Origin: Pontibacillus chungwhensis
Lineage (GTDB): Bacteria > Bacillota > Bacilli > Bacillales > BH030062
Direction: 5' to 3'
DNA: 64,000 nt
Assembly: GCF_030166655.1 (NCBI RefSeq)
Contig: NZ_CP126446.1
Coordinates: forward strand, 1,612,001-1,676,000
Under the pieces are notes generated by a model, which was not told the origin of the DNA, did not search any database, and saw only the letters and a program-made list of their open reading frames with translations. Positions 1-64,000 of the stretch are shown here, in pieces (within the stretch, counting starts at the first letter, position 1; every line of letters begins with the position of its first letter). A program made the translations under genes and the position numbers.

Positions 1-2
1 AT

Positions 3-740
3 ACGTACGATGAATATACAGTAACACTCCAGTACACTTCTAAAACCGGTATTATGGAGAGGCTGCGTATTCAGCCAAATGAGTTGAAAAATGGAACATG
101 GTTTCTCGAGTCGAAGTATTTTAATAATCTAGATCGGGCTGATGGGACACCAACCATCACAAACCCAGAGAATCAACTGGTGCTCGTGAACAAATCAAAC
201 GTGTTACCGGCTGATTATACACCTGATTTAACAAGGCCCGACGTTCCATTTGTATTTGGTGATCAGGATTTGAATAAAAGTTATATGCGACCTGAAGCGG
301 CAGAGCAGTTAGAAAGAATGTTTCAAGCCGCGGAAGGAGAGGGATACAGTATTTTAGCCGTCTCGGGATACAGGTCCTTTGATCGTCAAGATTTTCTTTT
401 TCAAGCAGAAGTAGAAGAGTCCGGAAGAGAGGCTGCAGCGAAAGTGGTGGCCCCGCCAGGCACAAGTGAACATCAAACAGGATTGACGATGGATGTGACC
501 TCACCGGCTGTAAACTATGGTTTAGTCCAACGCTTCGGTCAGACAGAAGCGGGGGAATGGTTACAAGCCCATGCTTATGAATATGGTTTTATCCTTCGGT
601 ATCCAAAAGGCAAAGAATCTATTACGGGTTACCAGTATGAGCCGTGGCATTTTAGGTATATAGGAAAAGAATATGCGACCCTTATTCACGAAAATGATCT
701 AACGTTAGAAGAGTTCTTTACAAAGATGGATGAAATGTAA
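3..740 (+). CDS. VanY-type D-alanyl-D-alanine carboxypeptidase (5' end outside window)
   Basis: Zinc metallopeptidase of the VanY/DacB (M15) family that trims the terminal D-Ala from peptidoglycan stem peptides. The reading frame is open from the first bases of the window, so the N-terminus (probably a signal peptide or lipoprotein region) is missing; an internal ATG lies at 54 but has no ribosome site. Visible motifs are SGYRS, the metal-ligand motif SEHQTGLTMDVT (SxHxxGxxxD) and the C-terminal EPWHFRY, which carries the last catalytic His. It ends in front of a strong terminator. The family call is secure; the substrate (D-Ala-D-Ala dipeptide or pentapeptide) is inference. Confidence 0.88.
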   Translation, partial: TYDEYTVTLQYTSKTGIMERLRIQPNELKNGTWFLESKYFNNLDRADGTPTITNPENQLVLVNKSNVLPADYTPDLTRPDVPFVFGDQDLNKSYMRPEAAEQLERMFQAAEGEGYSILAVSGYRSFDRQDFLFQAEVEESGREAAAKVVAPPGTSEHQTGLTMDVTSPAVNYGLVQRFGQTEAGEWLQAHAYEYGFILRYPKGKESITGYQYEPWHFRYIGKEYATLIHENDLTLEEFFTKMDEM

Positions 741-741
741 T

Positions 742-779
742 AAAAAGCTACGCGCCTCTAAAAAGACGCGTAGCTTTTT
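742..779 (+). terminator. Rho-independent terminator after the VanY gene
   Basis: A 13-bp perfect stem, AAAAAGCTACGCG (742-754) with CGCGTAGCTTTTT (767-779), ends in a U-tract directly after the stop codon. Confidence 0.9.
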
Positions 780-850
780 CTCTTGCGTTTCTTCTATCGA
801 TGCTGTACGCTTCTTCAAGAAAAACGATTGATCGTAAAGGAGTCTGGCCT

Positions 851-1522
851 ATGACATGTAAAGCAGTAATCTTTGATTTGGACGGTGTAATAGTCGATAC
901 CGTTCCACTCTATTATAAAGCAACGTTACCGGTTATAAATGAGCTTGGTGTTCCATTCACAGAAGCCGATAACCTTGCCTATCAGGGAAGACCGCGTATG
1001 GAATTAATCGACATGATTGTAAAACGTTCTGGTAAGGTTTTCACGGAGGAAGAGAAGATCGAGCTAGGGGAGTGGAAAAACCGTAATTATCAAGAGTTGA
1101 TCGCTCAACTAACTGAAGAAGATGCGATGCCTGGCATTTACAGATTTATTCAAGAGTTATCACAAGCGGGGATTCCAATGGCTCTAGCCTCTGCTAGCTC
1201 CAATGCTCAGTTTGTATTGAAACAGTTAGGACTCACTACGTTTTTTGACGTCATTATGGATCCAAAGTCATTAAAGAAAGGAAAACCAGATCCTGAAATC
1301 TTCGAAACAGCCGCAGACCGCCTAGGCGTACCCTATGAGAATTGCGTGGCGATTGAAGACGGAGAAGCAGGTTTAGAAGCCATTCGATCCACTCCTATGT
1401 TCTCAATTGGAGTAGGAACAGCTCCTTACTTAGACCAAGCAGATTGGACCATCCCAACAACCGCATCTTTAACATTAGAGAATGTCAACTCACAATTTAA
1501 TAGAAGAGAATCGAAAAAATAA
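851..1522 (+). CDS. HAD-superfamily phosphatase, beta-phosphoglucomutase-like
   Basis: A 223-aa protein of the HAD subfamily that contains beta-phosphoglucomutase and small sugar-phosphate phosphatases. Motif I is FDLDGVIVDT near residue 8, with the nucleophile and acid/base Asp pair. Motif II is ASASS, and the motif III/IV region is KKGKPDPEIF followed by IEDGEAG. The start at 851 is chosen because AAAGGAG lies 8 nt upstream; an ATG at 800 in frame lacks such a site. Length and the NR.YQ.L cap segment fit the beta-PGM group, but the usual cap sequence after motif I is changed, so the substrate is uncertain. It stands alone with no sugar-phosphorylase neighbour. Confidence 0.8.
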   Translation: MTCKAVIFDLDGVIVDTVPLYYKATLPVINELGVPFTEADNLAYQGRPRMELIDMIVKRSGKVFTEEEKIELGEWKNRNYQELIAQLTEEDAMPGIYRFIQELSQAGIPMALASASSNAQFVLKQLGLTTFFDVIMDPKSLKKGKPDPEIFETAADRLGVPYENCVAIEDGEAGLEAIRSTPMFSIGVGTAPYLDQADWTIPTTASLTLENVNSQFNRRESKK

Positions 1523-1575
1523 TAGAATGGCTCTATTAAGGAGGGGTGTTGATTCACAACTCTTGTTCTAGCTGC

Positions 1576-1751
1576 GGGTCGTTTCTACTGTTTTTGATAA
1601 GGGAGGGCTGGGGAATCGGGAGACTCCTGCAGGAGAAAGAGGTCGACGAGACCCCGGACGGAACGGAGTGAGGGAGGAGGCTCGACAGCTCGCCTGCGGA
1701 AAGCGAGTCGTTCCCCAGACCTCCCTAGCTCTCATTAACCGTAAACGGCCC
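1576..1751 (+). repeat. Interspersed palindromic element, copy B (176 bp)
   Basis: Non-coding GC-rich element. Outer arms: GGGTCGTTT (1576-1584) with AAACGGCCC (1743-1751). Inner arms: GGGAGGGCTGGGGAA (1601-1615) with TTCCCCAGACCTCCC (1711-1725). The core holds GAGACTCCTGC, GAGGTCGACGAGACC and GGAGGCTCGACAGCTCGCC, then GCGGAAAGCGAGT. The core is nearly identical to copy A at 14235-14411, in the same orientation. No gene is visible inside it. Confidence 0.85.
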
Positions 1752-1790
1752 TATCCACATTAACGCTCAGATCAAGTGGACGGAACTTCC

Positions 1791-2156
1791 TTACACAAAA
1801 GAGGCGATTGCTTTGTCCAATACTTTCTTTAACTCATTAAAATGAGGTTTAATAATATAATCAATCGCTCCGATATGAAGAGCTTCTTGAATATGAAAGT
1901 GCTGACCGATCGAGGAGCACATAACGATTTTACTGTCTGAATTGATTTCTATCATCTTACGTAAGCAGCTCATACCACAATAATACGGAATAATAATATC
2001 TAAGATCGTAATATCCGGCTTGTGTAATCGAAACAACTCTATAGCTTCAAGGCCATCAGCAGCCTCAGCTATAACATGATAGTTAGAGTTAGCAAGCTGG
2101 TCTCGTAGGAAACACCTGGTGAGCTTAGAATCATCCACTAACATAACACTAAACAT
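1791..2156 (-). CDS. CheY-like stand-alone response-regulator receiver
   Basis: A 121-aa single receiver domain without an output domain. Conserved sites are VDDS (acidic pocket), the phospho-acceptor Asp in ITILDIII, the switch Ser in VMCSS and Lys in IIKP. The start at 2156 (MFSVMLVDDS) is preceded by AAGAAGGATG; the longer upstream frame is rich in rare aromatic/Cys codons and reads through the promoter region. The loop after the acceptor Asp reads PYYCGM rather than the common MPxMDG, which is unusual. It could act in chemotaxis-like or phosphorelay signalling (Spo0F/CheY class); no kinase is adjacent, so the partner is unknown. Confidence 0.82.
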   Translation of the reverse strand: MFSVMLVDDSKLTRCFLRDQLANSNYHVIAEAADGLEAIELFRLHKPDITILDIIIPYYCGMSCLRKMIEINSDSKIVMCSSIGQHFHIQEALHIGAIDYIIKPHFNELKKVLDKAIASFV

Positions 2157-2418
2157 GCAACAAACATCCTTCTTCTTTAAATTATGACTATATAGGGGAT
2201 GGAATCGTAACAAAAGCAGGCTGTAACAGATTCGTCTACCTACGCTATTAAATAGGAATAAATCCCCTATATTACCTATCACTACTATATCATCAATTCG
2301 ACAAAATGTGACAAAATTACCATAAAAAAATAGAGTATAAATAGTAGTTTTATAGCCAGCTTCTGGTTCTTTATCTATATTTCCCTTCGTATAGTTTACT
2401 AGAAGGGAGCACGGGAGT

Positions 2419-3663
2419 ATGCGTAAGTGGGTCATAATGATATGTGTTTTAGTATTGGTATGTGGTGTTACAGAAGAAATGATTTGGGCTGAAGAGGATG
2501 AGGCTCTTCGGTATGTAGCGATAGGGGATGAAGGAACGATGGGAGCGATCTCTGGGCGTTCTTTTGGAGTGAGTTATGTAGATTTAATTGCTGAGACGTT
2601 AAAGCAACACCATTCCACTGTAACGATTTCAACTGATCTTCTAGGTAAAAGTTATACCTCTGAAGCGTTACTGCATGCAATAGAGAATGAAAACGTTGAA
2701 TCGATAGAGGAAGCCGATCTGATCACCTTATCGATCGGGCGTCAAGATTTATTGAATTATGTGGAGTTGAACGAACAAGGACAACTTGTCGCTTTTGAGC
2801 CAAGTATGTCTGAGATTCTGAAATTAAGGGAAACGATTGAAGCTATCCTTCTTGAAATTAAGAAAGAAACATCATCAAATCAGGTGTATGTAGTCGGGTA
2901 TGCTCCCATTTTCTCAAGCGTATATGCTCAGGAGGAAGAGTCCTTGGATGAATTTATTAACCAAGCAAACAGAATGTTGGAAACGGTCGTTCATGAACAA
3001 GGCTTTCACTTTGTTCCATATTCCGAAGTTGGAGAAGACCCTACCCATTCATACGAAACCATCCCGACCCAGCATTGGCATGATCAAGTAGCCAAAGCAT
3101 TTACGAATCAGCTGAACCTAAAAAAGGCCACAACCTACAGTTCTGTTCGCGCAGATCTCCTTCTTGAAAACCGCGTAAGTTTACTTTTTAGGAAAGTAGG
3201 AATTGACATAACAGAAGAAGACAAGCCCGTTCCTTACGAAGAAGCTCTGTTGGTATTAGGTACGTTCATTCCACAGATGGAAGAGACAAGCCTCGTTACA
3301 ACTTCGCTTGATCGCTCAGATCCTCTATATGAAACGGTCGTAGGTTTGAAGCAGCTTGGCATAATGGAGCCATTCACTCCTGATCAGCGGAAAAGTAATA
3401 TGCAAAGAGGAGAATTTACCATGATCCTTGCGCAAATTTTTGGAACAGGTGTAAAAGAAGTTGGAGATTTTAAAGATATCCAAATGGATGATCAAAGGGC
3501 TAAGCGGATAAATGCACTCGAGCATATAGGTATTGTGGAAGGATATAGGGATGGAACATTTCAACCTGATCGTTTTCTCTCAAATAGAGAGCTTTACCGC
3601 ATCGTAAAAAGAACATATGAAGTGTATTTTAAAGAAATAGAAAAACGGACGAGTTCTAAATAG
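2419..3663 (+). CDS. Secreted SGNH/GDSL-hydrolase-like protein with C-terminal SLH repeats
   Basis: A 414-aa exported protein. Residues 1-24 form a signal peptide ending near WAEED. Residues 30-230 resemble an SGNH lipase/esterase fold (LRYVAIGDEG at block I, TLSIGRQDLL at block III). From about residue 300 two S-layer-homology segments follow (LYETVVGLKQLGIM; EHIGIVEGYRDGTFQPD), which would bind secondary wall polymer. The block I Ser of GDS is replaced by Glu (GDE) and the block III Asn by Gln, so catalysis is doubtful. AAGGGAG lies 10 nt upstream of the start. Function is best stated as surface-bound, possibly non-catalytic SGNH-fold protein. Confidence 0.75.
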   Translation: MRKWVIMICVLVLVCGVTEEMIWAEEDEALRYVAIGDEGTMGAISGRSFGVSYVDLIAETLKQHHSTVTISTDLLGKSYTSEALLHAIENENVESIEEADLITLSIGRQDLLNYVELNEQGQLVAFEPSMSEILKLRETIEAILLEIKKETSSNQVYVVGYAPIFSSVYAQEEESLDEFINQANRMLETVVHEQGFHFVPYSEVGEDPTHSYETIPTQHWHDQVAKAFTNQLNLKKATTYSSVRADLLLENRVSLLFRKVGIDITEEDKPVPYEEALLVLGTFIPQMEETSLVTTSLDRSDPLYETVVGLKQLGIMEPFTPDQRKSNMQRGEFTMILAQIFGTGVKEVGDFKDIQMDDQRAKRINALEHIGIVEGYRDGTFQPDRFLSNRELYRIVKRTYEVYFKEIEKRTSSK

Positions 3664-3679
3664 AAGCTCGTCCGTTTTT
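3641..3679. terminator. Bidirectional terminator between convergent genes
   Basis: AAAAACGGACGAG (3641-3653) pairs with CTCGTCCGTTTTT (3667-3679). It has A- and U-tracts on either side and overlaps the end of the upstream coding region. Confidence 0.88.
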
Positions 3680-4213
3680 CTATTGCTGTTGAGAGAGACC
3701 GAAATTAAAAGCTACAAGATGTTTCTTAGAGGCGTCTCTTAAATTGGTGAAGACCTTTTTCGCATTTGGAGGTAGATTCTTGATTTCTAGGAAGCGGTTA
3801 TACATGGCAATATTGTCAATTTCAGCTTGAACGGCTTGTTGTAATGCAACTTTTATAGAAGAAGGCATTCCTACATAGTCCTTTGCCTTATTTGTGGGAA
3901 TCTCTATATCGGTTTGGTTATATAAACGTTCTAATGCTTCTATATGCTTTTTTTCAGCTGTTTGAATTTTAGGAAACGGGAAGACTTGACCATATTTTTG
4001 TATCACAAGTTTGTATCGCTCTTGGGCAAGGTATTCATCTTCAATAGCATATTGTAATGCCTCCTCGTAAGTTATACGAGGAGCTTTTAAAGCCCCCTTT
4101 GCTCCATAATCAGCTGGAGGGGTTTGGGCGTTAATGAGTGAGCTTGCTAAGAAAACGATAAAGCTAAAAACAATTAAACCAATTCGAAAACGGCGGGAAA
4201 GTAGAAATCTCAT
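3680..4213 (-). CDS. Exported ferritin-like DUF2202 protein
   Basis: A 177-aa protein with an N-terminal signal peptide (RRFRIGLIVFSFIVFLASS) and a ferritin-like four-helix DUF2202 region. The region carries Glu/His-rich helices: AIEDEYLAQERY, TAEKKHIEAL, QAEIDNIAMY and DASKKHLVAF. The E, ExxH and E/H positions suggest a diiron-type metal site. Start 4213 is chosen because AAGGAG lies 8-9 nt upstream; a longer frame reaches 4255 without a site. Physiological role unknown; metal binding or oxidative-stress handling is inference. Confidence 0.75.
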   Translation of the reverse strand: MRFLLSRRFRIGLIVFSFIVFLASSLINAQTPPADYGAKGALKAPRITYEEALQYAIEDEYLAQERYKLVIQKYGQVFPFPKIQTAEKKHIEALERLYNQTDIEIPTNKAKDYVGMPSSIKVALQQAVQAEIDNIAMYNRFLEIKNLPPNAKKVFTNLRDASKKHLVAFNFGLSQQQ

Positions 4214-4291
4214 TTTGACACTCCTTATCTGTGTATTTTCCGTTAGGGTGTGCAATATAGGATAAAAGATTCCAGAACAGCCAATTGATTT

Positions 4292-4318
4292 GTTTAAATT
4301 AAAGAAAAATCAGGAACA
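4292..4318 (+). promoter_or_regulatory. Candidate sigma-B promoter of the stress flavoprotein gene
   Basis: GTTTAA (4292-4297), a 15-nt spacer, then GGAACA (4313-4318). The -35 is a perfect sigma-B match and the -10 is weak against GGGWAW. The downstream gene is a YdaG-type general-stress protein. Confidence 0.4.
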
Positions 4319-4355
4319 CTAGCTAAGAAACAAATGATGAAGGGAGTCTTGAGAA

Positions 4356-4778
4356 ATGAATGATCAACAGGCAAAAGACAAAATTTTAGAAGTATTAGAC
4401 CATCATAAAATTGGAACACTTGCTACTGTTCAACAAAATAAACCTCATTCCCGTTATATGACTTTCCATAATGAAGAGTTGCATTTGTATACAGCAACAG
4501 ATAAGGATACTCACAAAGCAGAGGAAATTGAAAACAATCCATACGTGCACATTTTGTTAGGGTATGATGGAGACGGCTTTAAGGATCCTTACATTGAAGT
4601 CGAAGGTAAGGCTGTTATTAACGATTCTAAAGAACTAAAAGAAAAGTTATGGAACGATTATATGAAGCATTGGTTTAAAGGCCCTGAAGATCCAGATTAT
4701 ATCGTTCTAGACATTCAGCCCACTCAAATTAGATTAATGAATGTAGAAGGGGAAGACCCTAAAACCATTCAATTATAA
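4356..4778 (+). CDS. Pyridoxamine-5'-phosphate-oxidase-fold general stress protein (YdaG/GSP26-like)
   Basis: A 140-aa split-barrel flavin/F420-binding protein. Features are the N-terminal helix, KIGTLATVQQNKPHSRYMTF, the strand LHLYTATDKDTHKAEEI, and VHILLGYDGDG. Similar proteins (YdaG of B. subtilis) belong to the sigma-B general stress regulon. The start is supported by GAAGGGAG 10 nt upstream, and a sigma-B-like promoter lies just ahead. Ligand (FMN or other) and reaction are unknown. Confidence 0.82.
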   Translation: MNDQQAKDKILEVLDHHKIGTLATVQQNKPHSRYMTFHNEELHLYTATDKDTHKAEEIENNPYVHILLGYDGDGFKDPYIEVEGKAVINDSKELKEKLWNDYMKHWFKGPEDPDYIVLDIQPTQIRLMNVEGEDPKTIQL

Positions 4779-4784
4779 AAATGG

Positions 4785-4819
4785 AAGAACCTGTTATAAT
4801 TTGGATAACAGGTTCTTTT
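4785..4819 (+). terminator. Terminator after the YdaG-like gene
   Basis: AAGAACCTGTTAT (4785-4797) pairs with ATAACAGGTTCTT (4805-4817), followed by U residues. Confidence 0.88.
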
Positions 4820-5053
4820 AATTTTTTACGAAAAAACGCTATAAATCTAACCGAATCTTTACTGCTTTAATGCAGAAAAACATACCTCTAATTGAGAATA
4901 GATTCGATCGAATGTGTCAAAAATATTACAGAATGAGAAAGTACTTTAAACCGTTGAAATGATAGGGATTAAGCAGGGTAAAAAAATCAGATTATACACG
5001 TCGTATAATCTGTACAGTTTAAAATGATTATTAATAAAAATGTAGTTTTTTCA
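4820..5053. other. Intergenic stretch with no gene seen
   Basis: AT-rich spacer between a terminator and the promoter at 5054. A short dyad, GATTATACacgtcGTATAATC (4990-5010), is visible; no coding signal. Confidence 0.5.
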
Positions 5054-5083
5054 TTTACAAACGTAGGTTATGGAGAGTACAAT
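5054..5083 (+). promoter_or_regulatory. Sigma-A promoter for the 50-aa protein
   Basis: TTTACA (5054-5059), 18-nt spacer, TACAAT (5078-5083). It lies about 80 nt upstream of the small coding region at 5162. Confidence 0.6.
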
Positions 5084-5161
5084 GAAAATTGTAAACGGAA
5101 GTTTTAGCTCTGGAAATGCAGGGAAATGCTTTTGTAAGAAATTAATAAGGAGGGTCACACA

Positions 5162-5314
5162 ATGACCATCATGTTTTCAAAAGCTCGTGAATTATTCGAG
5201 AAAGATTATCAAAACAGCCAAGAGCTAACAGCTAGCAACACAACAACTCAGAACACAAACGCTGCTAAAAAAGGTAAGATGGGAGCCAGAGCAAAAAAGA
5301 AAAAGAGAAAATAA
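5162..5314 (+). CDS. Small basic protein of 50 aa (unknown function)
   Basis: Starts MTIMFSKARELFEKDYQ, continues with a Thr/Asn-rich linker, and ends in a lysine-rich tail (KKGKMGARAKKKKRK). The ribosome site AAGGAGGG is 7 nt from the ATG. A sigma-A promoter lies upstream and a long-loop hairpin downstream, so it looks like a complete monocistronic unit. The basic tail suggests nucleic-acid, ribosome or membrane-phosphate binding; this is inference. Not recognised as a known family. Confidence 0.65.
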   Translation: MTIMFSKARELFEKDYQNSQELTASNTTTQNTNAAKKGKMGARAKKKKRK

Positions 5315-5357
5315 GTAACCAATAGGGAAGGATTCTACATTCATGCTTACGAAAATT

Positions 5358-5448
5358 AAAGAAGTGCCTGTGTAGCAATGAACTCGATTCATAGAAAGTT
5401 ACATCTTGCTCATTATTTCAGTATAAGATCAAGCAGGCACTTTCTTTT
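5358..5448 (+). terminator. Long-loop hairpin, possible terminator of the 50-aa gene
   Basis: AAAGAAGTGCCTG (5358-5370) pairs with CAGGCACTTTCTTT (5434-5447, one bulge) across a loop of about 63 nt, and ends in a U-rich run. Confidence 0.5.
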
Positions 5449-5511
5449 ACATAATTTGATTTCACCAGACCACCGTTCAACAGAAGGGTGTTTTTTTGTG
5501 TGATTAAACGT

Positions 5512-5538
5512 AAAAAGAGAGGACGGTAGTGTCCTCTC
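5512..5538 (-). terminator. Terminator of 3D-domain gene 1
   Basis: On the minus strand GAGAGGAC...GTCCTCTC (5517-5524/5531-5538) is followed by UUUUU. It lies just downstream of the stop at 5545. Confidence 0.85.
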
Positions 5539-5544
5539 TGGCTA

Positions 5545-6093
5545 CTAAGAAATGATTTTAATGGTAATGGTTCTTCTTCCATAATCTAAAGCATCTTTCC
5601 TGTCCTTCATATAGATATCAATCCGGTTTCCTTTAATCGCGCTTCCGATATCTCCTGCCACTGCTGTCCCATATCCTTCTATATATACTTTTGTACCTAA
5701 TGGGATTACATTAGGGTCAACAGCAATCACCTTAAGATTTGGATTCTTTAACAAATTAATGCCGGTTCTTGTTATCCCACTGCATCCCTCACATTGAGCT
5801 GTGTAGGCGGTCGCTTCAACTGTAACTTCTTTTGAATATGTCTTCTTAGTTGTAATAGCTTTCTCTTTTTTGGAAAGGGCATGTGTTGAAGCTGGTTTCT
5901 GTAAGAAGCATGGTGTTGCTTCTTTCTTCTGTAGTGTAATTTCTTTATTTATAGTATGAGATTCATAAGTTCTGTCTGTTGAATTAGGATCCATTGATTG
6001 GGCTTGTACAACTTGATTATTAGAAATGAAGAAACTAGTAAACATAAAGGCAATGAGGAACGTGGAGATTGTCGTCATAAGTAAGTGTTTCAT
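5545..6093 (-). CDS. Secreted 3D-domain cell-wall protein (paralogue 1)
   Basis: A 182-aa exported protein. It has a signal peptide (residues 1-32, ending near VQAQ), a low-complexity linker, and a C-terminal 3D domain (double-psi beta-barrel, named for three Asp). The domain runs from VEATAYTAQCEGCSG through KVIAVDPNVIPLGTKVYIEG and AVAGDIGSAIKGNRIDIYM. Two Cys in CEGCSG are shared with the paralogue at 9654. The family (YocH/YabE/YuiC) includes stationary-phase lytic transglycosylases acting on peptidoglycan. ATG at 6093 is favoured over the adjacent TTG because AAAGGAGG sits 7 nt upstream. No LysM or SLH anchor is visible. Confidence 0.85.
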   Translation of the reverse strand: MKHLLMTTISTFLIAFMFTSFFISNNQVVQAQSMDPNSTDRTYESHTINKEITLQKKEATPCFLQKPASTHALSKKEKAITTKKTYSKEVTVEATAYTAQCEGCSGITRTGINLLKNPNLKVIAVDPNVIPLGTKVYIEGYGTAVAGDIGSAIKGNRIDIYMKDRKDALDYGRRTITIKIIS

Positions 6094-6480
6094 CAATCAT
6101 CCTCCTTTAGTAACTGAGATGAGTATAGCAGGTCTACTCCTGAAACCCTATTAAAGAACCGTGACATTTACAAGACAATCAGAAGACAAACATGACAGTT
6201 ATGTAACATGGAGGAGAGGGGGAGGTTGAAATAGTCGAAAAGGTCTATAATCGTTTATTTTCTATAGGTATTTAGAATCAAATGCATTTTTATTTCACAA
6301 TTATATTTCAGAATATTTCTATCAGTAAAAAAACTTCTAGATTACGCATATTGAATGAAAGCAACGCCTGTGTAAATAAATGGAATAGGGCGAAAGTAAG
6401 CAAATATCCTGTAAAATCGCTATCATAAAGCCATTTTTGATTTTTCTATTATTATGATAAATTAGTTAGCAATTGTTCTT
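6094..6480. other. Intergenic stretch upstream of the symporter leader
   Basis: AT-rich region between divergent genes. Promoters for the flanking genes must lie here, but no convincing pair of hexamers was identified. Confidence 0.4.
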
Positions 6481-6483
6481 ATG

Positions 6484-6595
6484 TGAAGCGAAGACATAAG
6501 CAAGAGTACCACTTTGATCAGTTCTACTGGTCCCTCTAATTATTCATCTTCGTTTTGTTTTCTAAAGATCCGGATCAGAAAACAGCATTTTTTTC
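6484..6595 (+). ncRNA. Structured 5' leader with intrinsic terminator (candidate riboswitch/attenuator)
   Basis: Upstream of the symporter-peptidase operon. The outer stem is GAAGCGAAGA (6485-6494) with TCTTCGTTTT (6547-6556), including GU pairs. Inside it is AGAG-ACCA (6503-6511) with TGGT and CTCT (6528-6537), capped by a loop with TGATCA. A terminator-like stem follows, GTTTTCT (6557-6563) with AGAAAAC (6577-6583), then a run of seven U. No known riboswitch core (SAM, TPP, lysine, glycine, preQ1, T-box) was recognised. Confidence 0.5.
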
Positions 6596-6695
6596 ATTTC
6601 CACAGAGTTCACATGAGTAGCGCGCGTAAGTATACGCTTTAAGCTAGCAGATTTAGTCAAATCAAATTGATTGTACAGGAGAGGAAACTAAACTT

Positions 6696-8105
6696 ATGGA
6701 ACTACAACAAGATCCAACATTATTATGGTTTATTGGATTATACGCCCTACTTATGATAGGTATTGGGGTATTTATGTCAAAGAAAGTCTCTGGAGCTGAG
6801 GACTTCGTGCTCGCCGGGAAAAGCCTGGGACCGTTTGTATTAATGGGAACCCTGCTCGCTACTTGGACAGGGAGCGGAAGTATCTCTGGAGGAGAAACTT
6901 CGATGGCATTCAGCTATGGAATTAAACCATCGCTTATGCTAATGGCACCAACACTATTTGGAATTATTATGCTTTACATTGTAGCACCTAAAATCCGTGC
7001 TTTCGGTAAATATACGGTATCAGGAATTTTAGAAGCAAAATACGGTAAGCTCGCTAGAAATATAGCAAGTGTCATTATAATACTTGCTTATGTAGGAATT
7101 GTATCCTATCAGATGAAAGGGTTCGGGTTTATTCTGAACTTAACGACAGGCATGACCGTTGAAACAGGGACGATGATCGGTGCAGCACTAATTATTTTCC
7201 TTGCGATGATCGGAGGATTACGCTCTGTTTCTCAAACAGATGCATTGAGTGGATTTCTAATGGTAGGAGGTTTACTCATTACAGTTCCTACAATCTTTGT
7301 AATTGCAGGTGGCTGGGAAGAGATTGTTGCAAATGTACCTAAGTCTCACATGGAGCAAACGGGTGGACTATCAACGATTCAACTACTTGGTTACTTACTA
7401 CCGTCTCTTTTCTTATTATTAGGAGACCAAAATATGTACCAACGATTAGCCTCCTCAAAAAGCGATCGATCGTCTAAAAAAGCACAGATCGGTTGGTTAA
7501 TTGCTATGCTGGTAATTTCACCAGCTATCTCATTGATTGCCTTTGCATCCCGGTCGTTATTCCCGAATATCGATCCTGGCATGGCCCTTATGGCCACGAC
7601 GACTGTAATGCCAATCGCTATTGGTGGAATCTTGTTAGCTGCAGCGGCTTCGTTTATTATTACAACCGGAAATTCCTATTTACTTTCAGCAGCGACAAAT
7701 CTAACGTATGATATATATAGAAACTATATCAATCCGCAAGCGTCTGATGAGAAACAACTCCGCGTGACAAAAGGTTTTATCGTCTTCTTAGGAGTGTTTG
7801 CCTTTGTCATTATCACGTACTTCCCAAGTGTACTAGCTGTTCAAATGTATGCTTACACCGTTTACGGAGCAGGAATTACACCAGCTGTGCTGGCTGTATT
7901 CTTCTGGAAACGTGTGACAGCAGCAGGGGGGATCTCCTCTATGATAGCTGGTGTAAGTTCTACGCTTATTTGGGAAGTCGTTCTACAGAAGCCATTTGAT
8001 TTAAACAGTGTGGTCATTGCTGTACCGGTGGCTATTCTATTCTTAATTGTAGTTACGCTTAGCACAAACAACAAACAAACGTCTGACCTTGCGCAATCAG
8101 CTTAG
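6696..8105 (+). CDS. Sodium:solute symporter (SSS family)
   Basis: A 469-aa integral membrane protein with about 13 hydrophobic segments. It shows SSS-family features: residues 25-60 (KKVSGAEDFVLAGKSLGP; TWTGSGSISGGE) and GLRSVSQTDALSGFLM near 175. It would couple solute uptake to Na+ entry, in keeping with a halophile. It is the first gene of an operon with an M24 peptidase that starts 14 nt after its stop, so an amino acid or proline/dipeptide-like substrate is plausible but not proven. The ribosome site AGGAGAGG is 9 nt upstream. Confidence 0.85.
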   Translation: MELQQDPTLLWFIGLYALLMIGIGVFMSKKVSGAEDFVLAGKSLGPFVLMGTLLATWTGSGSISGGETSMAFSYGIKPSLMLMAPTLFGIIMLYIVAPKIRAFGKYTVSGILEAKYGKLARNIASVIIILAYVGIVSYQMKGFGFILNLTTGMTVETGTMIGAALIIFLAMIGGLRSVSQTDALSGFLMVGGLLITVPTIFVIAGGWEEIVANVPKSHMEQTGGLSTIQLLGYLLPSLFLLLGDQNMYQRLASSKSDRSSKKAQIGWLIAMLVISPAISLIAFASRSLFPNIDPGMALMATTTVMPIAIGGILLAAAASFIITTGNSYLLSAATNLTYDIYRNYINPQASDEKQLRVTKGFIVFLGVFAFVIITYFPSVLAVQMYAYTVYGAGITPAVLAVFFWKRVTAAGGISSMIAGVSSTLIWEVVLQKPFDLNSVVIAVPVAILFLIVVTLSTNNKQTSDLAQSA

Positions 8106-8118
8106 GGAGAGTGAAAAA

Positions 8119-9219
8119 ATGAAACAACGATTACAACAATTAACCCAATGGATGAAGAAAGAGTCAGTAGATGTCTCTTTCTTCAACTCTACAGAAAATG
8201 TCTTTTATCTTACAGACTTTCACACAGATCCTCACGAACGTTTAATGGGACTGTTTGTGTTTCAAGATGCAGAACCCATTTTTGTCGTTCCAGGAATGGA
8301 AGCAGGGCAAGTGAAAGATGCAGGTTGGCCTTATGAAGTGCTTGGCTATGCAGATCACGAAGACCCATGGGCATTAGTGAAGGATGCTCTTACCAATCGT
8401 GAGATCAAACCAGTGGAAAAGGTAGCCTTTGAAGAGGATGTTTTAACTTACGGCAGAAGCCAGTCTCTTCTTCGTTTATTTAATGGAGCTTCTCCTGTAT
8501 CAGTAGAAGAAACTATTAATCATATGCGCCTTGAGAAAGATGAGGGTGAGATTGAAGTCATGCGCCGTGCGGCTGAGATGGCAGACTACGGTGTGAAAGT
8601 AGGTGTTGAGGCTCTCCGTGAAGGCGTAACAGAAATGGAAGTCTTAGCGAAGATTGAGTACGAACTAAAGAAAAAAGGAATTCGCGAGATGTCCTTCTCT
8701 ACAATGGTCCTTTTCGGTGAGAAATCAGGGCAGCCTCATGGGAACCCTGGAGATCGTCAACTACAAAAAGGGGACTTTGTCTTGTTTGATTTAGGTGTAG
8801 TCTTAGAAGGATACACATCAGATATTACAAGAACCTTTGCATATGGATCGGTTTCAGATGAGCAGCGGACTATATACGAAACAGTATTAGCAGCACAACA
8901 CGCCTCGCTTGATATAAGTAAGCCAGGTACGAGAATTGGGGACTTGGATCAAGTAGCACGTGATGTGATTGAGAAAGCGGGTTACGGAAAATTATTCCCC
9001 CACCGCATCGGTCACGGCCTTGGTATAAACGTACACGAATTCCCGTCAATGAGTCACTTAAATGATCAACAGCTTAAAGTGGGAATGACGTATACACTTG
9101 AGCCAGGCATATATGACCCTAACGTTGGTGGCGTTCGTATTGAAGATGATGTGCTTATCACAGAAGACGGATTTGAAACCCTAACCAACTATCCAAAAGA
9201 ACTACAAATTATAGAGTAA
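8119..9219 (+). CDS. M24-family Xaa-Pro dipeptidase/aminopeptidase
   Basis: A 366-aa creatinase/prolidase-fold metallopeptidase. The N-terminal creatinase-type domain spans about residues 1-130. The catalytic pita-bread domain supplies the metal ligands: LFDLG and SDITRTF (two Asp), HRIGHGLGINVHE (His), TLEPGIY (Glu) and GVRIEDDV (Glu). Start 8119 follows AGGGAGAG; an upstream in-frame ATG at 8089 overlaps the symporter end without a site. It is cytosolic and probably hydrolyses Xaa-Pro peptides, linked by operon to the SSS carrier. Confidence 0.87.
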   Translation: MKQRLQQLTQWMKKESVDVSFFNSTENVFYLTDFHTDPHERLMGLFVFQDAEPIFVVPGMEAGQVKDAGWPYEVLGYADHEDPWALVKDALTNREIKPVEKVAFEEDVLTYGRSQSLLRLFNGASPVSVEETINHMRLEKDEGEIEVMRRAAEMADYGVKVGVEALREGVTEMEVLAKIEYELKKKGIREMSFSTMVLFGEKSGQPHGNPGDRQLQKGDFVLFDLGVVLEGYTSDITRTFAYGSVSDEQRTIYETVLAAQHASLDISKPGTRIGDLDQVARDVIEKAGYGKLFPHRIGHGLGINVHEFPSMSHLNDQQLKVGMTYTLEPGIYDPNVGGVRIEDDVLITEDGFETLTNYPKELQIIE

Positions 9220-9220
9220 C

Positions 9221-9250
9221 AAGAAACCCGCCTTTTTGGCGGGTTTCTTT
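9221..9250 (+). terminator. Terminator of the symporter-peptidase operon
   Basis: AAGAAACCCGCC (9221-9232) pairs with GGCGGGTTTCTT (9238-9249). Confidence 0.9.
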
Positions 9251-9264
9251 GTTCCTTAAAATTA

Positions 9265-9358
9265 GGCGCCGCCTCCGTTTGGTGAGTGCTAGGGGGGATA
9301 ACTCGCTTTCCTTTTTGGAGCTAGAAAGTCTCTTTGTAAGCTGGCCCTATGGGGCGCC
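9265..9358 (-). repeat. Decayed copy E of the interspersed element
   Basis: Contains GAGTGCT followed by a G-run and AACTCGCTTTCC, matching one end of copies C and A (reverse orientation). The rest has diverged or been lost. GGCGCC occurs at both ends (9265-9270 and 9353-9358). Confidence 0.5.
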
Positions 9359-9375
9359 AGAGCACACTACTTACG

Positions 9376-9579
9376 TTATTGAAAAAACTTCTTAAACTTC
9401 TCCATCTCTTCTTGTGTATGTTCTTTCGTCTCATCGAAATAGGGGTTGTCTTTTGTAACATCTTTAGGGTCTAGATCTGTTCTCATGGATAGAGAAGGTT
9501 GATCTGGTGTTTCACCAATGAAGCGGTCATTTAGTTCATTGAAGTTAGGCTGATTCTTTTGATTTTGATGTTTTTTCAT
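9376..9579 (-). CDS. Small hydrophilic protein of 67 aa (unknown)
   Basis: A charged, Gln/Asn/Asp-rich protein (MKKHQNQKNQPNFNELNDRF; DPKDVTKDNPYFDETKEH) without Cys or hydrophobic segments, and probably disordered. AGGAGG lies 6 nt upstream of the ATG. It sits between a repeat remnant and the terminator of the next gene on the same strand, so it needs its own promoter within about 45 bp. Small hydrophilic proteins of this type are common in Bacillaceae; no function can be named. Confidence 0.6.
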   Translation of the reverse strand: MKKHQNQKNQPNFNELNDRFIGETPDQPSLSMRTDLDPKDVTKDNPYFDETKEHTQEEMEKFKKFFQ

Positions 9580-9626
9580 CGTGCACCTCCTAAAGATAGG
9601 ATGGGTTCAATAAGTGGAACTATGTA

Positions 9627-9655
9627 AAAAAACTCCCCGGTAAGGGGAGTTTTTT
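9627..9655 (-). terminator. Terminator of 3D-domain gene 2
   Basis: Minus-strand ACTCCCC/GGGGAGT hairpin (9632-9638 with 9644-9650) with a U-run. It overlaps the stop codon of the gene starting at 10184. Confidence 0.85.
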
Positions 9656-10184
9656 ATGAGCTAAGGATATGCACGTTTACGTTTTGGCGACGACCATAAT
9701 CCAAAGCGTCGCTATTCTTTTTCATATATAAATCAACGCGGTTGCCTTGAATCGCACTGCCGATATCACCAGCGATAGCTCGACCGTACCCTTCTACATA
9801 AACTTCAGAACCTAGTGGGATAACAGATGGGTCAACAGCAATGACTTTTTTGTTAGGGTTTTCGAGTAGATTAATTCCTGTTTTTGTTATTCCGCTGCAG
9901 CCATCACAATGAGCTGTATACGCTGTAGCTTCTACTTGAACCGTACGTTTAACGTTTGAAGGGACTTCTTTGTCTTCCTCTTCATAGCGGGCAAAGTTAG
10001 TATCTTTTTTATCGACTTTTATTTCTTTTATCGGAAGAGAAACGCTTTGAACAGCTATTTCTTCTTGTTCTGTTAATTGGTTATCTTTCGTATCCTGCTT
10101 TTCAGCGTGAACTGGAGTCATCCCAAGTCCAAGGATTCCAAGAGCAATAAGGGGCGCTACCAATGATCTGATGATGTTATTCAT
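9654..10184 (-). CDS. Secreted 3D-domain cell-wall protein (paralogue 2)
   Basis: A 176-aa paralogue of the protein at 5545. A signal peptide ends at PVHAEK, then comes a charged linker, then the 3D domain (VEATAYTAHCDGCSG; KVIAVDPSVIPLGSEVYVEG; AIAGDIGSAIQGNRVDLYM). The CDGCSG pair of Cys is conserved with paralogue 1, suggesting a disulphide. Start 10184 is set by AAGGAGG 7 nt upstream. The 5' leader contains a minus-strand hairpin plus U-run (10221-10257), so premature termination may control expression. Predicted peptidoglycan-active, outside the membrane. Confidence 0.85.
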   Translation of the reverse strand: MNNIIRSLVAPLIALGILGLGMTPVHAEKQDTKDNQLTEQEEIAVQSVSLPIKEIKVDKKDTNFARYEEEDKEVPSNVKRTVQVEATAYTAHCDGCSGITKTGINLLENPNKKVIAVDPSVIPLGSEVYVEGYGRAIAGDIGSAIQGNRVDLYMKKNSDALDYGRRQNVNVHILSS

Positions 10185-10220
10185 ATAAGTTCCTCCTTCA
10201 CATTCATTAGAAGGCATGAA

Positions 10221-10257
10221 AAAAAGCCATCATGCTCCCTGAAGGTTAAATGGCTTT
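10221..10257 (-). promoter_or_regulatory. Leader terminator/attenuator ahead of 3D-domain gene 2
   Basis: Read on the minus strand, AAAGCCAT (10257-10250) pairs with ATGGCTTT (10230-10223) and is followed by further U. It lies about 35 nt upstream of the ribosome site. A second GCCAT copy just upstream (CGCCAT, minus strand) could compete for the same ATGGC arm. Confidence 0.45.
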
Positions 10258-10380
10258 GACTGCAAGCAAATGGCGTAAATCGATTCGTTCGTTGAAAATC
10301 CTTCTATAGGAAAGCTTTTTTCCTTCCACATGATAAGGTAACACGGTGGTAGGTATGTGTAAACCATTCTTCGATAATTT

Positions 10381-10409
10381 TTGAGAATGAAACTCGTTCT
10401 CGATTAATA
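10381..10409 (+). promoter_or_regulatory. Promoter with embedded dyad for the tandem BCCT operon
   Basis: TTGAGA (10381-10386), 17-nt spacer, TTAATA (10404-10409). The dyad GAGAA (10383-10387) with TTCTC (10397-10401) lies between the hexamers, a typical repressor position. A following TTCTCG/CGAGAA hairpin could form in the RNA. Confidence 0.45.
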
Positions 10410-10475
10410 GCGAGAATAAAATTATCTCCTTCGCTCAAGCTAATGGCATACAGTTACGAAAAGGAGAGCGTACAC

Positions 10476-12113
10476 ATGAAATTCAAGTTAATTGATTGGC
10501 CAACGTTTATTGGGGCACTGATTTTATTATTAGCGGTTTCGGTCCCGCTAGTGGTGTTTCCAGAGGCAGGGAACAATGTAGTGAACATAGCTAATGAGTT
10601 TATGACCAGAAGGCTTGGTGTTGTTTACTTAATTGCTGGTCTTGGAATCTTATTCTTTATGCTTTATGTTTCGTTCAGCGAGAAAGGCAAGATCAAGTTA
10701 GGGGATATAGATGAAGAACCAGAGTTTAATAATTTCTCTTGGGCTGGTATGATCTTTTGCGCTGGTATTGGTGCGAGTATTCTTTACTGGTCAACGATTG
10801 AGTGGGCCTACTACTACCAGAGTCCTCCTTTTGGAATTGAACAAGGGACAGAAGAAGCGATTTTATGGGCGAGTTCTTACGGTATGTTCCACTGGGGTCC
10901 TATAGCATGGGGGATGTATTCCCTGCCAGCTTTAACGATCGCTTACTTTTACTACGTTCGTAAGAAGCCAGTTTTAAAAATAAGCGAAGCGACACGGCCT
11001 GTCATTGGTAAATTAGCTGATACTCCAATTGGTAATCTGATTGATATTCTCTTCATGTTCGGTCTGATCGGAGGGGCCGCGACAACGCTTGCTCTTGGTA
11101 CGCCAATGATTGCTTATGGATTAGAGAATTTATTTGGCATACAGGTTAGTTTACTTGTCAAAACAATCGTTTTACTTGTCTGTACAACCATCTTCGCAGT
11201 AAGTGCGTATGTAGGATTGAACAAAGGGATTAAAGTGTTAAGTGATATTAACTTATGGGGCTCGATCTTCCTGATTGCTTTTGTATTTGTGTTCGGCCCA
11301 ACACAGTTTATTGCAGAGACCACCTTTAATAGTATTGGATTGATCTTTGATAATTTCTTTAGAATGAGTACCTGGACAGAACCATACAACAGCTTAGGGC
11401 CATATGAGCGAACAGGTTTTCCTGAGAGCTGGACTATTTTTTACTGGGCCTGGTGGCTTGTATATGCTCCGTTTGTAGGGCTGTTTGTCGCTAAGATCTC
11501 AAGAGGAAGAACCTTAAAGCAAATGGTTCTTGGAACAATTGCCTACGGTTCGACTGGGAGTATATTGTTTTTTGGTGTCATTGGGAACTTTGGTTTGCAC
11601 ATGCAGCTTACGGGAGAGTTCGACGTTATTTCCGTTCTTGAAAATAATGAGCCGGCTAAAGCGATTATCGATGTGATTGGAAGTCTGCCTCTATCGTTTG
11701 TAATGGTGGCTTTGTTTACGATTCTGTCTGTGATCTTTTTGGCTACTACCTTTGATTCAAGTTCTTACATTCTGGCATCTGTTGTTCAGAATGAAGTAGA
11801 AGGAGAGCCTTTAAGATGGAATCGTTTATTCTGGGCATTTGCTCTTTGTTTAATGCCTCTAGTACTCATGTTTTTAGGTGGGCTATCCGCTCTTCAAACA
11901 GCAAGTATTGTAGGAGGGTTTCCACTCATCTTTATCATGATCCTGCTGGCCATTTCGTTCATGAAAGCCTCCACGTGGGATATCCAAGATGCGGGGGAGT
12001 ATGAACCAAAAGCCATCCATATTGATTTTGAGGACGTCAAAAAGGTCCGTAAGAAAAAGAAAGATAAAAAGGGACCAGATGAAACCCATGTTGAAGATGA
12101 CGACAAAGAATAG
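10476..12113 (+). CDS. BCCT-family compatible-solute transporter (tandem copy 1)
   Basis: A 545-aa betaine/choline/carnitine transporter with 12 predicted membrane segments. It has the family aromatic motif (ESWTIFYWAWWLVYAPFVGL near residue 310) and an IEWAYYY segment near 108, and ends in a highly charged cytosolic tail (KKVRKKKKDKKGPDETHVED). It would import glycine betaine or a related osmolyte with Na+. Start 10476 is set by AAAGGAG; an earlier ATG at 10443 has none. It is followed after 33 nt by a close paralogue, with which it shares most of the length. Confidence 0.9.
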   Translation: MKFKLIDWPTFIGALILLLAVSVPLVVFPEAGNNVVNIANEFMTRRLGVVYLIAGLGILFFMLYVSFSEKGKIKLGDIDEEPEFNNFSWAGMIFCAGIGASILYWSTIEWAYYYQSPPFGIEQGTEEAILWASSYGMFHWGPIAWGMYSLPALTIAYFYYVRKKPVLKISEATRPVIGKLADTPIGNLIDILFMFGLIGGAATTLALGTPMIAYGLENLFGIQVSLLVKTIVLLVCTTIFAVSAYVGLNKGIKVLSDINLWGSIFLIAFVFVFGPTQFIAETTFNSIGLIFDNFFRMSTWTEPYNSLGPYERTGFPESWTIFYWAWWLVYAPFVGLFVAKISRGRTLKQMVLGTIAYGSTGSILFFGVIGNFGLHMQLTGEFDVISVLENNEPAKAIIDVIGSLPLSFVMVALFTILSVIFLATTFDSSSYILASVVQNEVEGEPLRWNRLFWAFALCLMPLVLMFLGGLSALQTASIVGGFPLIFIMILLAISFMKASTWDIQDAGEYEPKAIHIDFEDVKKVRKKKKDKKGPDETHVEDDDKE

Positions 12114-12146
12114 GGAAAGTAAACCTACATCAAAGGAGACACAACT

Positions 12147-13823
12147 ATGAAAAAAGGTATCATCGATTGGCCTACGTTTCTTGGAGCTTTCATCCTTTTA
12201 CTGCTCGTAACCATTCCTTTAATCCTCTTCCCTGATAAGGGGGCTGAGTATGTCAATCAGGCTAACACCTTTGTAACAACCAATTTCGGGGTTCTGTACT
12301 TATTGGTTGGATTAGGAATCTTTTTCTTCTTAATTTATGTCGCATTTAGTGATAATGGTCGAGTAAAGCTAGGAGAAGCAGATGAAAAGCCAGAATTCAA
12401 CAACTTTTCCTGGGCGGGAATGCTTTTCTGTGCTGGAATTGGATCCAGTATTTTGTATTGGGGAACGATTGAGTGGGCGTATTATTATCAAGGACCTCCA
12501 TTTGGGATTGAACCAGGTACAAAGGAGGCAATCGCTTGGGCAAGTACGTATGGCATCTTTCACTGGGGGCCGATTGCTTGGGCTATTTACACACTTCCTG
12601 CCTTACCGATGGCGTATTTCTACTATGTTCGTAAGAAGCCGGTATTAAAAGTAAGTGAGGCGACACGCCCATTAATTGGTAACTTGGCAAATGGGCCAGT
12701 CGGTACAGCAATAGATATCTTATTTATGTTTGGGCTACTTGGAGGAGCGGGGACTACGCTCGCTTTAGGTACTCCTATGATTGCTGAAGGAATCAATGAA
12801 ATTACAGGAATCCCGGTTAATATGGTTATGAAGACCGCTATTCTTGCCATTGTTACACTTATCTTCGCGATTAGTGCATATAGCGGCTTGAAGAAAGGGA
12901 TCAAAATTTTAAGTGACCTTAACTTGTGGTTATCCATTTTCTTATTAGCATTTGTATTTTTATTTGGGCCTACGAGGTTTATGGCTGAGACAACGACCAA
13001 TAGTCTTGGATTATTACTCGATAACTTCTTCCATATGAGTACATGGACAGAACCTTACAATGCCCTTGGACCCTATGAGAAAACAAGCTTTCCTGAATCA
13101 TGGACTGTCTTCTACTGGGCCTGGTGGCTCGTGTACGCTCCTTTTGTAGGGTTATTCGTGGCAAAGATCTCAAGAGGCCGTTCTATTCGTCAAATGATTC
13201 TAGGGACGATTATATATGGAACGATTGGAAGTATTTTGTTCTTTGGAATTATCGGAAACTATGGTCTGCATATGCAGCTTACAGGTGAATTTGACGTTAT
13301 TAACGTGCTGAATAATGAAGGTGCCCCTCAGGCTATTATCGAGATAATCGGACAGCTTCCTCTAGCTTGGTTTATGATTTTTATTTTTACGATCTTGGCT
13401 ATTATCTTCCTGGCCACTACATTTGACTCTAGTTCTTATATCTTGGCTTCTGTTGTCCAGAAGGAAGTAGAAGACGAGCCACTTCGCTGGAATCGTTTGT
13501 TCTGGGCATTTGCCCTTTGCCTTATGCCTTTAGTGCTCATGTTTCTTGGTGGGCTTGGGACGTTACAGACAGCTGCGATTGTCGGAGGTTTTCCTTTATT
13601 GTTCATCATGATTATGCTCGCGTGGTCGTTTATGAGAGCTTCATCAGAAGACATTCGCGCTTCTGAACATTATGAACCGAAGACGTTCGCACTCAATTAT
13701 AAGAAAATTGTACAGCGTCTGAAGCGGAAGAAAAAGAGAGAAGAGAAACAAAAAGGTCCCGTTGATGCACATTTCGAAGATGAAGAAAAAGACAAAGATC
13801 ATTCGGATGAGACAAAAGATTAA
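12147..13823 (+). CDS. BCCT-family compatible-solute transporter (tandem copy 2)
   Basis: A 558-aa paralogue of the preceding gene, aligned along nearly its whole length (for example IEWAYYYQGPPFGIEPGT and ESWTVFYWAWWLVYAPF). It also ends in a long charged tail (KRKKKREEKQKGPVDAHFED plus an acidic end). The two tails share KxGPxxxHxED, so the tail is probably functional, such as osmosensing as in BetP-type carriers. The ribosome site AAAGGAG is 8 nt upstream. Co-transcribed with copy 1; a strong terminator follows. Confidence 0.9.
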   Translation: MKKGIIDWPTFLGAFILLLLVTIPLILFPDKGAEYVNQANTFVTTNFGVLYLLVGLGIFFFLIYVAFSDNGRVKLGEADEKPEFNNFSWAGMLFCAGIGSSILYWGTIEWAYYYQGPPFGIEPGTKEAIAWASTYGIFHWGPIAWAIYTLPALPMAYFYYVRKKPVLKVSEATRPLIGNLANGPVGTAIDILFMFGLLGGAGTTLALGTPMIAEGINEITGIPVNMVMKTAILAIVTLIFAISAYSGLKKGIKILSDLNLWLSIFLLAFVFLFGPTRFMAETTTNSLGLLLDNFFHMSTWTEPYNALGPYEKTSFPESWTVFYWAWWLVYAPFVGLFVAKISRGRSIRQMILGTIIYGTIGSILFFGIIGNYGLHMQLTGEFDVINVLNNEGAPQAIIEIIGQLPLAWFMIFIFTILAIIFLATTFDSSSYILASVVQKEVEDEPLRWNRLFWAFALCLMPLVLMFLGGLGTLQTAAIVGGFPLLFIMIMLAWSFMRASSEDIRASEHYEPKTFALNYKKIVQRLKRKKKREEKQKGPVDAHFEDEEKDKDHSDETKD

Positions 13824-13864
13824 ACGAAAGAGCCTGAAGCAAAAAATGCTTCAGGCTCTTTCGT
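13824..13864 (+). terminator. Terminator of the BCCT operon
   Basis: 17-bp perfect stem: ACGAAAGAGCCTGAAGC (13824-13840) with GCTTCAGGCTCTTTCGT (13848-13864). Confidence 0.85.
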
Positions 13865-13963
13865 GCACAATGCCCTTTTAAGTTTTTGGATCTGTTAAAG
13901 TTGTTTGTTGATTTTTACATGTTACATATATAAGTCCCTAATATGGAGCACCGGAAAGTGAGA

Positions 13964-14188
13964 ATGTTTCCGCGTTAACCTGAGCGTAAGGTGGTTCGGG
14001 AAATCACTCGCTTTCCGCGGCCCCGCACGAGGTGGGGTCGTTCGACGTTGGCGATTGACGTGACGGTCTTAGTCGAACTTCATTATTCCCTTAAAAGCCT
14101 CCTCGCTGGAACTAGACTGGGTCCTTCTGCCGCAGGAGTCTCACAATTTCCCGCACAACCTTTTCCATATTTAGAAGAACGGAAACAT
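13964..14188 (-). repeat. Interspersed palindromic element, copy F (225 bp, diverged, reverse)
   Basis: Outer arms ATGTTTCCG (13964-13972) with CGGAAACAT (14180-14188). Inner arms GGTGGTTCGGGAAAT (13990-14004) with ATTTCCCGCACAACC (14146-14160), 13 of 15 paired. It contains ACTCGCTTTCCGCGG and CCGCAGGAGTCTC, the reverse complements of the core ends of copy A. The middle is longer than in other copies. Confidence 0.7.
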
Positions 14189-14234
14189 GCCATATTAGAA
14201 GATAGAGTTGAATCTAAGCGATGACCCAGCTGGA

Positions 14235-14411
14235 GGGCCGTCTCATCAAACTTAGATAAGGGGTGTCTGGGGAACGGGGAGACTCCTGCGGGAGAAAGAG
14301 GTCGACGAGACCCCGCAGGGCATGATTTTTGCCCGAGGAGGCTCGACAGCTCGCCCGCGGAAAGCGAGTCGTTCCCCAGACACCCCAAGCACTAGTCAAT
14401 AAAGACGGCCC
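14235..14411 (+). repeat. Interspersed palindromic element, copy A (177 bp, best preserved)
   Basis: Outer arms GGGCCGTCT (14235-14243) with AGACGGCCC (14403-14411). Inner arms GGGGTGTCTGGGGAACG (14260-14276) with CGTTCCCCAGACACCCC (14370-14386), 17 bp perfect. The core has CCTGCGG...CCGCAGG and GGTC...GACC sub-stems and a GGGC...GCCC hairpin. It shares its core with copy B. Confidence 0.88.
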
Positions 14412-14572
14412 CATCTACACTTCAATGTCTCAGCTTTTGGTATTGAAAAAGCCTTTAAAATAACAACACTAAACTATAACAGAGCCAAGTTTTTAGAAAA
14501 CCAACAACCCAATCAAATGTTTAATGAATTACCAAGTAGGCTACAAATTTACATAATATTTAATAAATATAC

Positions 14573-14602
14573 TTGATCCGTAAGTATACATTTTATTATA
14601 GT
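14573..14602 (+). promoter_or_regulatory. Candidate sigma-A promoter of the DUF1028 gene
   Basis: TTGATC (14573-14578), 18-nt spacer, TATAGT (14597-14602), about 40 nt upstream of the start codon. Confidence 0.45.
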
Positions 14603-14640
14603 TAGATTAATTTAAATGTACGAAAAGGGGAGAAGTAAAG

Positions 14641-15516
14641 ATGAACAGAGTCTCTAACCCTATTGTTGCAACATTTTCAATTGTGGGTCACGATCCTGAA
14701 ACAGGAGAACTAGGCGTTGCCGTTCAGTCTAAATTCTTAGGTTCTGGCTCTGTTGTACCCTGGGCAAAAGCGGATGTGGGGGCTGTTGCAACGCAATCGC
14801 TTGCAAACCCTTCTTATGGTCCAGAGGGTCTTCAGTTATTAGAAGAGGGATATACCCCTGAAGAAGTTGTTCGAAAGCTTACAGAGGACGATTCCGAAAG
14901 AGAACTTCGACAAGTAGGAATTGTCGATGCTAAAGGTGAAGCAGCAACTTTTACAGGGGAGAACTGCTATGAGTGGGCTGGTGGGCAAACAGGTCCTCAT
15001 TATGCGGTTCAAGGCAATATTTTAGTAAGTGAAGAAACCGTGAAGGAAATGGCTACGACATTCGAAAAGGCAGATGGCTCTTTAGCAGATCGTTTACTAC
15101 AGTCACTTCAGGCAGGTCAAATGGCTGGTGGAGATAAGCGAGGGAAGCAATCTGCAGCGCTACTTGTAGTGAAGAAGAATGGAGGCTATGGAGGGTTTAA
15201 TGACCGGTTTATTGACCTTCGTGTAGATGAGCATGATGAGCCGATTCATGAGCTTGTGAGAATTTATCATTTGCAACAACTCTATTTCGGAGCTACGAAA
15301 GAAGAAAATGTCGTTTCCATTGAAGGGGAAGTGAAAGAAGAGTTATTGAAACAATTAAAACGTCTAGGCTACTTACCAACTGTTTATGTTGTTGATTCCA
15401 TTATGTACAAAGCGTTCACCTCATTTCTCCATCGAGAAAATTTCGAAGAACGAGCGCTTGAACATGGGAAACTGGATTTAGAGGTTCTGGAATTTATGAA
15501 ACAAAAGCAGCTATAA
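14641..15516 (+). CDS. DUF1028 protein (Ntn-hydrolase-like fold)
   Basis: A 291-aa protein whose first 220 residues match the DUF1028 family. It has an N-terminal TFSIVGHDPETGELGVAVQS, the core VGAVATQSLANPSYGP, and a C-terminal extension of about 70 aa (LKRLGYLPTVYVVD). DUF1028 members adopt an Ntn-hydrolase-like fold, but their substrate is unknown. The ribosome site GGGGAG is 8 nt upstream. Monocistronic between a repeat cluster and a terminator. An amidase role is inference only. Confidence 0.8.
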   Translation: MNRVSNPIVATFSIVGHDPETGELGVAVQSKFLGSGSVVPWAKADVGAVATQSLANPSYGPEGLQLLEEGYTPEEVVRKLTEDDSERELRQVGIVDAKGEAATFTGENCYEWAGGQTGPHYAVQGNILVSEETVKEMATTFEKADGSLADRLLQSLQAGQMAGGDKRGKQSAALLVVKKNGGYGGFNDRFIDLRVDEHDEPIHELVRIYHLQQLYFGATKEENVVSIEGEVKEELLKQLKRLGYLPTVYVVDSIMYKAFTSFLHRENFEERALEHGKLDLEVLEFMKQKQL

Positions 15517-15521
15517 CATAC

Positions 15522-15556
15522 GGGCTCTCTCCTATTCAGTAGGAGGGAGCTTTTTT
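15522..15556 (+). terminator. Terminator after the DUF1028 gene
   Basis: GCTCTCTCCT (15524-15533) pairs imperfectly with AGGAGGGAGC (15541-15550), followed by six U. Confidence 0.85.
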
Positions 15557-15676
15557 ATGAATGTTGATTTAAGATAGAAAGGAAACGGTTTTTATAAACT
15601 TTTCTCTACATACCTGTCACAAAACGAGAAAATCTGGTGTCTCTATAGTGAAAGCTGTTCGAAAGGAGGGGCCGCT

Positions 15677-16243
15677 TTGGAGGTGAGAGCGCAATTGTCT
15701 GACTCAAGCTATTCAACTATTTCTGAGCCAACAGAAGCTCAGTTTCAACAATTATTTAAACAATATTACCCGAATGTCGTTCGTAAAGTGATGAAAGTCG
15801 TTCAGGATCAACAAACCGCTGAGGAAATCGCACAAGAAGTGTTTCTTAAGTTATATCATGAGGACTGGGAAGGGATTCAATCAATTCCTGCCTGGTTAAT
15901 GACCGTGGCAGTTCGTTTATCTTATAACTACATACGAACTGAGAAAAGACAAATGAAAAAAGCAGAGAAGCAAGCCACCTATAGTAAAGACGTTATCTCT
16001 TCTGTGGAAGAGACTTATATGAACAAGGAAGATCGAAATGAAGTGAAAGAAGCGTTAGCTCAATTAAACGAGAGGGATCAACTTCTCTTGATGATGAAGT
16101 TTTCAGGCTATCGGTACGAGGAAATTTCACAAATCGCTCAAGTGGAGCGTACATCTGTTGGGACATTAATCGCCCGGGCTAAGAAACGATTTAAACACAT
16201 CTACTCAGAAATGAAAGGAGACGATCAGGATGAGGTGTATTGA
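15677..16243 (+). CDS. ECF-type RNA polymerase sigma factor 1
   Basis: A 188-aa sigma-70 family ECF protein. Region 2 is PNVVRKVMKVVQDQQTAEEI followed by AQEVFLKLY; region 4 is RYEEISQIAQVERTSVGTLI. TTG at 15677 is taken as start because AAAGGAGG lies 7 nt upstream. It overlaps the anti-sigma gene by 14 nt and heads a likely operon with an ABC exporter, so it probably controls an envelope or antimicrobial-peptide stress response. Its target promoters cannot be read from the window. Confidence 0.88.
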   Translation: MEVRAQLSDSSYSTISEPTEAQFQQLFKQYYPNVVRKVMKVVQDQQTAEEIAQEVFLKLYHEDWEGIQSIPAWLMTVAVRLSYNYIRTEKRQMKKAEKQATYSKDVISSVEETYMNKEDRNEVKEALAQLNERDQLLLMMKFSGYRYEEISQIAQVERTSVGTLIARAKKRFKHIYSEMKGDDQDEVY

Positions 16244-17429
16244 AAATGGGACCTTGCAAGCTTATCTTGATGACGAGCTGACCCGTGATGAGAAGAAAAC
16301 GGTTATGCAACATTTAGAATCTTGCCCTTCATGCCGGGAAGAACTAGAGATGTTACAGGCGCTTGATTTAGAACTAGATCTTTCCTTACAAGACTCAAGT
16401 TTAGAAGTGGATGTAGACGTAGCCTGGCGTACATTTGAGAAAAAGATCAATGTTAAAGGCCAAAAGGAGGAAAGTGCTAATCAGCCAACCTCTATTGAAA
16501 CAGAACCCGTTAAACATAAAGGAGTGTCGAAAATGACAGCGAAAACAAAACGTTTGGTTGCCTCAGGTGTCGTAGCCGCGACCATTTTTGGATCTCTTGC
16601 TTTCCCGCAAGTTCAAGTCGCAGCCGATCAGTTCTTATCCATGTTCCGTGTCAACCAGGTTGAAATGGTGAAACTAACCCAAGAGGATATGCATGAAGTA
16701 GATCGTTGGTTGAGTCAGGAAAAGGAAGGGACCTATGATTTGAAGGGACTCGGAGAAATTAAAATTTCAGATCTAACACAAGACTTTAATGGATACAGTG
16801 AACACGCTCGCTTTTCAAATGTAGAAGAAGTTAAGGCCGCTGGATACGAGGTAGAAACCATCAACGACTATAATTTTGAAGGCATGCATCTCTCACCAGG
16901 ATATGAACTTGGCTTTAATCTTGATGTCGATAAGGCGAACAACTTATTAACTCAGTTTGGCGTTGATGAGCAGTTTGATAAACGTTTGGATGGTGAAACC
17001 TTTTCGCTACATGTAGGTGAAAGGAAAGAATACAACTTCTCAAACGATAGCGGAAATATTAGTTATTCCAAAGTCGACGCACCTACGTTTACAGTTCCTG
17101 AAGGAGCATCTGTTGATGAATTGAAAGATACACTGCTAGAGCTTCCGTTTGTTCCGAATGATGTAAAAAGACAAATCCAGCAAATTCAAAGCATTGAGGA
17201 GACGTTACCTTTACCTTATGTTCAAGATGAAGGCGAAACGTTAGATGAGATCACCATTGCTGGAGAGAAAGGATTTATGGTCACCGGTCAACAACATTCC
17301 CTCATAATGTGGCAAAAAGGTGATAAGATCCATGTCTTAGAAACCTATACGGTTCACAAGCAAGATGGTACGGAAGCTCGCGTGGAGAGTAATGAACTAC
17401 AATCAATTGCAAACGAATTAGCACAATAA
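16230..17429 (+). CDS. Membrane anti-sigma factor with zinc-finger (zf-HC2) head
   Basis: A 399-aa partner of the upstream ECF sigma. Residues 1-50 hold the ZAS-type motif HLESCPSCREE (HxxxCxxC) that sequesters sigma. A single membrane segment lies near 105-125 (RLVASGVVAATIFGSLAF), followed by a long extracytoplasmic region of about 270 aa, larger than typical, probably the sensor. Overlap with the sigma stop implies translational coupling. No RsgI-like autocleavage motif was recognised. The downstream ABC genes are presumably regulated by this pair. Confidence 0.82.
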   Translation: MRCIENGTLQAYLDDELTRDEKKTVMQHLESCPSCREELEMLQALDLELDLSLQDSSLEVDVDVAWRTFEKKINVKGQKEESANQPTSIETEPVKHKGVSKMTAKTKRLVASGVVAATIFGSLAFPQVQVAADQFLSMFRVNQVEMVKLTQEDMHEVDRWLSQEKEGTYDLKGLGEIKISDLTQDFNGYSEHARFSNVEEVKAAGYEVETINDYNFEGMHLSPGYELGFNLDVDKANNLLTQFGVDEQFDKRLDGETFSLHVGERKEYNFSNDSGNISYSKVDAPTFTVPEGASVDELKDTLLELPFVPNDVKRQIQQIQSIEETLPLPYVQDEGETLDEITIAGEKGFMVTGQQHSLIMWQKGDKIHVLETYTVHKQDGTEARVESNELQSIANELAQ

Positions 17430-17461
17430 CAAAATGGGCTGCTTATGCAGTCCCTTTTGTT
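17429..17461 (+). terminator. Intra-operon hairpin between the anti-sigma and ABC genes
   Basis: ACAAAAtGGG-CTGC pairs with GCAG-CCC-TTTTGT around a ttat loop. It is imperfect with a modest U content and probably attenuates rather than ends transcription. Confidence 0.5.
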
Positions 17462-17485
17462 CGTGTGTTGAGAGGAGAGACTATT

Positions 17486-18427
17486 ATGAATGTGATTGAA
17501 GCAAAAGGGCTTACGAAAACGTATAATGGCCAGGGCGGTATACGAGAGGTTACTTTAGATGTAGAAGAAGGCATGGTCTATGGATTTCTTGGCCCTAATG
17601 GAGCGGGGAAAAGCACATTCGTCAGAACGATGTTAGGACTTCTTACGCCAACAAGCGGAGAAGGGAAGCTTTTAGGAGAACCGATAGGCACATCAAAGTC
17701 TAGAGAACGTGTTGGATACTTACCTGAATTGTTTCGGTACCCAGATTGGCTGACAGGGAGAAAATTGCTTGAGAGTCATGCAGAACTTTGTAAGGTGCCT
17801 GTTCGCGAAAGAAAGAAACGAATAGAAGAAGTGATTGATCTCGTTGGTATGACGGGGCGTGATCATAAGAAAATTAAAGGATACTCAAAAGGCATGGCGC
17901 AGAGAATTGGCCTTGCCTGTGCATTAATGAATGATCCTAAGGTCATCTTTTTAGATGAGCCGACATCAGCTCTAGACCCGATTGGGCGAAAAGATGTGCG
18001 TGATTTAATGCTTCATTTAAGAGACCAAGGGAAAACGGTCTTTCTCAATAGCCACTTACTAAATGAGGTAGAATCCGTTTGTGATCACGTATCCATTGTA
18101 CATAATAGCGAATTAATCGTTCAGGGGAAATGGCGTGAACTGATGTTAGTTGAAGCGAAGGTGGAGATTACCTCTTCTAAAGATGCGTCATTAACGAGCA
18201 TGGAATACCCGGATTTCGTTCATCAGGTTGAAGCGAAGGAAGTGATAGATGGGCGTTCAAAAGCCATTTATCAATTGAGGAAGGAAGACGATATTCCTAA
18301 ACTGGTTCATTATCTCGGTACCCACAAGCTTCCGATCTACGAAGTAACACCTGTCATCCCCCATTTGGAGGATGTATTTATGTACTGGGTGAATGAAAAG
18401 GAGCAGAGCTATGTGGACGATCGCTAA
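17486..18427 (+). CDS. ABC transporter ATP-binding protein
   Basis: A 313-aa ABC ATPase of the CcmA/YxlF type. Walker A is GPNGAGKST, the signature YSKGMAQRIG, Walker B VIFLDEPTSALDP, and the switch His lies in NSHLLNEVE. The C-terminal 80 aa form the extra domain seen in two-gene exporters. Start 17486 follows AGAGGAGAG. It overlaps the permease gene by 17 nt. The arrangement ECF sigma, anti-sigma, ABC ATPase, permease is like sigY/yxl-type detoxification operons. Confidence 0.9.
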   Translation: MNVIEAKGLTKTYNGQGGIREVTLDVEEGMVYGFLGPNGAGKSTFVRTMLGLLTPTSGEGKLLGEPIGTSKSRERVGYLPELFRYPDWLTGRKLLESHAELCKVPVRERKKRIEEVIDLVGMTGRDHKKIKGYSKGMAQRIGLACALMNDPKVIFLDEPTSALDPIGRKDVRDLMLHLRDQGKTVFLNSHLLNEVESVCDHVSIVHNSELIVQGKWRELMLVEAKVEITSSKDASLTSMEYPDFVHQVEAKEVIDGRSKAIYQLRKEDDIPKLVHYLGTHKLPIYEVTPVIPHLEDVFMYWVNEKEQSYVDDR

Positions 18428-19283
18428 ATTAACATTTAAAGAGATCATATCAAAACGAATCTTTCTTATTACGATGATTATGACCCTCCTTTTCCTTGTG
18501 TTATACGGAGTTGCTATTCACTATGCTGTGAAAGATTGGAATAACACATCGTGGGGAGGAGGGATGGGTGTAAACCAAATGATGCAACAACAACTCTTTT
18601 CTTCACAATTGTTGAGTGTTGGTCTGTATTTCTCATCGTTTATTGTGGCCTTGCTGTCGATTCTTTCTAGCGTTAGCGCCATTGCGAGTGAAATCGACAG
18701 TCATCAGATCGATACGTGGCTGATGCGGCCGATCACGCGTACACAGTTTCTACTAGGCAAAGTTATCGGACTTGGAGGATTACTTATTGCCTACGCGATT
18801 CTATTATTCGCAGGCATCCTACTCATTCATCAAGGAATTGGCGGAGAGGCGATGTCCCTTTCGTTCTCAAGCCTCCAAATTGGGAAAGCCATCTTGACTT
18901 ACATCCTTCAACCGATCGTTCTTGTCCTGCTCGGTGTCATGTTAAGCAGTCGTATGACGACATTAAATGCCGGAATAGTCTTAATTATCATGTATGGATC
19001 AGCTTTTATTGGCGGGTTTATCGAACAAATCGGTACGGTGATGGAGAAAGCAGCTCTAGTTAATATAGGGATTATCTCAAGCCTCGTTTTTCCGGTCGAT
19101 GCGATGTACCGAAAAATGACCGTTTTCTTGTTCGATACAGCGGATAATCCGGTTAGTCTAGCTCAACAAGGGATGTTTGCGAGCGCTTCAGCTCCGAATA
19201 ACGTTATGATTGTTTATACGATCGTGTACGGGTTTATCGCTCTTATGTTAGCACTCTACTCATTTAAGAAGCGTGATTTGTAA
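18411..19283 (+). CDS. ABC-2-type permease
   Basis: A 290-aa membrane protein with six hydrophobic segments. An N-terminal helix (RIFLITMIMTLLFLVLYG) is followed by a large outside loop and the ABC-2 core (SEIDSHQIDTWLMRPITRTQ). ATG at 18411 is preferred to 18393 because AAGGAG is 8 nt upstream, inside the ATPase gene. It forms an exporter with the preceding ATPase; the substrate is unknown. Its stop TAATG overlaps the start of a 30-codon gene. Confidence 0.87.
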   Translation: MWTIAKLTFKEIISKRIFLITMIMTLLFLVLYGVAIHYAVKDWNNTSWGGGMGVNQMMQQQLFSSQLLSVGLYFSSFIVALLSILSSVSAIASEIDSHQIDTWLMRPITRTQFLLGKVIGLGGLLIAYAILLFAGILLIHQGIGGEAMSLSFSSLQIGKAILTYILQPIVLVLLGVMLSSRMTTLNAGIVLIIMYGSAFIGGFIEQIGTVMEKAALVNIGIISSLVFPVDAMYRKMTVFLFDTADNPVSLAQQGMFASASAPNNVMIVYTIVYGFIALMLALYSFKKRDL

Positions 19284-19375
19284 TGAATACAATGATCAGA
19301 TGGTTTGCTATACCCCTAATGGCGATGATGTTTTTAACGCTTCTATTTATTTACACTAAAAGCTTTGCCATGTAA
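19283..19375 (+). CDS. 30-aa hydrophobic membrane peptide, last gene of the sigma/ABC operon
   Basis: The ATG overlaps the permease stop (TAATG at 19281-19285), so translation is coupled. The peptide begins MNTMIRWFAIPLM and continues AMMFLTLLFIYTKSFAM. It is one transmembrane helix with a short cytosolic Arg-bearing head. It lies before a strong terminator. Similar mini-proteins end the yxl-type operons and can act as small subunits or regulators. Assigned on coupling and hydrophobicity, not homology. Confidence 0.55.
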   Translation: MNTMIRWFAIPLMAMMFLTLLFIYTKSFAM

Positions 19376-19408
19376 TAAACTTTTATTAAGAACTCGAATT
19401 CGTAATGG

Positions 19409-19440
19409 AAAGCACAAAGTCTAAAGGCTTTGTGCTTTTT
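19409..19440 (+). terminator. Terminator of the sigma/anti-sigma/ABC operon
   Basis: AAAGCACAAAG (19409-19419) pairs with CTTTGTGCTTT (19428-19438) and is followed by U. Confidence 0.9.
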
Positions 19441-19682
19441 CTATGGGGAGTTAGGAAATATTTAATAATGAACCCCCTAGATGAACTAGTTCTTTATTAC
19501 TATTTCACCTAAAATGATGGAAAAATTGGAACCATATGGATATCTGTTTCGTCTATACTAATGAAGCAAAATTTATGCCTAATGTAGCTTAGTAGAATCA
19601 GACCGTCACCTTAAGAATAGATCATCATCTTCTTTGTACTTTCATAGGTTACAAGTGGGCCTTATAAGAAAGGGAGAGATGC
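19441..19682. other. Intergenic stretch upstream of the PepSY-SLH gene
   Basis: AT-rich, no gene seen. The promoter for the gene at 19683 should lie here; a short AACTAGTT palindrome near 19484 is the only dyad noted. Confidence 0.35.
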
Positions 19683-21995
19683 ATGAAGAAAAAATGGATA
19701 ACCGGAGCCTTATGTACAGCCTTATTAGCAGGAGGGGTTACACCTGTATGGGCAGACACAAGCTCAGATGTGAAAGTGGAAAATATGAAAACGGCAGCCT
19801 TACAAGAGGCAATGAAAGAAGCGGATATTACGAGAGACGAAGCAGTAAAAATTGCAAAAGACTTTGTTAAAGTTGCCGAGGATTTTGAACAGGAAGATGT
19901 TCGTTTTGACTCCCATTTTAACGGACGGGAACAAGTAAAAGAATGGGAGATTAATTGGTCGAAGCAAGGAAAGAACTTTGAGCATATTTCGGTCAATGTC
20001 AACGCTGATACAGGTGATGTGATACGGATGAATATTCACAGAGAATCCGATCAATCAGAGCGCACATTCCCTCCTAAAGTAGATTTTGAGAAAGCAACAA
20101 GTATTGCTCAGTCCTACATAGAAGAACGTTACTCCGATCAGATTGGTGAGCTGAAGCTTAATGAAAGAAGCGAAGAGCGTAGTACTGAAAACTTCCGTCG
20201 AACTTATCAGTATCGTGTTGAGTTTAATCAACTCGTAAATGGCGTTTCCTACCCGAATAATTCCATTGATGTGACGGTGAGTGGAAATGGAGACGTAACA
20301 GACATTTATTATCGATGGGATGAAGTGGACAAGTTTGAAGAAGTGAAAAATGTTCTTACGAAAGAGAAAGCATTTGAACTCTTCAAAGAGGATTTTGACG
20401 TAGAGCTTCGTTATGGGGTGAATCATTACTCCGCTCGTGCTGGTGATGATGTCAAAGCGTATTTAACCTACGTACCAACGAAGAAAGATGGCTTAGAAAA
20501 TTATGGACTAAGTCAGATTGATGCTCAAACAGGTGAATGGATTAATCACGAAGGGACTCCTTTAAGTGAAATAGACGAAAGTGACAAAGATAAGTACGCG
20601 GTATCAGAAGAACCTGTAGCTGAAGAAGCAGAACCATTACAAGAATTAGAAGAAGAGTTAAGCCAAGAAGAAGCCATGAAGAAAGTAAAAGCATTTGTTG
20701 ATCTTCCTGATGGCTACGAACTGGCTTTCTCGAATTACGATGAGAACAACTATAGATCGAATGAAAATCCAACATGGCGCTTTGAATGGAGAGATACTGG
20801 GGAAAGAAACTATGGTCCAACCGGAGTCCATGTTGCAGTAGACGCTACGACAGGTGAAATACTCAATTATGATAATCGTCAATATGAGTATTATGAAGGC
20901 GTTCCAGAAGACTTTGAAGTCAACACGACAAAAGAAAAAGCAAAAGAAACTGCCATTTCGTTCGTCAAAGAAGTAGCCCCATCTAAACTCGATCAGATTC
21001 ATGTTTCCACCCCTCATGAACGAAAAAGTGGGGAAGACGAAAAAGTTGTATCGTATAACGTAAACTTTGAACGTCAGGTAAACGATCTACCAGTACAAAA
21101 TCAAGGTGTGAATGTATCGGTAGCGGCTGATACAGGAGAAGTCATCGGTTACAATTTACAATGGGATGACGTTCAGTTCCCAGACCAAGATAAGGCCATC
21201 TCTAAAGAAGAAGCAAAAGAGACTTTACTTGATAAGTACGATTTAAAACTTCAGTACTTCACTCCTTTCGATGAGAAAGAGGAGAAAGAAGAAAATAATG
21301 ATAAAGATGAAGCGATGCTTGTCTACCAACCATCTCTTGATGCAGGCTTCTATACGTCTCCTAGATTCTTTGACGCAACGAAGGGTGTTTGGATTGATGA
21401 ACAGACGATGGAACCTGTGGTAGAAAATACTAAAGAGGTAACAGATATAGAGGGACATCCAGCTGAACAAGCTCTCCGCACGTTAGTCGAATATAATATG
21501 ATTGAAGTAGAAGATGGAAAAGTAAATCCAGATGAAGTTCTGTCCCGGGCCGATGTGATTGAGCTGATGATGAAGGGGCTAGGCTTTGACGATTATTATT
21601 ACAGCTCACGTGATGAGGTGCCATTTGAGGATGTAGAGAAAGGTACTGAATTGTACCGCTATTTAACGACGGCAATAGAGAGAGGTTTCCTCGACGGAGA
21701 CGAGGAAAAATTCTATCCTGAAAAAGAAGCAGAGCGTGAATATGTCGCGAAGCTTCTTGTTAAGGCACTAGGTTATGACAACCTTGCAAGTAAAGAAGGA
21801 ATTTTCGAAGCAGATTTCTCAGATGAATCTGAAATGGAATATGAAGGCCATGTAGCTCTTGCCACTCGACTTGGATTAATGAGCGGAAAAGATGGAGCGT
21901 TTGAGCCAAACGAATCGATCACGAAAGCAGAAGCGGCGGTAAGTTTGCTGAAGTATTTGGAAATTGAACCCACATTAAATGAAGATCGCTATTAA
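19683..21995 (+). CDS. Secreted YcdB/YcdC-like PepSY-repeat protein with three SLH domains
   Basis: A 770-aa surface protein. The signal peptide is residues 1-25 (ends PVWADTSS). Several PepSY/YcdB-type repeats follow, each ending in a strand such as DTGDVIRMN, ATTGEILNYD or DTGEVIGYN. Three C-terminal SLH segments start near residues 580, 640 and 700 (PAEQALRTLVEYNMIEVEDG; LTTAIERGFLDGDEEKFYPE; LATRLGLMSGKDGAFEPNES). PepSY domains are linked to protease inhibition at the cell surface. Strongly acidic overall, as expected for a halophile's exported protein. GGGAGAG precedes the ATG. Confidence 0.82.
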   Translation: MKKKWITGALCTALLAGGVTPVWADTSSDVKVENMKTAALQEAMKEADITRDEAVKIAKDFVKVAEDFEQEDVRFDSHFNGREQVKEWEINWSKQGKNFEHISVNVNADTGDVIRMNIHRESDQSERTFPPKVDFEKATSIAQSYIEERYSDQIGELKLNERSEERSTENFRRTYQYRVEFNQLVNGVSYPNNSIDVTVSGNGDVTDIYYRWDEVDKFEEVKNVLTKEKAFELFKEDFDVELRYGVNHYSARAGDDVKAYLTYVPTKKDGLENYGLSQIDAQTGEWINHEGTPLSEIDESDKDKYAVSEEPVAEEAEPLQELEEELSQEEAMKKVKAFVDLPDGYELAFSNYDENNYRSNENPTWRFEWRDTGERNYGPTGVHVAVDATTGEILNYDNRQYEYYEGVPEDFEVNTTKEKAKETAISFVKEVAPSKLDQIHVSTPHERKSGEDEKVVSYNVNFERQVNDLPVQNQGVNVSVAADTGEVIGYNLQWDDVQFPDQDKAISKEEAKETLLDKYDLKLQYFTPFDEKEEKEENNDKDEAMLVYQPSLDAGFYTSPRFFDATKGVWIDEQTMEPVVENTKEVTDIEGHPAEQALRTLVEYNMIEVEDGKVNPDEVLSRADVIELMMKGLGFDDYYYSSRDEVPFEDVEKGTELYRYLTTAIERGFLDGDEEKFYPEKEAEREYVAKLLVKALGYDNLASKEGIFEADFSDESEMEYEGHVALATRLGLMSGKDGAFEPNESITKAEAAVSLLKYLEIEPTLNEDRY

Positions 21996-21997
21996 GC

Positions 21998-22027
21998 AAA
22001 ACCCTCAGGCTCATGCCTGGGGGTTTT
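21998..22027 (+). terminator. Terminator after the PepSY-SLH gene
   Basis: AAAACCC-CAGGC (21999-22010) pairs with GCCTG-GGGTTTT around tcat. Confidence 0.88.
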
Positions 22028-22071
22028 CAATTTCACGGGGGATAGGAAGCAGAAGAAATGGAGATTTGAAC

Positions 22072-22106
22072 AAAAAAATGCTCCGGCCTTATCGCAAACC
22101 GGAGCA
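22072..22106 (-). terminator. Terminator of the second sigma/anti-sigma operon
   Basis: Minus-strand TGCTCCGG/CCGGAGCA hairpin (22079-22086 with 22099-22106) followed by seven U. Confidence 0.9.
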
Positions 22107-22142
22107 ACAGCATTTCATTTATTAAAATTGGGAGGAACTAAC

Positions 22143-22874
22143 TTACTTCTTGGGAGTCACCACATGGTACTCACCGTTCAAGATGACTCCCGCTACTGTA
22201 ATGGATCGGCTGGCATCAGCTCCAGCTTCACCACTTTGGTAGCTGTAATTGGAGGTAATAAACTTTACAAATGACTCATCTGCAGCAGCTTTCTCCAACA
22301 AATCTTGGAACTGGGTATCGTTCTCTAACGAGAGGAGCAGTACACCCTCATGGTCCTCTGTTAAAGGCAGTTCCCTTTTGGTTAAATCACTTATATGAAA
22401 CAGATATTGATCTGGTGTACCCTCTTTTGTAACGATATGTCCAGATAACACCTTTTCTCCGCTGAAAGAAAGGGAGTTTGGTTGTATATCCTGAAGGATC
22501 ATACCGTTTATTTGATCTCCTACTTCAAAGTCTGTTGAGATTTCTTTGGAGATCATGGCTTTGTTTTGACTGTCAGAGACAGGATTGGAACCTCCTCCGG
22601 CAGAGTCAAATGTTTCAGGTGTTTCCGTTGAAGGACTTGAACTATACGGTTCAAGTTGCGTTACAGTTACGCCGCCCACAAGTAGAACAACTGTCGCATA
22701 CACGGTCATCGCAGCAGGCTTAAACAAATAATGTTTCATTTTAGGTTTTTCAGGCTGCGTTTCATGACTAATCGCTTGAAAGACGCGTTGTTTATCCTTC
22801 TCTGTGAAGGAGGTTGGAATGTGGTTGTGATAGTCCTCTTTCAAGTCCTGTAATTGCCGATCCACACTCATCAT
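22143..22874 (-). CDS. Putative membrane anti-sigma factor (no zinc finger)
   Basis: A 243-aa protein encoded with a 4-nt stop/start overlap after an ECF sigma gene. The cytosolic N-terminus is about 50 aa (RQLQDLKEDYHNHIPTSFTE). A membrane helix (AAMTVYATVVLLVGGVTV) follows, then an extracytoplasmic domain of about 160 aa. No HxxxCxxC is present, so it would belong to a non-zinc class of anti-sigma factors. The role rests on gene order, topology and size. Confidence 0.65.
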   Translation of the reverse strand: MMSVDRQLQDLKEDYHNHIPTSFTEKDKQRVFQAISHETQPEKPKMKHYLFKPAAMTVYATVVLLVGGVTVTQLEPYSSSPSTETPETFDSAGGGSNPVSDSQNKAMISKEISTDFEVGDQINGMILQDIQPNSLSFSGEKVLSGHIVTKEGTPDQYLFHISDLTKRELPLTEDHEGVLLLSLENDTQFQDLLEKAAADESFVKFITSNYSYQSGEAGADASRSITVAGVILNGEYHVVTPKK

Positions 22875-23467
22875 TGATCACTCCTTTGGAGACTTGCCTC
22901 ATTCAATAGCTCAGCTAATTTCTTTCTGGCACGATTTAAACGGGTTTTAACACTGGATTCTTTTTGATTCAAAGATTGAGAGATCTCTCTAATGGAAAAT
23001 TCATTAAAATAATAAAGGATGAGTACTTCACGGTATTTAAGAGGAAGTTTCAAGATCTGGTTTATTAACTCACTGGATTCATCATCACGCATAACTAATG
23101 TTTCAGGTGTTAAATCGTCCTGTGTCTCTGTAATAAACGATTTGATCTTTTGAAAGAGGTTGTCATGCCTCGTATGGAAACTTCTCAAATAATCTTTACT
23201 CTTATTGATGGCTATAGAAAAGATCCAAGTTCGTAAGGATGATTTGCTTTGAAACGTGTGTAACTTCTTATACACCGTCAGAAACGTTTCCTGCGTGATA
23301 TCATCTGTATCTGCGCTATTCTTAACATAGGTGTAAACAAAGCGCTTCACGTCATCACCATACTCATCCATAATCTTTTCTAAAGCTTCTGTTGAATCCA
23401 TCTCTAGTAAATTTAGTGAGTCGTTTTGGCGAGAAGGGGGCTTTTCCATTGCAGCCTTTTCTCCCAT
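22871..23467 (-). CDS. ECF-type RNA polymerase sigma factor 2
   Basis: A 198-aa ECF sigma. Region 2 is VKRFVYTYVKNSADTDDITQ followed by ETFLTVYKKLHTF, with WIFSIAINKSKDYLR. Region 4 is LPLKYREVLILYYFNEFSIR. An extra N-terminal 25 aa precede region 2. The start follows GAAAGGATG. It is translationally coupled to the membrane protein downstream. A plausible ECF autoregulatory promoter lies at 23524-23550. Confidence 0.87.
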   Translation of the reverse strand: MGEKAAMEKPPSRQNDSLNLLEMDSTEALEKIMDEYGDDVKRFVYTYVKNSADTDDITQETFLTVYKKLHTFQSKSSLRTWIFSIAINKSKDYLRSFHTRHDNLFQKIKSFITETQDDLTPETLVMRDDESSELINQILKLPLKYREVLILYYFNEFSIREISQSLNQKESSVKTRLNRARKKLAELLNEASLQRSDQ

Positions 23468-23523
23468 CCTGGTTCATCCTTTCATTCCATGTATCCTTCG
23501 GTTGTGGGTGCGTTCAATAATAA

Positions 23524-23550
23524 GACGGAACGTTTCCACAACGGGATTCA
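23524..23550 (-). promoter_or_regulatory. Candidate ECF autoregulatory promoter of sigma factor 2
   Basis: On the minus strand TGAATC (23550-23545), 17-nt spacer, CGTC (23527-23524). It resembles the TGAAAC-N16-CGTC pattern used by many Bacillus ECF sigmas. Confidence 0.4.
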
Positions 23551-23674
23551 CTTTTAATGAAATTTTTTATAATTTTTTTGAAACCTTTTTTGCGGCCTAT
23601 GATAAAGGGGTTTCTAACATCCTTGGTTCGAATCATTATGTAAAGTTTATCATTCACTTTATGGGAGTAGAAAT

Positions 23675-23712
23675 AAAAAGAGTCAGGATGTTTATTACAT
23701 CCTGACTCTTTC
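23675..23712 (-). terminator. Terminator of the NhaC-family carrier gene
   Basis: Minus-strand AAAGAGTCAGGATG/CATCCTGACTCTTT hairpin directly after the stop at 23714, with a U-run. Confidence 0.88.
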
Positions 23713-23713
23713 A

Positions 23714-25006
23714 TTATGCAGCTGCTTTTTTAAATCTTGGGAATCCAACTAGAATGGCTACAATTCCTGATACCGCAATTAAGATCGGATAGAAAGAGTA
23801 AGGAAGCAGTTCGATAGGCGATAGCTCTCCAATCTGCGCTGCAGTTAACAGCTGAGCTCCATAAGGAATTAAGCCTTGAACGGTACAAGAGAATATATCA
23901 AGCAAGCTTGCCGATTTTCTTGAGTCGATCTCGTATTCATCTGCTACATTTTTAGCTAGTTGACCGGTTGTAATAATGGCGATGGTATTATTTGCTGTTG
24001 CAAGGTTTGTAGTCGCGACTAGCCCTGCAATACTTCCTTCGGCACCTTTTTTAGATCGAATGCCTTTGGTTAATGTGTGAAGGAGGAACTGGATTCCGCC
24101 GTTTTGGTTAATCATGGCGACTATTCCACCAATGATAATTGTAAGAAAGATTAATTCAGACATCGAGTTAATCCCAGATGTAATATTGGTCATGAAGGCA
24201 TCAAGTGAATAGTCGCCGCTTATTCCTCCAATGACACCAGATAAAAGGATCCCTCCAATTAATACAGCCATAACATTAAGTCCGGCTAATGCACCAATGA
24301 GTACACCAATATACGGGATGACCTTCAATCCATTAAAGCTGTCTGGATTCACAGAAGATTCGCCACCAGATGTGAGTACAATTAACAGAATGATGGTAAG
24401 AATCGCGGCTGGGAGAACGATAAAGAAATTCGTTTTAAATTTATCTTTCATCTCTGTCTTTTGCGTGCGAACAGCTGCAATGGTTGTGTCTGAAATGATG
24501 GATAGGTTGTCTCCAAACATCGCCCCTCCAACAACAGCTGCTAATGATAACGCAGCGGAGAATTCCGTTTCAGCGCTAATTCCAACAGCAATGGGAGCAA
24601 GAGCACTAATGGTCCCGACTGAAGTTCCCATAGAGAGGGAAATAAAGCCCGCGATGATAAAGACTCCTACAATGATTAAATTCTCAGGTAAATAGGTTAA
24701 AGCCAAGTTTACAGTGGAGTCAACGGCTCCTATGCTATTGGCAACAGAAGAGAACGCGCCTGCTAGTATAAAGATAAAGACCATAATCATAATGTCAGGA
24801 TGGCCTGCCCCTTTGGCAAACTGCTCAACTTTTTCAAACGTAGGTTTTTTACGATTTTGCAGGATCGCTACAATAGCTGCAAGTAAAGCCGGAATCAAGA
24901 TAGAAATATAATAGAAATCACCTGTAATGATACCTGAACCTACAAAGATGACTAAGAAGATCCCTAAGGGTAACAGGGCGAGTGGATTTCCTTTGTTGGT
25001 ATTCAT
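23714..25006 (-). CDS. metT: NhaC-family carrier under SAM-riboswitch control, candidate methionine transporter
   Basis: A 430-aa membrane protein with about 11 helices and the NhaC-family signature GGAMFGDNLSIISDTT near residue 165. NhaC proteins are Na+/H+ or Na+/solute antiporters. The gene follows a complete SAM-I riboswitch with terminator, which would shut it off when SAM is plentiful. In Gram-positive bacteria S-box-controlled NhaC-type carriers have been proposed as methionine transporters (MetT). The family is secure; the methionine substrate is inferred from regulation. Confidence 0.82.
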   Translation of the reverse strand: MNTNKGNPLALLPLGIFLVIFVGSGIITGDFYYISILIPALLAAIVAILQNRKKPTFEKVEQFAKGAGHPDIMIMVFIFILAGAFSSVANSIGAVDSTVNLALTYLPENLIIVGVFIIAGFISLSMGTSVGTISALAPIAVGISAETEFSAALSLAAVVGGAMFGDNLSIISDTTIAAVRTQKTEMKDKFKTNFFIVLPAAILTIILLIVLTSGGESSVNPDSFNGLKVIPYIGVLIGALAGLNVMAVLIGGILLSGVIGGISGDYSLDAFMTNITSGINSMSELIFLTIIIGGIVAMINQNGGIQFLLHTLTKGIRSKKGAEGSIAGLVATTNLATANNTIAIITTGQLAKNVADEYEIDSRKSASLLDIFSCTVQGLIPYGAQLLTAAQIGELSPIELLPYSFYPILIAVSGIVAILVGFPRFKKAAA

Positions 25007-25069
25007 GTTGCTGCACCTCTTTCTTGGTAGTTTGTCGAGTGTGTTGGGTTCTACTCATCCATGTCCAAT

Positions 25070-25229
25070 AAAAAATGCCCCTTCTTAATCAGAAGAGGGC
25101 AATCTATACGAGCTCCTCTTCTCATCTATCAAGTGTTAACCTTGCTGGATTTGGCACAGCACTCATATGAAATGAGCCCGCTGCCGAGACATCGTAGGGC
25201 CAGTCCCTCCGCCTCTCGTGATAAGAAGG
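25070..25229 (-). ncRNA. SAM-I (S-box) riboswitch with terminator
   Basis: Minus strand, 5' to 3': CTTATCACGAGAGGCGGAGG (P1/P2 start), GACTGGCCCTACGATG, TCTCGGCAGC, then GGGCTCATTTC...GTGCTGTGCC and the closing GCAAG. This is the S-box consensus (aptamer about 25139-25229). The expression platform is GCCCTCTTCT/AAGAAGGGGC (25077-25100) followed by six U. It precedes the NhaC-family gene starting at 25006. Confidence 0.93.
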
Positions 25230-25354
25230 AGTATTCATTTTTTGTTTTACATGCAATGATTAAGTTTACTTACTTAGAAGGGCACTGTCAATGGATATAC
25301 AAGAAAAGTCCAACCTTTTTAGATGTTTTCTGTATCCCTTCCCTTATAAGGAAA

Positions 25355-25386
25355 ACAAAAATCCCAGTGTATGGGACACTGGGATG
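25355..25386 (-). terminator. Terminator of the stress protein gene
   Basis: Minus-strand ATCCCAGTGT/ACACTGGGAT hairpin (25361-25370 with 25376-25385), then UUUUUG. Confidence 0.88.
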
Positions 25387-25391
25387 ATCTC

Positions 25392-25739
25392 TTAAATAAT
25401 ATTTTGAATGTCTTGAGAATCTGTAACCATTAATAGGACTTTTCCCTCATCTAAGTGTTCTTCGTATGTTTCAGCTTCGTGTTGAGAAAATCCGAGGTCT
25501 TGTAATTTATTACGTAGCTCGTCACCTTTTTTGTTGAAAAGGTTGCCGACAATCTCTCCCATATTCATTTCGTTTATTCCAACGGTATTTGCGTCGGTAT
25601 TGTCTGCGAGGCGTTCAGTGCGGTCATCATCGTGAGTCATTAAATAGATATGATCCTTTGTAACACCATTATCCGCTAATTTCTGGACGTCATTTTGAAG
25701 CTTTTCGTCATTCTGGTACTCTCGTACAAAAGGTTTCAT
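25392..25739 (-). CDS. General stress protein 17M-like (YflT family)
   Basis: A 115-aa protein of the YflT/GSP17M family: KPFVREYQNDEKLQNDVQKL at the N-terminus, HIYLMTHDDDRTERLAD, and a C-terminal EHLDEGKVLLMV. It is hydrophilic and cytosolic, of unknown biochemical role. AAGGAGG lies 8 nt upstream, and a good sigma-B promoter is present at 25777-25801, consistent with the family's known sigma-B control in Bacillus. Confidence 0.85.
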   Translation of the reverse strand: MKPFVREYQNDEKLQNDVQKLADNGVTKDHIYLMTHDDDRTERLADNTDANTVGINEMNMGEIVGNLFNKKGDELRNKLQDLGFSQHEAETYEEHLDEGKVLLMVTDSQDIQNII

Positions 25740-25776
25740 TGTAAAGTTCCTCCTTCATTATTATTCCACTTTTTCA

Positions 25777-25801
25777 CTTCCCTGTAGAGGTATTGTGAAA
25801 C
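25777..25801 (-). promoter_or_regulatory. Sigma-B promoter of the YflT-like gene
   Basis: Minus strand GTTTCA (25801-25796), 13-nt spacer, GGGAAG (25782-25777). Five of six positions match at each box relative to GTTTAA/GGGWAW. Confidence 0.6.
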
Positions 25802-25952
25802 ATTTGGATGGTTTTTGTAAGAGTTATGTGAAAAATATGACTTATATGAAAACAAATTGTAATATAACCGTAACTTTATGACGAACAATCTTTTGTTAGA
25901 ATGGTCCTAGTAGAAAAAACAGACGATACTAGAAAAAGATGGAGTGGGGAAT

Positions 25953-26855
25953 ATGTTGAAAAAGATCATTGCTTGTGGAATGGCCGTTATGTTCACATTC
26001 AGTAGTGCATCTGTAGTAGGAGCTGCAACCAATTCGGACAAGTTGTTAAGCGTAGCTAGAACACATATGGGGGTACCATACGTCTTTGGAGGACAGAGCG
26101 CAAGCGGATTTGACTGCTCTGGGTATACTCAGTATGTATATAATAAAGTAGGCATTTCAATTCCACGTACGACAGGAAGTCAGGCTACTGTAGGGGAAGC
26201 TGTAAGTAAAAGCAACTTAAAACCTGGTGATTTAATATTTTTCAAAAATACTTACAAGAGAGGAATCTCTCATGTGGGAATTTATGTAGGAAATAATAAC
26301 TTCATTAGTGCGACTTCAAGTAAAGGGGTGGACGTCGTATCATTGAATAATTCTTATTGGGGTCCGAAGTATGCAACAGCGCGCCGAGTTGAAAACTTCG
26401 ATGTTAATGCATTATTTGATGACTTAGATGAGAATAATGAAGCTTATACAGCAATCAAAGAATTGGTGGAGAATGAAATCATTAATGGCTACCGTGATGG
26501 AACGTTCAAGCCTGACCAACCTGTTACAAGAGGACAAGCAGCTGCATTAATTAACAATATCATTGGTTTTGAGGCAAGTAATCAAGAGCCGTTTTCTGAT
26601 GTGAGTGCTGGCCATACCTTTGCTAGCCAAATTGCGGCAATGAAAGAACTTGGCATTATTCACGGTTTTAACAATGGACTGTTCAAACCGGATGAATTCA
26701 TTACACATGGGCAAATGGCAATTATGATTAAGAATGCATTAGAAGTTACAGGTGGAAACCCAGACGAAATGAAACAAGATGGGTACGATGAGCGAGCTTC
26801 TCGTGCGGAATTTGCAACAGCCTTACACGACACTCTTTTTCAATATAATAAGTAA
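25953..26855 (+). CDS. Secreted NlpC/P60 endopeptidase with two SLH domains
   Basis: A 300-aa exported peptidoglycan endopeptidase. The signal peptide ends about residue 26 (VVGAATN). The NlpC/P60 domain has catalytic Cys in GFDCSGYTQYVY and His in ISHVGIYVGNN. Two SLH segments follow: IKELVENEIINGYRDGTFKP and MKELGIIHGFNNGLFKPDEF. ATG at 25953 is chosen because GGAG lies 8 nt upstream; GTG at 25944 overlaps the site. It would cleave stem-peptide bonds while held to the wall polymer, alongside the other SLH proteins of the window. Confidence 0.88.
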   Translation: MLKKIIACGMAVMFTFSSASVVGAATNSDKLLSVARTHMGVPYVFGGQSASGFDCSGYTQYVYNKVGISIPRTTGSQATVGEAVSKSNLKPGDLIFFKNTYKRGISHVGIYVGNNNFISATSSKGVDVVSLNNSYWGPKYATARRVENFDVNALFDDLDENNEAYTAIKELVENEIINGYRDGTFKPDQPVTRGQAAALINNIIGFEASNQEPFSDVSAGHTFASQIAAMKELGIIHGFNNGLFKPDEFITHGQMAIMIKNALEVTGGNPDEMKQDGYDERASRAEFATALHDTLFQYNK

Positions 26856-26881
26856 CTAAATCTTTACTAGTATGACGGTTT

Positions 26882-26919
26882 AAGAGTCTCTTTGGTTTCA
26901 TTCCAAGGAGGCTCTTTTT
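26882..26919 (+). terminator. Terminator after the NlpC/P60-SLH gene
   Basis: AAGAG-CTC-TTGG (26882-26895) pairs with CCAA-GAG-CTCTT (26903-26916), then a U-run. Confidence 0.85.
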
Positions 26920-27328
26920 AGTTCAGTATTTTATCTCTATTTGTTATTTACCCAGGCTGTAAATAAGTAAAACATAAGAGTTTTAAGGACGTTTGAGAGG
27001 GTAGGGTCCAATGGACTAATGAATGTGCGCTCATTTAGGTCAATGGGTGTGGTTTGTTAAGTTAATGTGTGAAAATTGGTCTTAATTTCCTGCTACTTAA
27101 GAATCGAAAATTATCAGAATATTGATATATTTCTAATTTTTATTTATGATGGGTCTAACTTACATCCTATACTCATTTATATGCTTGGGAAAATAAAGGG
27201 ACAAAAGGGTGATTTTATCAGTCTTTTCTTCTAGGTTTTCCCAAAAATAAAGAGAGGTGTGAGAGGAGTATGAGAGAGATAGGAAGCATATGCTCTAGTA
27301 AAGAGTAAGTGCTTCTTCAGAGAGAGAG
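26920..27328. other. Long leader/intergenic region upstream of the XRE-TPR regulator
   Basis: No gene seen. It contains the inverted repeat TTGGGAAAA (27185-27193) with TTTTCCCAA (27236-27244), each arm near AAAATAAAG, and an AGCATATGCT palindrome at 27285-27294. A 12-codon frame near 27270 was not accepted as a gene. Confidence 0.45.
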
Positions 27329-28621
27329 TTGATCTTTACATTGAAAGGTTCTGAAGTTGGGAAAACGATAAAGTTACATCGGCTGAACCAAAACCGCACG
27401 CTTGAGGAAACAGCTCAGGGAATTTGTTCAATCTCCTATTTAAGTAAGATTGAGAACGGGCTGACCAAATCAAGTGATGAAATTGTTCAATTACTCTTTA
27501 ATCGATTGAATATCCCCGTAGAAACGCTTGAAGAAGAACTAGATGAAGGGGTCCTTGAACAAGAACTGCAAGAATGGTACACCGTTATTTTACAAAGGGA
27601 AACGGACCAGGCGACTGAGCAATATGTGAAATTAAAGCAAAAATTAAGCACACTCTCCACTCCGAGTACCTTGTCATTATTTAAACTCTATGAAGTTCGC
27701 TATCATCTCCATATGCGCCACCTTTCAGAAGTGCCGGTTCTCATGGACCGATTAGAAAGGATGCAAGATTTATTTGAAGAGAAACATCATTACTATTATA
27801 TGAAGTTTTATGGTCTCTACCACCATGTTCAAGAAAGGTATCAGGAAGCCCAGCAATATTACAAGAAAGCGTTGGCAATCGGATATCAGAACACATTAAG
27901 TGATAGTGAAAGAGCTGATTTGTATTTCGTGACCGCGATCAATGAGTCCTCTTTGCAAAATGTGACACTGGCTCTTCATTATGCAAGGTTGGCACTAAAT
28001 TTATATACAGTTCAATTTGATTTTAAACGTAGTGGAGATTGTCAAATTTTACTTGGGATTTGTTATAAGCGTACTCGCCAATTTGAGCAAGCGGATCAGT
28101 GCTTTCAGCTAGCTGTCAAAGCTGCTGGTAACCTGCAAAGTTCCTATTTAAAAGGAATCGCCTATCATAATTTAGGTTCCTTGCACGCTGCTCTTTCTCA
28201 TCATGAGAAAGCAATTGATTATTTTCAGAAGAGCTTGATCTATAAGGAGAATAAGAATAGTAAAGGGAAATTAACGAGTATTGCTTCTATTGTGGAGTCT
28301 CTTTACGCCTTAGGTGATCAAGGAAGAGCATTAGAATGGATTGATCGAGGCTTAATGATGATCAATCAACAAGAGGATTTTCAAATCCTTCGATATTATT
28401 TTCAGGTGTATAAATACCGGGTCTTAGAGGATCTCATTAGTCTGGAGCATTATTTAAGGGAAACAGTCATTCCTTATTTTATCGATAATGAAAACCAATT
28501 CTATATCGGACTCTACTGTGAACTGCTTGCTGAGTGCTTGCAGAAACACAAGAGGTATAAGGATGCTTGTTATTACTTGACTCTGGCTAATGAATCACAT
28601 AAAAAATTATCAATTACCTAA
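27329..28621 (+). CDS. RRNPP-type XRE-TPR transcription regulator (PlcR/NprR-like)
   Basis: A 430-aa protein. An N-terminal XRE helix-turn-helix (VGKTIKLHRLNQNRTLEETA; SISYLSKIENGLTKSS) covers residues 10-65. A long array of TPR-like helices follows, e.g. ERYQEAQQYYKKALAIGYQ, RQFEQADQCFQLAVKAAG and AYHNLGSLHAALSHHEKAID. This is the architecture of peptide-pheromone receptors of the Rap/NprR/PlcR/PrgX group. Start is uncertain: TTG at 27329 has only a weak GA-rich site, and a second TTG lies at about 27341. A secreted 41-aa pro-peptide gene follows after 16 nt, the hallmark of the group. Confidence 0.85.
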   Translation: MIFTLKGSEVGKTIKLHRLNQNRTLEETAQGICSISYLSKIENGLTKSSDEIVQLLFNRLNIPVETLEEELDEGVLEQELQEWYTVILQRETDQATEQYVKLKQKLSTLSTPSTLSLFKLYEVRYHLHMRHLSEVPVLMDRLERMQDLFEEKHHYYYMKFYGLYHHVQERYQEAQQYYKKALAIGYQNTLSDSERADLYFVTAINESSLQNVTLALHYARLALNLYTVQFDFKRSGDCQILLGICYKRTRQFEQADQCFQLAVKAAGNLQSSYLKGIAYHNLGSLHAALSHHEKAIDYFQKSLIYKENKNSKGKLTSIASIVESLYALGDQGRALEWIDRGLMMINQQEDFQILRYYFQVYKYRVLEDLISLEHYLRETVIPYFIDNENQFYIGLYCELLAECLQKHKRYKDACYYLTLANESHKKLSIT

Positions 28622-28637
28622 GGGAGAGTGGGAAAGT

Positions 28638-28763
28638 ATGAAAAAATGGATGATTTCAGCTTTAGCTATTGGGGCGATCGCTTTTTCAGCAATAGGTGGG
28701 TTTACTGCGCAGGCATTAGACGAAGAGCCAGAACCTTGCACAATTGAATTAACAGACATTTAA
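28638..28763 (+). CDS. Secreted 41-aa pro-peptide, candidate pheromone for the XRE-TPR regulator
   Basis: The peptide begins MKKWMISALAIGAIAFSAIG, a Lys-start signal sequence. A likely signal-peptidase site is AQA before LDEE, and it ends DEEPEPCTIELTDI. Size, signal peptide and position 16 nt after an XRE-TPR gene match Phr, NprX and PapR precursors. The mature signal would be a C-terminal or internal 5-8-mer, perhaps from CTIELTDI. GGGAGAG lies 9 nt upstream. A strong terminator follows. Homology was not used; the call rests on context. Confidence 0.75.
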   Translation: MKKWMISALAIGAIAFSAIGGFTAQALDEEPEPCTIELTDI

Positions 28764-28768
28764 GTAGT

Positions 28769-28803
28769 AAAGCCCCGGACTCTGGTTGAGTTCGGGGCTT
28801 TTT
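28769..28803 (+). terminator. Terminator of the RRNPP cassette
   Basis: AAGCCCCG-ACTC pairs with GAGT-CGGGGCTT, then a U-run. Confidence 0.9.
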
Positions 28804-28868
28804 GTATGAGCTATTCCTCTGATCAAAAGTGAATATCTGTCAAATTCAAACGATTTACCTCAACGCGA

Positions 28869-30065
28869 TTAAGAGGAGTGCACGGTCGATTGCGATCTTA
28901 GTCGTGTTGCTTTTTTATTCGTCATAACTTTATAAAGGTACATCACAACGAAAACGAATAATCCCATTATAAAATATAACGAATGATATCCAAGTAGCGA
29001 CACTACTATGCCTAATACATAGGAGCCGGTGGCGATACCTGTATCAAATAATGTGAAGAATGTCGCTGTTGCATGTCCACTTCTGTGATGGTCGGCAGAT
29101 TGAATGGCTAACGTTTGGAAGCAAGGGACAAGGCTACCATAGCCAAGACCAATGAATGTAGCTGAGAGCAATAGCATAAAGGATGAATCTGTAATACTTA
29201 ACGTAAGCAAACCAAGTGCAAATAGAACGAGCGACGGATAAATCACAATGCTTGGTCCTCTAGAGTCAAATAGTCGGCCTACAAAGGGTCTAGAGACTAG
29301 CATAGCAATGGCGAATACGGCAAAGAAGAAACTAGCTGCTTCTAGTAATCCAAGTGATTTCGTATAGATAGATATATATGAAATGACACTTGAGTAGGAG
29401 AAAGCTAATAAACTTCCTACAAGCGCAATCGGTAAAGCTTTTACTTCAAATAAATCATGAAAGCTTAACTTCTTCTTACTTGAAGGAGCTTCTGTTGCTG
29501 GTGCGGATACTAAACTAGTGAATAGAAGAGCACCGGCGAGTAAAGCACCGAGTATTATGAAGAGCGTTGAGAAGCTAAGCCAATTTAATAGGGTTAAGGC
29601 TAGGAATGGACCTGCCACTACTGCGAGATTCATTGACATTGCAAAGTATCCAAGCCCCTCACCGCGACGACTATCTGGAGTAATATCCGCCGCAATAGCA
29701 CCTGCAGCAGTTGTGGCGATTGCAAACCAAATCCCATGGAAAAATCGAAGCGCTAATAATAAATAAAAACTTGTAGCCGCTACATATACGAATGTAGTGA
29801 GCATAAATAACAACAAACTAATCAAAAGCATTCTTTTCTTCCCAAAGTCTTCTAATAACTTTCCAGAAAAAGGCCTTACCAGAATAGCTGAAAGTAAGAA
29901 AAGCGTAACGATTAAACCAGCCTGAGACTCGGAGCCGTTTAGATCATCGGTCACATATATCGGTAATGTGGTTAAAAGAGCATAGAAGGTAAGAAATAAG
30001 AAAAAATTGCTTAAGGAAATAAATAAAAAGCTTTTCGTCCATATAGGTGATTTTTTTTGAGTCAT
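28869..30065 (-). CDS. MFS transporter
   Basis: A 398-aa major-facilitator protein with 12 hydrophobic segments. It has the loop 2-3 motif GKLLEDFGKKRMLL and a second-half equivalent GRLFDSRGPS. Start 30065 is chosen because AGAGGAGG lies 7 nt upstream. It looks like a drug or sugar efflux-type (DHA1) carrier; the substrate is unknown. It lies downstream of, and convergent with, the pheromone cassette. Confidence 0.85.
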   Translation of the reverse strand: MTQKKSPIWTKSFLFISLSNFFLFLTFYALLTTLPIYVTDDLNGSESQAGLIVTLFLLSAILVRPFSGKLLEDFGKKRMLLISLLLFMLTTFVYVAATSFYLLLALRFFHGIWFAIATTAAGAIAADITPDSRRGEGLGYFAMSMNLAVVAGPFLALTLLNWLSFSTLFIILGALLAGALLFTSLVSAPATEAPSSKKKLSFHDLFEVKALPIALVGSLLAFSYSSVISYISIYTKSLGLLEAASFFFAVFAIAMLVSRPFVGRLFDSRGPSIVIYPSLVLFALGLLTLSITDSSFMLLLSATFIGLGYGSLVPCFQTLAIQSADHHRSGHATATFFTLFDTGIATGSYVLGIVVSLLGYHSLYFIMGLFVFVVMYLYKVMTNKKATRLRSQSTVHSS

Positions 30066-30225
30066 AAGAGTCCTCCTCTGATGTTCTTGTCGGTAGCAGG
30101 ATTCTGCTTTGTTGTCTATTCGATTAAAAACACCAAGATTCATATTATGCTTCTTATTATCCTTTGTAAAGGTATATGCATTTCCATTTAGGCTTCTAGT
30201 TGTTGGTTATGGATGTGATCCATAT

Positions 30226-30402
30226 GGGCCGTTATATTTTATGAGTGCTCGGGCTTGTTCGGGGACAACTCGCTTTCCGAGGGGGAGCTGGGAAGACTCC
30301 TCGTTCGCATTCGCTCTCTGTGGGGTCTCCCCTAGGCTCTTTCCCCCGTAGGAGTCTCGCAGTCCCCGAACAAGCCCTGACTACATAGGGGGTGAACGGC
30401 CT
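30226..30402 (-). repeat. Interspersed palindromic element, copy C (177 bp, reverse orientation)
   Basis: Outer arms GGCCGTT (30227-30233) with AACGGCC (30395-30401). Inner arms GGGCTTGTTCGGGGAC (30251-30266) with GTCCCCGAACAAGCCC (30362-30377), 16 bp perfect. It contains AACTCGCTTTCC and GTAGGAGTCTCGC, reverse complements of the core ends of copy A. The inner arm sequence differs from copy A yet is perfectly paired. Confidence 0.87.
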
Positions 30403-30439
30403 TGAGGCACGAATTGTGTGAGGTGACCTCTCCGCATAA

Positions 30440-30690
30440 TGCATGTTGCCGTTCATCCAAATATGGCAAAGGTGGGCTTGGAAACTGCTAAACTCCCGTG
30501 GGCAGAAGAGCCAGTTCAGTTCCAGCGTGGAGGACCTAGCGCGATAAGTCATCTTTTTTCCAAAGGCTAAACGCCTTTTCCAAAAAGCTGTCTTATCCGT
30601 ACGGTCCTAGGCACCAAGCTTGCACATTTCAATCTAGGAGAGCGAGTTGACCCTGGGCAAGCCCAAGCACTCATCAATCGTATCGGCCCT
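30440..30690 (+). repeat. Diverged copy D of the interspersed element with a large central dyad
   Basis: The right end (GAGCGAGTTG, CAAGCCCAAGCACTCATCAAT, CGGCCC) matches the right end of copy A. Inner arm remnants are GGGCTTG (30474-30480) with CAAGCCC (30658-30664). The middle carries a stepped hairpin 30531-30608: AGGACC/GGTCCT, GATAAG/CTTATC, CTTTTT/AAAAAG, AAAGGC/GCCTTT. No gene. Confidence 0.6.
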
Positions 30691-30730
30691 TTACTACTAA
30701 AAATTCTTAGCTATAAGGATTATGGAACAC

Positions 30731-30755
30731 AAAAAAATCCCCGGCATGGCCGGGG
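30731..30755 (-). terminator. Terminator of the subtilisin gene
   Basis: Minus-strand CCCCGG/CCGGGG hairpin (30740-30745 with 30749-30754) followed by seven U. Confidence 0.9.
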
Positions 30756-30774
30756 AACGAAGGGGAAAGTTCAT

Positions 30775-31926
30775 TTATTGTGCTACTGCAAAAGTAGTAG
30801 TAGCTGCATTTACTGCTTCCTGTACGTTAATGAGTCCATTCCCGTAATAGAAAGCATCGCCTAAAGGCGTTGTGGTACTATTTAGTAAGCTGCGCACTTC
30901 TTGGTTAGTAAGAGAGCTGTCCTCAGCTAAAATGAGTGCTGCAGCACCGGCTACATGCGGGGACGCCATTGACGTTCCGTTATAAGAGCCGTAAGTATTG
31001 CCTGGTAGTGTACTGTAAATATTAGCTCCTGGTGCCATTACTTCTAATTCTTCACCAACGGAAGAAAAAGAGGCACGGTTCAAGCTTTCATCTACTGCTC
31101 CAACAGCAACAACAGATGCGTATTTAGCTGGATATCCGATGGTATTCTTTTTTCCTTTAGATCCTTCATTTCCAGCCGCGGCTATTAACAAAACACCTTG
31201 TTGGTAAGCTTGATCCATTGCTTGTTCTAATGTTGTTGAGCCACGGCTTCCGCCTAAACTCATATTTACAACGTCAATGTTGTTGTCGACGGCCCATTCA
31301 ATCCCTTTTGCGATTCCGCTGTAAGAACCACTGCCGCTGCTGTTTAATACCTTAACAGCATAAAGTTCAGCTGATGGGGCTACCCCGATGACACCAAGGG
31401 AATTGTTGACACCTGCAATTGTGCCAGCTACGTGTGTACCGTGACCGTTTCCATCATTAAATGGGTCCGGTTCACCATCTACGAAACTTGCGCCACCTGC
31501 TACTTGTAAATCTTCATGACTAGCGCTGATTCCGCTGTCTAATACTGCTACTTTAATTCCGCTACCAGAATTCCCGCTTGCTTGAACATCGTCAGCATTG
31601 ATTGCGGGAATGCCCCACGGGGTTGTCTGCCCGTAAGCTTGTACGTTAGCATCTTCTTCAATATAAGCAACATTTGGATTCTTCTTAAGAGCTTCTACAG
31701 CTTTAGGGGGGAGTTTTGCCTGAACAACATTCATATACTTGAATTGATGCTTCACTTTTCCGCCAACCTTATGAATGGTAGATACTTCTTTGTGATCGAC
31801 CCCAGCCTTAAACCCAATTAAATAGTCTTGGGGTTTCTCTGACGGCTGAGCCGAAATTTTGCTTGGTCCTATGGATAAAGATAAGACGAACATAAAGCTA
31901 AGTAGTGCAATGACCAATCGTTTCAA
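30775..31926 (-). CDS. aprE: Secreted subtilisin-family serine protease
   Basis: A 383-aa preproprotein. The signal peptide is residues 1-26 (ends KISAQ). The inhibitor_I9 propeptide runs about 27-110 and includes DYLIGFKAG and [11 protein letters not shown]. Mature S8 subtilisin begins near [15 protein letters not shown]. The catalytic triad is Asp in VAVLDSGI, His in [14 protein letters not shown] and Ser in [16 protein letters not shown], with oxyanion Asn in AAAGNEG. Length matches the aprE family. AAGGAGGG precedes the ATG. In Bacillus such proteases are often controlled by quorum sensing; the RRNPP cassette nearby is suggestive only. Confidence 0.93.
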
Positions 31927-32302
31927 TAGAATCCCTCCTTAAATAGTTGACTCTATTGTATAACGGGTCTAAAAGAATTTCTTTGGGACAATAAAAGATT
32001 GATAGGGAAGGGGAGGGCGTAAAAGGAATCGCTTTTAGAGAAAAATAGGAGAATGGGCACGGGTTTTGAAAGGTTTAAATGAGGATTTGTGCAAATCAAG
32101 CGTGGAAACGATAGAAGAACGGGTGTTTGGGGAAAGGGTTTGGGAAAAGTAGAATAGGAGAGTGGTTTGGATACCATTTACTAGTATACCACAAAATTAT
32201 GAAAATATTGGATAAAAAATGTATTTATCTTCATATGATTACTTGAGTCCTTTGTGATGTTCCCCTATAATAGGAAGTAACAAAAAAAGCATACGTAAGA
32301 AG
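31927..32302. other. Intergenic stretch between subtilisin and TPP riboswitch
   Basis: No gene seen. The first part is purine-rich on the plus strand; promoters for both divergent transcripts must lie here. TACAAT on the minus strand near 31955 could be the subtilisin -10. Confidence 0.35.
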
Positions 32303-32452
32303 ACCACAAGGGGAGCCGCTAGGCTGAGATTGAACGATTCGTTCTGACCCTCTGAACCTGTTAGTTAGTACTAGCGTAGGGATGTGGCTTTAGTGATGGC
32401 GCAATGCAAACGGACTATCCATCTTAAAGCTCTCCCTTGCATTGCTTTTTTT
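32303..32452 (+). ncRNA. TPP (THI-box) riboswitch with terminator
   Basis: The aptamer (32303-32389) shows GGGGAGCCGCTAGGCTGAGA, GACCCTCTGAACCTG and ACTAGCGTAGGGATGTGGC, the THI-box consensus. The expression platform is GCAATGCAA (32401-32409) with TTGCATTGC (32437-32445) and seven U. It lies directly upstream of a ThiT-type transporter. Confidence 0.95.
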
Positions 32453-32484
32453 GTGTGCATTTTTATTTTAGGGAGGCGATTCAG

Positions 32485-33075
32485 ATGAAACATAGTCCGA
32501 TTTTATTTTTAGTAGAGGTAGCGATGTTTGCGGCTCTAGGTGCAGTTTTAAGTTTACCGTTTTTAACTATTCCGTTGTGGGTCCAAGGCGGATCCATTGC
32601 CTTTGCCATGGTTCCTATTTTCTTTATGGCTTATCGATGGGGGTTAAAAGGTGGCGTTACAACAGGACTTTTAGTGGGGATTTTTAATTCATTGATTAAT
32701 CCATTTATAGTCCACCCTGTCCAATATGTGATGGACTATCCTCTTGCTTATGCTGTGGTTGGTATAGCAGGAATCTTTTCTAAGCCAGCGCTTAAAGCTG
32801 TTCGGGATGGTCATGCAAAGTCGTTCACAGTTTATATTGTAATGGGCACATTACTTGGAAGTGCACTTCGGTTTATGAGTCACTTTATAGGTGGGATTGT
32901 GTTCTTCTCTTCCTTTGCGCCAGAAGGCACAGCAGTCTGGTACTATTCCTTAACCTATAATATTGGTTATATGCTGCCATCGTTTATTATTAGTGCAGTC
33001 ATATTGAATATCATTTTATATAAACAGCCGAAGTTGCTCCGTTTTGGCGGGTCCCAAACCGCGAAATCTGTGTAA
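32485..33075 (+). CDS. thiT: Thiamine ECF transporter S-component ThiT
   Basis: A 196-aa membrane protein with six segments of the ThiT/YuaJ family. Substrate-site segments are SLPFLTIPLWVQGGSI and HPVQYVMDYPLAYAVVG; the N-terminal segment MFAALGAVLSL has the AxxxA-type helix that docks the ECF T-component. Start 32485 follows AGGGAGG. It is controlled by the upstream TPP riboswitch, so it is expressed when thiamine pyrophosphate is low. The shared ECF module (EcfAAT) is not in the window. Confidence 0.92.
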   Translation: MKHSPILFLVEVAMFAALGAVLSLPFLTIPLWVQGGSIAFAMVPIFFMAYRWGLKGGVTTGLLVGIFNSLINPFIVHPVQYVMDYPLAYAVVGIAGIFSKPALKAVRDGHAKSFTVYIVMGTLLGSALRFMSHFIGGIVFFSSFAPEGTAVWYYSLTYNIGYMLPSFIISAVILNIILYKQPKLLRFGGSQTAKSV

Positions 33076-33094
33076 CTCATAACAGGTTCAAGAT

Positions 33095-33145
33095 AAAAAG
33101 GCGTGTCGCAGAGAGAAAAGACGATCTGCGGCACGCTTTTGTTTT
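33095..33145 (+). terminator. Terminator of thiT
   Basis: AAAAGGCGTGTCGCAGA pairs with TCTGCGGCACGCTTTT (one GU/mismatch); U-rich end. Confidence 0.9.
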
Positions 33146-33361
33146 AATATAGAGTTTGAAAAGGCCGTGTTTGAGGAAAGCAAGTCGTGAAAGGGAATAC
33201 TTGATTAGTAGATCTTAATATGAAATAACAAGATGTTCTTTCTAGTGATAAATGAGTAAATTAGGAATCTAATATATTAATTGCAAAAAATAGGTTCGTT
33301 TTTTCTAGAAGAGGGTAAAGGTGTATGTGGAATGTATCTTTTAAAAGGGGGAAATTAACAT

Positions 33362-34018
33362 ATGAGTCAAAAACAGACATTAACAGCGCAAACATTTCTC
33401 TCTAAACTACTTACTCAATATGCATCAATACATGAAAAGGCTGTAGGTGCACAGGCTGAAGAATATATTAAACAATTAGGAATCCGTACAGGTGAATGGC
33501 TTGAAGGACATTATGTAGATGACAAATCCACGCGATCTGTAGATCAGTATGTGAATGTCATTCTTGCTATTAAAAACGACATCGGAGGACATTTTGAAAT
33601 AGAAGAAGTTACGCCTGAGCGTATCGTTGTAAAAGGAATAAAATGCCCATTTGGAGAAATGGTCAAAGATGCTCCTCATTTGTGTCAGATGACTTCTAGT
33701 GTATTTGGAGGGGTCGCATCTCGTCATTTTGGATACTCTAAAGTCCATCTTGAGCGACGAATTGCCACTGGTGATGACCACTGTCGAGTTGTGATTCACT
33801 TAAGCCAAGATGAGAATGAAGCGGGACAGGAATACTACGAATTACCTGTAACCCCTAAAAATGGAGATCCATTTCAATGGGAAGAAGAAACGATTAAGAT
33901 GCTCGGGGAAGAACTTCGAAAGAGCGATGAGATGATTGCAGGGCTTGTAGCTGAAATTGAAGAGCTACGTTCACAAGTTCGCATACAAGAAAGGAAAAGC
34001 AGAAGAGACTTCCGATAA
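33362..34018 (+). CDS. Methanogen-output-domain (MetOD1/V4R-like) protein with C-terminal coiled coil
   Basis: A 218-aa soluble protein. The middle region carries the conserved Cys pattern KCPFGE...PHLCQMTSSVFGG and GDDHCRVVI, typical of methanogen output domain 1, a ligand or metal sensing module related to V4R. The C-terminal 40 aa are Glu/Arg-rich and predicted coiled coil (EMIAGLVAEIEELRSQVR), for dimer formation. No enzyme or DNA-binding domain is visible. The ribosome site AAGGGGG precedes the ATG. Likely a small-molecule or redox sensor; partner unknown. Confidence 0.65.
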   Translation: MSQKQTLTAQTFLSKLLTQYASIHEKAVGAQAEEYIKQLGIRTGEWLEGHYVDDKSTRSVDQYVNVILAIKNDIGGHFEIEEVTPERIVVKGIKCPFGEMVKDAPHLCQMTSSVFGGVASRHFGYSKVHLERRIATGDDHCRVVIHLSQDENEAGQEYYELPVTPKNGDPFQWEEETIKMLGEELRKSDEMIAGLVAEIEELRSQVRIQERKSRRDFR

Positions 34019-34039
34019 GGAGGTCTTTTCTGCTTTTTA
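33994..34039. terminator. Bidirectional terminator between convergent genes
   Basis: AAAAGCAGAA-AGAC-TCC pairs with GGA-GTCT-TTCTGCTTTT across the stop of the upstream gene and the end of the TetR gene. Confidence 0.82.
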
Positions 34040-34624
34040 GTCGTTTAATAACCGGTAAATAGACTCAGAACATAGTGTTTTGTAATACTCGTGTAGCTGA
34101 TGGTCTCCTGCCATAAGCCATTGTAAAATACAGCCATCAATTAGACTTCGGATGGCTTTGGCTCCTTGGTCGGAATTAACGCTTAGAAAGATCCCTTCTT
34201 CCTTTCCTCTTAGAATAATGGACTTTCCAATTTCAAAGCAATTGGAATAGAAATGCTGATTGATTTCTTGAAAACGGGGTATTTTAGGTACATAAGACAA
34301 AAAATCTAAATAGACCTTATAAAACTGATCGTTTTCTTTTGGACCAACAAAAACAGCATTCACATAAGCTTGTAGTTTTTCCTCGGCTGACTCAGCTTCT
34401 TGAACAGCGCTTGCTTCTTTTTGGTAAATTTTCTGAGTTAACCATTCTAAAAGGTTAGCAAATACATCTTCTTTGTTCTTGAAATAATAATTTGTTACGC
34501 CTTTACTGACGCCGGCATAAGTGGAGATATCTTGCAAAGTCACGGTGCTATATCCTTTATCGGCTACTGCTTCAAATGTGGCTTGCAGTAATTGTTCTCT
34601 TCGTTGTTGTTCTCGCTTTTTCAT
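34037..34624 (-). CDS. TetR/AcrR-family transcription regulator
   Basis: A 195-aa repressor. The N-terminal helix-turn-helix spans residues 8-55 (TVTLQDISTYAGVSKGVTNY then YFKNKEDVF), and the C-terminal ligand domain is of BetI/TetR_C_6 type. It is divergent from a YhdH-type oxidoreductase, which it probably represses, together with itself, from the shared 150-bp region. GGAGG lies 5 nt upstream of the ATG. Confidence 0.85.
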   Translation of the reverse strand: MKKREQQRREQLLQATFEAVADKGYSTVTLQDISTYAGVSKGVTNYYFKNKEDVFANLLEWLTQKIYQKEASAVQEAESAEEKLQAYVNAVFVGPKENDQFYKVYLDFLSYVPKIPRFQEINQHFYSNCFEIGKSIILRGKEEGIFLSVNSDQGAKAIRSLIDGCILQWLMAGDHQLHEYYKTLCSESIYRLLND

Positions 34625-34688
34625 AGGAACCTCCGAATCACGTGTAATAGGTCTATTGTATAAAAATTATACCAATGGGACAAATCCT

Positions 34689-34730
34689 TTGACATATTTA
34701 ATTTGACCAGTCAGAATAAAAATGTAAATA
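34689..34730 (+). promoter_or_regulatory. Promoter region and TetR operator candidate of the oxidoreductase gene
   Basis: TTGACA (34689-34694), 17 nt, CAGAAT; or TTGACC (34703-34708), 16 nt, TAAATA. The dyad TGAC-CA-GTCA (34704-34713) lies within both, as expected for an operator. Confidence 0.45.
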
Positions 34731-34774
34731 AAGAAGATCTAATTTATTGATTTCAATAGAGGAGGAATTATTTT

Positions 34775-35758
34775 ATGACATTCCGTGCTTTATTAGCTAT
34801 GAAAGAAGAAGAGAAGGTCACAACAAAAGTCGTTGAAAGAGAAGAATCAGATTTACCTGAAGGGGATGTGACTATAGAAGTTGCTTATTCCAGTGTGAAT
34901 TATAAAGATGGTTTAGCAACGAATGCGAAAGCGAAAGTTGTGCGGGATTATCCGATTGTTCCTGGTATTGATTTAGCAGGTAAGGTTACATCTTCAAATG
35001 ATGATCGTTATAAAGAAGGAGATCACGTTATTGTAACAAGCTATGAGCTTGGCGTGGCTCACGACGGAGGATTCAGTGAATATGCACGTGTTCCCGGTGA
35101 TTGGGTCGTTCCATTACCTGAAGGGATGTCACTCCGCGAGGCGATGACATTTGGTACAGCCGGATTCACAGCTGCATTATCCGTCCACCGCTTAGAACAA
35201 AATGGGTTAACACCAGATGATGGACCCGTCCTTGTGAGCGGTGCGACTGGGGGCGTTGGAAGTATGGCTGTAGCAATGCTTGCAAAGAAAGGATATCACG
35301 TAGTCGGTTCTACCGGAAAAGAATCAGAGCATGATTACTTGAAATCAATTGGAGCAAAAGAAGTGATTTCACGCGAAGAAGTAACGCCTGAAAAAGTGCG
35401 CCCACTTCAAAAGCAAACATGGGCGGCTGCTGTAGATCCTGTTGGGGGTAAACCACTTGCGAGTGTGTTGGCATCTATTCAATATGGTGGTTCTGTAGCT
35501 GTGAGTGGCCTAACAGCTGGTGTAGAAGTTCCGACAACGGTGATGCCGTTCATTTTACGAGGTGTAGACCTTCTAGGAATTGACTCGGTATATTGTCCGA
35601 TGGAAATGCGTAAACAAGTTTGGGATCGCCTGGCTACTGATCTGAAACCAGATCAAATGAATGAAATTGAGAATGAGATTTCTTTAGAACAACTTCCTCA
35701 GACGCTTGAAGATATCCTTCAAAACAAAGTTAAAGGACGTACGATTGTAAAAATGTAA
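34775..35758 (+). CDS. YhdH/AcuI-type quinone or acrylyl-CoA reductase
   Basis: A 327-aa zinc-independent MDR oxidoreductase of the YhdH/YhfP family. It has the N-terminal signature YSSVNYKDGLATNAKAKVVR, PIVPGIDLAG, and the Rossmann loop VLVSGATGGVGSMAVAML. NADPH-dependent reduction of an activated double bond (quinone, acrylyl-CoA) is the family activity; substrate not determined. GGAGGAA precedes the ATG. Divergent from a TetR repressor. Confidence 0.87.
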   Translation: MTFRALLAMKEEEKVTTKVVEREESDLPEGDVTIEVAYSSVNYKDGLATNAKAKVVRDYPIVPGIDLAGKVTSSNDDRYKEGDHVIVTSYELGVAHDGGFSEYARVPGDWVVPLPEGMSLREAMTFGTAGFTAALSVHRLEQNGLTPDDGPVLVSGATGGVGSMAVAMLAKKGYHVVGSTGKESEHDYLKSIGAKEVISREEVTPEKVRPLQKQTWAAAVDPVGGKPLASVLASIQYGGSVAVSGLTAGVEVPTTVMPFILRGVDLLGIDSVYCPMEMRKQVWDRLATDLKPDQMNEIENEISLEQLPQTLEDILQNKVKGRTIVKM

Positions 35759-35765
35759 ATAGAAG

Positions 35766-35798
35766 AAAAGCCCTTCTGCTGACAGAAGGGCTTTTTTT
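35766..35798 (+). terminator. Terminator of the oxidoreductase gene
   Basis: AAAAGCCCTTCTG pairs with CAGAAGGGCTTTTTTT around ctga. Confidence 0.92.
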
Positions 35799-36016
35799 GT
35801 CGCTATTCCTATTATATTGTAGTGTGAGGTACGTTTTATAGCTTGAAAGGTCATCATTTCTTCCTGAATTCAGGTATAATAGGGCTGAAAAGGAATGAGA
35901 AAACTCGTCTCTGTTGAAAAAACATCTTACAATAGGAAAAGACTGTATATCAATAAGAATCGTCATAATTGTAAAGATACATAAAGTAGATGAACAGTAG
36001 TTAGGAGTTTATGTTG

Positions 36017-38968
36017 ATGAAGTTTAAGGACCACTCGACCTATTCGTTAACACGATGGGTTTGGAATAACTTTTTAAAAGTTGCTTTAATCCCTTTGCTC
36101 GTAGTAGAGATTGCGTTTGTAGGGATCTACTTTGTAGCCAACGAATGGTCAAAAAATGAAATGGTAGATATGATTAAAGATGAAGCTGAAGATGATATGA
36201 AGGAGTCTGCCTCGAGAGAAGCAGAAGTAGTCTCTAACCATGTTCAGTCAATCTCTAATGCTACAGAAATGTATAGGGACGAAATAAAAGGGACCCTGAA
36301 GGAACCTGCCGAGATGGATGGTGTTGATCAGAATCGTTTAAAACAAACAGATGAAGGTGTTCTATATACAGATAAGGATCGCCCAGACGGTGGAGCTGGC
36401 ATTTTCTACAGTAACTTAGAAAAGCAAGATGAAGGAAAAATAGCTCAGTTACTAAGAAAGCAAGATTTAATGGCCCACATCTATGAATCACAGCCTCTAG
36501 CGGCTTCTATTTATTTCAATACGTATGATTCCCTTAATATTATTTATCCTTTTGTAGACGGAATGGAAGGCATGTTTGATGCAGACCTTTATATACCTGA
36601 CTTCTTGTTCTACAGAAGAGCTATGGAGGACCTTAATAAAGAGCGCAACCAGTTATGGACAACCGCTTACCTAGACCCAGCAAGGAATGATTGGGTTTCA
36701 TCTTCGATAGCACCTGTCTATATCGGAGATCGCCTCGAAGGTGTTGTAGGGATTGACGTAACAATTCGAACAATTGCAGAGGACATCCTAGATCTTGATC
36801 TTCCGTGGGAAGGGGTGGGCATGCTCGTTCAAGACGATGCAGAAATTCTCGCTTTAACTGAAAAAGGTGAAGATTTGTTAGGAATTGAAGAACTGACAGA
36901 TCATCAATATGATGGAACCTATAAAGGGGATGTCTTTAAGCCAGGTCCATTTAACATGTTTAACCACTCTCATACAAAGTCTTTAGCGACCGTGTTAGTC
37001 GGTCAGGAAGACGGGTTAATCACAATGGATTGGAAAGGTGAGAAAAAACTAGCAGCCTGGTCTACTGTTGAAGGAACAGGTTGGCGGTATTTAATATTTG
37101 TAGATGAGTCGGCCATCTATAAAGATGTGTACACAATGAATCAGAAATTAGTTCAAATCGGAGCTCTTATGATTGTGGGACTTATTCTGTTCTATATAAT
37201 CTTCTTTGTCCTTTTATACCGAAATTCGCGATACGTTAGCCAGACCATATCAAAACCTCTTGTTGAAATGAATGAGATGGTAACGGATATAGGGCAAGGC
37301 AATTACTATCAACGAAGGAGAGCTTTTGATATAAAAGAGCTTGATGAAACCTCTAAGAGCATTATTGAAATGGGCCAAAACCTTGGTATGTCGAATAAAG
37401 CATTGAGGGAAGCACAAGAAGAGGTCCGTTCTAAAGAAGGAGATCTCAGAGCGCTTGTGATGTCCATTGACGATGTAGTGATGCAACTAGACCGGGACGG
37501 TACCTATTTGAATGTTTGGACGAATGATGAGGGGAAGCTTTCTAAACCGAGGAACGAACTCCTCAAAATGACGATTAGTCAAGTTTTTTCAGAAGAAGAA
37601 TCAAGGGTATTCATGGAAACGATTGAGTCAGTGAGTGAAACTGGAAAAGCTGAAAATATTGAATATGTCATTGATACATTGAGTGGGAAAAGATGGTTCC
37701 AAGGTAGAATAGCGCCCATTATTGATGCAACAGGTGACTATCAACAGTTTGTGCTCACAGCAAGAGATATTACCCCATTGAAAGAAATGGAGAAATCACT
37801 CCGGGATGCGAAAGAGGAAGCAGAGCGTGCAAGTCAAGCGAAATCTGATTTTCTATCCAGTATGAGTCACGAATTACGTACACCTATGAATGCCATACTC
37901 GGATTTGCGCAGCTCCTTCAATATGATACGGACCATACGTTAAGTGCAACACAAGATGAAAGCGTGGAAGAAATTATTAAAGCGGGTAATCATCTGCTCA
38001 CGATTATTAACGATATATTAGATTTAGCCAGAGTAGAGTCAGGGAAACTATCGATCTCAATAGAGCCCGTTGAGATCGCCCCCGTTATTGACGAAGTGAT
38101 GAGTATTACGCAACCTCTTGCTAATAAAAGAGGAATTAAGCTAATTGGCGCTGATTCACCTTGTAAACACCAATTTGTATATGCTGATCGGACCAGGTTG
38201 AAACAAGTGCTCCTCAATTTAATGTCCAATGCTGTTAAATACAATCGAGAAGGTGGAGAAATTACGTTTTCATGCTACGTCCAAGAAGGGCAAGTTTCTT
38301 TCTCTGTTCAAGATACAGGGATTGGAATAGCGGAAGATGAAATAGAATCTATTTTTGAACCGTTTACCAGAGTTCCAAGTGACGATATCGTGGAAGGAAC
38401 CGGTATAGGTTTAACCTTGTCCAAACAGCTCATATCCTTAATGAATGGTTCGATTTCAGTAATAAGCGAATCTGACAAAGGAAGTACATTTTGGATTGAA
38501 CTTCCTTTAGTGGAGATGAACGAACAATTAACCGGTCACTGGGAAGATTCCCAAATTTCTCCTATTTTGCAATTTGAAGGTCAGAAGAAAGTGTTATATG
38601 TAGAAGATAATCCTGCTAACTTGAATTTAGTCAGACGAATTCTTGAGACGTATGAACAAATTGAACTGATTTCTTCGACAACAGGGGAGATGGGAATTGA
38701 CCTGGCGCAAGCTCATGAGCCTGATCTTATCCTGATTGACCTCAACTTACCAGGTATTGATGGATTCACAGTCTTGTCCCGCCTAAAAGAATTAAAAGAA
38801 ACGAAAGACCTACCAGTGGTGGCTATAAGTGCGAACGCTATGCCTCGAGATATAGAGAAAGGACTTGTTGCTGGTTTTGACGATTACCTAACAAAACCTA
38901 TTCAGGTAGGGAAGTTTATGAAGATGGTTGAAACACACCTATTTAAAGACGCTGACCAAGACACTTAA
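36017..38968 (+). CDS. Hybrid sensor histidine kinase (Cache-HAMP-PAS-HisKA-HATPase-REC)
   Basis: A 983-aa membrane kinase. TM1 is near residues 20-45 and an extracytoplasmic Cache-type sensor spans about 45-375. TM2 is [20 protein letters not shown], then HAMP, PAS (about 480-600), and HisKA with phospho-His in [17 protein letters not shown]. The ATPase has N box [13 protein letters not shown]1 [10 protein letters not shown] and G2 [12 protein letters not shown]-terminal receiver ([30 protein letters not shown]) completes it. Start 36017 is preferred because TAGGAG is 9 nt upstream. It would pass phosphate to a further partner. Confidence 0.9.
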
Positions 38969-39001
38969 AAGCAGTTGAGCATAAGCTCAACTGCTTTTTT
39001 C
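38967..39001 (+). terminator. Terminator of the hybrid kinase gene
   Basis: AAAAGCAGTTGAG (38967-38979) pairs with CTCAACTGCTTTTTT. Confidence 0.9.
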
Positions 39002-39117
39002 ACTTCTGTAAGGTGGTATAAGAAAAGAATTTTTTTATTTGTTTATGCCTAAACAAAATGGTAGCTTTATCGTATACTAATTATTAGGAAACTTGTCTTA
39101 ATAGGATGATGTAAAAA

Positions 39118-39861
39118 ATGAAATACCGAGTATTAATAGCAGATGATCAAGATGCTTCACGTAAACTTTTGAAACAAATGGTTGAGAAGATCGCAGGAGA
39201 TGCGTTTGAGGTTATAGATGAAGCGACAGATGGAGAGCAGCTAGTAGAGAAGGTTATTCTTAGTGAACCTGACCTGGTTTTATGTGATATTGAGATGCCG
39301 AAGCAAAAAGGGAACGAAGCCATTCGTGCTTGCAAGGAAGTAAAATCGGATCTTCAATTTATTTTTACAACTGCATATGACACATTTGCTGTAGAAGCAT
39401 TCAATTTAAATGCGGTGGATTATGTCATGAAGCCTATTCAAATTAATCGTCTGCTTCTTGCATTAGAGAGAGCCAAAAAAAGCTTGCGTCATCTTAAAAA
39501 TGATTCACAAGAAGAGCCTAAGCAACGGGAATATCAACGAATACCTATTCGTTTCAATCGTTCCCTGTATTACGTTCAAATTGATGATATTTTATTTATT
39601 GAGAAGAGTGATCGAAAAGCGGTTATACATACGTCGTATGAACAATACTCATCTCCTGAAACATTGGAGTATTTCATGGAGTACCTCGATGATAAGTTTG
39701 TTCAGTCCCATCGGTCGTTTATTATTAACTTGGAGCGAATTTCGAGAATCCAAACTTCTGGAAAGAGCTATCTTGTGTACTTTCATGGCTATGAAGAACC
39801 AGCCCAAATATCAAAACAAAACATTCAGCGCATCCAACACCTAATGAACAATTTCTTGTAA
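39118..39861 (+). CDS. LytTR-family response regulator
   Basis: A 247-aa regulator. The receiver (RVLIADDQDASRK; LVLCDIEMPKQKG; VMKPI) covers residues 1-120, and a LytTR DNA-binding domain runs from about residue 150 (FIEKSDRKAVIHTSYEQYSS; VQSHRSFIINLERISRI). LytTR regulators bind direct repeats and often control wall autolysis (lrgAB), natamycin-like stress or virulence genes. It sits just after a hybrid kinase but is separated by a terminator. The ribosome site is weak (AGGATG). Confidence 0.88.
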   Translation: MKYRVLIADDQDASRKLLKQMVEKIAGDAFEVIDEATDGEQLVEKVILSEPDLVLCDIEMPKQKGNEAIRACKEVKSDLQFIFTTAYDTFAVEAFNLNAVDYVMKPIQINRLLLALERAKKSLRHLKNDSQEEPKQREYQRIPIRFNRSLYYVQIDDILFIEKSDRKAVIHTSYEQYSSPETLEYFMEYLDDKFVQSHRSFIINLERISRIQTSGKSYLVYFHGYEEPAQISKQNIQRIQHLMNNFL

Positions 39862-39923
39862 GTGAATTCTTCTCAAAGCATACGTGCATGGCTACTTGAT
39901 GAAAGTTAATAAAAGAAGATTGT

Positions 39924-39955
39924 AGAAACTCGTCTTGTAAAGGCGAGTTTCTTTC
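39924..39955 (+). terminator. Terminator of the LytTR regulator gene
   Basis: AGAAACTCG (39924-39932) pairs with CGAGTTTCT (39944-39952). Confidence 0.8.
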
Positions 39956-39986
39956 TTCGTAAACAAATCTAAGGACATTTATGAAT

Positions 39987-40009
39987 GACAGATGTCTAGG
40001 ACATCTGTC
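39987..40009. repeat. Perfect inverted repeat
   Basis: GACAGATGTC (39987-39996), loop TAG, GACATCTGTC (40000-40009). No adjacent U-run, so more likely a protein site or RNA hairpin than a terminator. The remainder of 39956-40124 shows no gene. Confidence 0.6.
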
Positions 40010-40124
40010 TCTTTATGGTCGTTTTTTTATGGGAAATTGCTTTAAATGGTATGATTTCATGTTTGAAATGCCCCTCCTCATGTCTTAAAGGGGGTTAAAA
40101 TTGGTCTAAAGTACCATTTTTATT

Positions 40125-40153
40125 TTGAATTAAAAGGAATAACCTGCTACATT
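40125..40153 (+). promoter_or_regulatory. Promoter candidate of the orphan RNA
   Basis: TTGAAT (40125-40130), 17-nt spacer, TACATT (40148-40153) with extended -10 TGC. Predicted start near 40160. Confidence 0.45.
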
Positions 40154-40159
40154 ATAGAT

Positions 40160-40478
40160 AAGATCAATGAGTGGTAAACAAATCAACACTTACTTAAGTA
40201 TCAAACTTACCTTATTTGACTCGAGTATAAGGGTTCTTCCGAAAACCACCATCAACACTTCGAAAGAACCGATCGGGGAAACATACTCGATCAAATCCTT
40301 GATCTTACTAGACATAGGCCGTGTGGGTGAAGGTTCACTTTTGGTAAGAGTGATGCTCACCTATTCCAAGAACGATAAAGACAATTAGAGAAATTACGTT
40401 TGGATTGGCTAAAAAGAGACGACTATATATAGAGATAAAAGAGATGAAAAAGGCTGCACATTTTTGTGCAGCCTTTTT
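40160..40478 (+). ncRNA. Candidate structured orphan RNA with own promoter and terminator
   Basis: Nested stems: TTGA-TCGAGTAT (40216-40228) with ATACTCGATCAA (40283-40294). Inside it GGTTCTT-CGAA (40232-40243) pairs with TTCG-AAGAACC (40259-40270). A competing hairpin GATCAA-atcc-TTGATC (40289-40304) uses the same strand. A third hairpin is GGTGA (40326-40330)/TCACC (40357-40361) enclosing TCACT/AGTGA-type pairing. It ends at a strong terminator at 40447. A 73-codon frame (40167-40388) overlaps but lacks a ribosome site. No known RNA family recognised. Confidence 0.5.
40447..40478 (+). terminator. Terminator of the orphan RNA
   Basis: AAAAAGGCTGCAC (40447-40459) pairs with GTGCAGCCTTTTT (40466-40478). 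Confidence 0.92.
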
Positions 40479-40575
40479 CTATTGAAGTATCAGGACTCAC
40501 ACACCTCTCTGGGCATTCGTGCATAGTGTATTAGCACACACACGATGTGTAGAAGAAAAGGATGGTGATCCTGAA

Positions 40576-42009
40576 ATGGAATTAACCGTTACGCATTGGT
40601 TGTACGGAATCATAACGTTTGCCATTATAGCCACGATGATGTTTCGAAAAGGGGTTGTGTTGCCGACGTTACTCGGGACGTTTTTAGTTGCCTGGGTGTA
40701 TAAAGGGAGTGTAATAGGCGGATTTACGTCTGTATTTAACGCAAACTTAGTTGCTGCTAAAGAATTATTTAATATCTTCTTGATTATTACGTTTATGGTA
40801 GCCCTCTTGCAGGCTTTAAGTGATCTAGGGGCAGATCGTCGAATGATTATACCTATACAAAGGGTTATGACCAATGGACATATCGCCTACTTTGTTTTAG
40901 CAGGTGTCACCTATGTCATATCATTGTTTTTCTGGCCTACGCCTGCAGTCCCACTAATCTGTGCTTTACTCGTACCGGCTGCTGTTCGAGCTGGATTGCC
41001 AGCGATGTTAGCTGCTATGGCGGTTGCGCTTGCGGGTCAAGGGATGGCGCTGTCTTCCGATTATATTATGCAAGTAGCACCTGGACTCTCTGCAACTGCT
41101 GCTGGAATTAATACGAGTGAAGTGGTAGATAAAGCGTTTATCTTATCGATTATTACAGGGGTCATTGCTTTAGGGATGGCTTATATGATGTACCGATCTA
41201 GTATAAGATCTCCCCTTGATGGTCAAAACGAATTAGAAGTCAGAGCTTTACAAGGTCTTGGGGCGGGAGATCAGTCTAAAAGGGAAGCGAAGAATCAAGA
41301 TATTAGTACATGGAGCAAACTATTCGCCGTCCTTGTGCCACTATCCATGCTAGGGGTAATGGTCTTCATGATCACGACTAAGTTAGGATCAGGACGAATG
41401 GGAGGGCTAGAAGGAGGGGATGGAGCGGCCTTTATTGGGGGCGTCGCTGTCATCTTGCTCTTGTTAGCAACGGTGGCATTTGGGCGCCACCATTCACTTG
41501 ATTACATCACAGAGCATATTACAGATGGGTTTGTATTCGCCTTTAAGGCGATGGGGCCTGTTATACCCATTGCAGGTTTCTTCTTCTTAGGTAGTTCAGA
41601 CTTTGCAGGAAGTATTCTCTCATTAGGGGATGCAGCTCCACCAGCCTTCTTATTTGACCTAGTTCAATCCACCCAAGATTTCTTGCCGCAAAGTTCATTT
41701 CTTGTAGCCTTTAGTATATTATTAATTGGGATTATTACAGGACTTGATGGTTCTGGGTTCTCTGGATTGCCATTAACCGGGGCCTTAGCCGGCGCGATGG
41801 CTACTTCCGGAATAGATGCTGGCACCCTTGCAGCAATTGGGCAGATGGGGTCGATCTGGACGGGAGGAGGAACGATCATTGCCTGGTCGTCGATTATTGC
41901 AATCGCCGGTTTCTGCGGGGTATCTGTTATGGAACTTGTCCGGAAAAACTTCATCCCCGTTATAATTGGTTTATGTGTTGCAACCGTGTTTGGAATTCTA
42001 TTCTGGTGA
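40576..42009 (+). CDS. Ion-transporter-superfamily-like membrane permease
   Basis: A 477-aa protein with about 12-13 membrane segments. It has paired helical-hairpin-like glycine/serine-rich stretches (ITGLDGSGFSGLPLTGALAG; GQMGSIWTGGGTIIAWSS) and an N-terminal half with FWPTPAVPLICALLVPAA. The inverted-repeat-like layout resembles the ion transporter (GntP/Dcu/CitM-like) group of organic-acid carriers. The ATG follows GGTGATCC, complementary to the 16S 3' end. The substrate cannot be assigned. Confidence 0.72.
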   Translation: MELTVTHWLYGIITFAIIATMMFRKGVVLPTLLGTFLVAWVYKGSVIGGFTSVFNANLVAAKELFNIFLIITFMVALLQALSDLGADRRMIIPIQRVMTNGHIAYFVLAGVTYVISLFFWPTPAVPLICALLVPAAVRAGLPAMLAAMAVALAGQGMALSSDYIMQVAPGLSATAAGINTSEVVDKAFILSIITGVIALGMAYMMYRSSIRSPLDGQNELEVRALQGLGAGDQSKREAKNQDISTWSKLFAVLVPLSMLGVMVFMITTKLGSGRMGGLEGGDGAAFIGGVAVILLLLATVAFGRHHSLDYITEHITDGFVFAFKAMGPVIPIAGFFFLGSSDFAGSILSLGDAAPPAFLFDLVQSTQDFLPQSSFLVAFSILLIGIITGLDGSGFSGLPLTGALAGAMATSGIDAGTLAAIGQMGSIWTGGGTIIAWSSIIAIAGFCGVSVMELVRKNFIPVIIGLCVATVFGILFW

Positions 42010-42015
42010 TAAAAG

Positions 42016-42051
42016 AAAAAGGGGGAGCTTATGACTCACCCCCTTTTTTTT
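42016..42051 (+). terminator. Terminator of the permease gene
   Basis: AAAAAGGGGG pairs with CCCCCTTTTT around a loop containing AG/CT pairing; eight U. Confidence 0.87.
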
Positions 42052-42181
42052 CTGATTCATCAACAAATGTTCTTTACATAAGAGGTTGGATGATAAAATA
42101 AATGCATCCGTTATTTTTGAAACGTTAGAGAATGAGGATACGTAAAGAAAGTATCAAATAGGATTAGAAAGGATGATGGAG

Positions 42182-42943
42182 ATGTTTAAGAAATTTATGG
42201 CAAGTCTTGGGGTAGGGGCAGCTAAAGTAGATACACAATTAGAAAAGGAGCGTTTCGCAGCCGGTGAAGAAGTTCGAGGCAAGGTTGTGATGAAAGGTGG
42301 AAATGCAGAGCAACAAATCGATCGGATTCATTTATTCCTTATGACTGAAGTAGTGAAAGAGGTGGACGATCGTAAAGTACGCGAGGAAGAAATCATTCAT
42401 CGTTTTAACATTGCGGAATCTTTCACATTAAAAGAAGGGGAGGATAAAGAAATTGACTTTTCTTTCACTCTTCCTTTAAATACACCTGCAAGTTTTGGCC
42501 GTCTACCAATCTGGTTCCAAACAGGATTAGATATTCCGATGGCTGTCGATCCTAAAGACCGAGATTTTATCCATGTGGACCCTTCTGAATCGGTTCAGAC
42601 GATTTTGACCGCATTACAACATGAACTAGGCTTTTCGTTACGCAAAGTGGAAATGGAAGAAGCACGACGTGGCCATATTGTTCAAGAATTTGAATTTCTC
42701 CCTGGAGGTCGCTTCAGCGGGGACCTTGATGAACTTGAAGCGGTGTTCTTCCCGCAAGACGATGGCGTAGAGATTGTGTTAGAAGTGGACCGCCGTGCTA
42801 AAGGGCTTGGAGGGTTGCTGGCTGAAGCGCTAGATGCAGATGAAAGTCATGTTCGAACCCATCTTTCGAATACAGATCTATCAAAAGGAGAACGATCTGT
42901 AGCCAACCAGCTAGAGCAATTGATCGAGCGTTTTTCAAAATAA
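42182..42943 (+). CDS. spo0M: Sporulation-control protein Spo0M
   Basis: A 253-aa arrestin-like protein. It begins MFKKFMASLGVGAAKVDTQL, which aligns with the usual Spo0M start, and includes FSFTLPLNTPASFGRLPIWF and a C-terminal GLGGLLAEALDADESHVRTH. The start at 42182 is supported by AGAAAGG 9 nt upstream and by family length. Spo0M modulates early sporulation and envelope functions in Bacillus. Its presence supports a spore-forming Bacillaceae host. Monocistronic. Confidence 0.88.
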   Translation: MFKKFMASLGVGAAKVDTQLEKERFAAGEEVRGKVVMKGGNAEQQIDRIHLFLMTEVVKEVDDRKVREEEIIHRFNIAESFTLKEGEDKEIDFSFTLPLNTPASFGRLPIWFQTGLDIPMAVDPKDRDFIHVDPSESVQTILTALQHELGFSLRKVEMEEARRGHIVQEFEFLPGGRFSGDLDELEAVFFPQDDGVEIVLEVDRRAKGLGGLLAEALDADESHVRTHLSNTDLSKGERSVANQLEQLIERFSK

Positions 42944-43035
42944 TTATTTAGCTTATTGAGAAGAGGGGGAGCCATTGGCTTGTCCTCTTTTATAATGTCT
43001 TATTTTAATAAGAAGAAACAATTCCTAATTTCCGG

Positions 43036-43075
43036 TTTACAAAACTTGGAGATTAGGTTACTATCTAATTAGATA
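43036..43075 (+). promoter_or_regulatory. Promoter and operator of the ArsR-DUF2087 gene
   Basis: TTTACA (43036-43041), 17 nt, TACTAT (43059-43064). A perfect 14-bp palindrome TATCTAATTAGATA (43062-43075) overlaps the -10 and start site. A near-identical site precedes the MFS gene at 43731. Confidence 0.6.
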
Positions 43076-43096
43076 TTCATCGAATATGGAGGTTTC

Positions 43097-43681
43097 ATGA
43101 TGCAATTAGATAAAGTGGTCCACTTTCATAAGGTGGTAGGAGACCCTACGAGGATACGAATTATCTCCCTTCTTAAACAAGGTCCCCTGCACGGGCAAGC
43201 GATTGCCAATAAGTTAGGATTAAAGCCACCAACCATCACACATCACGTAGGAAAGTTGAAGCAAATAGGAATTGTTTATCAACGTAGAGATAAAAATACG
43301 ATTTACTTTTATTTGGATCAGAAAAAGCTAGAATATAGCGCCAACGCCATTTTACAAATCGGGGAGGTGACAAATGTGCGACCTGATATGCAAGTTGAAG
43401 AGAAAGATAAGCTATCCATCGTGAAGAATTTCTTTACTCCTCAAGGAACGCTTAAGCAAATTCCGAGCCAACGAAAGAAGAAGCTCGTAGTCTTGGCTTA
43501 TATGATCCGAGGTATAGAGACAGGGAGACTGTATGAAGAGAAAGAAATTAATGAGTATATTAAGGAATTCCACGAAGATTATGCAACCATTCGACGTGAG
43601 TGGGTAATGAATCATTTTATGTATCGTGAGAATAATCAGTATGAACTTAATCCTAAGGAAATGTGGCCGCTACAATTTTAA
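43097..43681 (+). CDS. ArsR-type helix-turn-helix regulator with DUF2087 domain
   Basis: A 194-aa regulator. The winged HTH occupies residues 5-90 (RIISLLKQGPLHGQAIANKL; KPPTITHHVGKLKQIGIV), and DUF2087 covers about 110-190 (KKKLVVLAYMIRGIETGRLY; RREWVMNHFMYRENNQYEL). The second ATG at 43100 has better spacing (7 nt) from GGAGG. The cysteine pair of metal-sensing ArsR proteins is absent, so a non-metal ligand is likely. It shares a palindromic operator with the downstream MFS gene, implying an autoregulated efflux circuit. Confidence 0.82.
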   Translation: MMQLDKVVHFHKVVGDPTRIRIISLLKQGPLHGQAIANKLGLKPPTITHHVGKLKQIGIVYQRRDKNTIYFYLDQKKLEYSANAILQIGEVTNVRPDMQVEEKDKLSIVKNFFTPQGTLKQIPSQRKKKLVVLAYMIRGIETGRLYEEKEINEYIKEFHEDYATIRREWVMNHFMYRENNQYELNPKEMWPLQF

Positions 43682-43709
43682 GAGTGCTTTTTAAGAAGCA
43701 CTCTTTTTC
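43680..43709 (+). terminator. Terminator between the ArsR gene and the MFS gene
   Basis: AAGAGTGCTT (43680-43689) pairs with AAGCACTCTT (43696-43705), then a U-run, so the MFS gene needs its own promoter. Confidence 0.85.
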
Positions 43710-43730
43710 TATCGCAACTAATTCGATATA

Positions 43731-43744
43731 TATCTAATTAGTAA
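43731..43744 (+). promoter_or_regulatory. Second copy of the ArsR operator, ahead of the MFS gene
   Basis: TATCTAATTAGTAA matches TATCTAATTAGATA in 12 of 14 positions and lies 14 nt before the start codon, just upstream of the ribosome site. Confidence 0.55.
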
Positions 43745-43757
43745 AGGGGGAGAATTG

Positions 43758-44975
43758 GTGCATAAACGTTTAAAACAATCGTATAGAAAAGTTTTTACTG
43801 CAGGAATCATTAATGGAATAGGAGATCGTTTTAACCAAGTAGCTGTGTTAGCGATGGTTTTGTCGATTACTGGTTCAGGTGTCGCGGTGGGAGGTGCACT
43901 GGCGATTCGAATTATTCCTTACTTATTCTTCTCCCCATTAGGAGGATGGCTTTCGACTGTTTTCTCTTTAAAGAGAATCATGGTGGTTACCGATCTTGTG
44001 AGAATTTTGTTTGCTTTATCTTTATTGCTGGTAGATGGCTCCAAGGATCTATGGATTGTGTATACGGTTCTGTTTCTTTTAGCGGGTTCAGAAGCCATCT
44101 ATCAACCTGTCAGACGCACCTATCTATCGCGACATATGGATAAGGAAGATTTACTGCGTGTAAACAAACTAGAGCAAGTTCTACTAGGAATTGTTTTAAT
44201 TATGGGGTCTGCAGTGGGTGGGGTAGTATCCTATCTTTTTAGTCCGCAGCTCGTGTTTATTATAAATGCGTTTACCTTTTTGTTAGCTGCTCTCATTCTT
44301 TTAACGTTGCATGAAACCAAAGTCATCATCTCATCTTCAAAAGAAACGGTGCTTTCTGTTATAAAATGTGGATGGAAAGTAACAATGGAGCATTCTTTAT
44401 TCCGCAAATTGTTTTTGATAGAAGCTTCGATCTCAGCAGCTGATGGAATTTTTAATGTGCTTATAAGTGTGTATGCGTATCAACGCTTTCAAATGGGGGA
44501 TATAGGAATTGGCCTCTTTTATGGAGCTCTAGGATTAGGGCTTGTTTTAAGTATGTGGTTTCCAATTGGGAAGAAAAACGTTTTAATGCCTTTTGCTATC
44601 GTAACCATTTTTATGGAAGGGCTGTTTCAAATTCTGTTAAGTCAGGTAAATGGATTTCACTATGCATTGCTTCTTTTTTCATTTATTTCTTTAAGTGGAG
44701 GGATTGGGAAAGGGGCAATGGATACGATCCTTATGAAGCAACTGCCTAAAGAGAGTCAGGGACCTGTTTATTCATTGTTTGATATGGTATCAAATGTGGT
44801 GATGGGAATGTCAATGTTTGTTACTGGGATTATGCTGACTCTCTATCCTTCTCCTGTAATGGGAAGTATTGCGGGGGGCATTTTTATTATTGTCTCGTTT
44901 GCTGGCTTTTATGGGCTACACCGAGATCAATCTTTTCAAGGAGTACGTGTACAAGACAAGGGGATTGAAAAATAA
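43758..44975 (+). CDS. MFS transporter controlled with the ArsR-DUF2087 regulator
   Basis: A 405-aa transporter with 12 hydrophobic segments of the NRE/tetracycline-macrolide efflux type: NGIGDRFNQVAVLAMVLSIT, and the loop 2-3 region SPLGGWLSTVFSLKRIMVV. GTG at 43758 is favoured because AAAGGGGG is 7 nt upstream; an adjacent TTG at 43755 is too close. A copy of the regulator's operator lies directly ahead. Substrate unknown, probably a toxic small molecule or metabolite. Confidence 0.83.
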   Translation: MHKRLKQSYRKVFTAGIINGIGDRFNQVAVLAMVLSITGSGVAVGGALAIRIIPYLFFSPLGGWLSTVFSLKRIMVVTDLVRILFALSLLLVDGSKDLWIVYTVLFLLAGSEAIYQPVRRTYLSRHMDKEDLLRVNKLEQVLLGIVLIMGSAVGGVVSYLFSPQLVFIINAFTFLLAALILLTLHETKVIISSSKETVLSVIKCGWKVTMEHSLFRKLFLIEASISAADGIFNVLISVYAYQRFQMGDIGIGLFYGALGLGLVLSMWFPIGKKNVLMPFAIVTIFMEGLFQILLSQVNGFHYALLLFSFISLSGGIGKGAMDTILMKQLPKESQGPVYSLFDMVSNVVMGMSMFVTGIMLTLYPSPVMGSIAGGIFIIVSFAGFYGLHRDQSFQGVRVQDKGIEK

Positions 44976-45109
44976 CGCCAAATTATGTCGGATTATGTCG
45001 TTTTGTATTAAGACTGAAGAAAATCGCGCTGTACGTATTGAATTTTCAGAATTTTTGGCGGATAATAGATGAAAAGGTAGAAGAATTACCTTTGAGGAGG
45101 CGACTTCCC

Positions 45110-45346
45110 ATGAGGTTCAAAGTTATTGCATACTATAATCAAATGACGAAGATTACTTTTCAAAGTACAGACAATCAGGATCTCGTTTTTAATGATTTTG
45201 GAGCCGCCAAACGTTTTGTAAATGCACTCAAAGACTTAGGGAGCTATGAACGCTATTCTTTTCAAATTGTATCGTTGGATCAAGAATTGATGCTGCCCTC
45301 CTCGAATTCTGCTAAAGATGAAAAGAAATACCTTTATTCTTATTAA
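45110..45346 (+). CDS. Small conserved-looking protein of 78 aa (unknown)
   Basis: Begins MRFKVIAYYNQMTKITFQST and includes LVFNDFGAAKRFVNALKDLG. It is a compact soluble protein with alternating strand/helix character and a hydrophilic tail. GAGGAGG lies 9 nt upstream. Preceded by about 130 bp containing an ATTATGTCG direct repeat (44984-45001). Not recognised. Confidence 0.6.
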   Translation: MRFKVIAYYNQMTKITFQSTDNQDLVFNDFGAAKRFVNALKDLGSYERYSFQIVSLDQELMLPSSNSAKDEKKYLYSY

Positions 45347-45349
45347 ACG

Positions 45350-45394
45350 AAGCTGTCTCTAGAGTAGTCACATACTTTAGGGACAGCTTTTTTT
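45350..45394 (+). terminator. Terminator of the 78-aa gene
   Basis: AAGCTGTC (45350-45357) pairs with GACAGCTT (45382-45389), extended inside by CTA/TAG; seven U. Confidence 0.85.
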
Positions 45395-45475
45395 ATGAGG
45401 ATTTAGTTTAGTGTTGAAATTCTTAGGTTAGGTAGGATAGTTCAAGGCCCAGCTCGAGAGAAAGGATACACTTGC

Positions 45476-45501
45476 GTTTAAATTCCTATGAAATAGGTTA
45501 A
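45476..45501 (+). promoter_or_regulatory. Sigma-B promoter of the SDR gene
   Basis: GTTTAA (45476-45481), 14-nt spacer, GGTTAA (45496-45501): perfect -35 and 5/6 against GGGWAW. Confidence 0.58.
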
Positions 45502-45532
45502 ATAGGTAGGACCATATCTGAGGAGGAAAACG

Positions 45533-46333
45533 ATGACCATTTTCGCACAAGACGCTTTACTAGGAAAGCATATCATCATTACAGGAGCCACGGGTGGAAT
45601 CGGCTATGAAACTGCTAAAGCAGCGGTGCAAGCTGGTGCTGCCATTACGATCACGGGGCGGAATTCTGAAACACTCTATCAATTGAAAGACGAATGCATC
45701 GCACTTGATGGTCGCGCTCATGTCTTAAGTGTTCCTGCTGATTTAAATAAACGTGAAGACCGGGAACGGATCATAGAAGAAGCTGTACAAGAGATTGGAC
45801 CAGTGGACGGATTGGTTAATTCAGCTGGTAAAACAGGCGGTGGGACGTTGGAAGACCTCTCAGAGGAAGAGCTACGTTCTACAATGGAGTTAAACTTCTT
45901 CTCCACAGTCTTATTCACCCAGGGAGTATATGAAAAGATGAAAAAGAAGAAAGCAGGGGCTATTGTAAACCTCTCATCTTTATCAGGGCTTCGGGGTACG
46001 TATGGAAACACGGCATATAGTGGATCAAAATTTGCAATAACGGCCTTTACTCAATCATTTGCTCACGAAGCGATTGAACACAATATACGAGTGAATGCTG
46101 TGTGCCCTGGATTTGTAGATACAGAAATGGGAAGAAACTCGATTGCTTCTATGGGAGAACGCGAAGGAAGAAGCTTCGAAGAACAACTTGAAGTCGCTGA
46201 ACAAGGTCTTCCTTCTGGCCGTATTACACAACCGGAAGAAGTAGCAAACTCTATTCTGTTTTTACTGAGTGAAGCTGCGGAGAATATTGTAGGAGAATCT
46301 ATGAAAATTTCCGGTGGGGGCGTGATGAGATAA
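45533..46333 (+). CDS. Short-chain dehydrogenase/reductase (FabG-like)
   Basis: A 266-aa classical SDR. Cofactor loop TGATGGIG, NSAG motif, catalytic Ser in NLSSLSG and YxxxK in AYSGSK, and a C-terminal glycine-rich end (MKISGGGVMR). It is cytosolic and NAD(P)H-dependent; substrate unknown. Arg in TITGRNSE after strand 2 favours NADPH. The ribosome site GGAGGAA is strong. A sigma-B-like promoter just upstream places it in the general stress response, as for several Bacillus SDRs. Confidence 0.87.
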   Translation: MTIFAQDALLGKHIIITGATGGIGYETAKAAVQAGAAITITGRNSETLYQLKDECIALDGRAHVLSVPADLNKREDRERIIEEAVQEIGPVDGLVNSAGKTGGGTLEDLSEEELRSTMELNFFSTVLFTQGVYEKMKKKKAGAIVNLSSLSGLRGTYGNTAYSGSKFAITAFTQSFAHEAIEHNIRVNAVCPGFVDTEMGRNSIASMGEREGRSFEEQLEVAEQGLPSGRITQPEEVANSILFLLSEAAENIVGESMKISGGGVMR

Positions 46334-46413
46334 TTGACTCGTTTGCACATCCATGTACAGTTTCCTTTTGATGACTTATAATAGGAAGGAAGTTGCTATA
46401 AAGGGATGATAGA

Positions 46414-46824
46414 ATGAATTCCACTAAAGCTCTCAATGTATTAAAGGATCATGGGTATAAACATACGAAGCAACGTAAGAAATTATTAGATTTATTTGAT
46501 CAATATGATGCTTACGTGTCTGTTAAAGATCTTTTTGAAGTCTTCCGTCTCGATTTCCCGGGTGCCAGTTATGATACTGTTTATCGAAATTTATATACGC
46601 TTGCTGAAATTGGAATTTTAGAAACGACAACGCTTGACGGAGAAAAGCATTTTCGGTTTCATTGTGATACGCACGGACACCACCATCATTTTATTTGCAC
46701 AAGCTGTGGTAAGACGAGCCCGATTAACTTGTGTCCGGTTGAAGATGTGGTATCTACACTACCTGGACATCAGATTGAAAATCATAAGTTTGAAGTGTAT
46801 GGAAAATGCCCTTCATGTGTTTAA
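46414..46824 (+). CDS. zur: Fur-family zinc uptake regulator Zur
   Basis: A 136-aa Fur-family repressor. The DNA-binding helix region is SVKDLFEVFRLDFPGASYDT, the sensing site is DTHGHHHHF, and structural zinc Cys pairs are CTSCGK and GKCPSC. It is placed next to a zinc-binding lipoprotein gene whose promoter has two CGTAA-N3-TTAC dyads, which supports Zur rather than Fur or PerR. Its own terminator separates it from that gene. Confidence 0.85.
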   Translation: MNSTKALNVLKDHGYKHTKQRKKLLDLFDQYDAYVSVKDLFEVFRLDFPGASYDTVYRNLYTLAEIGILETTTLDGEKHFRFHCDTHGHHHHFICTSCGKTSPINLCPVEDVVSTLPGHQIENHKFEVYGKCPSCV

Positions 46825-46852
46825 AACAGAGCCCCTAGAGGCTCTGTTTTTT
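46823..46852 (+). terminator. Terminator of zur
   Basis: AAAACAGAGCC (46823-46833) pairs with GGCTCTGTTTT (46840-46850), then U. Confidence 0.9.
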
Positions 46853-46877
46853 ATTTTACTGAAAGGGTTCATTAAAA

Positions 46878-46920
46878 CGTAACGATTACTATTTACAAAA
46901 CGTAATCGTTACGATATGAT
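46878..46920 (+). promoter_or_regulatory. Promoter with two Zur-box dyads
   Basis: TTTACA (46892-46897), 17 nt, TATGAT (46915-46920). CGTAACGATTAC (46878-46889) lies upstream of the -35, and CGTAATCGTTACG (46901-46913) fills the spacer. The two are inverted copies of each other and resemble the Bacillus Zur box (TCGTAATNATTACGA). Confidence 0.75.
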
Positions 46921-46962
46921 GTATCTTGTTCATATACATAAAAAGGTCAGGAGGAACTATAG

Positions 46963-48015
46963 ATGCATAAACGAATTTTTACATGGGGTTCCATTATTCT
47001 GTTACTGGTTCTTGCAGCTTGTGGAAATGGAGAGGGGAAAAGCGCATCAGGAGAAGGGAAAGAAGAATCTGGTAAACTAAAAATCTATACCACTTTATAT
47101 CCATTACAAGATTTTGTGGAGAGAATTGGCGGAGAACATGTTGAAGTAGAGTCAATCTTACCAGCAGGGGCGAATCCTCATACATTTGAGCCAACGACTA
47201 AGATGATGGTGGAACTAGCAAAGGCAGATGCCTTTATTTACAACGGGGCCAACTTAGAAGCCTATGCCACTAAAATCTCAGAATCAATCGAAGATGAAGG
47301 GGTTCAAATCTTAGAAGCTTCAAATGGGGTTGAGTTATTAACTCATGTACATGATCACGCCGAGGAGACTCAGGAGAGTGAAAACCATACAGAAGAAAGT
47401 CACGAAGAGCATGGTCATGAGGATGAGGATAAAGATGAACATGAAGGTGAAAGTCATAAAGAAGAAGGCCATGAAGGTCATGACCATGGGGATGAGGATC
47501 CTCACGTGTGGCTTGATCCAATACGGGCCATTACATTAGCGGAGAACATTAAAGACCAACTAGTAGAATTAGATCCGGATTCTAAAGAAGATTTTGAAGC
47601 TAATTTCGAAGATTTGAAGGAAGAACTAACTGAATTAGATCAAACGTTCCACTCAAAATTAGAATCAGCTGATTCTAATAAAATACTAGTTTCTCATGCA
47701 GCTTATGGGTACTGGGAAAAAGCGTATGGGATTGAGCAGATTGCCATATCAGGGTTGTCACCTACAAATGAGCCATCACAGAAGCAATTAGAGACTATTA
47801 TAGAAAAGTCAAAGAAAAATAATATCAATACTATTCTGTTCGAACAAAATGTAACACCTAAAGTGGCATCTGTTATTCAAAAAGAAATGAATGCAGATCT
47901 GAAGCGAATTCACAATTTGTCTGTCCTCACAAAAGAAGACTTAGAGGCAGATGAGGATTACTTTAGTTTAATGAACCATAATTTAGAAGTATTGCTTGAT
48001 GTGTTAAACAATTAA
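46963..48015 (+). CDS. znuA: Zinc-binding ABC substrate lipoprotein (ZnuA/AdcA-like)
   Basis: A 350-aa lipoprotein with lipobox LAAC at residue 19-20. The cluster 9 solute-binding domain has metal-site motifs GANPHTFEPT, HVWLDP (after a His/Asp/Glu-rich loop, residues 125-180) and SHAAYGY. The His-rich loop (DHAEETQESENHTEESHEEH and on) is typical of zinc rather than manganese binders. Its promoter carries Zur-box dyads. The cognate permease and ATPase genes are not adjacent, so they lie elsewhere. Confidence 0.9.
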   Translation: MHKRIFTWGSIILLLVLAACGNGEGKSASGEGKEESGKLKIYTTLYPLQDFVERIGGEHVEVESILPAGANPHTFEPTTKMMVELAKADAFIYNGANLEAYATKISESIEDEGVQILEASNGVELLTHVHDHAEETQESENHTEESHEEHGHEDEDKDEHEGESHKEEGHEGHDHGDEDPHVWLDPIRAITLAENIKDQLVELDPDSKEDFEANFEDLKEELTELDQTFHSKLESADSNKILVSHAAYGYWEKAYGIEQIAISGLSPTNEPSQKQLETIIEKSKKNNINTILFEQNVTPKVASVIQKEMNADLKRIHNLSVLTKEDLEADEDYFSLMNHNLEVLLDVLNN

Positions 48016-48026
48016 TAGATAGATAG

Positions 48027-48057
48027 AAAAGTCACCTTATAAAAAGGTGACTTTTTT
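48027..48057 (+). terminator. Terminator of znuA
   Basis: AAAAGTCACCTT pairs with AAGGTGACTTTTTT around a short A-rich loop. Confidence 0.9.
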
Positions 48058-48181
48058 GGTTTAAAAGTGATCTGAAAAGGGAATTGATTCGATTTCTTTA
48101 TAGCTTCCATTCCCATAATTACTCCCGGCCCCACTCAGTATGCTATGATATGGATATTATTGATCGTTAAAGGAGAATGGT

Positions 48182-48751
48182 ATGAAGGAGCGGGACTATG
48201 ATCTTTATCTAAAGGTCTTAGAAGGCGATAAACAAGCGCTCGAAGAGATCTATGATAAATACGAAAAGTTACTCTACTCCTTTGCCTATAAGACTTGCGG
48301 GCAAAAGGAGATGTCGGAAGAAGTTATGCAAGAAGTCTTTATAAAAATTTGGACACAAAAGGCAACATACGATGAGGCGAAAGGGAAATTCTCATCATGG
48401 ATCATTACAGTAGCCAGATATACGGCTATTGATGTGTTACGTAAAAAAGAAAATCAAAATTATGCTTTAGATGAAGAGTGGGATGCAACAAATGAACAGG
48501 AGCCTTCTGTTGAGGACCTCGTGGAATGGAAAGAGAGAGGAAGTATGATCAGGCAAGCTATGAAGCAACTTCCGAAAGAACAGAAGAAAATTGTCACATT
48601 ATTTTACTTTAAAGGCTGGACCCAACAACGAATTGCGGAAGGTTTAGATGTATCTTTAGGTACGGTGAAGAGTCGAATTAGGCTAGCTTTAAAAAGACTA
48701 AAAAAAGAGCTGGCCACCATCGAAGAGAAGGGGGGTGTGAGTGATGCCTAA
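48182..48751 (+). CDS. ECF-type RNA polymerase sigma factor 3 (SigK/RskA type)
   Basis: A 189-aa ECF sigma. Region 2 is LLYSFAYKTCGQKEMSEEVM with QEVFIKIWTQ; region 4 is LPKEQKKIVTLFYFKGWTQQ, with RIAEGLDVSLGTVKSRIRLA. AAAGGAGAA precedes the ATG. It overlaps an RskA-domain anti-sigma gene, which points to the sigma-K-like ECF19 group controlled by a membrane RskA-type factor. Confidence 0.88.
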   Translation: MKERDYDLYLKVLEGDKQALEEIYDKYEKLLYSFAYKTCGQKEMSEEVMQEVFIKIWTQKATYDEAKGKFSSWIITVARYTAIDVLRKKENQNYALDEEWDATNEQEPSVEDLVEWKERGSMIRQAMKQLPKEQKKIVTLFYFKGWTQQRIAEGLDVSLGTVKSRIRLALKRLKKELATIEEKGGVSDA

Positions 48752-49505
48752 ACAATGCGACCGATTAATTGACTATATAAGCGGAGAACTACAAGGGGAA
48801 GAAAAACGTGCATTTGAAGCCCATTTAGAAGAGTGTGACGAATGTCGTGAGGAAGTAGAAGAAATGGAAAGTCTTATGGAAGAATTGCCATATGCATCAG
48901 AACCAGTAGAGCCCCCGAAAGAAATGAAAAGCAGGGTGTTAGCGAATGTTTTTGAGGGGGAACAAATAGAAACAGATACGAATGTAGCGCATAAAGAAGA
49001 GTATAAAGAGGAAAATGTAGCATCGCTCACGACTCATAAACAGGAAAAACGTGTCAAGAAACCTTGGACTACGCTACTAGCGGCTGGATTGTTGTTGTCC
49101 CTATCTGGAAATGTTTATTCCTTCTTGGCAACTGAAGATGGAGCAACGTCAAATGTCGAAGAAAGTATCGATGAAGTATCAAAGAAAGTAACGTTGTCTG
49201 GGCAACAAGAGGCGTTGGCTTCGGCTTCGATTATTAAACAACAAGATAATATGACTCTTGTAGTAGAAGCTCAGCAGATGGGACGTTTACAGGGAGATGA
49301 AGTGTACCAAGTATGGCTCATTAATGGAGAGACTCCATACCGAGCGGGGAGCTTTGTGACCAATCAAAATGGGGAAGGAGCTGTAGCCTTCTCATTAAGT
49401 CGTTTAGAAGCTCAAGGCGATTTTGATACCATTGCCATAACAAAAGAACCAGACGCTACGAGCAAGACTCCTCAAGGGGACATTATCGTATCTTCAGAGT
49501 TATAG
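48744..49505 (+). CDS. Anti-sigma factor with zinc finger and RskA domain
   Basis: A 253-aa membrane protein. Zinc finger HLEECDECREE (HxxxCxxC) in residues 1-50; one membrane helix PWTTLLAAGLLLSLSGNVYS near 112; extracytoplasmic RskA domain (DEVYQVWLINGETPYRAGSF). ATG at 48744 is favoured, 8 nt from AAGGGGGG, over GTG 48741. It overlaps the sigma stop by 8 nt. Predicted to hold sigma factor 3 at the membrane until its outer domain is cleaved or senses stress. Confidence 0.87.
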   Translation: MPKQCDRLIDYISGELQGEEKRAFEAHLEECDECREEVEEMESLMEELPYASEPVEPPKEMKSRVLANVFEGEQIETDTNVAHKEEYKEENVASLTTHKQEKRVKKPWTTLLAAGLLLSLSGNVYSFLATEDGATSNVEESIDEVSKKVTLSGQQEALASASIIKQQDNMTLVVEAQQMGRLQGDEVYQVWLINGETPYRAGSFVTNQNGEGAVAFSLSRLEAQGDFDTIAITKEPDATSKTPQGDIIVSSEL

Positions 49506-49509
49506 AGAG

Positions 49510-49544
49510 AAGACCTGGGTCTGTGTAGATCCAGGTCTATTTTA
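49510..49544 (+). terminator. Terminator of the third sigma/anti-sigma operon
   Basis: AGACCTGG-TCT pairs with AGA-CCAGGTCT around gtgt. Confidence 0.85.
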
Positions 49545-49597
49545 TTTAGTATTAAATGGAAATTTATGTTAAGGTGGAGGTGATTGGAGGGGGAAGT

Positions 49598-49909
49598 TTG
49601 GAAATTGTAAAAGGGTACGCTGTGACCATAGGAGAATTGTTTCTATTCATTGCTATTGGCATCTTAGTAAGTGAGTACGGTCTTCGTTTTATTTATGAAC
49701 AAGCTGGCATTTCTTACATGGGCAATATTGGGAAAGTGTGGTTCGGGATTTCTTTATCCTTATTTTGTCTTTATTCAATCTTCAAGCACAGGAGATCAGA
49801 GGGGAAACAGCGTTTGTTAAGAGGAAGAGTGCGTTCTAAAACGTTTTACGTTGTCTTTGTCTTCTCGGTGTACACGGTTATCGCACCGCTATTTGAAGGG
49901 GCACTCTAG
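49598..49909 (+). CDS. Small membrane protein of 103 aa (unknown)
   Basis: Three hydrophobic segments (VTIGELFLFIAIGILVSEYG; VWFGISLSLFCLYSIF; TFYVVFVFSVYTVIAPLFEG) separated by a basic loop (KHRRSEGKQRLLRGRVRSK). TTG at 49598 is proposed as start because GGAGG lies 7 nt upstream; an ATG at 49556 lacks a site. No family recognised. It stands alone between two terminators. Confidence 0.55.
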   Translation: MEIVKGYAVTIGELFLFIAIGILVSEYGLRFIYEQAGISYMGNIGKVWFGISLSLFCLYSIFKHRRSEGKQRLLRGRVRSKTFYVVFVFSVYTVIAPLFEGAL

Positions 49910-49990
49910 CAGATAAGATGATCCCGACCAATCTTTACTTATGCTTAGTTATGAGGGTGAAGAAGACTAAAGAAATCAAGAGATTTAACC

Positions 49991-50022
49991 AACCGCTCGA
50001 GTTCATTTTCGAGCGGTTTTTC
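49991..50022 (+). terminator. Terminator of the small membrane protein gene
   Basis: AACCGCTCGA (49991-50000) pairs with TCGAGCGGTT (50009-50018), then U. Confidence 0.88.
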
Positions 50023-50059
50023 TTATATCTATAACTTTTTTTAAAAAAAGGTGATCCAA

Positions 50060-50116
50060 ATGAAGATCCGCCTCGATAGCTTAGTGAATAATCAAAACAA
50101 AGAGGAGTGGATCTAA
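50060..50116 (+). CDS. 18-codon upstream ORF coupled to the repeat protein gene
   Basis: MKIRLDSLVNNQNKEEWI, starting 2 nt after AGGTGATCC, a long complement to the 16S 3' end. Its TAA (50114-50116) is 2 nt before the ATG of the next gene, whose GAGGAG site lies inside this small frame. It therefore may couple or gate translation of the large gene. The peptide itself may have no function. Confidence 0.45.
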   Translation: MKIRLDSLVNNQNKEEWI

Positions 50117-50118
50117 GA

Positions 50119-51462
50119 ATGAATATGAAAAAAGCACTTGTAACTGTCCCTTTAAGTTTCTCTTTACTACTACCAACCACGGCGAGCATTGTGAATGCGG
50201 ATGAACATAGTCAATCTAAACCAACTGTTATGACAGAGGCCGTTGAACTAAGAGCATCTTTAGACCGTCTGTTAAGTGAACATGCTTATTTAGCAGTTGA
50301 AACGATGAGAAAAGGAGCAGAAGGGGCTTCAGATTTTGAGGCATCCGCCAATGCGTTAAGCAGTAATACCGAAGATTTATCAAAAGCGATCGGTTCTGTA
50401 TATGGGGAAGAAGCAGGAGATCAATTCAAACAAATGTGGTCCGACCATATTGGCTATTTCGTTGATTATGTGAAAGCAACAGGAAATGATGATGCTGAAG
50501 CAAAAGAAGCAGCCATTCAAGAATTAAACGACTATCGTAAAGATTTCTCTCAGTTCTTAGAAACAGCGACAGGGGAACGATTAGAAGCAGGTAAGCTTGC
50601 AGAAGGCTTACAAATGCATGTCAAACAACTAATCGGAGCATTTGATAGTTATGTAGCTGGTGACTATGAGAAAGCTTACGAATATGAACGAAAAGCAATT
50701 GAACATATGTACGGGGTAAGTAAAGGACTTTCGAGTGCCATTGTAGACCAATATCCGGACAAATTTAATGGAACGAAAGCAGTAACGCCAGCAGCAGATC
50801 TTCGTTCAACACTTGACCACCTCATGTCTGAACACGCTGGACTTGCTATGATGGCCATGCAGAACGGAATTGACGGCTCAGATGATTTTAAGGCTTCAAC
50901 GGAAGCGTTAAATAACAATACAGATGACCTGGCTGCTGCGATCAGTTCAATATACGGAGAAGAAGCTGGGCAACAATTTAAGAAGATGTGGACGAATCAT
51001 ATCGGACACTTTGTTGACTATGTAAAAGCTACAGGTGCAGAGGATAAGGAGAAGAAACAACAAGCGCTAGATGCTCTCGATCAATATCGCCAGGACTTCT
51101 CCATGTTCTTGGAGAAAGCAACAGAAGGTGAATTAAAATCGGAAACATTGGCGAAAAACTTACAAAGTCATGTTGATTACCTGATTACAACCTTTGATCA
51201 ATATGCTGATGAAGATTACGATATGGCGTACGAGACGCTTCGTGAATCCTATGGTCACATGTTTGGAGCAGCCAAAGCATTATCTTCTGGTTTCGTCAAT
51301 CACCAACCAGAGAAGTTCCAAGCTGATATGCCTTCAGAAATGCCTGATACAGGGATGGGCGGCTCTCAAGCTTCCAACGACTTCACTTGGATTATTCTTT
51401 CTGTGCTAGCGATGTTAGCAGGAACAGCCATCTTCGCTCGGAAGCAGTCACAAAACCAATAA
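50119..51462 (+). CDS. Exported protein with two tandem helical repeats and a sortase-like C-terminus
   Basis: A 447-aa surface protein. The signal peptide is residues 1-30 (ends IVNADE). Two repeats of about 165 aa begin at ELRASLDRLLSEHAYLAVET and DLRSTLDHLMSEHAGLAMMA. Each repeat has a GEEAG.QFK.MW..HIG.FVDYVKATG core and an HxxxLI..FD.Y helix; His positions in SEHA, DHIG/NHIG and MHVK/SHVD suggest a metal or cofactor site. The end has MPDTG, a hydrophobic helix and a basic tail, resembling a sortase signal. No function known. Confidence 0.72.
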   Translation: MNMKKALVTVPLSFSLLLPTTASIVNADEHSQSKPTVMTEAVELRASLDRLLSEHAYLAVETMRKGAEGASDFEASANALSSNTEDLSKAIGSVYGEEAGDQFKQMWSDHIGYFVDYVKATGNDDAEAKEAAIQELNDYRKDFSQFLETATGERLEAGKLAEGLQMHVKQLIGAFDSYVAGDYEKAYEYERKAIEHMYGVSKGLSSAIVDQYPDKFNGTKAVTPAADLRSTLDHLMSEHAGLAMMAMQNGIDGSDDFKASTEALNNNTDDLAAAISSIYGEEAGQQFKKMWTNHIGHFVDYVKATGAEDKEKKQQALDALDQYRQDFSMFLEKATEGELKSETLAKNLQSHVDYLITTFDQYADEDYDMAYETLRESYGHMFGAAKALSSGFVNHQPEKFQADMPSEMPDTGMGGSQASNDFTWIILSVLAMLAGTAIFARKQSQNQ

Positions 51463-51477
51463 AAAATATAGGAAAAA

Positions 51478-51519
51478 GAAAAAAGGATGGAATCCGAGTC
51501 AGGATTCCATCCTTTTTTC
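51478..51519 (+). terminator. Terminator of the repeat protein gene
   Basis: AAAAGGATGGAATCC pairs with GGATTCCATCCTTTT around gagtca. Confidence 0.92.
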
Positions 51520-51550
51520 AAAATGGCCTCGATATGTTAGGTCTGGGGGA

Positions 51551-51886
51551 TTACTTTTCACACTGTTTTTGATCTGGGATGTCCAACCACTCATCGGCCC
51601 ATGCTTTAATATCCCTCATTAAAGGTTTTAAAGAATGTCCCATTTCTGTTAGAGAATACTCAATTCTTACAGGAGTTTCAGCATATACCTCTCGGTTAAT
51701 AATGCCTTCAGCTTCCAAATCTTTCAATCGTTCAGATAGCAAACGTCCACTAATTCCAATCGCGTCTTTAATTTCATGGTTTCGCTGCGGCCCAGCTAAT
51801 AATTGATAAATAATAAGTGCATTCCAGCGCTGGCTAATGATTCCGACAGCTTTTTCAAATCTTGGGCATAAACTAGAGTCTTCCAC
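51551..51886 (-). CDS. HxlR-family transcription regulator
   Basis: A 111-aa winged-helix regulator with CPRFEKAVGIISQRWNALII at the N-terminus and ISGRLLSERLKDLEAEGIIN in the recognition region. GTG at 51886 is preceded by AAGGAGAG 6 nt upstream; a longer frame to 51958 has none. The N-terminal Cys (residue 6) is the position used for thiol sensing in YodB/HypR-type members. It is divergent from a DoxX gene, as in quinone/electrophile-responsive units. Confidence 0.85.
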   Translation of the reverse strand: MEDSSLCPRFEKAVGIISQRWNALIIYQLLAGPQRNHEIKDAIGISGRLLSERLKDLEAEGIINREVYAETPVRIEYSLTEMGHSLKPLMRDIKAWADEWLDIPDQKQCEK

Positions 51887-51926
51887 ATCGATCTCTCCTT
51901 CAACTATAGTGTACCATAATTTATTT

Positions 51927-51992
51927 CTTATCGTAACTCTGTTACTTATCGTAAACAAATTACTTGTGGTATCATGGTTACATGATTATAAT
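51927..51992. promoter_or_regulatory. Divergent control region of HxlR and DoxX genes
   Basis: Direct repeats CTTATCGTAA at 51927-51936 and 51945-51954, with the dyad GTAAC-TCT-GTTAC (51933-51945) between them. A plus-strand promoter TTGTGG (51964-51969), 17 nt, TATAAT (51987-51992) drives the DoxX gene. Confidence 0.55.
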
Positions 51993-52052
51993 AGGTTACA
52001 TAAAGTAAGTTGGTTAGGAATCGTACGTTTGTATTTAGAAAGGGTGAGTAGA

Positions 52053-52481
52053 ATGAAGCATAAACATCAACAACTAGGCGTATTATTTTTGCGTCTGTTC
52101 TTAGGCTTTACCGTGTTTATTCATGGTCTTACGAAATTTAAAATTGGGATGGGGAATACCTCGATTGCTCTCGAGACATTAACGATTCCCATGTCGTTGC
52201 TATATTCAATTGGCGTTATCGAAGTTATGGGAGGGATCCTCTTGATGATTGGGTTTAAAGTTCGAGTGGTAGCTTCTGTGGTGGCTGTGCTCATGCTGCT
52301 CTCGATTACGCAATTGAAACTAACAATTGGATTTTTAGGGAATAGTCAAATGGCAGGCTTTGAATTAGATCTCGCTCTATTATCGATTGCTGCCTTTCTT
52401 GCACTCGATGGAAAGACGCCTTTTGCTATTGAGAATATTACATTTCAAGCTGATGAGTGTTACGAATGTCCGGAAGTATAA
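52053..52481 (+). CDS. DoxX-family membrane protein (MhqP/CatD-like)
   Basis: A 142-aa four-helix membrane protein: LGVLFLRLFLGFTVFIHGLT at the N-terminus, LLYSIGVIEVMGGILLMIGF in the middle. Start 52053 follows GAAAGGGTGAG. DoxX relatives next to HxlR/MarR regulators are induced by quinones or thiol stress and may act with thioredoxin-like partners. A CYEC motif closes the C-terminus. Substrate or reaction unknown. Confidence 0.8.
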   Translation: MKHKHQQLGVLFLRLFLGFTVFIHGLTKFKIGMGNTSIALETLTIPMSLLYSIGVIEVMGGILLMIGFKVRVVASVVAVLMLLSITQLKLTIGFLGNSQMAGFELDLALLSIAAFLALDGKTPFAIENITFQADECYECPEV

Positions 52482-52517
52482 GTGAGTGTAAGAAATCAAC
52501 AACATATAGAAAAACGT

Positions 52518-52556
52518 AGCCCGATCTTGAATAACCGATGATTCAAGACCGGGCTC
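52518..52556. terminator. Bidirectional terminator between DoxX and YihY genes
   Basis: AGCCCG-TCTTGAAT pairs with ATTCAAGA-CGGGCT. Confidence 0.85.
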
Positions 52557-52559
52557 TAT

Positions 52560-53405
52560 TTATGCTGAGAAAGTGGAATCTGTTGAAGAGCTCGAGTGCC
52601 TCTTATGATAGATGACATTGATTTCAGCGCCAATCATAAGGATCAAGCCTGTAAGGAAGAACCACAGTAGTAAGATAATAATGCCACCTAAACTACCATA
52701 AGTAGCGGAGTAGTTACCAAAGTTGCTTACATAGAAAGAGAATGCAAGGGATATCACTTGCCAGAGTATCGCTGTAATCATCGCCCCGGGTAAAATGTGT
52801 TTAAATGGATAGCTTTTATTCGGTGCAAAATGATATAAAGCCATTAAAATACCAGTCATGACGAGTATTCCAATCGCCCACCTAAGAAACTGGAACAATA
52901 ATACGGATTGTTCAGGTAGCTGTAGGGCTTCGTTAATCCCCTGAATAATTAAATCACCAAATACAGGCAGAATAAGTGCAACAGCAATGGCGATAATCAT
53001 ACCAAGAGTGAGAATAATCGATAATAATCGGACTTTAATGAAGGACCTTGTTTCTTCTACATCATAAGCCAAGTTAGCAGATTTTATAAAAGCCATGACG
53101 CCAGAGGAGGCAGACCAAAGGGTACCGATAATACCAACAGTCAATAATCCTCCTTTAGGAGAGTCCACTAGGCTGATAATCTGTTCTTTAAATATGCTCA
53201 TGGTCTCGTCTGGAATCATACTTCCCATAAAATCGATCGCTTGATCGGGATCAATCTGTAAGTATGGAAGGATCGAGAGCATTAAAATAAGTAGAGGGAC
53301 GATTGCTAACAGATAATAATAAGCTTGTGCAGCAGCCAGTATTGGTGTATTGTTTTCTAGAAATTTGTTTTTAAGTTCTTTTATATAACTCATAAATGAC
53401 TTCAA
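52560..53405 (-). CDS. YihY/BrkB-family membrane protein
   Basis: A 281-aa protein with six membrane segments of the YihY (UPF0761/BrkB) family: ILAAAQAYYYLLAIVPLLIL and GTLWSASSGVMAFIKSANLA, with YGSLGGIIILLLWFFLTGLI at the C-terminus. TTG at 53405 is the likely start, 7 nt from AAGGAGG. The family is widespread; the old ribonuclease BN label is wrong. Transport of an envelope component has been suggested for relatives but is unproven here. Confidence 0.83.
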   Translation of the reverse strand: MKSFMSYIKELKNKFLENNTPILAAAQAYYYLLAIVPLLILMLSILPYLQIDPDQAIDFMGSMIPDETMSIFKEQIISLVDSPKGGLLTVGIIGTLWSASSGVMAFIKSANLAYDVEETRSFIKVRLLSIILTLGMIIAIAVALILPVFGDLIIQGINEALQLPEQSVLLFQFLRWAIGILVMTGILMALYHFAPNKSYPFKHILPGAMITAILWQVISLAFSFYVSNFGNYSATYGSLGGIIILLLWFFLTGLILMIGAEINVIYHKRHSSSSTDSTFSA

Positions 53406-53492
53406 AGTGTATCCTCCTTACATTTTGTACCTATCTGTACATATTCCATCCCCTTTTGGAAAACATTTTAATCGTCAAGATTAAAAGAATGT

Positions 53493-53518
53493 GTTTTGAT
53501 AAGAGAGTGTTGTGGTAA
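53493..53518 (+). promoter_or_regulatory. Candidate sigma-B promoter of the ytxG-ytxH-like operon
   Basis: GTTTTG (53493-53498), 14 nt, TGGTAA (53513-53518). B. subtilis ytxGHJ, with similar content, is known to be sigma-B controlled. Confidence 0.42.
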
Positions 53519-53541
53519 AACGTAGAGAAGGGAGGATAGGG

Positions 53542-53967
53542 ATGATGATTTATCTTTATATTGGTATATTAATTGTTTCTGTTTCCTTTGCCATATTAGC
53601 CATTTACCTTGCGAAACTGCTTTCGTCAGTATCGAAGTCTATGGATGACTTAGGGAACACACTTTCTGAAGTAGAACAACAACTTCACGGTATTACAAAA
53701 GAAACAGAAGAGATGGTTCAGGAAACTCATCTCATTGTAGACGATGTAAAAGAGAAGACAGATGCTCTTACTCCTGTTTTTCACTCATTACATGGTCTAG
53801 GTTCTTCCCTTATTCAATTAAATCGATCGATTGAAGGGGTCCCAAGTACATTAAGGACTTATACAGCCGATCATTCCGTTAAAGTGACGGAAGCCTATCA
53901 TTGGGGCACGACAGCTATGTCTCTTTATCAAAAGTGGAAGATGACCAAACAGCAAACACAAGTATAA
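53542..53967 (+). CDS. DUF948 protein, first copy (YtxG-like)
   Basis: A 141-aa protein with one N-terminal membrane helix (YLYIGILIVSVSFAILAIYL) followed by a long amphipathic coiled-coil-like region (MDDLGNTLSEVEQQLHGITK) and a polar end. Start 53542 or 53545 follows GGGAGG. The DUF948 family includes the general stress protein YtxG. It is the first of three genes with 19-24 nt gaps: DUF948, DUF948, YtxH. Confidence 0.82.
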   Translation: MMIYLYIGILIVSVSFAILAIYLAKLLSSVSKSMDDLGNTLSEVEQQLHGITKETEEMVQETHLIVDDVKEKTDALTPVFHSLHGLGSSLIQLNRSIEGVPSTLRTYTADHSVKVTEAYHWGTTAMSLYQKWKMTKQQTQV

Positions 53968-53986
53968 TGGAAAGAGGTGAATAAGC

Positions 53987-54439
53987 TTGACGTTAGTAGG
54001 AATTGGAGTACTTATTATAGGAATCGCTTTTGCGATCATTTCGATCTTTGTGGCGCGTACCCTTAATAATTTAGCTCACGTGTTAAATGGGGTCGACGAA
54101 ACGGTTAAGAAATTACCTGAACAACTTGATGGAGTGATGAATCAAACAGCAGAAGTATTAGGGCAAAGCAAAGATACCCTAGCAGATGTGAATGAGAAGA
54201 TTCGCACGCTTAGTCCCTTGTTTTACATAATCGGCGATGTGGGGGAGTCATCTAGAAAGTTAACTTCCTCATTAGTCGATATGACTTCTTCCTTGAAGAA
54301 GAATACTAGTGACGGCAGGACCGTCGTAAATGAAGAAAACTTGCGCGGGTTATACGGTGCTATTGCGTTTAGTTATTTCTTAACGAAACGTAAGAAAGCA
54401 ATGAAAAATGCACTAGAACAAACCAATCAACAACAATAA
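53987..54439 (+). CDS. DUF948 protein, second copy
   Basis: A 150-aa paralogue of the previous protein: membrane helix GIGVLIIGIAFAIISIFVAR, coiled-coil region LNGVDETVKKLPEQLDGVMN, and the shared LTPVFH/LSPLFY segment. TTG start at 53987 with AAAGAGGTGA upstream. Duplication of DUF948 beside ytxH suggests a membrane-associated stress complex with two related subunits; inference. Confidence 0.8.
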   Translation: MTLVGIGVLIIGIAFAIISIFVARTLNNLAHVLNGVDETVKKLPEQLDGVMNQTAEVLGQSKDTLADVNEKIRTLSPLFYIIGDVGESSRKLTSSLVDMTSSLKKNTSDGRTVVNEENLRGLYGAIAFSYFLTKRKKAMKNALEQTNQQQ

Positions 54440-54463
54440 TCGATTACACAAAGGAGAATGAAT

Positions 54464-54949
54464 ATGGCGAATCAAAAAAGTGGATTAGGAAAAGTTACAT
54501 TCTATATGGCAATCGGAGCATTAGTAGGAGGAGCGGTTACACTAATAAACCGTGACACTAGAAACTCCCTTAAAGAAAAATCTTCTTCTACAAAGGAATC
54601 AGTAAGTAGTTACGTTTCAACCGTTAAAGAGGATCCGCAAGGTACAAAAGATGATCTTGTAGACCGAATCCAGCGTACGGCTACGGCTACGAAAGAAGCG
54701 GTTAACCAAATTCAAAGCATTATTAATGATCAGGGGAAAGACCTGGCCAAGCAAATGCAAGATGTGAAAGAAGAATCAGAAGAAATTGTGTCTACCGTTA
54801 AAGAAACGGGCGAGGAATTAAAGGATGTCGGTGAAAAGGCAGCAGAAGCTAAAGAAGAGTTAACAAACTCTTATGAGGAAGAAGAGCAAACAGCTCCAAC
54901 GACGTCTTCTATTCAAACTCCACAATCTAATGACAATAGAGCTCTGTAA
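54464..54949 (+). CDS. ytxH: YtxH-domain general stress protein
   Basis: A 161-aa protein. An N-terminal YtxH segment with glycine-rich membrane helix (VTFYMAIGALVGGAVTLINR) is followed by a long charged, Lys/Glu/Thr-rich helix of late-embryogenesis-like character and a disordered end. The second ATG at 54464 has better spacing from AAAGGAG. Third gene of the DUF948 operon, as in the sigma-B-controlled ytxGHJ of Bacillus. Confidence 0.83.
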   Translation: MANQKSGLGKVTFYMAIGALVGGAVTLINRDTRNSLKEKSSSTKESVSSYVSTVKEDPQGTKDDLVDRIQRTATATKEAVNQIQSIINDQGKDLAKQMQDVKEESEEIVSTVKETGEELKDVGEKAAEAKEELTNSYEEEEQTAPTTSSIQTPQSNDNRAL

Positions 54950-54958
54950 GAAGAAGTT

Positions 54959-54997
54959 AAAAATCGCGAGAACTTAAATGTGTTCTCGCGATTTTCT
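54959..54997. terminator. Bidirectional terminator after ytxH
   Basis: AAAATCGCGAGAAC pairs with GTTCTCGCGATTTT; the stop of the convergent gene lies in its loop. Confidence 0.9.
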
Positions 54998-55216
54998 GTT
55001 TTTATAAGCTTCTAGCCTTCCGATTTCCTCGTTTAACAATCGCTGCATTTCCTCACGATCTTCCATAGTCACCATTGGATCTTCCTCGTTCCAATCTAAT
55101 GTATAAACACTATAATATCGTCTAATTCTTCTGAAATAGATTGTTGAGTTTGGAAACTTATCAAAATACCCTCGTATTCTATTTTTACGGTCAAAACTCC
55201 AACGTGTTAACCTCAT
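54974..55216 (-). CDS. Small basic protein of 80 aa (unknown)
   Basis: Begins MRLTRWSFDRKNRIRGYFDK and contains RRIRRYYSVYTLDWNEEDP, then a charged helix (REEMQRLLNEEIGRLEAYKN). AGGTGA lies 5 nt upstream of the ATG at 55216. Cytosolic and basic at the N-terminus. No family recognised. Confidence 0.55.
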   Translation of the reverse strand: MRLTRWSFDRKNRIRGYFDKFPNSTIYFRRIRRYYSVYTLDWNEEDPMVTMEDREEMQRLLNEEIGRLEAYKNRKSREHI

Positions 55217-55498
55217 GCTGTTCACCTATTCCATATTAAAATTTGAAATTTCTGAGAGCCTATTGTAACATATGAAACTAATGAAAGGGCGAAATGAGTC
55301 GAAAAAAGGAATATTTTATCATTTTATCCTGAATAGGGCGGTGAAAGGTGTTCTAGTTACGTAAAGGTTTGAAACGTTGTAAAAAAGGGATTAGTTATTA
55401 GAGATTCATTTATGGGAGAGGGAAACGATTCTTTAGCTACATAAACTCTCCTGCGCTCGGAGAATAATGGAGCGTCCACTAAAAGAGGAGGAAAATAC

Positions 55499-56983
55499 GT
55501 GAAGAGTTTCACGAAAATGTTTTGGATTTCATTAACCATAGGGGTTGCATTTGTACTTTGGGGAGCTATACTACCCGATCAAATGTTTAACGTCATGAGT
55601 GCTGGTAAAAGCTTTGTGCTTGATCAATTTGGTTGGTTCTATCAATTAGCTACTACATTCTTCTTTGTCATCGCTTTGGTCATTGCTTTTAGTAAGTATG
55701 GAAAGATTAAATTAGGTAAAGAAGGAGAAGAACCAGAATATAGTACATCAACTTGGTTCGCTATGCTCTTTAGTGCTGGTATGGGAATAGGATTACTGTT
55801 TTATGGTGTATCAGAACCTGTATCACACTACTCCAAGCCTCCATTCGGAGATGCCAATACGATCGAATCAGCAAAAGTAGGATTGCGTTATACGTATCTT
55901 CACTGGGGTTTTCACGCATGGGCCATCTACGCTATTGTAGCACTTGCGCTAGCTTATTATAAGTTTAAGAAAGATATGCCTGGATTAATGAGTGTGACAC
56001 TAAGGCCTGTGATAGGTGATCGTGCAAACGGTCCCATCGGAATGGTCGTTGATATCATCGCTGTTTTTGCAACCCTCTTTGGAGTTGCTATATCACTAGG
56101 AATTGGTGCGCAGCAGATTAATGGAGGATTGAATTTCTTATTTGAAATTCCAAATAATTTTGGCGTGCAACTTGTCATTATGGGTATCACAACGGTCTTA
56201 TTTATTACATCAGCAGCGAGCGGGTTATCTAAAGGAATACGTTATTTAAGTAATGCAAACTTGATATTAGCCGTTATCTTGTTTTTTTCCTTTTTATTCC
56301 TTGGTCCTACTCAATTCATGCTTGAGACGTTCTCGACTACTTTTGGTTCATATATTCAGAACCTTCCAAGCATGGGGCTTCGATTCTCACCATTCCAACA
56401 GGAGAATAATCAGTGGGTAAAAGATTGGACAATCTTCTACTGGGCATGGTGGATTTCTTGGACACCTTTTGTAAGTACATTTATTGCTCGGGTTTCAAGA
56501 GGTCGTTCAGTTCGTGAGTTCCTTGTCGCTGTTATTATCGCGCCATCCATTGTCTGTGCACTTTGGTTTGGTATGTTTGGTAGCGCGGGAATTTTCTACG
56601 ATCACATTCAAGGAATTGATGTGGCTGGTCAGAGCTTAGAAACGGCTTTATTCTTTGTGTTTGAACAGATGAACTTTAGCTTTATTCTATCAGGAGTATC
56701 CGTTCTTCTTATCTTGACATTCTTTGTGACTTCAGCAGACTCTGCTACGTTTGTTCTTGGAATGCAGACGCATAATGGTAGCTTGAACCCACCATTCTTT
56801 GTGAAATTAGCATGGGGAATTGTAATGGTAGCCGTTGCAGCGATCCTGATGTGGTCAGGAGGAGTGGATGGTCTTCAAGCCGCTACGATCATAACTGGAT
56901 TGCCGCTTACGATAATCTTGCTAATTATGACATGGGGCTTGTTGAAATCATTCTCGGCTGATCTTAAAGCAGGAAAGAAATAG
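55499..56983 (+). CDS. BCCT-family compatible-solute transporter (OpuD-like)
   Basis: A 494-aa betaine/choline/carnitine transporter with 12 membrane segments: AGMGIGLLFYGVSEPVSHYS near residue 95, HWGFHAWAIYAIVALALAYY, and the family motif DWTIFYWAWWISWTPFVSTF. It lacks the long charged C-terminal tail of the two tandem BCCT proteins near 10-14 kb and belongs to the shorter OpuD type. GTG start with AGAGGAGG 7 nt upstream. Probably Na+-driven glycine betaine uptake. Confidence 0.9.
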   Translation: MKSFTKMFWISLTIGVAFVLWGAILPDQMFNVMSAGKSFVLDQFGWFYQLATTFFFVIALVIAFSKYGKIKLGKEGEEPEYSTSTWFAMLFSAGMGIGLLFYGVSEPVSHYSKPPFGDANTIESAKVGLRYTYLHWGFHAWAIYAIVALALAYYKFKKDMPGLMSVTLRPVIGDRANGPIGMVVDIIAVFATLFGVAISLGIGAQQINGGLNFLFEIPNNFGVQLVIMGITTVLFITSAASGLSKGIRYLSNANLILAVILFFSFLFLGPTQFMLETFSTTFGSYIQNLPSMGLRFSPFQQENNQWVKDWTIFYWAWWISWTPFVSTFIARVSRGRSVREFLVAVIIAPSIVCALWFGMFGSAGIFYDHIQGIDVAGQSLETALFFVFEQMNFSFILSGVSVLLILTFFVTSADSATFVLGMQTHNGSLNPPFFVKLAWGIVMVAVAAILMWSGGVDGLQAATIITGLPLTIILLIMTWGLLKSFSADLKAGKK

Positions 56984-56997
56984 GGATAACGAAAATC

Positions 56998-57040
56998 AAA
57001 AAGAACCCGTTTGCTTCTGAAGCAAACGGGTTCTTTTTTG
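56998..57040. terminator. Bidirectional terminator between BCCT and lrgB genes
   Basis: AAAAAGAACCCGTTTGCTT pairs with AAGCAAACGGGTTCTTTTT around ctg, an 18-19-bp stem. Confidence 0.95.
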
Positions 57041-57724
57041 TTATTGAATGAAAAAGTGTTGGAAATGTGGAATCCATGTGTTTCCCCAAACAAGTGTAAC
57101 ACCTGCAGCGATAATCATGGAGAGGCTAGAAAAAGTACCTTCCTGATCCCCGAGTTCAAATGCCTTCGACGTTCCGGCGCCATGTGCGGCCACACCGAAA
57201 GAGACACCGCGGGCTACAGGTGATTGTAAGGAAAACATTTTAATCACATGGGGACCTACAATAGAGCCTATAATGCCTGTTGCTACTACAAAGGCAGCTG
57301 TTAAAGCGGGTACACCGCCAATGGTCTCAGAGACTTCCATCGCAATAGGGGTTGTAATAGACCTTGGCATAATGCTTGTCATAAAGCTTCCACTTAAGTG
57401 AATCAGGTATCCTAAGAAAAAGCTCGAAACCACAGCGACCACAGAACCAGCTACAATGCTTGATAGAATTTCTACCATGAATTTCTTGATCAGTTCAAAG
57501 TGTTTGTAAATAGGAATTGCAAATGCTACTGTGGCAGGTCCTAAGAAGTAGCTAATGATACTTGTTCCGTTTTCATAATGTTGAAAAGGGATATCGAATA
57601 AAACTAGTAAAGCCACTAAGACAACAGGTACAACAAGCAGTGGCGTTAAATAAGCTTTTGGATATTTTTTATATAAACGTTTACTAATAATATAAATAAG
57701 AATGGTTGCAATTAGGTAGATCAT
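57041..57724 (-). CDS. lrgB: LrgB/CidB-family membrane protein
   Basis: A 227-aa membrane protein of the LrgB family: YFLGPATVAFAIPIYKHFEL, MPRSITTPIAMEVSETIGGV and GVAAHGAGTSKAFELGDQEG are highly conserved stretches. It overlaps the upstream LrgA gene by 4 nt (ATGA). LrgAB/CidAB form holin-like or pyruvate-transporting complexes affecting autolysis and overflow metabolism. A LysR regulator is encoded just upstream, as for cidABR. Confidence 0.9.
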   Translation of the reverse strand: MIYLIATILIYIISKRLYKKYPKAYLTPLLVVPVVLVALLVLFDIPFQHYENGTSIISYFLGPATVAFAIPIYKHFELIKKFMVEILSSIVAGSVVAVVSSFFLGYLIHLSGSFMTSIMPRSITTPIAMEVSETIGGVPALTAAFVVATGIIGSIVGPHVIKMFSLQSPVARGVSFGVAAHGAGTSKAFELGDQEGTFSSLSMIIAAGVTLVWGNTWIPHFQHFFIQ

Positions 57725-58095
57725 TGCTCATCTTCCTTTCTTCGTTTGGAAAGAAAATCGGCGACAAAGCCAGTAATGCCCATTACTAAAATCGTACTAA
57801 CTAAAATAATCAGAAGGATCTGGAATCCATTCCACCCAGCCATTTCTGGATATTGAACAATACCGACCGCAGCAGGAATGAAAAAGAGCAGAAGTTCAGC
57901 AAGAAGCCATTTACCAGCTTCCTCAACCCATTCCAACTTGACTAAGCCGAAGTGAAGGGCAAGAAAAAGAAAGACTAACCCGAAGATACTTCCCGGTATT
58001 GGGAACTGTGTAAGCTGCTGTATGGCTACTCCTATAAAGAAAAATACATTTATGAGCAAAAATTGTAATACGAGTTTCATAAAGGACTTGTAAAT
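57721..58095 (-). CDS. lrgA: LrgA/CidA-family holin-like membrane protein, possible ATT start
   Basis: About 124 aa with four membrane segments: GVAIQQLTQFPIPGSIFGLV, LGLVFLFLAL-type helix 2, and ELLLFFIPAAVGIVQYPEM. No ATG/GTG/TTG with a ribosome site fits the family N-terminus. ATT at 58093-58095 lies 7 nt after GGGGG (58107-58103) and gives the expected length. ATG at 58080 has no site, and a TTG at 58146 runs through a terminator-like hairpin. Translationally coupled to lrgB. Confidence 0.8.
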   Translation of the reverse strand: MYKSFMKLVLQFLLINVFFFIGVAIQQLTQFPIPGSIFGLVFLFLALHFGLVKLEWVEEAGKWLLAELLLFFIPAAVGIVQYPEMAGWNGFQILLIILVSTILVMGITGFVADFLSKRRKEDEQ

Positions 58096-58117
58096 GCTTA
58101 CACCCCCTGAACATGCG

Positions 58118-58143
58118 AAAAGAGCCTTGGGAAGGGCTCTTTT
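58118..58143 (-). terminator. Leader hairpin/attenuator ahead of lrgA
   Basis: AAAAGAGCC (58118-58126) pairs with GGCTCTTTT (58135-58143). It lies between the predicted promoter (TATAAT on the minus strand at 58261-58256) and the lrgA ribosome site. Confidence 0.6.
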
Positions 58144-58255
58144 CAAGAATGATCTTTTTGATTTTGAAAGCTTTTGGGAGTCAAAGGTTTGGGAGAACCT
58201 TTCATGAAAAAGACAGGTTGGGATCTAATCTTATTCATGCTGTTGACGTACTTTC

Positions 58256-58261
58256 ATTATA
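58256..58261 (-). promoter_or_regulatory. -10 box candidate of lrgAB
   Basis: TATAAT on the minus strand with a poor -35 (TTTCAT), as expected for a LysR-activated promoter. Confidence 0.35.
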
Positions 58262-58317
58262 GGATGCTAGATTGCATAATGAAAATACATATTTCTTATT
58301 TGAATCATAACTAAAAG

Positions 58318-59199
58318 TTATGATTTAGATGCACGTACAAATTGGATAAATTCCCTGGCTGCATAGGGTAAATATCGGTCTTGTTTAACGATTAAAGCCA
58401 ATGTCCAAGGAACACTTGGGTTGACTACTGGGATGCTTTTGACCTCTGTGGCGATAATTTTCTCGCAGATGGACTTTGGCATGATGGCGATACCGATATG
58501 AGCTTTTACCATCTCTACAATAAAATCCCACTGTGAACTTTCAAGCTCAATCTGTGGAGAGAATCCAACAGACTGACAATAGTCTTGAATGATGTCATGC
58601 ATCGCGAAGTCTTCTTGGAATAAAATGAATTTCTCCTCGGCTAGTTCTGAAAGTTCAACCGTATCTTTGCTAGCTAAGCGGTGATCTGTAGGCAGGACAA
58701 CTTCCATTGTTTCTTCATTAAATGGATAAGCTTTAAAGATCGTTTCATCGATCGGTGCAACCGCTACAGCCACATCAACGTGACCTTCTTCAAGGCTTTT
58801 TTCAATTCTCTTTGCTCCATATTCTGTAATCTTAATCGAGATACCAGGAAACTGATTTCTAAATTGGGCGATTAGCTCTGGGAAGAACAGTGTACCTATT
58901 AAAGGCGGTAAGCCAAACTCTACTGTTCCTTTCTTTAAGTGCACCATATCGTATAGGGAACTCGTCAAATCATCCATAACCCCAAGTACACGCTGAGCTT
59001 GTTGATAAACAAGTTCTCCTGAATCTGTTAATGTAATTTGTTTTTTAGAACGATCAATGAGCGTAACATCAAGTTCTTCCTCAAGGTTACGGATCATTTT
59101 ACTTAATGCAGGTTGGGAAAGCTTTAGAGAATGGGAAGCCTTTGTAAAACTCTTTAAGCGAGCAACCTCTGCGAAATATCGTAAATGACGACTATCCAT
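58318..59199 (-). CDS. LysR-type regulator, probable CidR-like activator of lrgAB
   Basis: A 293-aa LysR protein. The HTH spans residues 3-60 (LKSFTKASHSLKLSQPALSK), and a periplasmic-binding-like effector domain runs from about 90 (GTVEFGLPPLIGTLFFPELI). It is located directly upstream of lrgAB on the same strand, the order seen for cidR/ywbI units that respond to acetate or pyruvate overflow. Effector not determined. Confidence 0.87.
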   Translation of the reverse strand: MDSRHLRYFAEVARLKSFTKASHSLKLSQPALSKMIRNLEEELDVTLIDRSKKQITLTDSGELVYQQAQRVLGVMDDLTSSLYDMVHLKKGTVEFGLPPLIGTLFFPELIAQFRNQFPGISIKITEYGAKRIEKSLEEGHVDVAVAVAPIDETIFKAYPFNEETMEVVLPTDHRLASKDTVELSELAEEKFILFQEDFAMHDIIQDYCQSVGFSPQIELESSQWDFIVEMVKAHIGIAIMPKSICEKIIATEVKSIPVVNPSVPWTLALIVKQDRYLPYAAREFIQFVRASKS

Positions 59200-59283
59200 A
59201 AGAACCTCCTATCTAACTTGCATCTATTATAGAAACTCCCTGTAACAAAGTAAAGCAACACGTCGTGCCATTACCAAGATAAA

Positions 59284-59338
59284 GCGTGTCAGACACGCGT
59301 TGATTCGCTAGTGTGCTAAAGGGTGTCTGACACCCTTT
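59284..59338. repeat. Two adjacent perfect palindromes with a shared GTGTC-GACAC core
   Basis: GCGTGTC-A-GACACGC (59284-59298) and AAAGGGTGTC-T-GACACCCTTT (59318-59338), 19 nt apart. They lie between the divergent LysR and kinase genes; either strand could form tandem hairpins. Confidence 0.7.
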
Positions 59339-59371
59339 GATATGGTAAACTATTACAGTGGGAGGGGTTTT

Positions 59372-59905
59372 ATGAAGCGGGTGATTGTGATAGGGAGTCC
59401 CGGTGCTGGAAAGTCGACGTTTTCTAAGCGACTTGGAAGGCTTGTAAACGAGGAGGTATACCACTTAGATCAGTTATTTTGGTTACCTGGATGGGTGATG
59501 AGGGAACGTGATGAGTTCATCGCTTTACAGGAAGAGGTTATGAATCAAGCATCTTGGATAATTGATGGGAATTATGGAGGGACCCTTGGTGTACGATTGG
59601 AGAAAGCAGATACTGTCATATGGATTGATCCACCAAGAAAGGTTTGTCTTTACCGAATCTTGAAGAGGTATTTTTTGAATCGAAATCAGACGAGACCTGA
59701 TATGACGGAAGGGTGTGAAGAAAAGCTGGATTGGGAGTTTATCAAATATGTGTGGAACTTTAGAAGGGATAAACGTCCGAAGTTAAACGAACAATTACAT
59801 AAAGCAGCTCGCCATAAAACAATTCATGTCATTGAGTCTTCTAAAGATATGGAGCGTTTCTTGGAAAACATAAAGATTAAAAGAGAGGGATCATCACTTT
59901 TGTAG
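59372..59905 (+). CDS. P-loop NTPase, adenylate-kinase-like (FlaR/topology modulator family)
   Basis: A 177-aa nucleotide-binding protein. Walker A GSPGAGKSTFSKRL begins at residue 8; HLDQLFWLPGW, WIIDGNYGGTLGVRLEKADT and an arginine-rich segment (FRRDKRPKLNEQ) follow. Start 59372 follows GGGAGGGG. Relatives are annotated as topology modulation protein or adenylate kinase-like; the real substrate is unknown. Confidence 0.82.
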   Translation: MKRVIVIGSPGAGKSTFSKRLGRLVNEEVYHLDQLFWLPGWVMRERDEFIALQEEVMNQASWIIDGNYGGTLGVRLEKADTVIWIDPPRKVCLYRILKRYFLNRNQTRPDMTEGCEEKLDWEFIKYVWNFRRDKRPKLNEQLHKAARHKTIHVIESSKDMERFLENIKIKREGSSLL

Positions 59906-59920
59906 GATGATCCTTTTTTT
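59887..59920 (+). terminator. Terminator of the P-loop NTPase gene
   Basis: AGGATCATC-type stem (GGATCATC 59889-59896 with GATGATCC 59906-59913) then seven U; overlaps the gene end. Confidence 0.87.
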
Positions 59921-60210
59921 AGTTTCCTTAATTTATTAATATGGATATTCTTATCTCTTTCCAGCTACCGTAGTGCTCTAGAAAAGGTTTTAAAATAAGA
60001 AGTAAGGTGAACTATATCATGTGGAAGGTTATAAATACTTTTTCGGTAGAGGTTTGGGTGTTGTGAGTAACTGATTGGTGAAGCATTAAATTGCGGATAC
60101 TATTAAGCTCACCATAGATGAACACCCATAAGTCGAATAAGTTGATCTTCAAGATGATGATTTGCTATGTTAAAAATTCAAGGTGCTAAATGGAAGGAGC
60201 ATTTTTTATT
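59921..60210. other. Leader/intergenic region upstream of the yfmJ-like gene
   Basis: No gene seen. Interrupted inverted repeat GGGTGTT-GTGAG (60056-60067) with CTCAC (60108-60112) and AACACCC (60121-60127) could form a leader hairpin. Confidence 0.4.
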
Positions 60211-61230
60211 ATGACAACAGAAAATCAACAAATCGTTTTAGCAAAGCGTCCTGAAGGGATGCCTACTCATGAAAATTTCACTTATGAAGATGTAGAAATT
60301 AAATCTCCTCAAAAGGGAGAAGTCGTAATTCGAAGCTTATATATTTCTGTAGACCCTTATATGCGCGGCCGGATGAGTGATCAGAAATCATACACGCAGC
60401 CGTTCCCTCTTAACGAAACCATTAATGGTACAGTTGTGGGAGAAATAGTCGAGTCAGAAGATGATCAGTTCAAACCAGGTGATAAAGTAACAGGCTTTCT
60501 TGGCTGGCGTTATTTTAACACCGTTCCTGGAAGTCAAGTTCGCAAAATTGATGGAGAACAAGCTCCCTTATCAGCTTATCTTGGCGTATTAGGCATGACA
60601 GGTTTAACAGCTTACTTTGGCTTACTTGATATTGGAGAGCCGAAAGAAGGCGAGACTGTTGTGGTGTCTGGTGCAGCTGGTGCTGTTGGTATGATTGTCG
60701 GTCAAATCGCAAAACTAAAAGGTGCACACGTAGTAGGGATTGCTGGTTCTGATGAAAAAGTAAACTATATTACTGAGGAATTAGGTTTTGATGCAGGGGT
60801 TAACTATAAGACCGTTGATGATGTACAAGAAGCTCTATCTGGTCTATGCCCTAATGGCGTTGATGTATATTTCGATAACGTCGGAGGCGAAATTTCTGAC
60901 GCTGTTCTTAACTTGTTAAACTCCTTCGCACGTGTACCGCTTTGTGGAGCTATTTCGTCTTACAACCGTACAGATGCTGACTTAGGTACACGCGTACAAC
61001 CAAAACTCCTTAAAGCTCGTGCTAAGATTCAAGCGTTTATCGTAGGGGACTATGCAGACCGCTTTGATGAAGGCGTTCAAGACCTTGCAAAATGGCTTTC
61101 TGAAGGAAAATTAAAATATGAAGAAACAATAACAGATGGCTTCGAAAACATTCCTGATGCATTCTTTGGTCTGTTCCAAGGGAAGAACTTAGGAAAGCAG
61201 TTAGTAAAAGTCGCTGACCCTAAATATTAA
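60211..61230 (+). CDS. yfmJ: NADP-dependent oxidoreductase YfmJ (MDR, leukotriene B4 reductase-like)
   Basis: A 339-aa zinc-independent medium-chain reductase: VDPYMRGRMSD near residue 50, LGVLGMTGLTAYFGLLDIGE, NADP loop VVVSGAAGAVGMIVGQIAKL, and DVYFDNVGGEISDAV. Length equals the YfmJ/CurA family. Family members reduce alpha,beta-unsaturated ketones and aldehydes with NADPH. ATG at 60211 has AAGGAG upstream at 11 nt. Likely a carbonyl/electrophile detoxification enzyme. Confidence 0.9.
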   Translation: MTTENQQIVLAKRPEGMPTHENFTYEDVEIKSPQKGEVVIRSLYISVDPYMRGRMSDQKSYTQPFPLNETINGTVVGEIVESEDDQFKPGDKVTGFLGWRYFNTVPGSQVRKIDGEQAPLSAYLGVLGMTGLTAYFGLLDIGEPKEGETVVVSGAAGAVGMIVGQIAKLKGAHVVGIAGSDEKVNYITEELGFDAGVNYKTVDDVQEALSGLCPNGVDVYFDNVGGEISDAVLNLLNSFARVPLCGAISSYNRTDADLGTRVQPKLLKARAKIQAFIVGDYADRFDEGVQDLAKWLSEGKLKYEETITDGFENIPDAFFGLFQGKNLGKQLVKVADPKY

Positions 61231-61236
61231 CTAAAC

Positions 61237-61267
61237 AAAACCCTGCTCCTTTTGAGCAGGGTTTTTT
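61237..61267 (+). terminator. Terminator of yfmJ
   Basis: AAAACCCTGCTC (61237-61248) pairs with GAGCAGGGTTTT (61254-61265), then U. Confidence 0.92.
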
Positions 61268-61365
61268 ATTCTAACAAACTCTTTATTTAGCTATACCACA
61301 TCGGGTTTATGGAAAAGCTAATAGAGGAACATAGAAGATATAACAGTATAAAAAGAGGTGTTAGG

Positions 61366-62700
61366 ATGAAATACATCATTATCGGGGGAGATGCGGCAGG
61401 AATGAGTGCCGCGATGCAAATTGTACGAAATAGTGAAGGAAATGAAATCGTTACGTACGAAAAGGGAGAAACCTATTCTTATGGGCAGTGCGGGTTACCC
61501 TATACCATTAATGGCATAGTGGAATCCACTGAGGACCTTATTGCCAGAACACCTGAAACGTTTCAGGAGAAGTATGGAATTAAAACACATACGCTACATG
61601 AAGTAACAAGTGTGGATTGTGAGAAAAAAATGGTGTATGGAACCAATTATCATACTGGAGAACAGTTCGAAGATCATTATGATCGACTTCTTGTCGCAAC
61701 AGGCGCGAATCCGAATTGTCCGCCGTGGGAAGGCATTGAATCAGAAGGGATTTACACCCTAAAAACCATACCCGATGCGGAAAAAATAATGGATTACATA
61801 AATGAGAATATCAAGAATGTGACGATTATCGGTGGGGGATACATCGGTCTTGAAATGGCTGAAACCCTTTCTGACATTGGGAAAAACGTTCAAATTATCG
61901 AACGTGGCGAACGGCTCGCCAAGATTTTCGATGAGGATATGAGTGCCCTTATCCATGAGGAAGCGACCAAACAAAACGTGAAGCTGACATTTAAGGAATC
62001 AGTAGAAGGTTTCAAAACCAATGATAAAGGTCGTGTAAGGTGTGTTGTAACCGACCATGGTGAACATGCGACAGACCTAGTCCTCGTAGCTGTTGGGGTA
62101 ACGCCAAACACATCCTTTTTACAAGGTACGGGTATTTTCACGAGTGTTCAGGGTGCCATTGAAGTGAATGCATATATGGAGAGTACGATCAAGGACATTT
62201 ATGCAGCGGGAGATTGCGCTACACAATATCACCGCCTTAAGCAAAAATCAGATTATATCCCTCTTGGGACTCATGCGAATAAACAAGGAAGAGTTGCAGG
62301 TTTGAATATGATTAATCAACCTACTACTTTTAAAGGAATTGTAGGTTCGTCTATTATTAAATTCTTTGATATAAATCTTGGGAAAACAGGTTTATCAGAG
62401 AGGGAAGCAGAAGCGCTTCATTTCTCTAACACCTCTGTAACCATTGATTCATCGCACGCTGCAGGATACTATTCAAAAGAAGATCCTATGAAAGTAAAAC
62501 TCGTCTATAATGATCAGACGCGTGCGTTATTAGGAGCTCAAATTATTGGTAAAGAAGGGGTCGATAAACGGATTGATGTAGTAGCCACGGCTCTATACCA
62601 CTCGATGACCGTGGATGAACTTGTCGATCTTGACCTTTCTTATGCACCTCCTTTTAACAGTGTTTGGGATCCTATACAGCAAGCTGCAAGAAGAGCTTAG
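61366..62700 (+). CDS. CoA-disulfide reductase/NADH oxidase-type flavoprotein
   Basis: A 444-aa pyridine nucleotide-disulfide oxidoreductase: FAD loop IIGGDAAGMSAAM, single redox Cys in YGQCGLPY (residue about 43), NAD loop IIGGGYIGLEMAE, second FAD motif IYAAGDCATQ, and a C-terminal dimer domain (ALYHSMTVDELVDLDLSYAP). The single Cys places it in the CoADR/Nox group, reducing CoA disulfide, polysulfide or oxygen. Start 61366 follows AAGAGGTG. Confidence 0.9.
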   Translation: MKYIIIGGDAAGMSAAMQIVRNSEGNEIVTYEKGETYSYGQCGLPYTINGIVESTEDLIARTPETFQEKYGIKTHTLHEVTSVDCEKKMVYGTNYHTGEQFEDHYDRLLVATGANPNCPPWEGIESEGIYTLKTIPDAEKIMDYINENIKNVTIIGGGYIGLEMAETLSDIGKNVQIIERGERLAKIFDEDMSALIHEEATKQNVKLTFKESVEGFKTNDKGRVRCVVTDHGEHATDLVLVAVGVTPNTSFLQGTGIFTSVQGAIEVNAYMESTIKDIYAAGDCATQYHRLKQKSDYIPLGTHANKQGRVAGLNMINQPTTFKGIVGSSIIKFFDINLGKTGLSEREAEALHFSNTSVTIDSSHAAGYYSKEDPMKVKLVYNDQTRALLGAQIIGKEGVDKRIDVVATALYHSMTVDELVDLDLSYAPPFNSVWDPIQQAARRA

Positions 62701-62724
62701 TTTGACTTCATTTTGATCAAGCGA

Positions 62725-62763
62725 AAAAAGCGATCCGTCTAATAGAGGCGGATCGCTTTTTTA
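62725..62763 (+). terminator. Terminator of the flavoprotein gene
   Basis: AAAAGCGATCCG-CT pairs with AG-CGGATCGCTTTT, then U. Confidence 0.9.
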
Positions 62764-62842
62764 TGCGCTATTAAATTTGAGTGTTAGCACGCATTAAGTA
62801 TAACGGGCTCCTAAGCCGCTTTATATGGAACACTTCAACTTA

Positions 62843-63619
62843 TTATGGTAAGGTTTCACAGACAACCCCGTCCCCGTCTCGGTCCAACCGGTGGGGGTCT
62901 TTTGAAGGACCTCCTGCGGCTTCGAAAAATGCTTGAGCCTGGCTTTGTTTACTAAAATCCCCACAATCTCGATCGGCCCCGTTTGGATCATATAAAAGAT
63001 TATTAGATTCAGTGGAATTGTTTTTACTAGGAGTTGGGCTCTTCTTGATGGTCATCTCGGAGTTAAAACCATCCTCCGTCACATACCCTTCCAAACTCCA
63101 TATCCCCTTCTTCTTCTTCTTGGCTTGTTGTTCAGCATCGCGTAATGTGTCTACATATTTATCGTTTGGGGGATATACGTAAGCTACACGTGCAAGGCCT
63201 TGTTCAATAATATCCTTATTATAAAGCGTACCATCTATGTATACGTATGCGAGTAAGCGATCGTATTTATCTCGTTTCGTTGTTCCCCATTCAAGCATCA
63301 CTTCTTCATTTGTAAGAAGCTCTTTAGCGTATTGACTCGCTTCTGGCCCAAAGGGCTGGACAGGCAAGTCAGGATGCTTGGTTTCTGGCGTATCAATAAG
63401 TAACAATCGAATCGTCTCTTTCTTCCCCTCTATCGAGACAGACAAAGTATCTCCGTCTACCACACGAAGGACGGTTGCTTCTTGTTTCGTTTGATTTTCT
63501 CCTGTAGAAGAGGAAGTAGTAGTTTCTGTTTTGGTTTCTTGCATGGTTTCGTTTTGAGGACTGCAAGCTGTTCCCACCATTATTATAAACAACACTAGTA
63601 TCTTAAAAATGTTTCTCAT
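62843..63619 (-). CDS. Lipoprotein thermonuclease with excalibur calcium-binding domain
   Basis: A 258-aa surface nuclease. Lipobox VGTAC at residues 15-19 and a Thr/Ser-rich linker. The SNase domain runs about 45-175, with RVVDGDTLSV, catalytic Arg/Asp/Glu in TIRLLLIDTPET, and KRDKYDRLLAYVYIDG. The C-terminal excalibur domain has DRDCGDF and LDRDGDGVVCE (Cys pair and EF-hand-like DxDxDG). Similar to YncB/YokF of Bacillus. AAAGGAG lies 9 nt upstream. It would degrade extracellular DNA with Ca2+. Confidence 0.92.
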   Translation of the reverse strand: MRNIFKILVLFIIMVGTACSPQNETMQETKTETTTSSSTGENQTKQEATVLRVVDGDTLSVSIEGKKETIRLLLIDTPETKHPDLPVQPFGPEASQYAKELLTNEEVMLEWGTTKRDKYDRLLAYVYIDGTLYNKDIIEQGLARVAYVYPPNDKYVDTLRDAEQQAKKKKKGIWSLEGYVTEDGFNSEMTIKKSPTPSKNNSTESNNLLYDPNGADRDCGDFSKQSQAQAFFEAAGGPSKDPHRLDRDGDGVVCETLP

Positions 63620-63772
63620 AGTTGTTCTCCTTTATCGCTGTATACATTCACTCTAGCAAACAATTTCGACGACGTATAGGAAGAATACAGTTCATCTTTT
63701 TTCACTATTTATTATTGCAATGCTCAAGAGGTACCAGGCCACGTCGTATGGTAAGGTGAAAAATAACTCTAG

Positions 63773-63797
63773 TGAAACTTTTCTTGTCACTTACGAC
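63773..63797 (+). promoter_or_regulatory. Candidate ECF autoregulatory promoter
   Basis: TGAAAC (63773-63778), 15-nt spacer, CGAC (63794-63797), immediately upstream of an ECF sigma gene. Matches the general Bacillus ECF pattern TGAAAC-N16-CGTC. Confidence 0.5.
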
Positions 63798-63833
63798 TCT
63801 AACCTATGAGTTTGAAAGAAAGAGGGAAGCCGT

Positions 63834-64000
63834 GTGAACCTAATAAAAGAAGTAAAGCGAGCCAGGAAAGGGAATAAAGCATCTTTTGAGGCATTAATCA
63901 GAGAGTATAAAACCACGATGTATCGTGTCTCGAAAACTATTTTAAAACAAGATGAAGATTGTGCGGATGCTTTACAAGAAGCTATTTTAAAAGCTTTTCA
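63834..64000 (+). CDS. ECF-type RNA polymerase sigma factor 4 (3' end outside window)
   Basis: The first 55 codons of an ECF sigma, cut by the window end. GTG start at 63834 with AGAGGGAAG upstream; region 2.1-2.2 is visible as FEALIREYKTTMYRVSKTIL followed by DCADALQEAILKAF. It is probably followed by an anti-sigma gene, as in SigV/SigM-type units. The ECF-like promoter just upstream suggests autoregulation. Confidence 0.8.
   Translation, partial: MNLIKEVKRARKGNKASFEALIREYKTTMYRVSKTILKQDEDCADALQEAILKAF

Follow-up and report, generated by a model that had tools for sequence, protein, structure and literature searches.

A predicted quorum-sensing operon of the RRNPP kind, with an acidic internal peptide as candidate signal, in Pontibacillus chungwhensis

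Two adjacent genes of Pontibacillus chungwhensis, one for an HTH-TPR regulator and the other for a short, secreted-looking peptide, can be read with good confidence as a quorum-sensing operon of the RRNPP kind, belonging to the NprR/Rap branch and having an acidic internal peptide as its predicted signal. Both lie in a stretch of 64,000 nucleotides (contig NZ_CP126446.1, positions 1,612,001 to 1,676,000 of the forward strand), which is referred to below as the window and to which all coordinates apply. This reading supplies a concrete signal candidate for the halophile genus Pontibacillus, and moves the place to look for the signal from the C-terminus of the peptide to an internal acidic block. 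Tandem propeptides in related bacteria display this block directly, such that the peptide-pocket specificity of the NprR/Rap branch is open to tests with synthetic peptides and single mutants.

The receptor gene (27329-28621, + strand; 430 aa in the ORF list) has a TTG start codon which, together with the purine-rich stretch before it (27320-27331), is kept in the five orthologues of the upstream alignment. Its product carries an HTH_3 domain at residues 14-66 (31.3 bits against a Pfam cut-off of 23) with several TPR families behind it, and a RapH_N match which, at 19.0 bits, lies below the Pfam cut-off of 27. After a gap of 16 nt (28622-28637) comes the gene of a 41-aa pre-peptide, MKKWMISALAIGAIAFSAIGGFTAQALDEEPEPCTIELTDI (28638-28763, +), with a signal sequence at about residues 1-26; this is followed by an intrinsic terminator, a hairpin and T-run identified by folding (28769-28801, +). 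An earlier note on this DNA had described just such a regulator, gap and short secreted-looking gene, and the ORFs and Pfam domains confirm it. The strong terminator that it placed after the peptide gene is likewise confirmed, since the 53-nt terminator stretch folds at -25.5 kcal/mol (z -5.1), a value equalled by none of 200 shuffles. The AQA cleavage site assigned to the signal sequence stands less firmly, being plausible by eye but not kept in the orthologues. Secretion of small ORFs was judged here by a hydrophobicity rule rather than by a signal-peptide predictor. Upstream, the likely receptor promoter (27109-27150, +) comprises a conserved block and a -35-like/-10-like pair. The block, AATTATCAGAATATTGA (27109-27125), is identical in four of the five orthologues and differs by one base in L042, and it is overlapped by the pair, of which the -35-like TTGATA starts at 27122 and the -10-like TATGAT ends at 27150; promoter-like pairs here are no more numerous than shuffling would give (5 against an expected 5.6).

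Within the genus, a receptor relative at E <= 1e-5 is present in seven of the eight Pontibacillus genomes searched, G007 having none at this limit. Five of the eight, the window genome counted, hold an orthologue of at least 60% identity, and G002 and G006 hold distant relatives only (28 and 26% identity). Among named relatives, the closest are Pontibacillus salipaludis and P. chungwhensis, with receptor identities of 87% and 86%, respectively. The orthologous receptor/peptide pairs, which the earlier note had suggested looking for, prove to be intact in all five cases, the peptide gene lying downstream of the receptor after gaps of 16, 17, 16, 16 and 17 nt. The peptide tails read LDEEPEPCTIELTDI in the window, LDEEPEPTTIELTDI in two orthologues and MDEPPEPTSIELTDI in two. 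Between the window and L041, amino-acid-changing codons number 13 of 21 in the signal part, 1 of 6 in the core and 2 of 8 in the tail; selection would appear to act on the core and tail, and not on the signal part.

Beyond the genus, 397 genomes of the order were sampled, and 255 contain a relative of the receptor at 1e-15. From 138 receptor loci, 14 duplicates were dropped to leave 124, which in turn gave 123 receptors, as L002 and L047 fell outside the 1e-10 limit and L052 gave two. Small ORFs were accepted between -60 and +150 nt from the receptor when their N-terminus was basic and hydrophobic and an RBS-like stretch was present. With peptide length first limited to 90 aa, 98 of the 123 receptors and 4 of 95 control ORFs had one; because many of the misses were longer repeat propeptides, the limit was raised to 250 aa, whereupon the counts became 112 of 123 and 5 of 95, the controls being other stop-to-stop frames of at least 250 aa in the same loci, not all of which are real genes. 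Of the five control hits, one (L002) is in fact a distant receptor. The great majority of the small ORFs (100/112) start 8-35 nt after the receptor. Since many of the receptors are near kin, the count was also made over clusters at 60% identity, and 50 of 61 have such an ORF. Regulators with no small gene downstream, which the earlier note had put forward as evidence against its reading, amount to 11 of the 123 related receptors by this filter (L052, L083, L087, L096, L099, L111, L124, L125, L126, L128 and L131) and to none of the five orthologues; the frames below L126 do contain letters resembling the core, in a different reading frame from the signal part. It is from the peptide gene's presence in all five orthologues, and behind 112 of 123 receptors as against 5 of 95 controls, that the pair is assigned to the RRNPP type, nearest to NprR and Rap, and the receptor with secreted pro-peptide originally proposed is to this extent supported. 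In viral contigs, 183 pattern stretches were checked and contained no receptor relative, and among 12 phage records none covered 80% of the query.

The position of the signal within the pre-peptide is indicated by a family motif of eight residues, A-x-[ED]-[ED]-[HFY]-P-[DE]-P, with Pro at 95%. It was trained on 50 chosen tails from which the five orthologues were excluded, although three of the training tails (L043, L044 and L045) are those of distant paralogues from Pontibacillus genomes. Its likelihood is 265.9, against 111.7-125.5 in 10 shuffled families, with 60 restarts for the real family and 12 for the shuffled ones. The best motif position in the window peptide is residues 26-33, ALDEEPEP (28713-28736, +), at 11.5 bits, with 2 of 2000 shuffles as good; this is the proposed signal core. 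The match reaches 8.5 bits in L039 (17/2000 shuffles as good), and is weak in L041 (1.2 bits, 322/2000) and L042 (1.3 bits). Overall, the motif is found at 6 bits or more in 93 of the 112 peptides and falls below 6 bits in 19. The core occurs at least twice in 26 of the 93 motif-bearing propeptides, many of the copies lying 13-16 residues apart, and 11 of the 93 end no more than two residues from the last core copy, four of these 11 being a near-identical SEPDHPKIV group. On the strength of the motif position, the tandem copies and the ends at the core, the mature signal is placed around LDEEPEPC(T); as no orthologue departs from the IELTDI of the tail, part of the tail may also belong to the mature peptide. 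Propeptides L017, L025, L048, L049, L055, L057, L058 and L080 each contain five to nine tandem core copies.

The earlier note had instead taken the signal from the last residues of the peptide, including or flanking a Cys. With the family motif lying at residues 26-33 that derivation is unsupported, and the Cys does not hold up as a feature of the signal, as residue 34 is Cys in the window peptide only and Thr in the other four orthologues, and Cys beyond residue 24 is found in just 2 of the 112 peptides, of which the window peptide is one. The C-terminal peptide with its Cys is in this way outweighed, but it is retained in the form of a rival in which the type of system is the same, the C-terminal (C/T)TIELTDI (residues 34-41, CTIELTDI in the window; 28737-28760, +) acts as the signal and the acidic block is a spacer or a processing recognition site. 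Such an arrangement seems unlikely. The invariance of IELTDI in all five orthologues, through synonymous codon changes, does speak for it, as does a distant paralogue peptide of another Pontibacillus, L046, which ends GIELTS; set against these are the acidic-proline block as a shared and repeated element of the wider family, the 11 of 93 propeptides which end within two residues of it, and the active form of NprX, which is an internal stretch (PMC4147580). With the signal placed in the acidic core, the IELTDI tail stays unexplained, and it may have a processing role or be part of the signal.

Two further peptides in the genus bear on this subject. The paralogue L046 (G004:C32), at 22% identity, has a TTG-started peptide ending DESQPGPRTMGIELTS, with IELT in common with the tail of the window peptide. 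The window genome also encodes a second HTH-TPR protein, L002 (G000:C1:1020556-1024782), about 170 nt downstream of which is a GTG-started, secreted-looking peptide of 43 aa with the tail AGLNDEEVVS; a peptide of the L002 type is conserved in another Pontibacillus (L011, G004:C12). L002 and its peptide may form a second signalling pair, one that lacks the proline core.

As regards the relationships of the receptor, its best sequence match in the PDB is NprR (4gpk, 3.8e-16), followed by Rap proteins, and no PlcR-named chain is among the 28 PDB sequences at 1e-3. In a quick tree of 68 rows, covering 61 of the 123 receptors, the window receptor and its four orthologues group at 100 and the window receptor lies inside a 42-row group (SH-aLRT 96), with NprR 4gpk placed elsewhere alongside L139 and L140 (SH-aLRT 100). 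The likeness to NprR-NprX of the B. cereus group is manifold: an HTH plus TPR receptor, a peptide gene directly downstream, an extracellular protease gene nearby, perhaps a CodY site, and an active peptide that is internal in the tail, as described for NprX (PMC4147580) and as proposed here. B. cereus NprR nevertheless differs from the window receptor in belonging to a separate clade, in having Glu at the position of R248 and in its Spo0F-contact residues, which by alignment the window receptor lacks. The peptides differ as well, the window peptide having DEEPEPCTIELTDI and not a SKPDIVG-type pheromone such as that of B. cereus NprX, in which a Lys precedes the Pro and an Asp follows it; on motif positions 3-8 NprX scores -4.0 bits and the window's DEEPEP 9.7, a difference of 13.7 bits. 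With Rap-Phr the pair shares a TPR receptor, a downstream gene for a small secreted peptide and a backbone-holding Asn (N225 in Rap, N281 here), but Rap has no HTH, whereas HTH_3 of the window receptor is over its cut-off.

The charge of the peptide pocket is a further point of difference. In RapJ, N225 holds the peptide backbone and D192 forms a salt bridge to a basic Phr residue (PMC3601965); the window receptor has R248 in place of this D192 anchor, and the peptides are acidic. By alignment, R248 (codon 28070-28072, +), H280 and N281 (28166-28171, +) and K306 (28244-28246, +) correspond to the RapJ peptide-contact positions D192, Y224, N225 and F250, respectively. Of the 123 receptors, 116 have Asn at the N225 position, 110 have Arg or Lys at that of D192 (Asp in Rap, Glu in B. 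cereus NprR), 98 have His at that of Y224 and 92 have Lys or Arg at that of F250. On the peptide side, Asp or Glu stands at motif positions 3 or 4 in 90 of the 93 motif-bearing peptides, and Lys or Arg in 15. A basic pocket would suit an acidic peptide, with polarity reversed, as a pattern of the whole family. Co-variation of peptide and TPR pocket, raised in the earlier note, was looked for within the family, where the charges do not co-vary: in the three motif-bearing pairs whose receptor has no basic residue where R248 stands, the peptide is acidic too. Of 13 receptors without Arg or Lys at this position, 5 lack the peptide gene, compared with 6 of the 110 that have such a residue (Fisher p 0.002), but in six independent tree pairs, too few to reach 0.05, the residue shows no effect on the presence of the gene. 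The closest NprR relatives found, L139 and L140, have Arg at the R248 position and an E-bearing QYEFHPPF tail, from which it is possible that polarity flipped in both receptor and peptide toward B. cereus NprR-NprX. A tentative extension, on which we would place rather less than even weight, is that these receptors form a large NprR-like lineage with a pheromone code of its own, namely an acidic [DE][DE]xP[DE]P read by a basic R248/H280/K306 pocket, with polarity opposite to that of Rap-Phr and B. cereus NprR. The pattern of Arg or Lys at this pocket position in receptors with acidic peptides was not seen stated in the literature searched. A structure predicted from three sequences has a mean pLDDT of 42.5 and gives no structural support, nor a reliable number of TPRs to set beside the five-TPR fold of PlcR.

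An addition to, rather than a replacement of, the reading as a peptide-responsive operon is a bifunctional switch like that of NprR, in which the apo receptor also blocks Spo0F and sporulation. Residues were compared with NprR numbering anchored on W79, after which 13 other residues named in PMC4970707 gave the right letter. NprR W79 corresponds to W83 and R126 to R130, both kept in all five orthologues, the R126 position being Arg in 35 of the 123 receptors; W83 and the sub-cut-off RapH_N match hint at the three-helix bundle. The four tested Spo0F-contact residues of NprR, D107, Y118, E188 and Y223 (PMC4970707), nonetheless align with T111, E122, R195 and F230, in an alignment that may locally be one residue off, such that none of the four is kept. 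The Spo0F role of NprR is consequently not to be assumed here, and the bifunctional addition is improbable. Less probable still is that the co-transcribed small secreted or membrane peptide is no ligand of the HTH-TPR regulator, being for example a membrane-acting or immunity peptide, since, even though the 41-aa peptide has no Pfam family, no NCBIfam model near its cut-off and no matching pheromone model, its signal part varies freely while core and tail are kept, the core is tandemly repeated in 26 of 93 motif-bearing propeptides of the family, and the nearest solved relatives of its receptor are peptide receptors.

For the two-gene quorum-sensing operon, the mechanism can be envisaged as follows. 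The pre-peptide would be exported through Sec, and extracellular proteases would then free a short acidic peptide around LDEEPEPC(T), as the family motif suggests. Re-import would be by an oligopeptide permease, for which there are candidate binding proteins, the genome having seven SBP_bac_5 proteins as possible importers. Inside the TPR coil of the receptor, by analogy with the RapJ alignment, N281 would hold the peptide backbone and the acidic side chains would lie near R248, H280 and K306. Binding would switch the DNA binding of the HTH and, with it, the control of target genes.

The cassette was described in the earlier note as new. It is a further member, but of a kind already known, relatives in Priestia koreensis FS-1 having apparently been filed as NprR-NprX. 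Two NprR-NprX systems are reported on plasmids of this strain (PMC10075063), and FS-1 plasmid NZ_CP061869.1 has two places resembling the window receptor, which we infer are apparently those two systems. They apparently fall in the wide-sense NprR cluster of RRNPP_detector, with no decisive difference from the present pair; NprR is given as spanning 21 genera (PMC9765709). For Pontibacillus itself, no receptor-pheromone pair of this kind was found in the literature texts searched, and neither PMC10075063 nor PMC5199041 names the genus in its main text; supplementary tables may already include the pair. Putative quorum sensing with comX/comK is reported in Pontibacillus ALD_SL1 (PMC8389477), the available portion of that paper mentioning no NprR, Rap or pheromone for the strain. 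Literature searches found nothing joining HPDPT with quorum, nor NprR with SKPDIVG and Asn.

CodY control of the receptor gene is suggestive only. The block AATTATCAGAATATTGA has two mismatches to the CodY consensus; in the genome it is found once exactly, and at up to two mismatches in 8 places versus 2 for the reversed pattern. Within the window, CodY-like matches are not above chance (5 at up to three mismatches versus 9.75 expected). Upstream of the family's receptors, in counts over related, non-independent loci, a CodY-like box with up to three mismatches lies within 350 nt in 55 of 123 cases versus 11.1 in single-base shuffles, and within 250 nt in 52 of 122 versus 28 of 141 control ORFs. 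For the 250-nt count, Markov resamples give 16.1 of 122, and 3 of 200 permuted palindromes are as good. At up to two mismatches, 10 of 122 receptors and 7 of 141 controls have a box, with no clear difference. The genome has one CodY protein over cut-off, and nprR of B. thuringiensis is CodY-repressed, as described in PMC4147580.

The order of NlpC/P60-SLH gene (25944-26855), receptor, peptide and subtilisin gene (Peptidase_S8, 30775-31926), both flanking genes being Pfam assignments, is kept wherever the orthologue contigs reach, L039 beginning at the receptor and L042 stopping after the peptide gene. The subtilisin, which the earlier note had named as a possible target, is a conserved neighbour of the pair, a status that other surrounding genes share; it is convergent with the operon and its start faces away. 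Neighbouring genes were named by eye, except for the subtilisin, the NlpC/P60-SLH protein and a YcdB-like SLH protein, which were named from Pfam. The adjacent transporter gene is missing near L041. A 115-aa gene (25392-25739) changes place between genomes: the window, L041 and L042 have it upstream of their NlpC/P60-SLH gene, and in L039 and L040 it sits after the peptide gene and before that of the transporter. The stretch at about 30226-30690, flanked by the transporter and subtilisin genes, is GC-richer (0.50-0.56 in 200-base windows) and is a dispersed repeat with 69 matches in its own genome, self included, several of them co-located; its appearance is that of a mobile or MITE-like element, short and non-coding. 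A TPP riboswitch (32299-32399, +) stands upstream of a membrane-protein gene (32437-33075), which is on that account probably a thiamine transporter. Similarly, a SAM riboswitch (25119-25227, -) upstream of an antiporter-like gene (23714-25006, named by eye) suggests methionine-linked transport for the latter.
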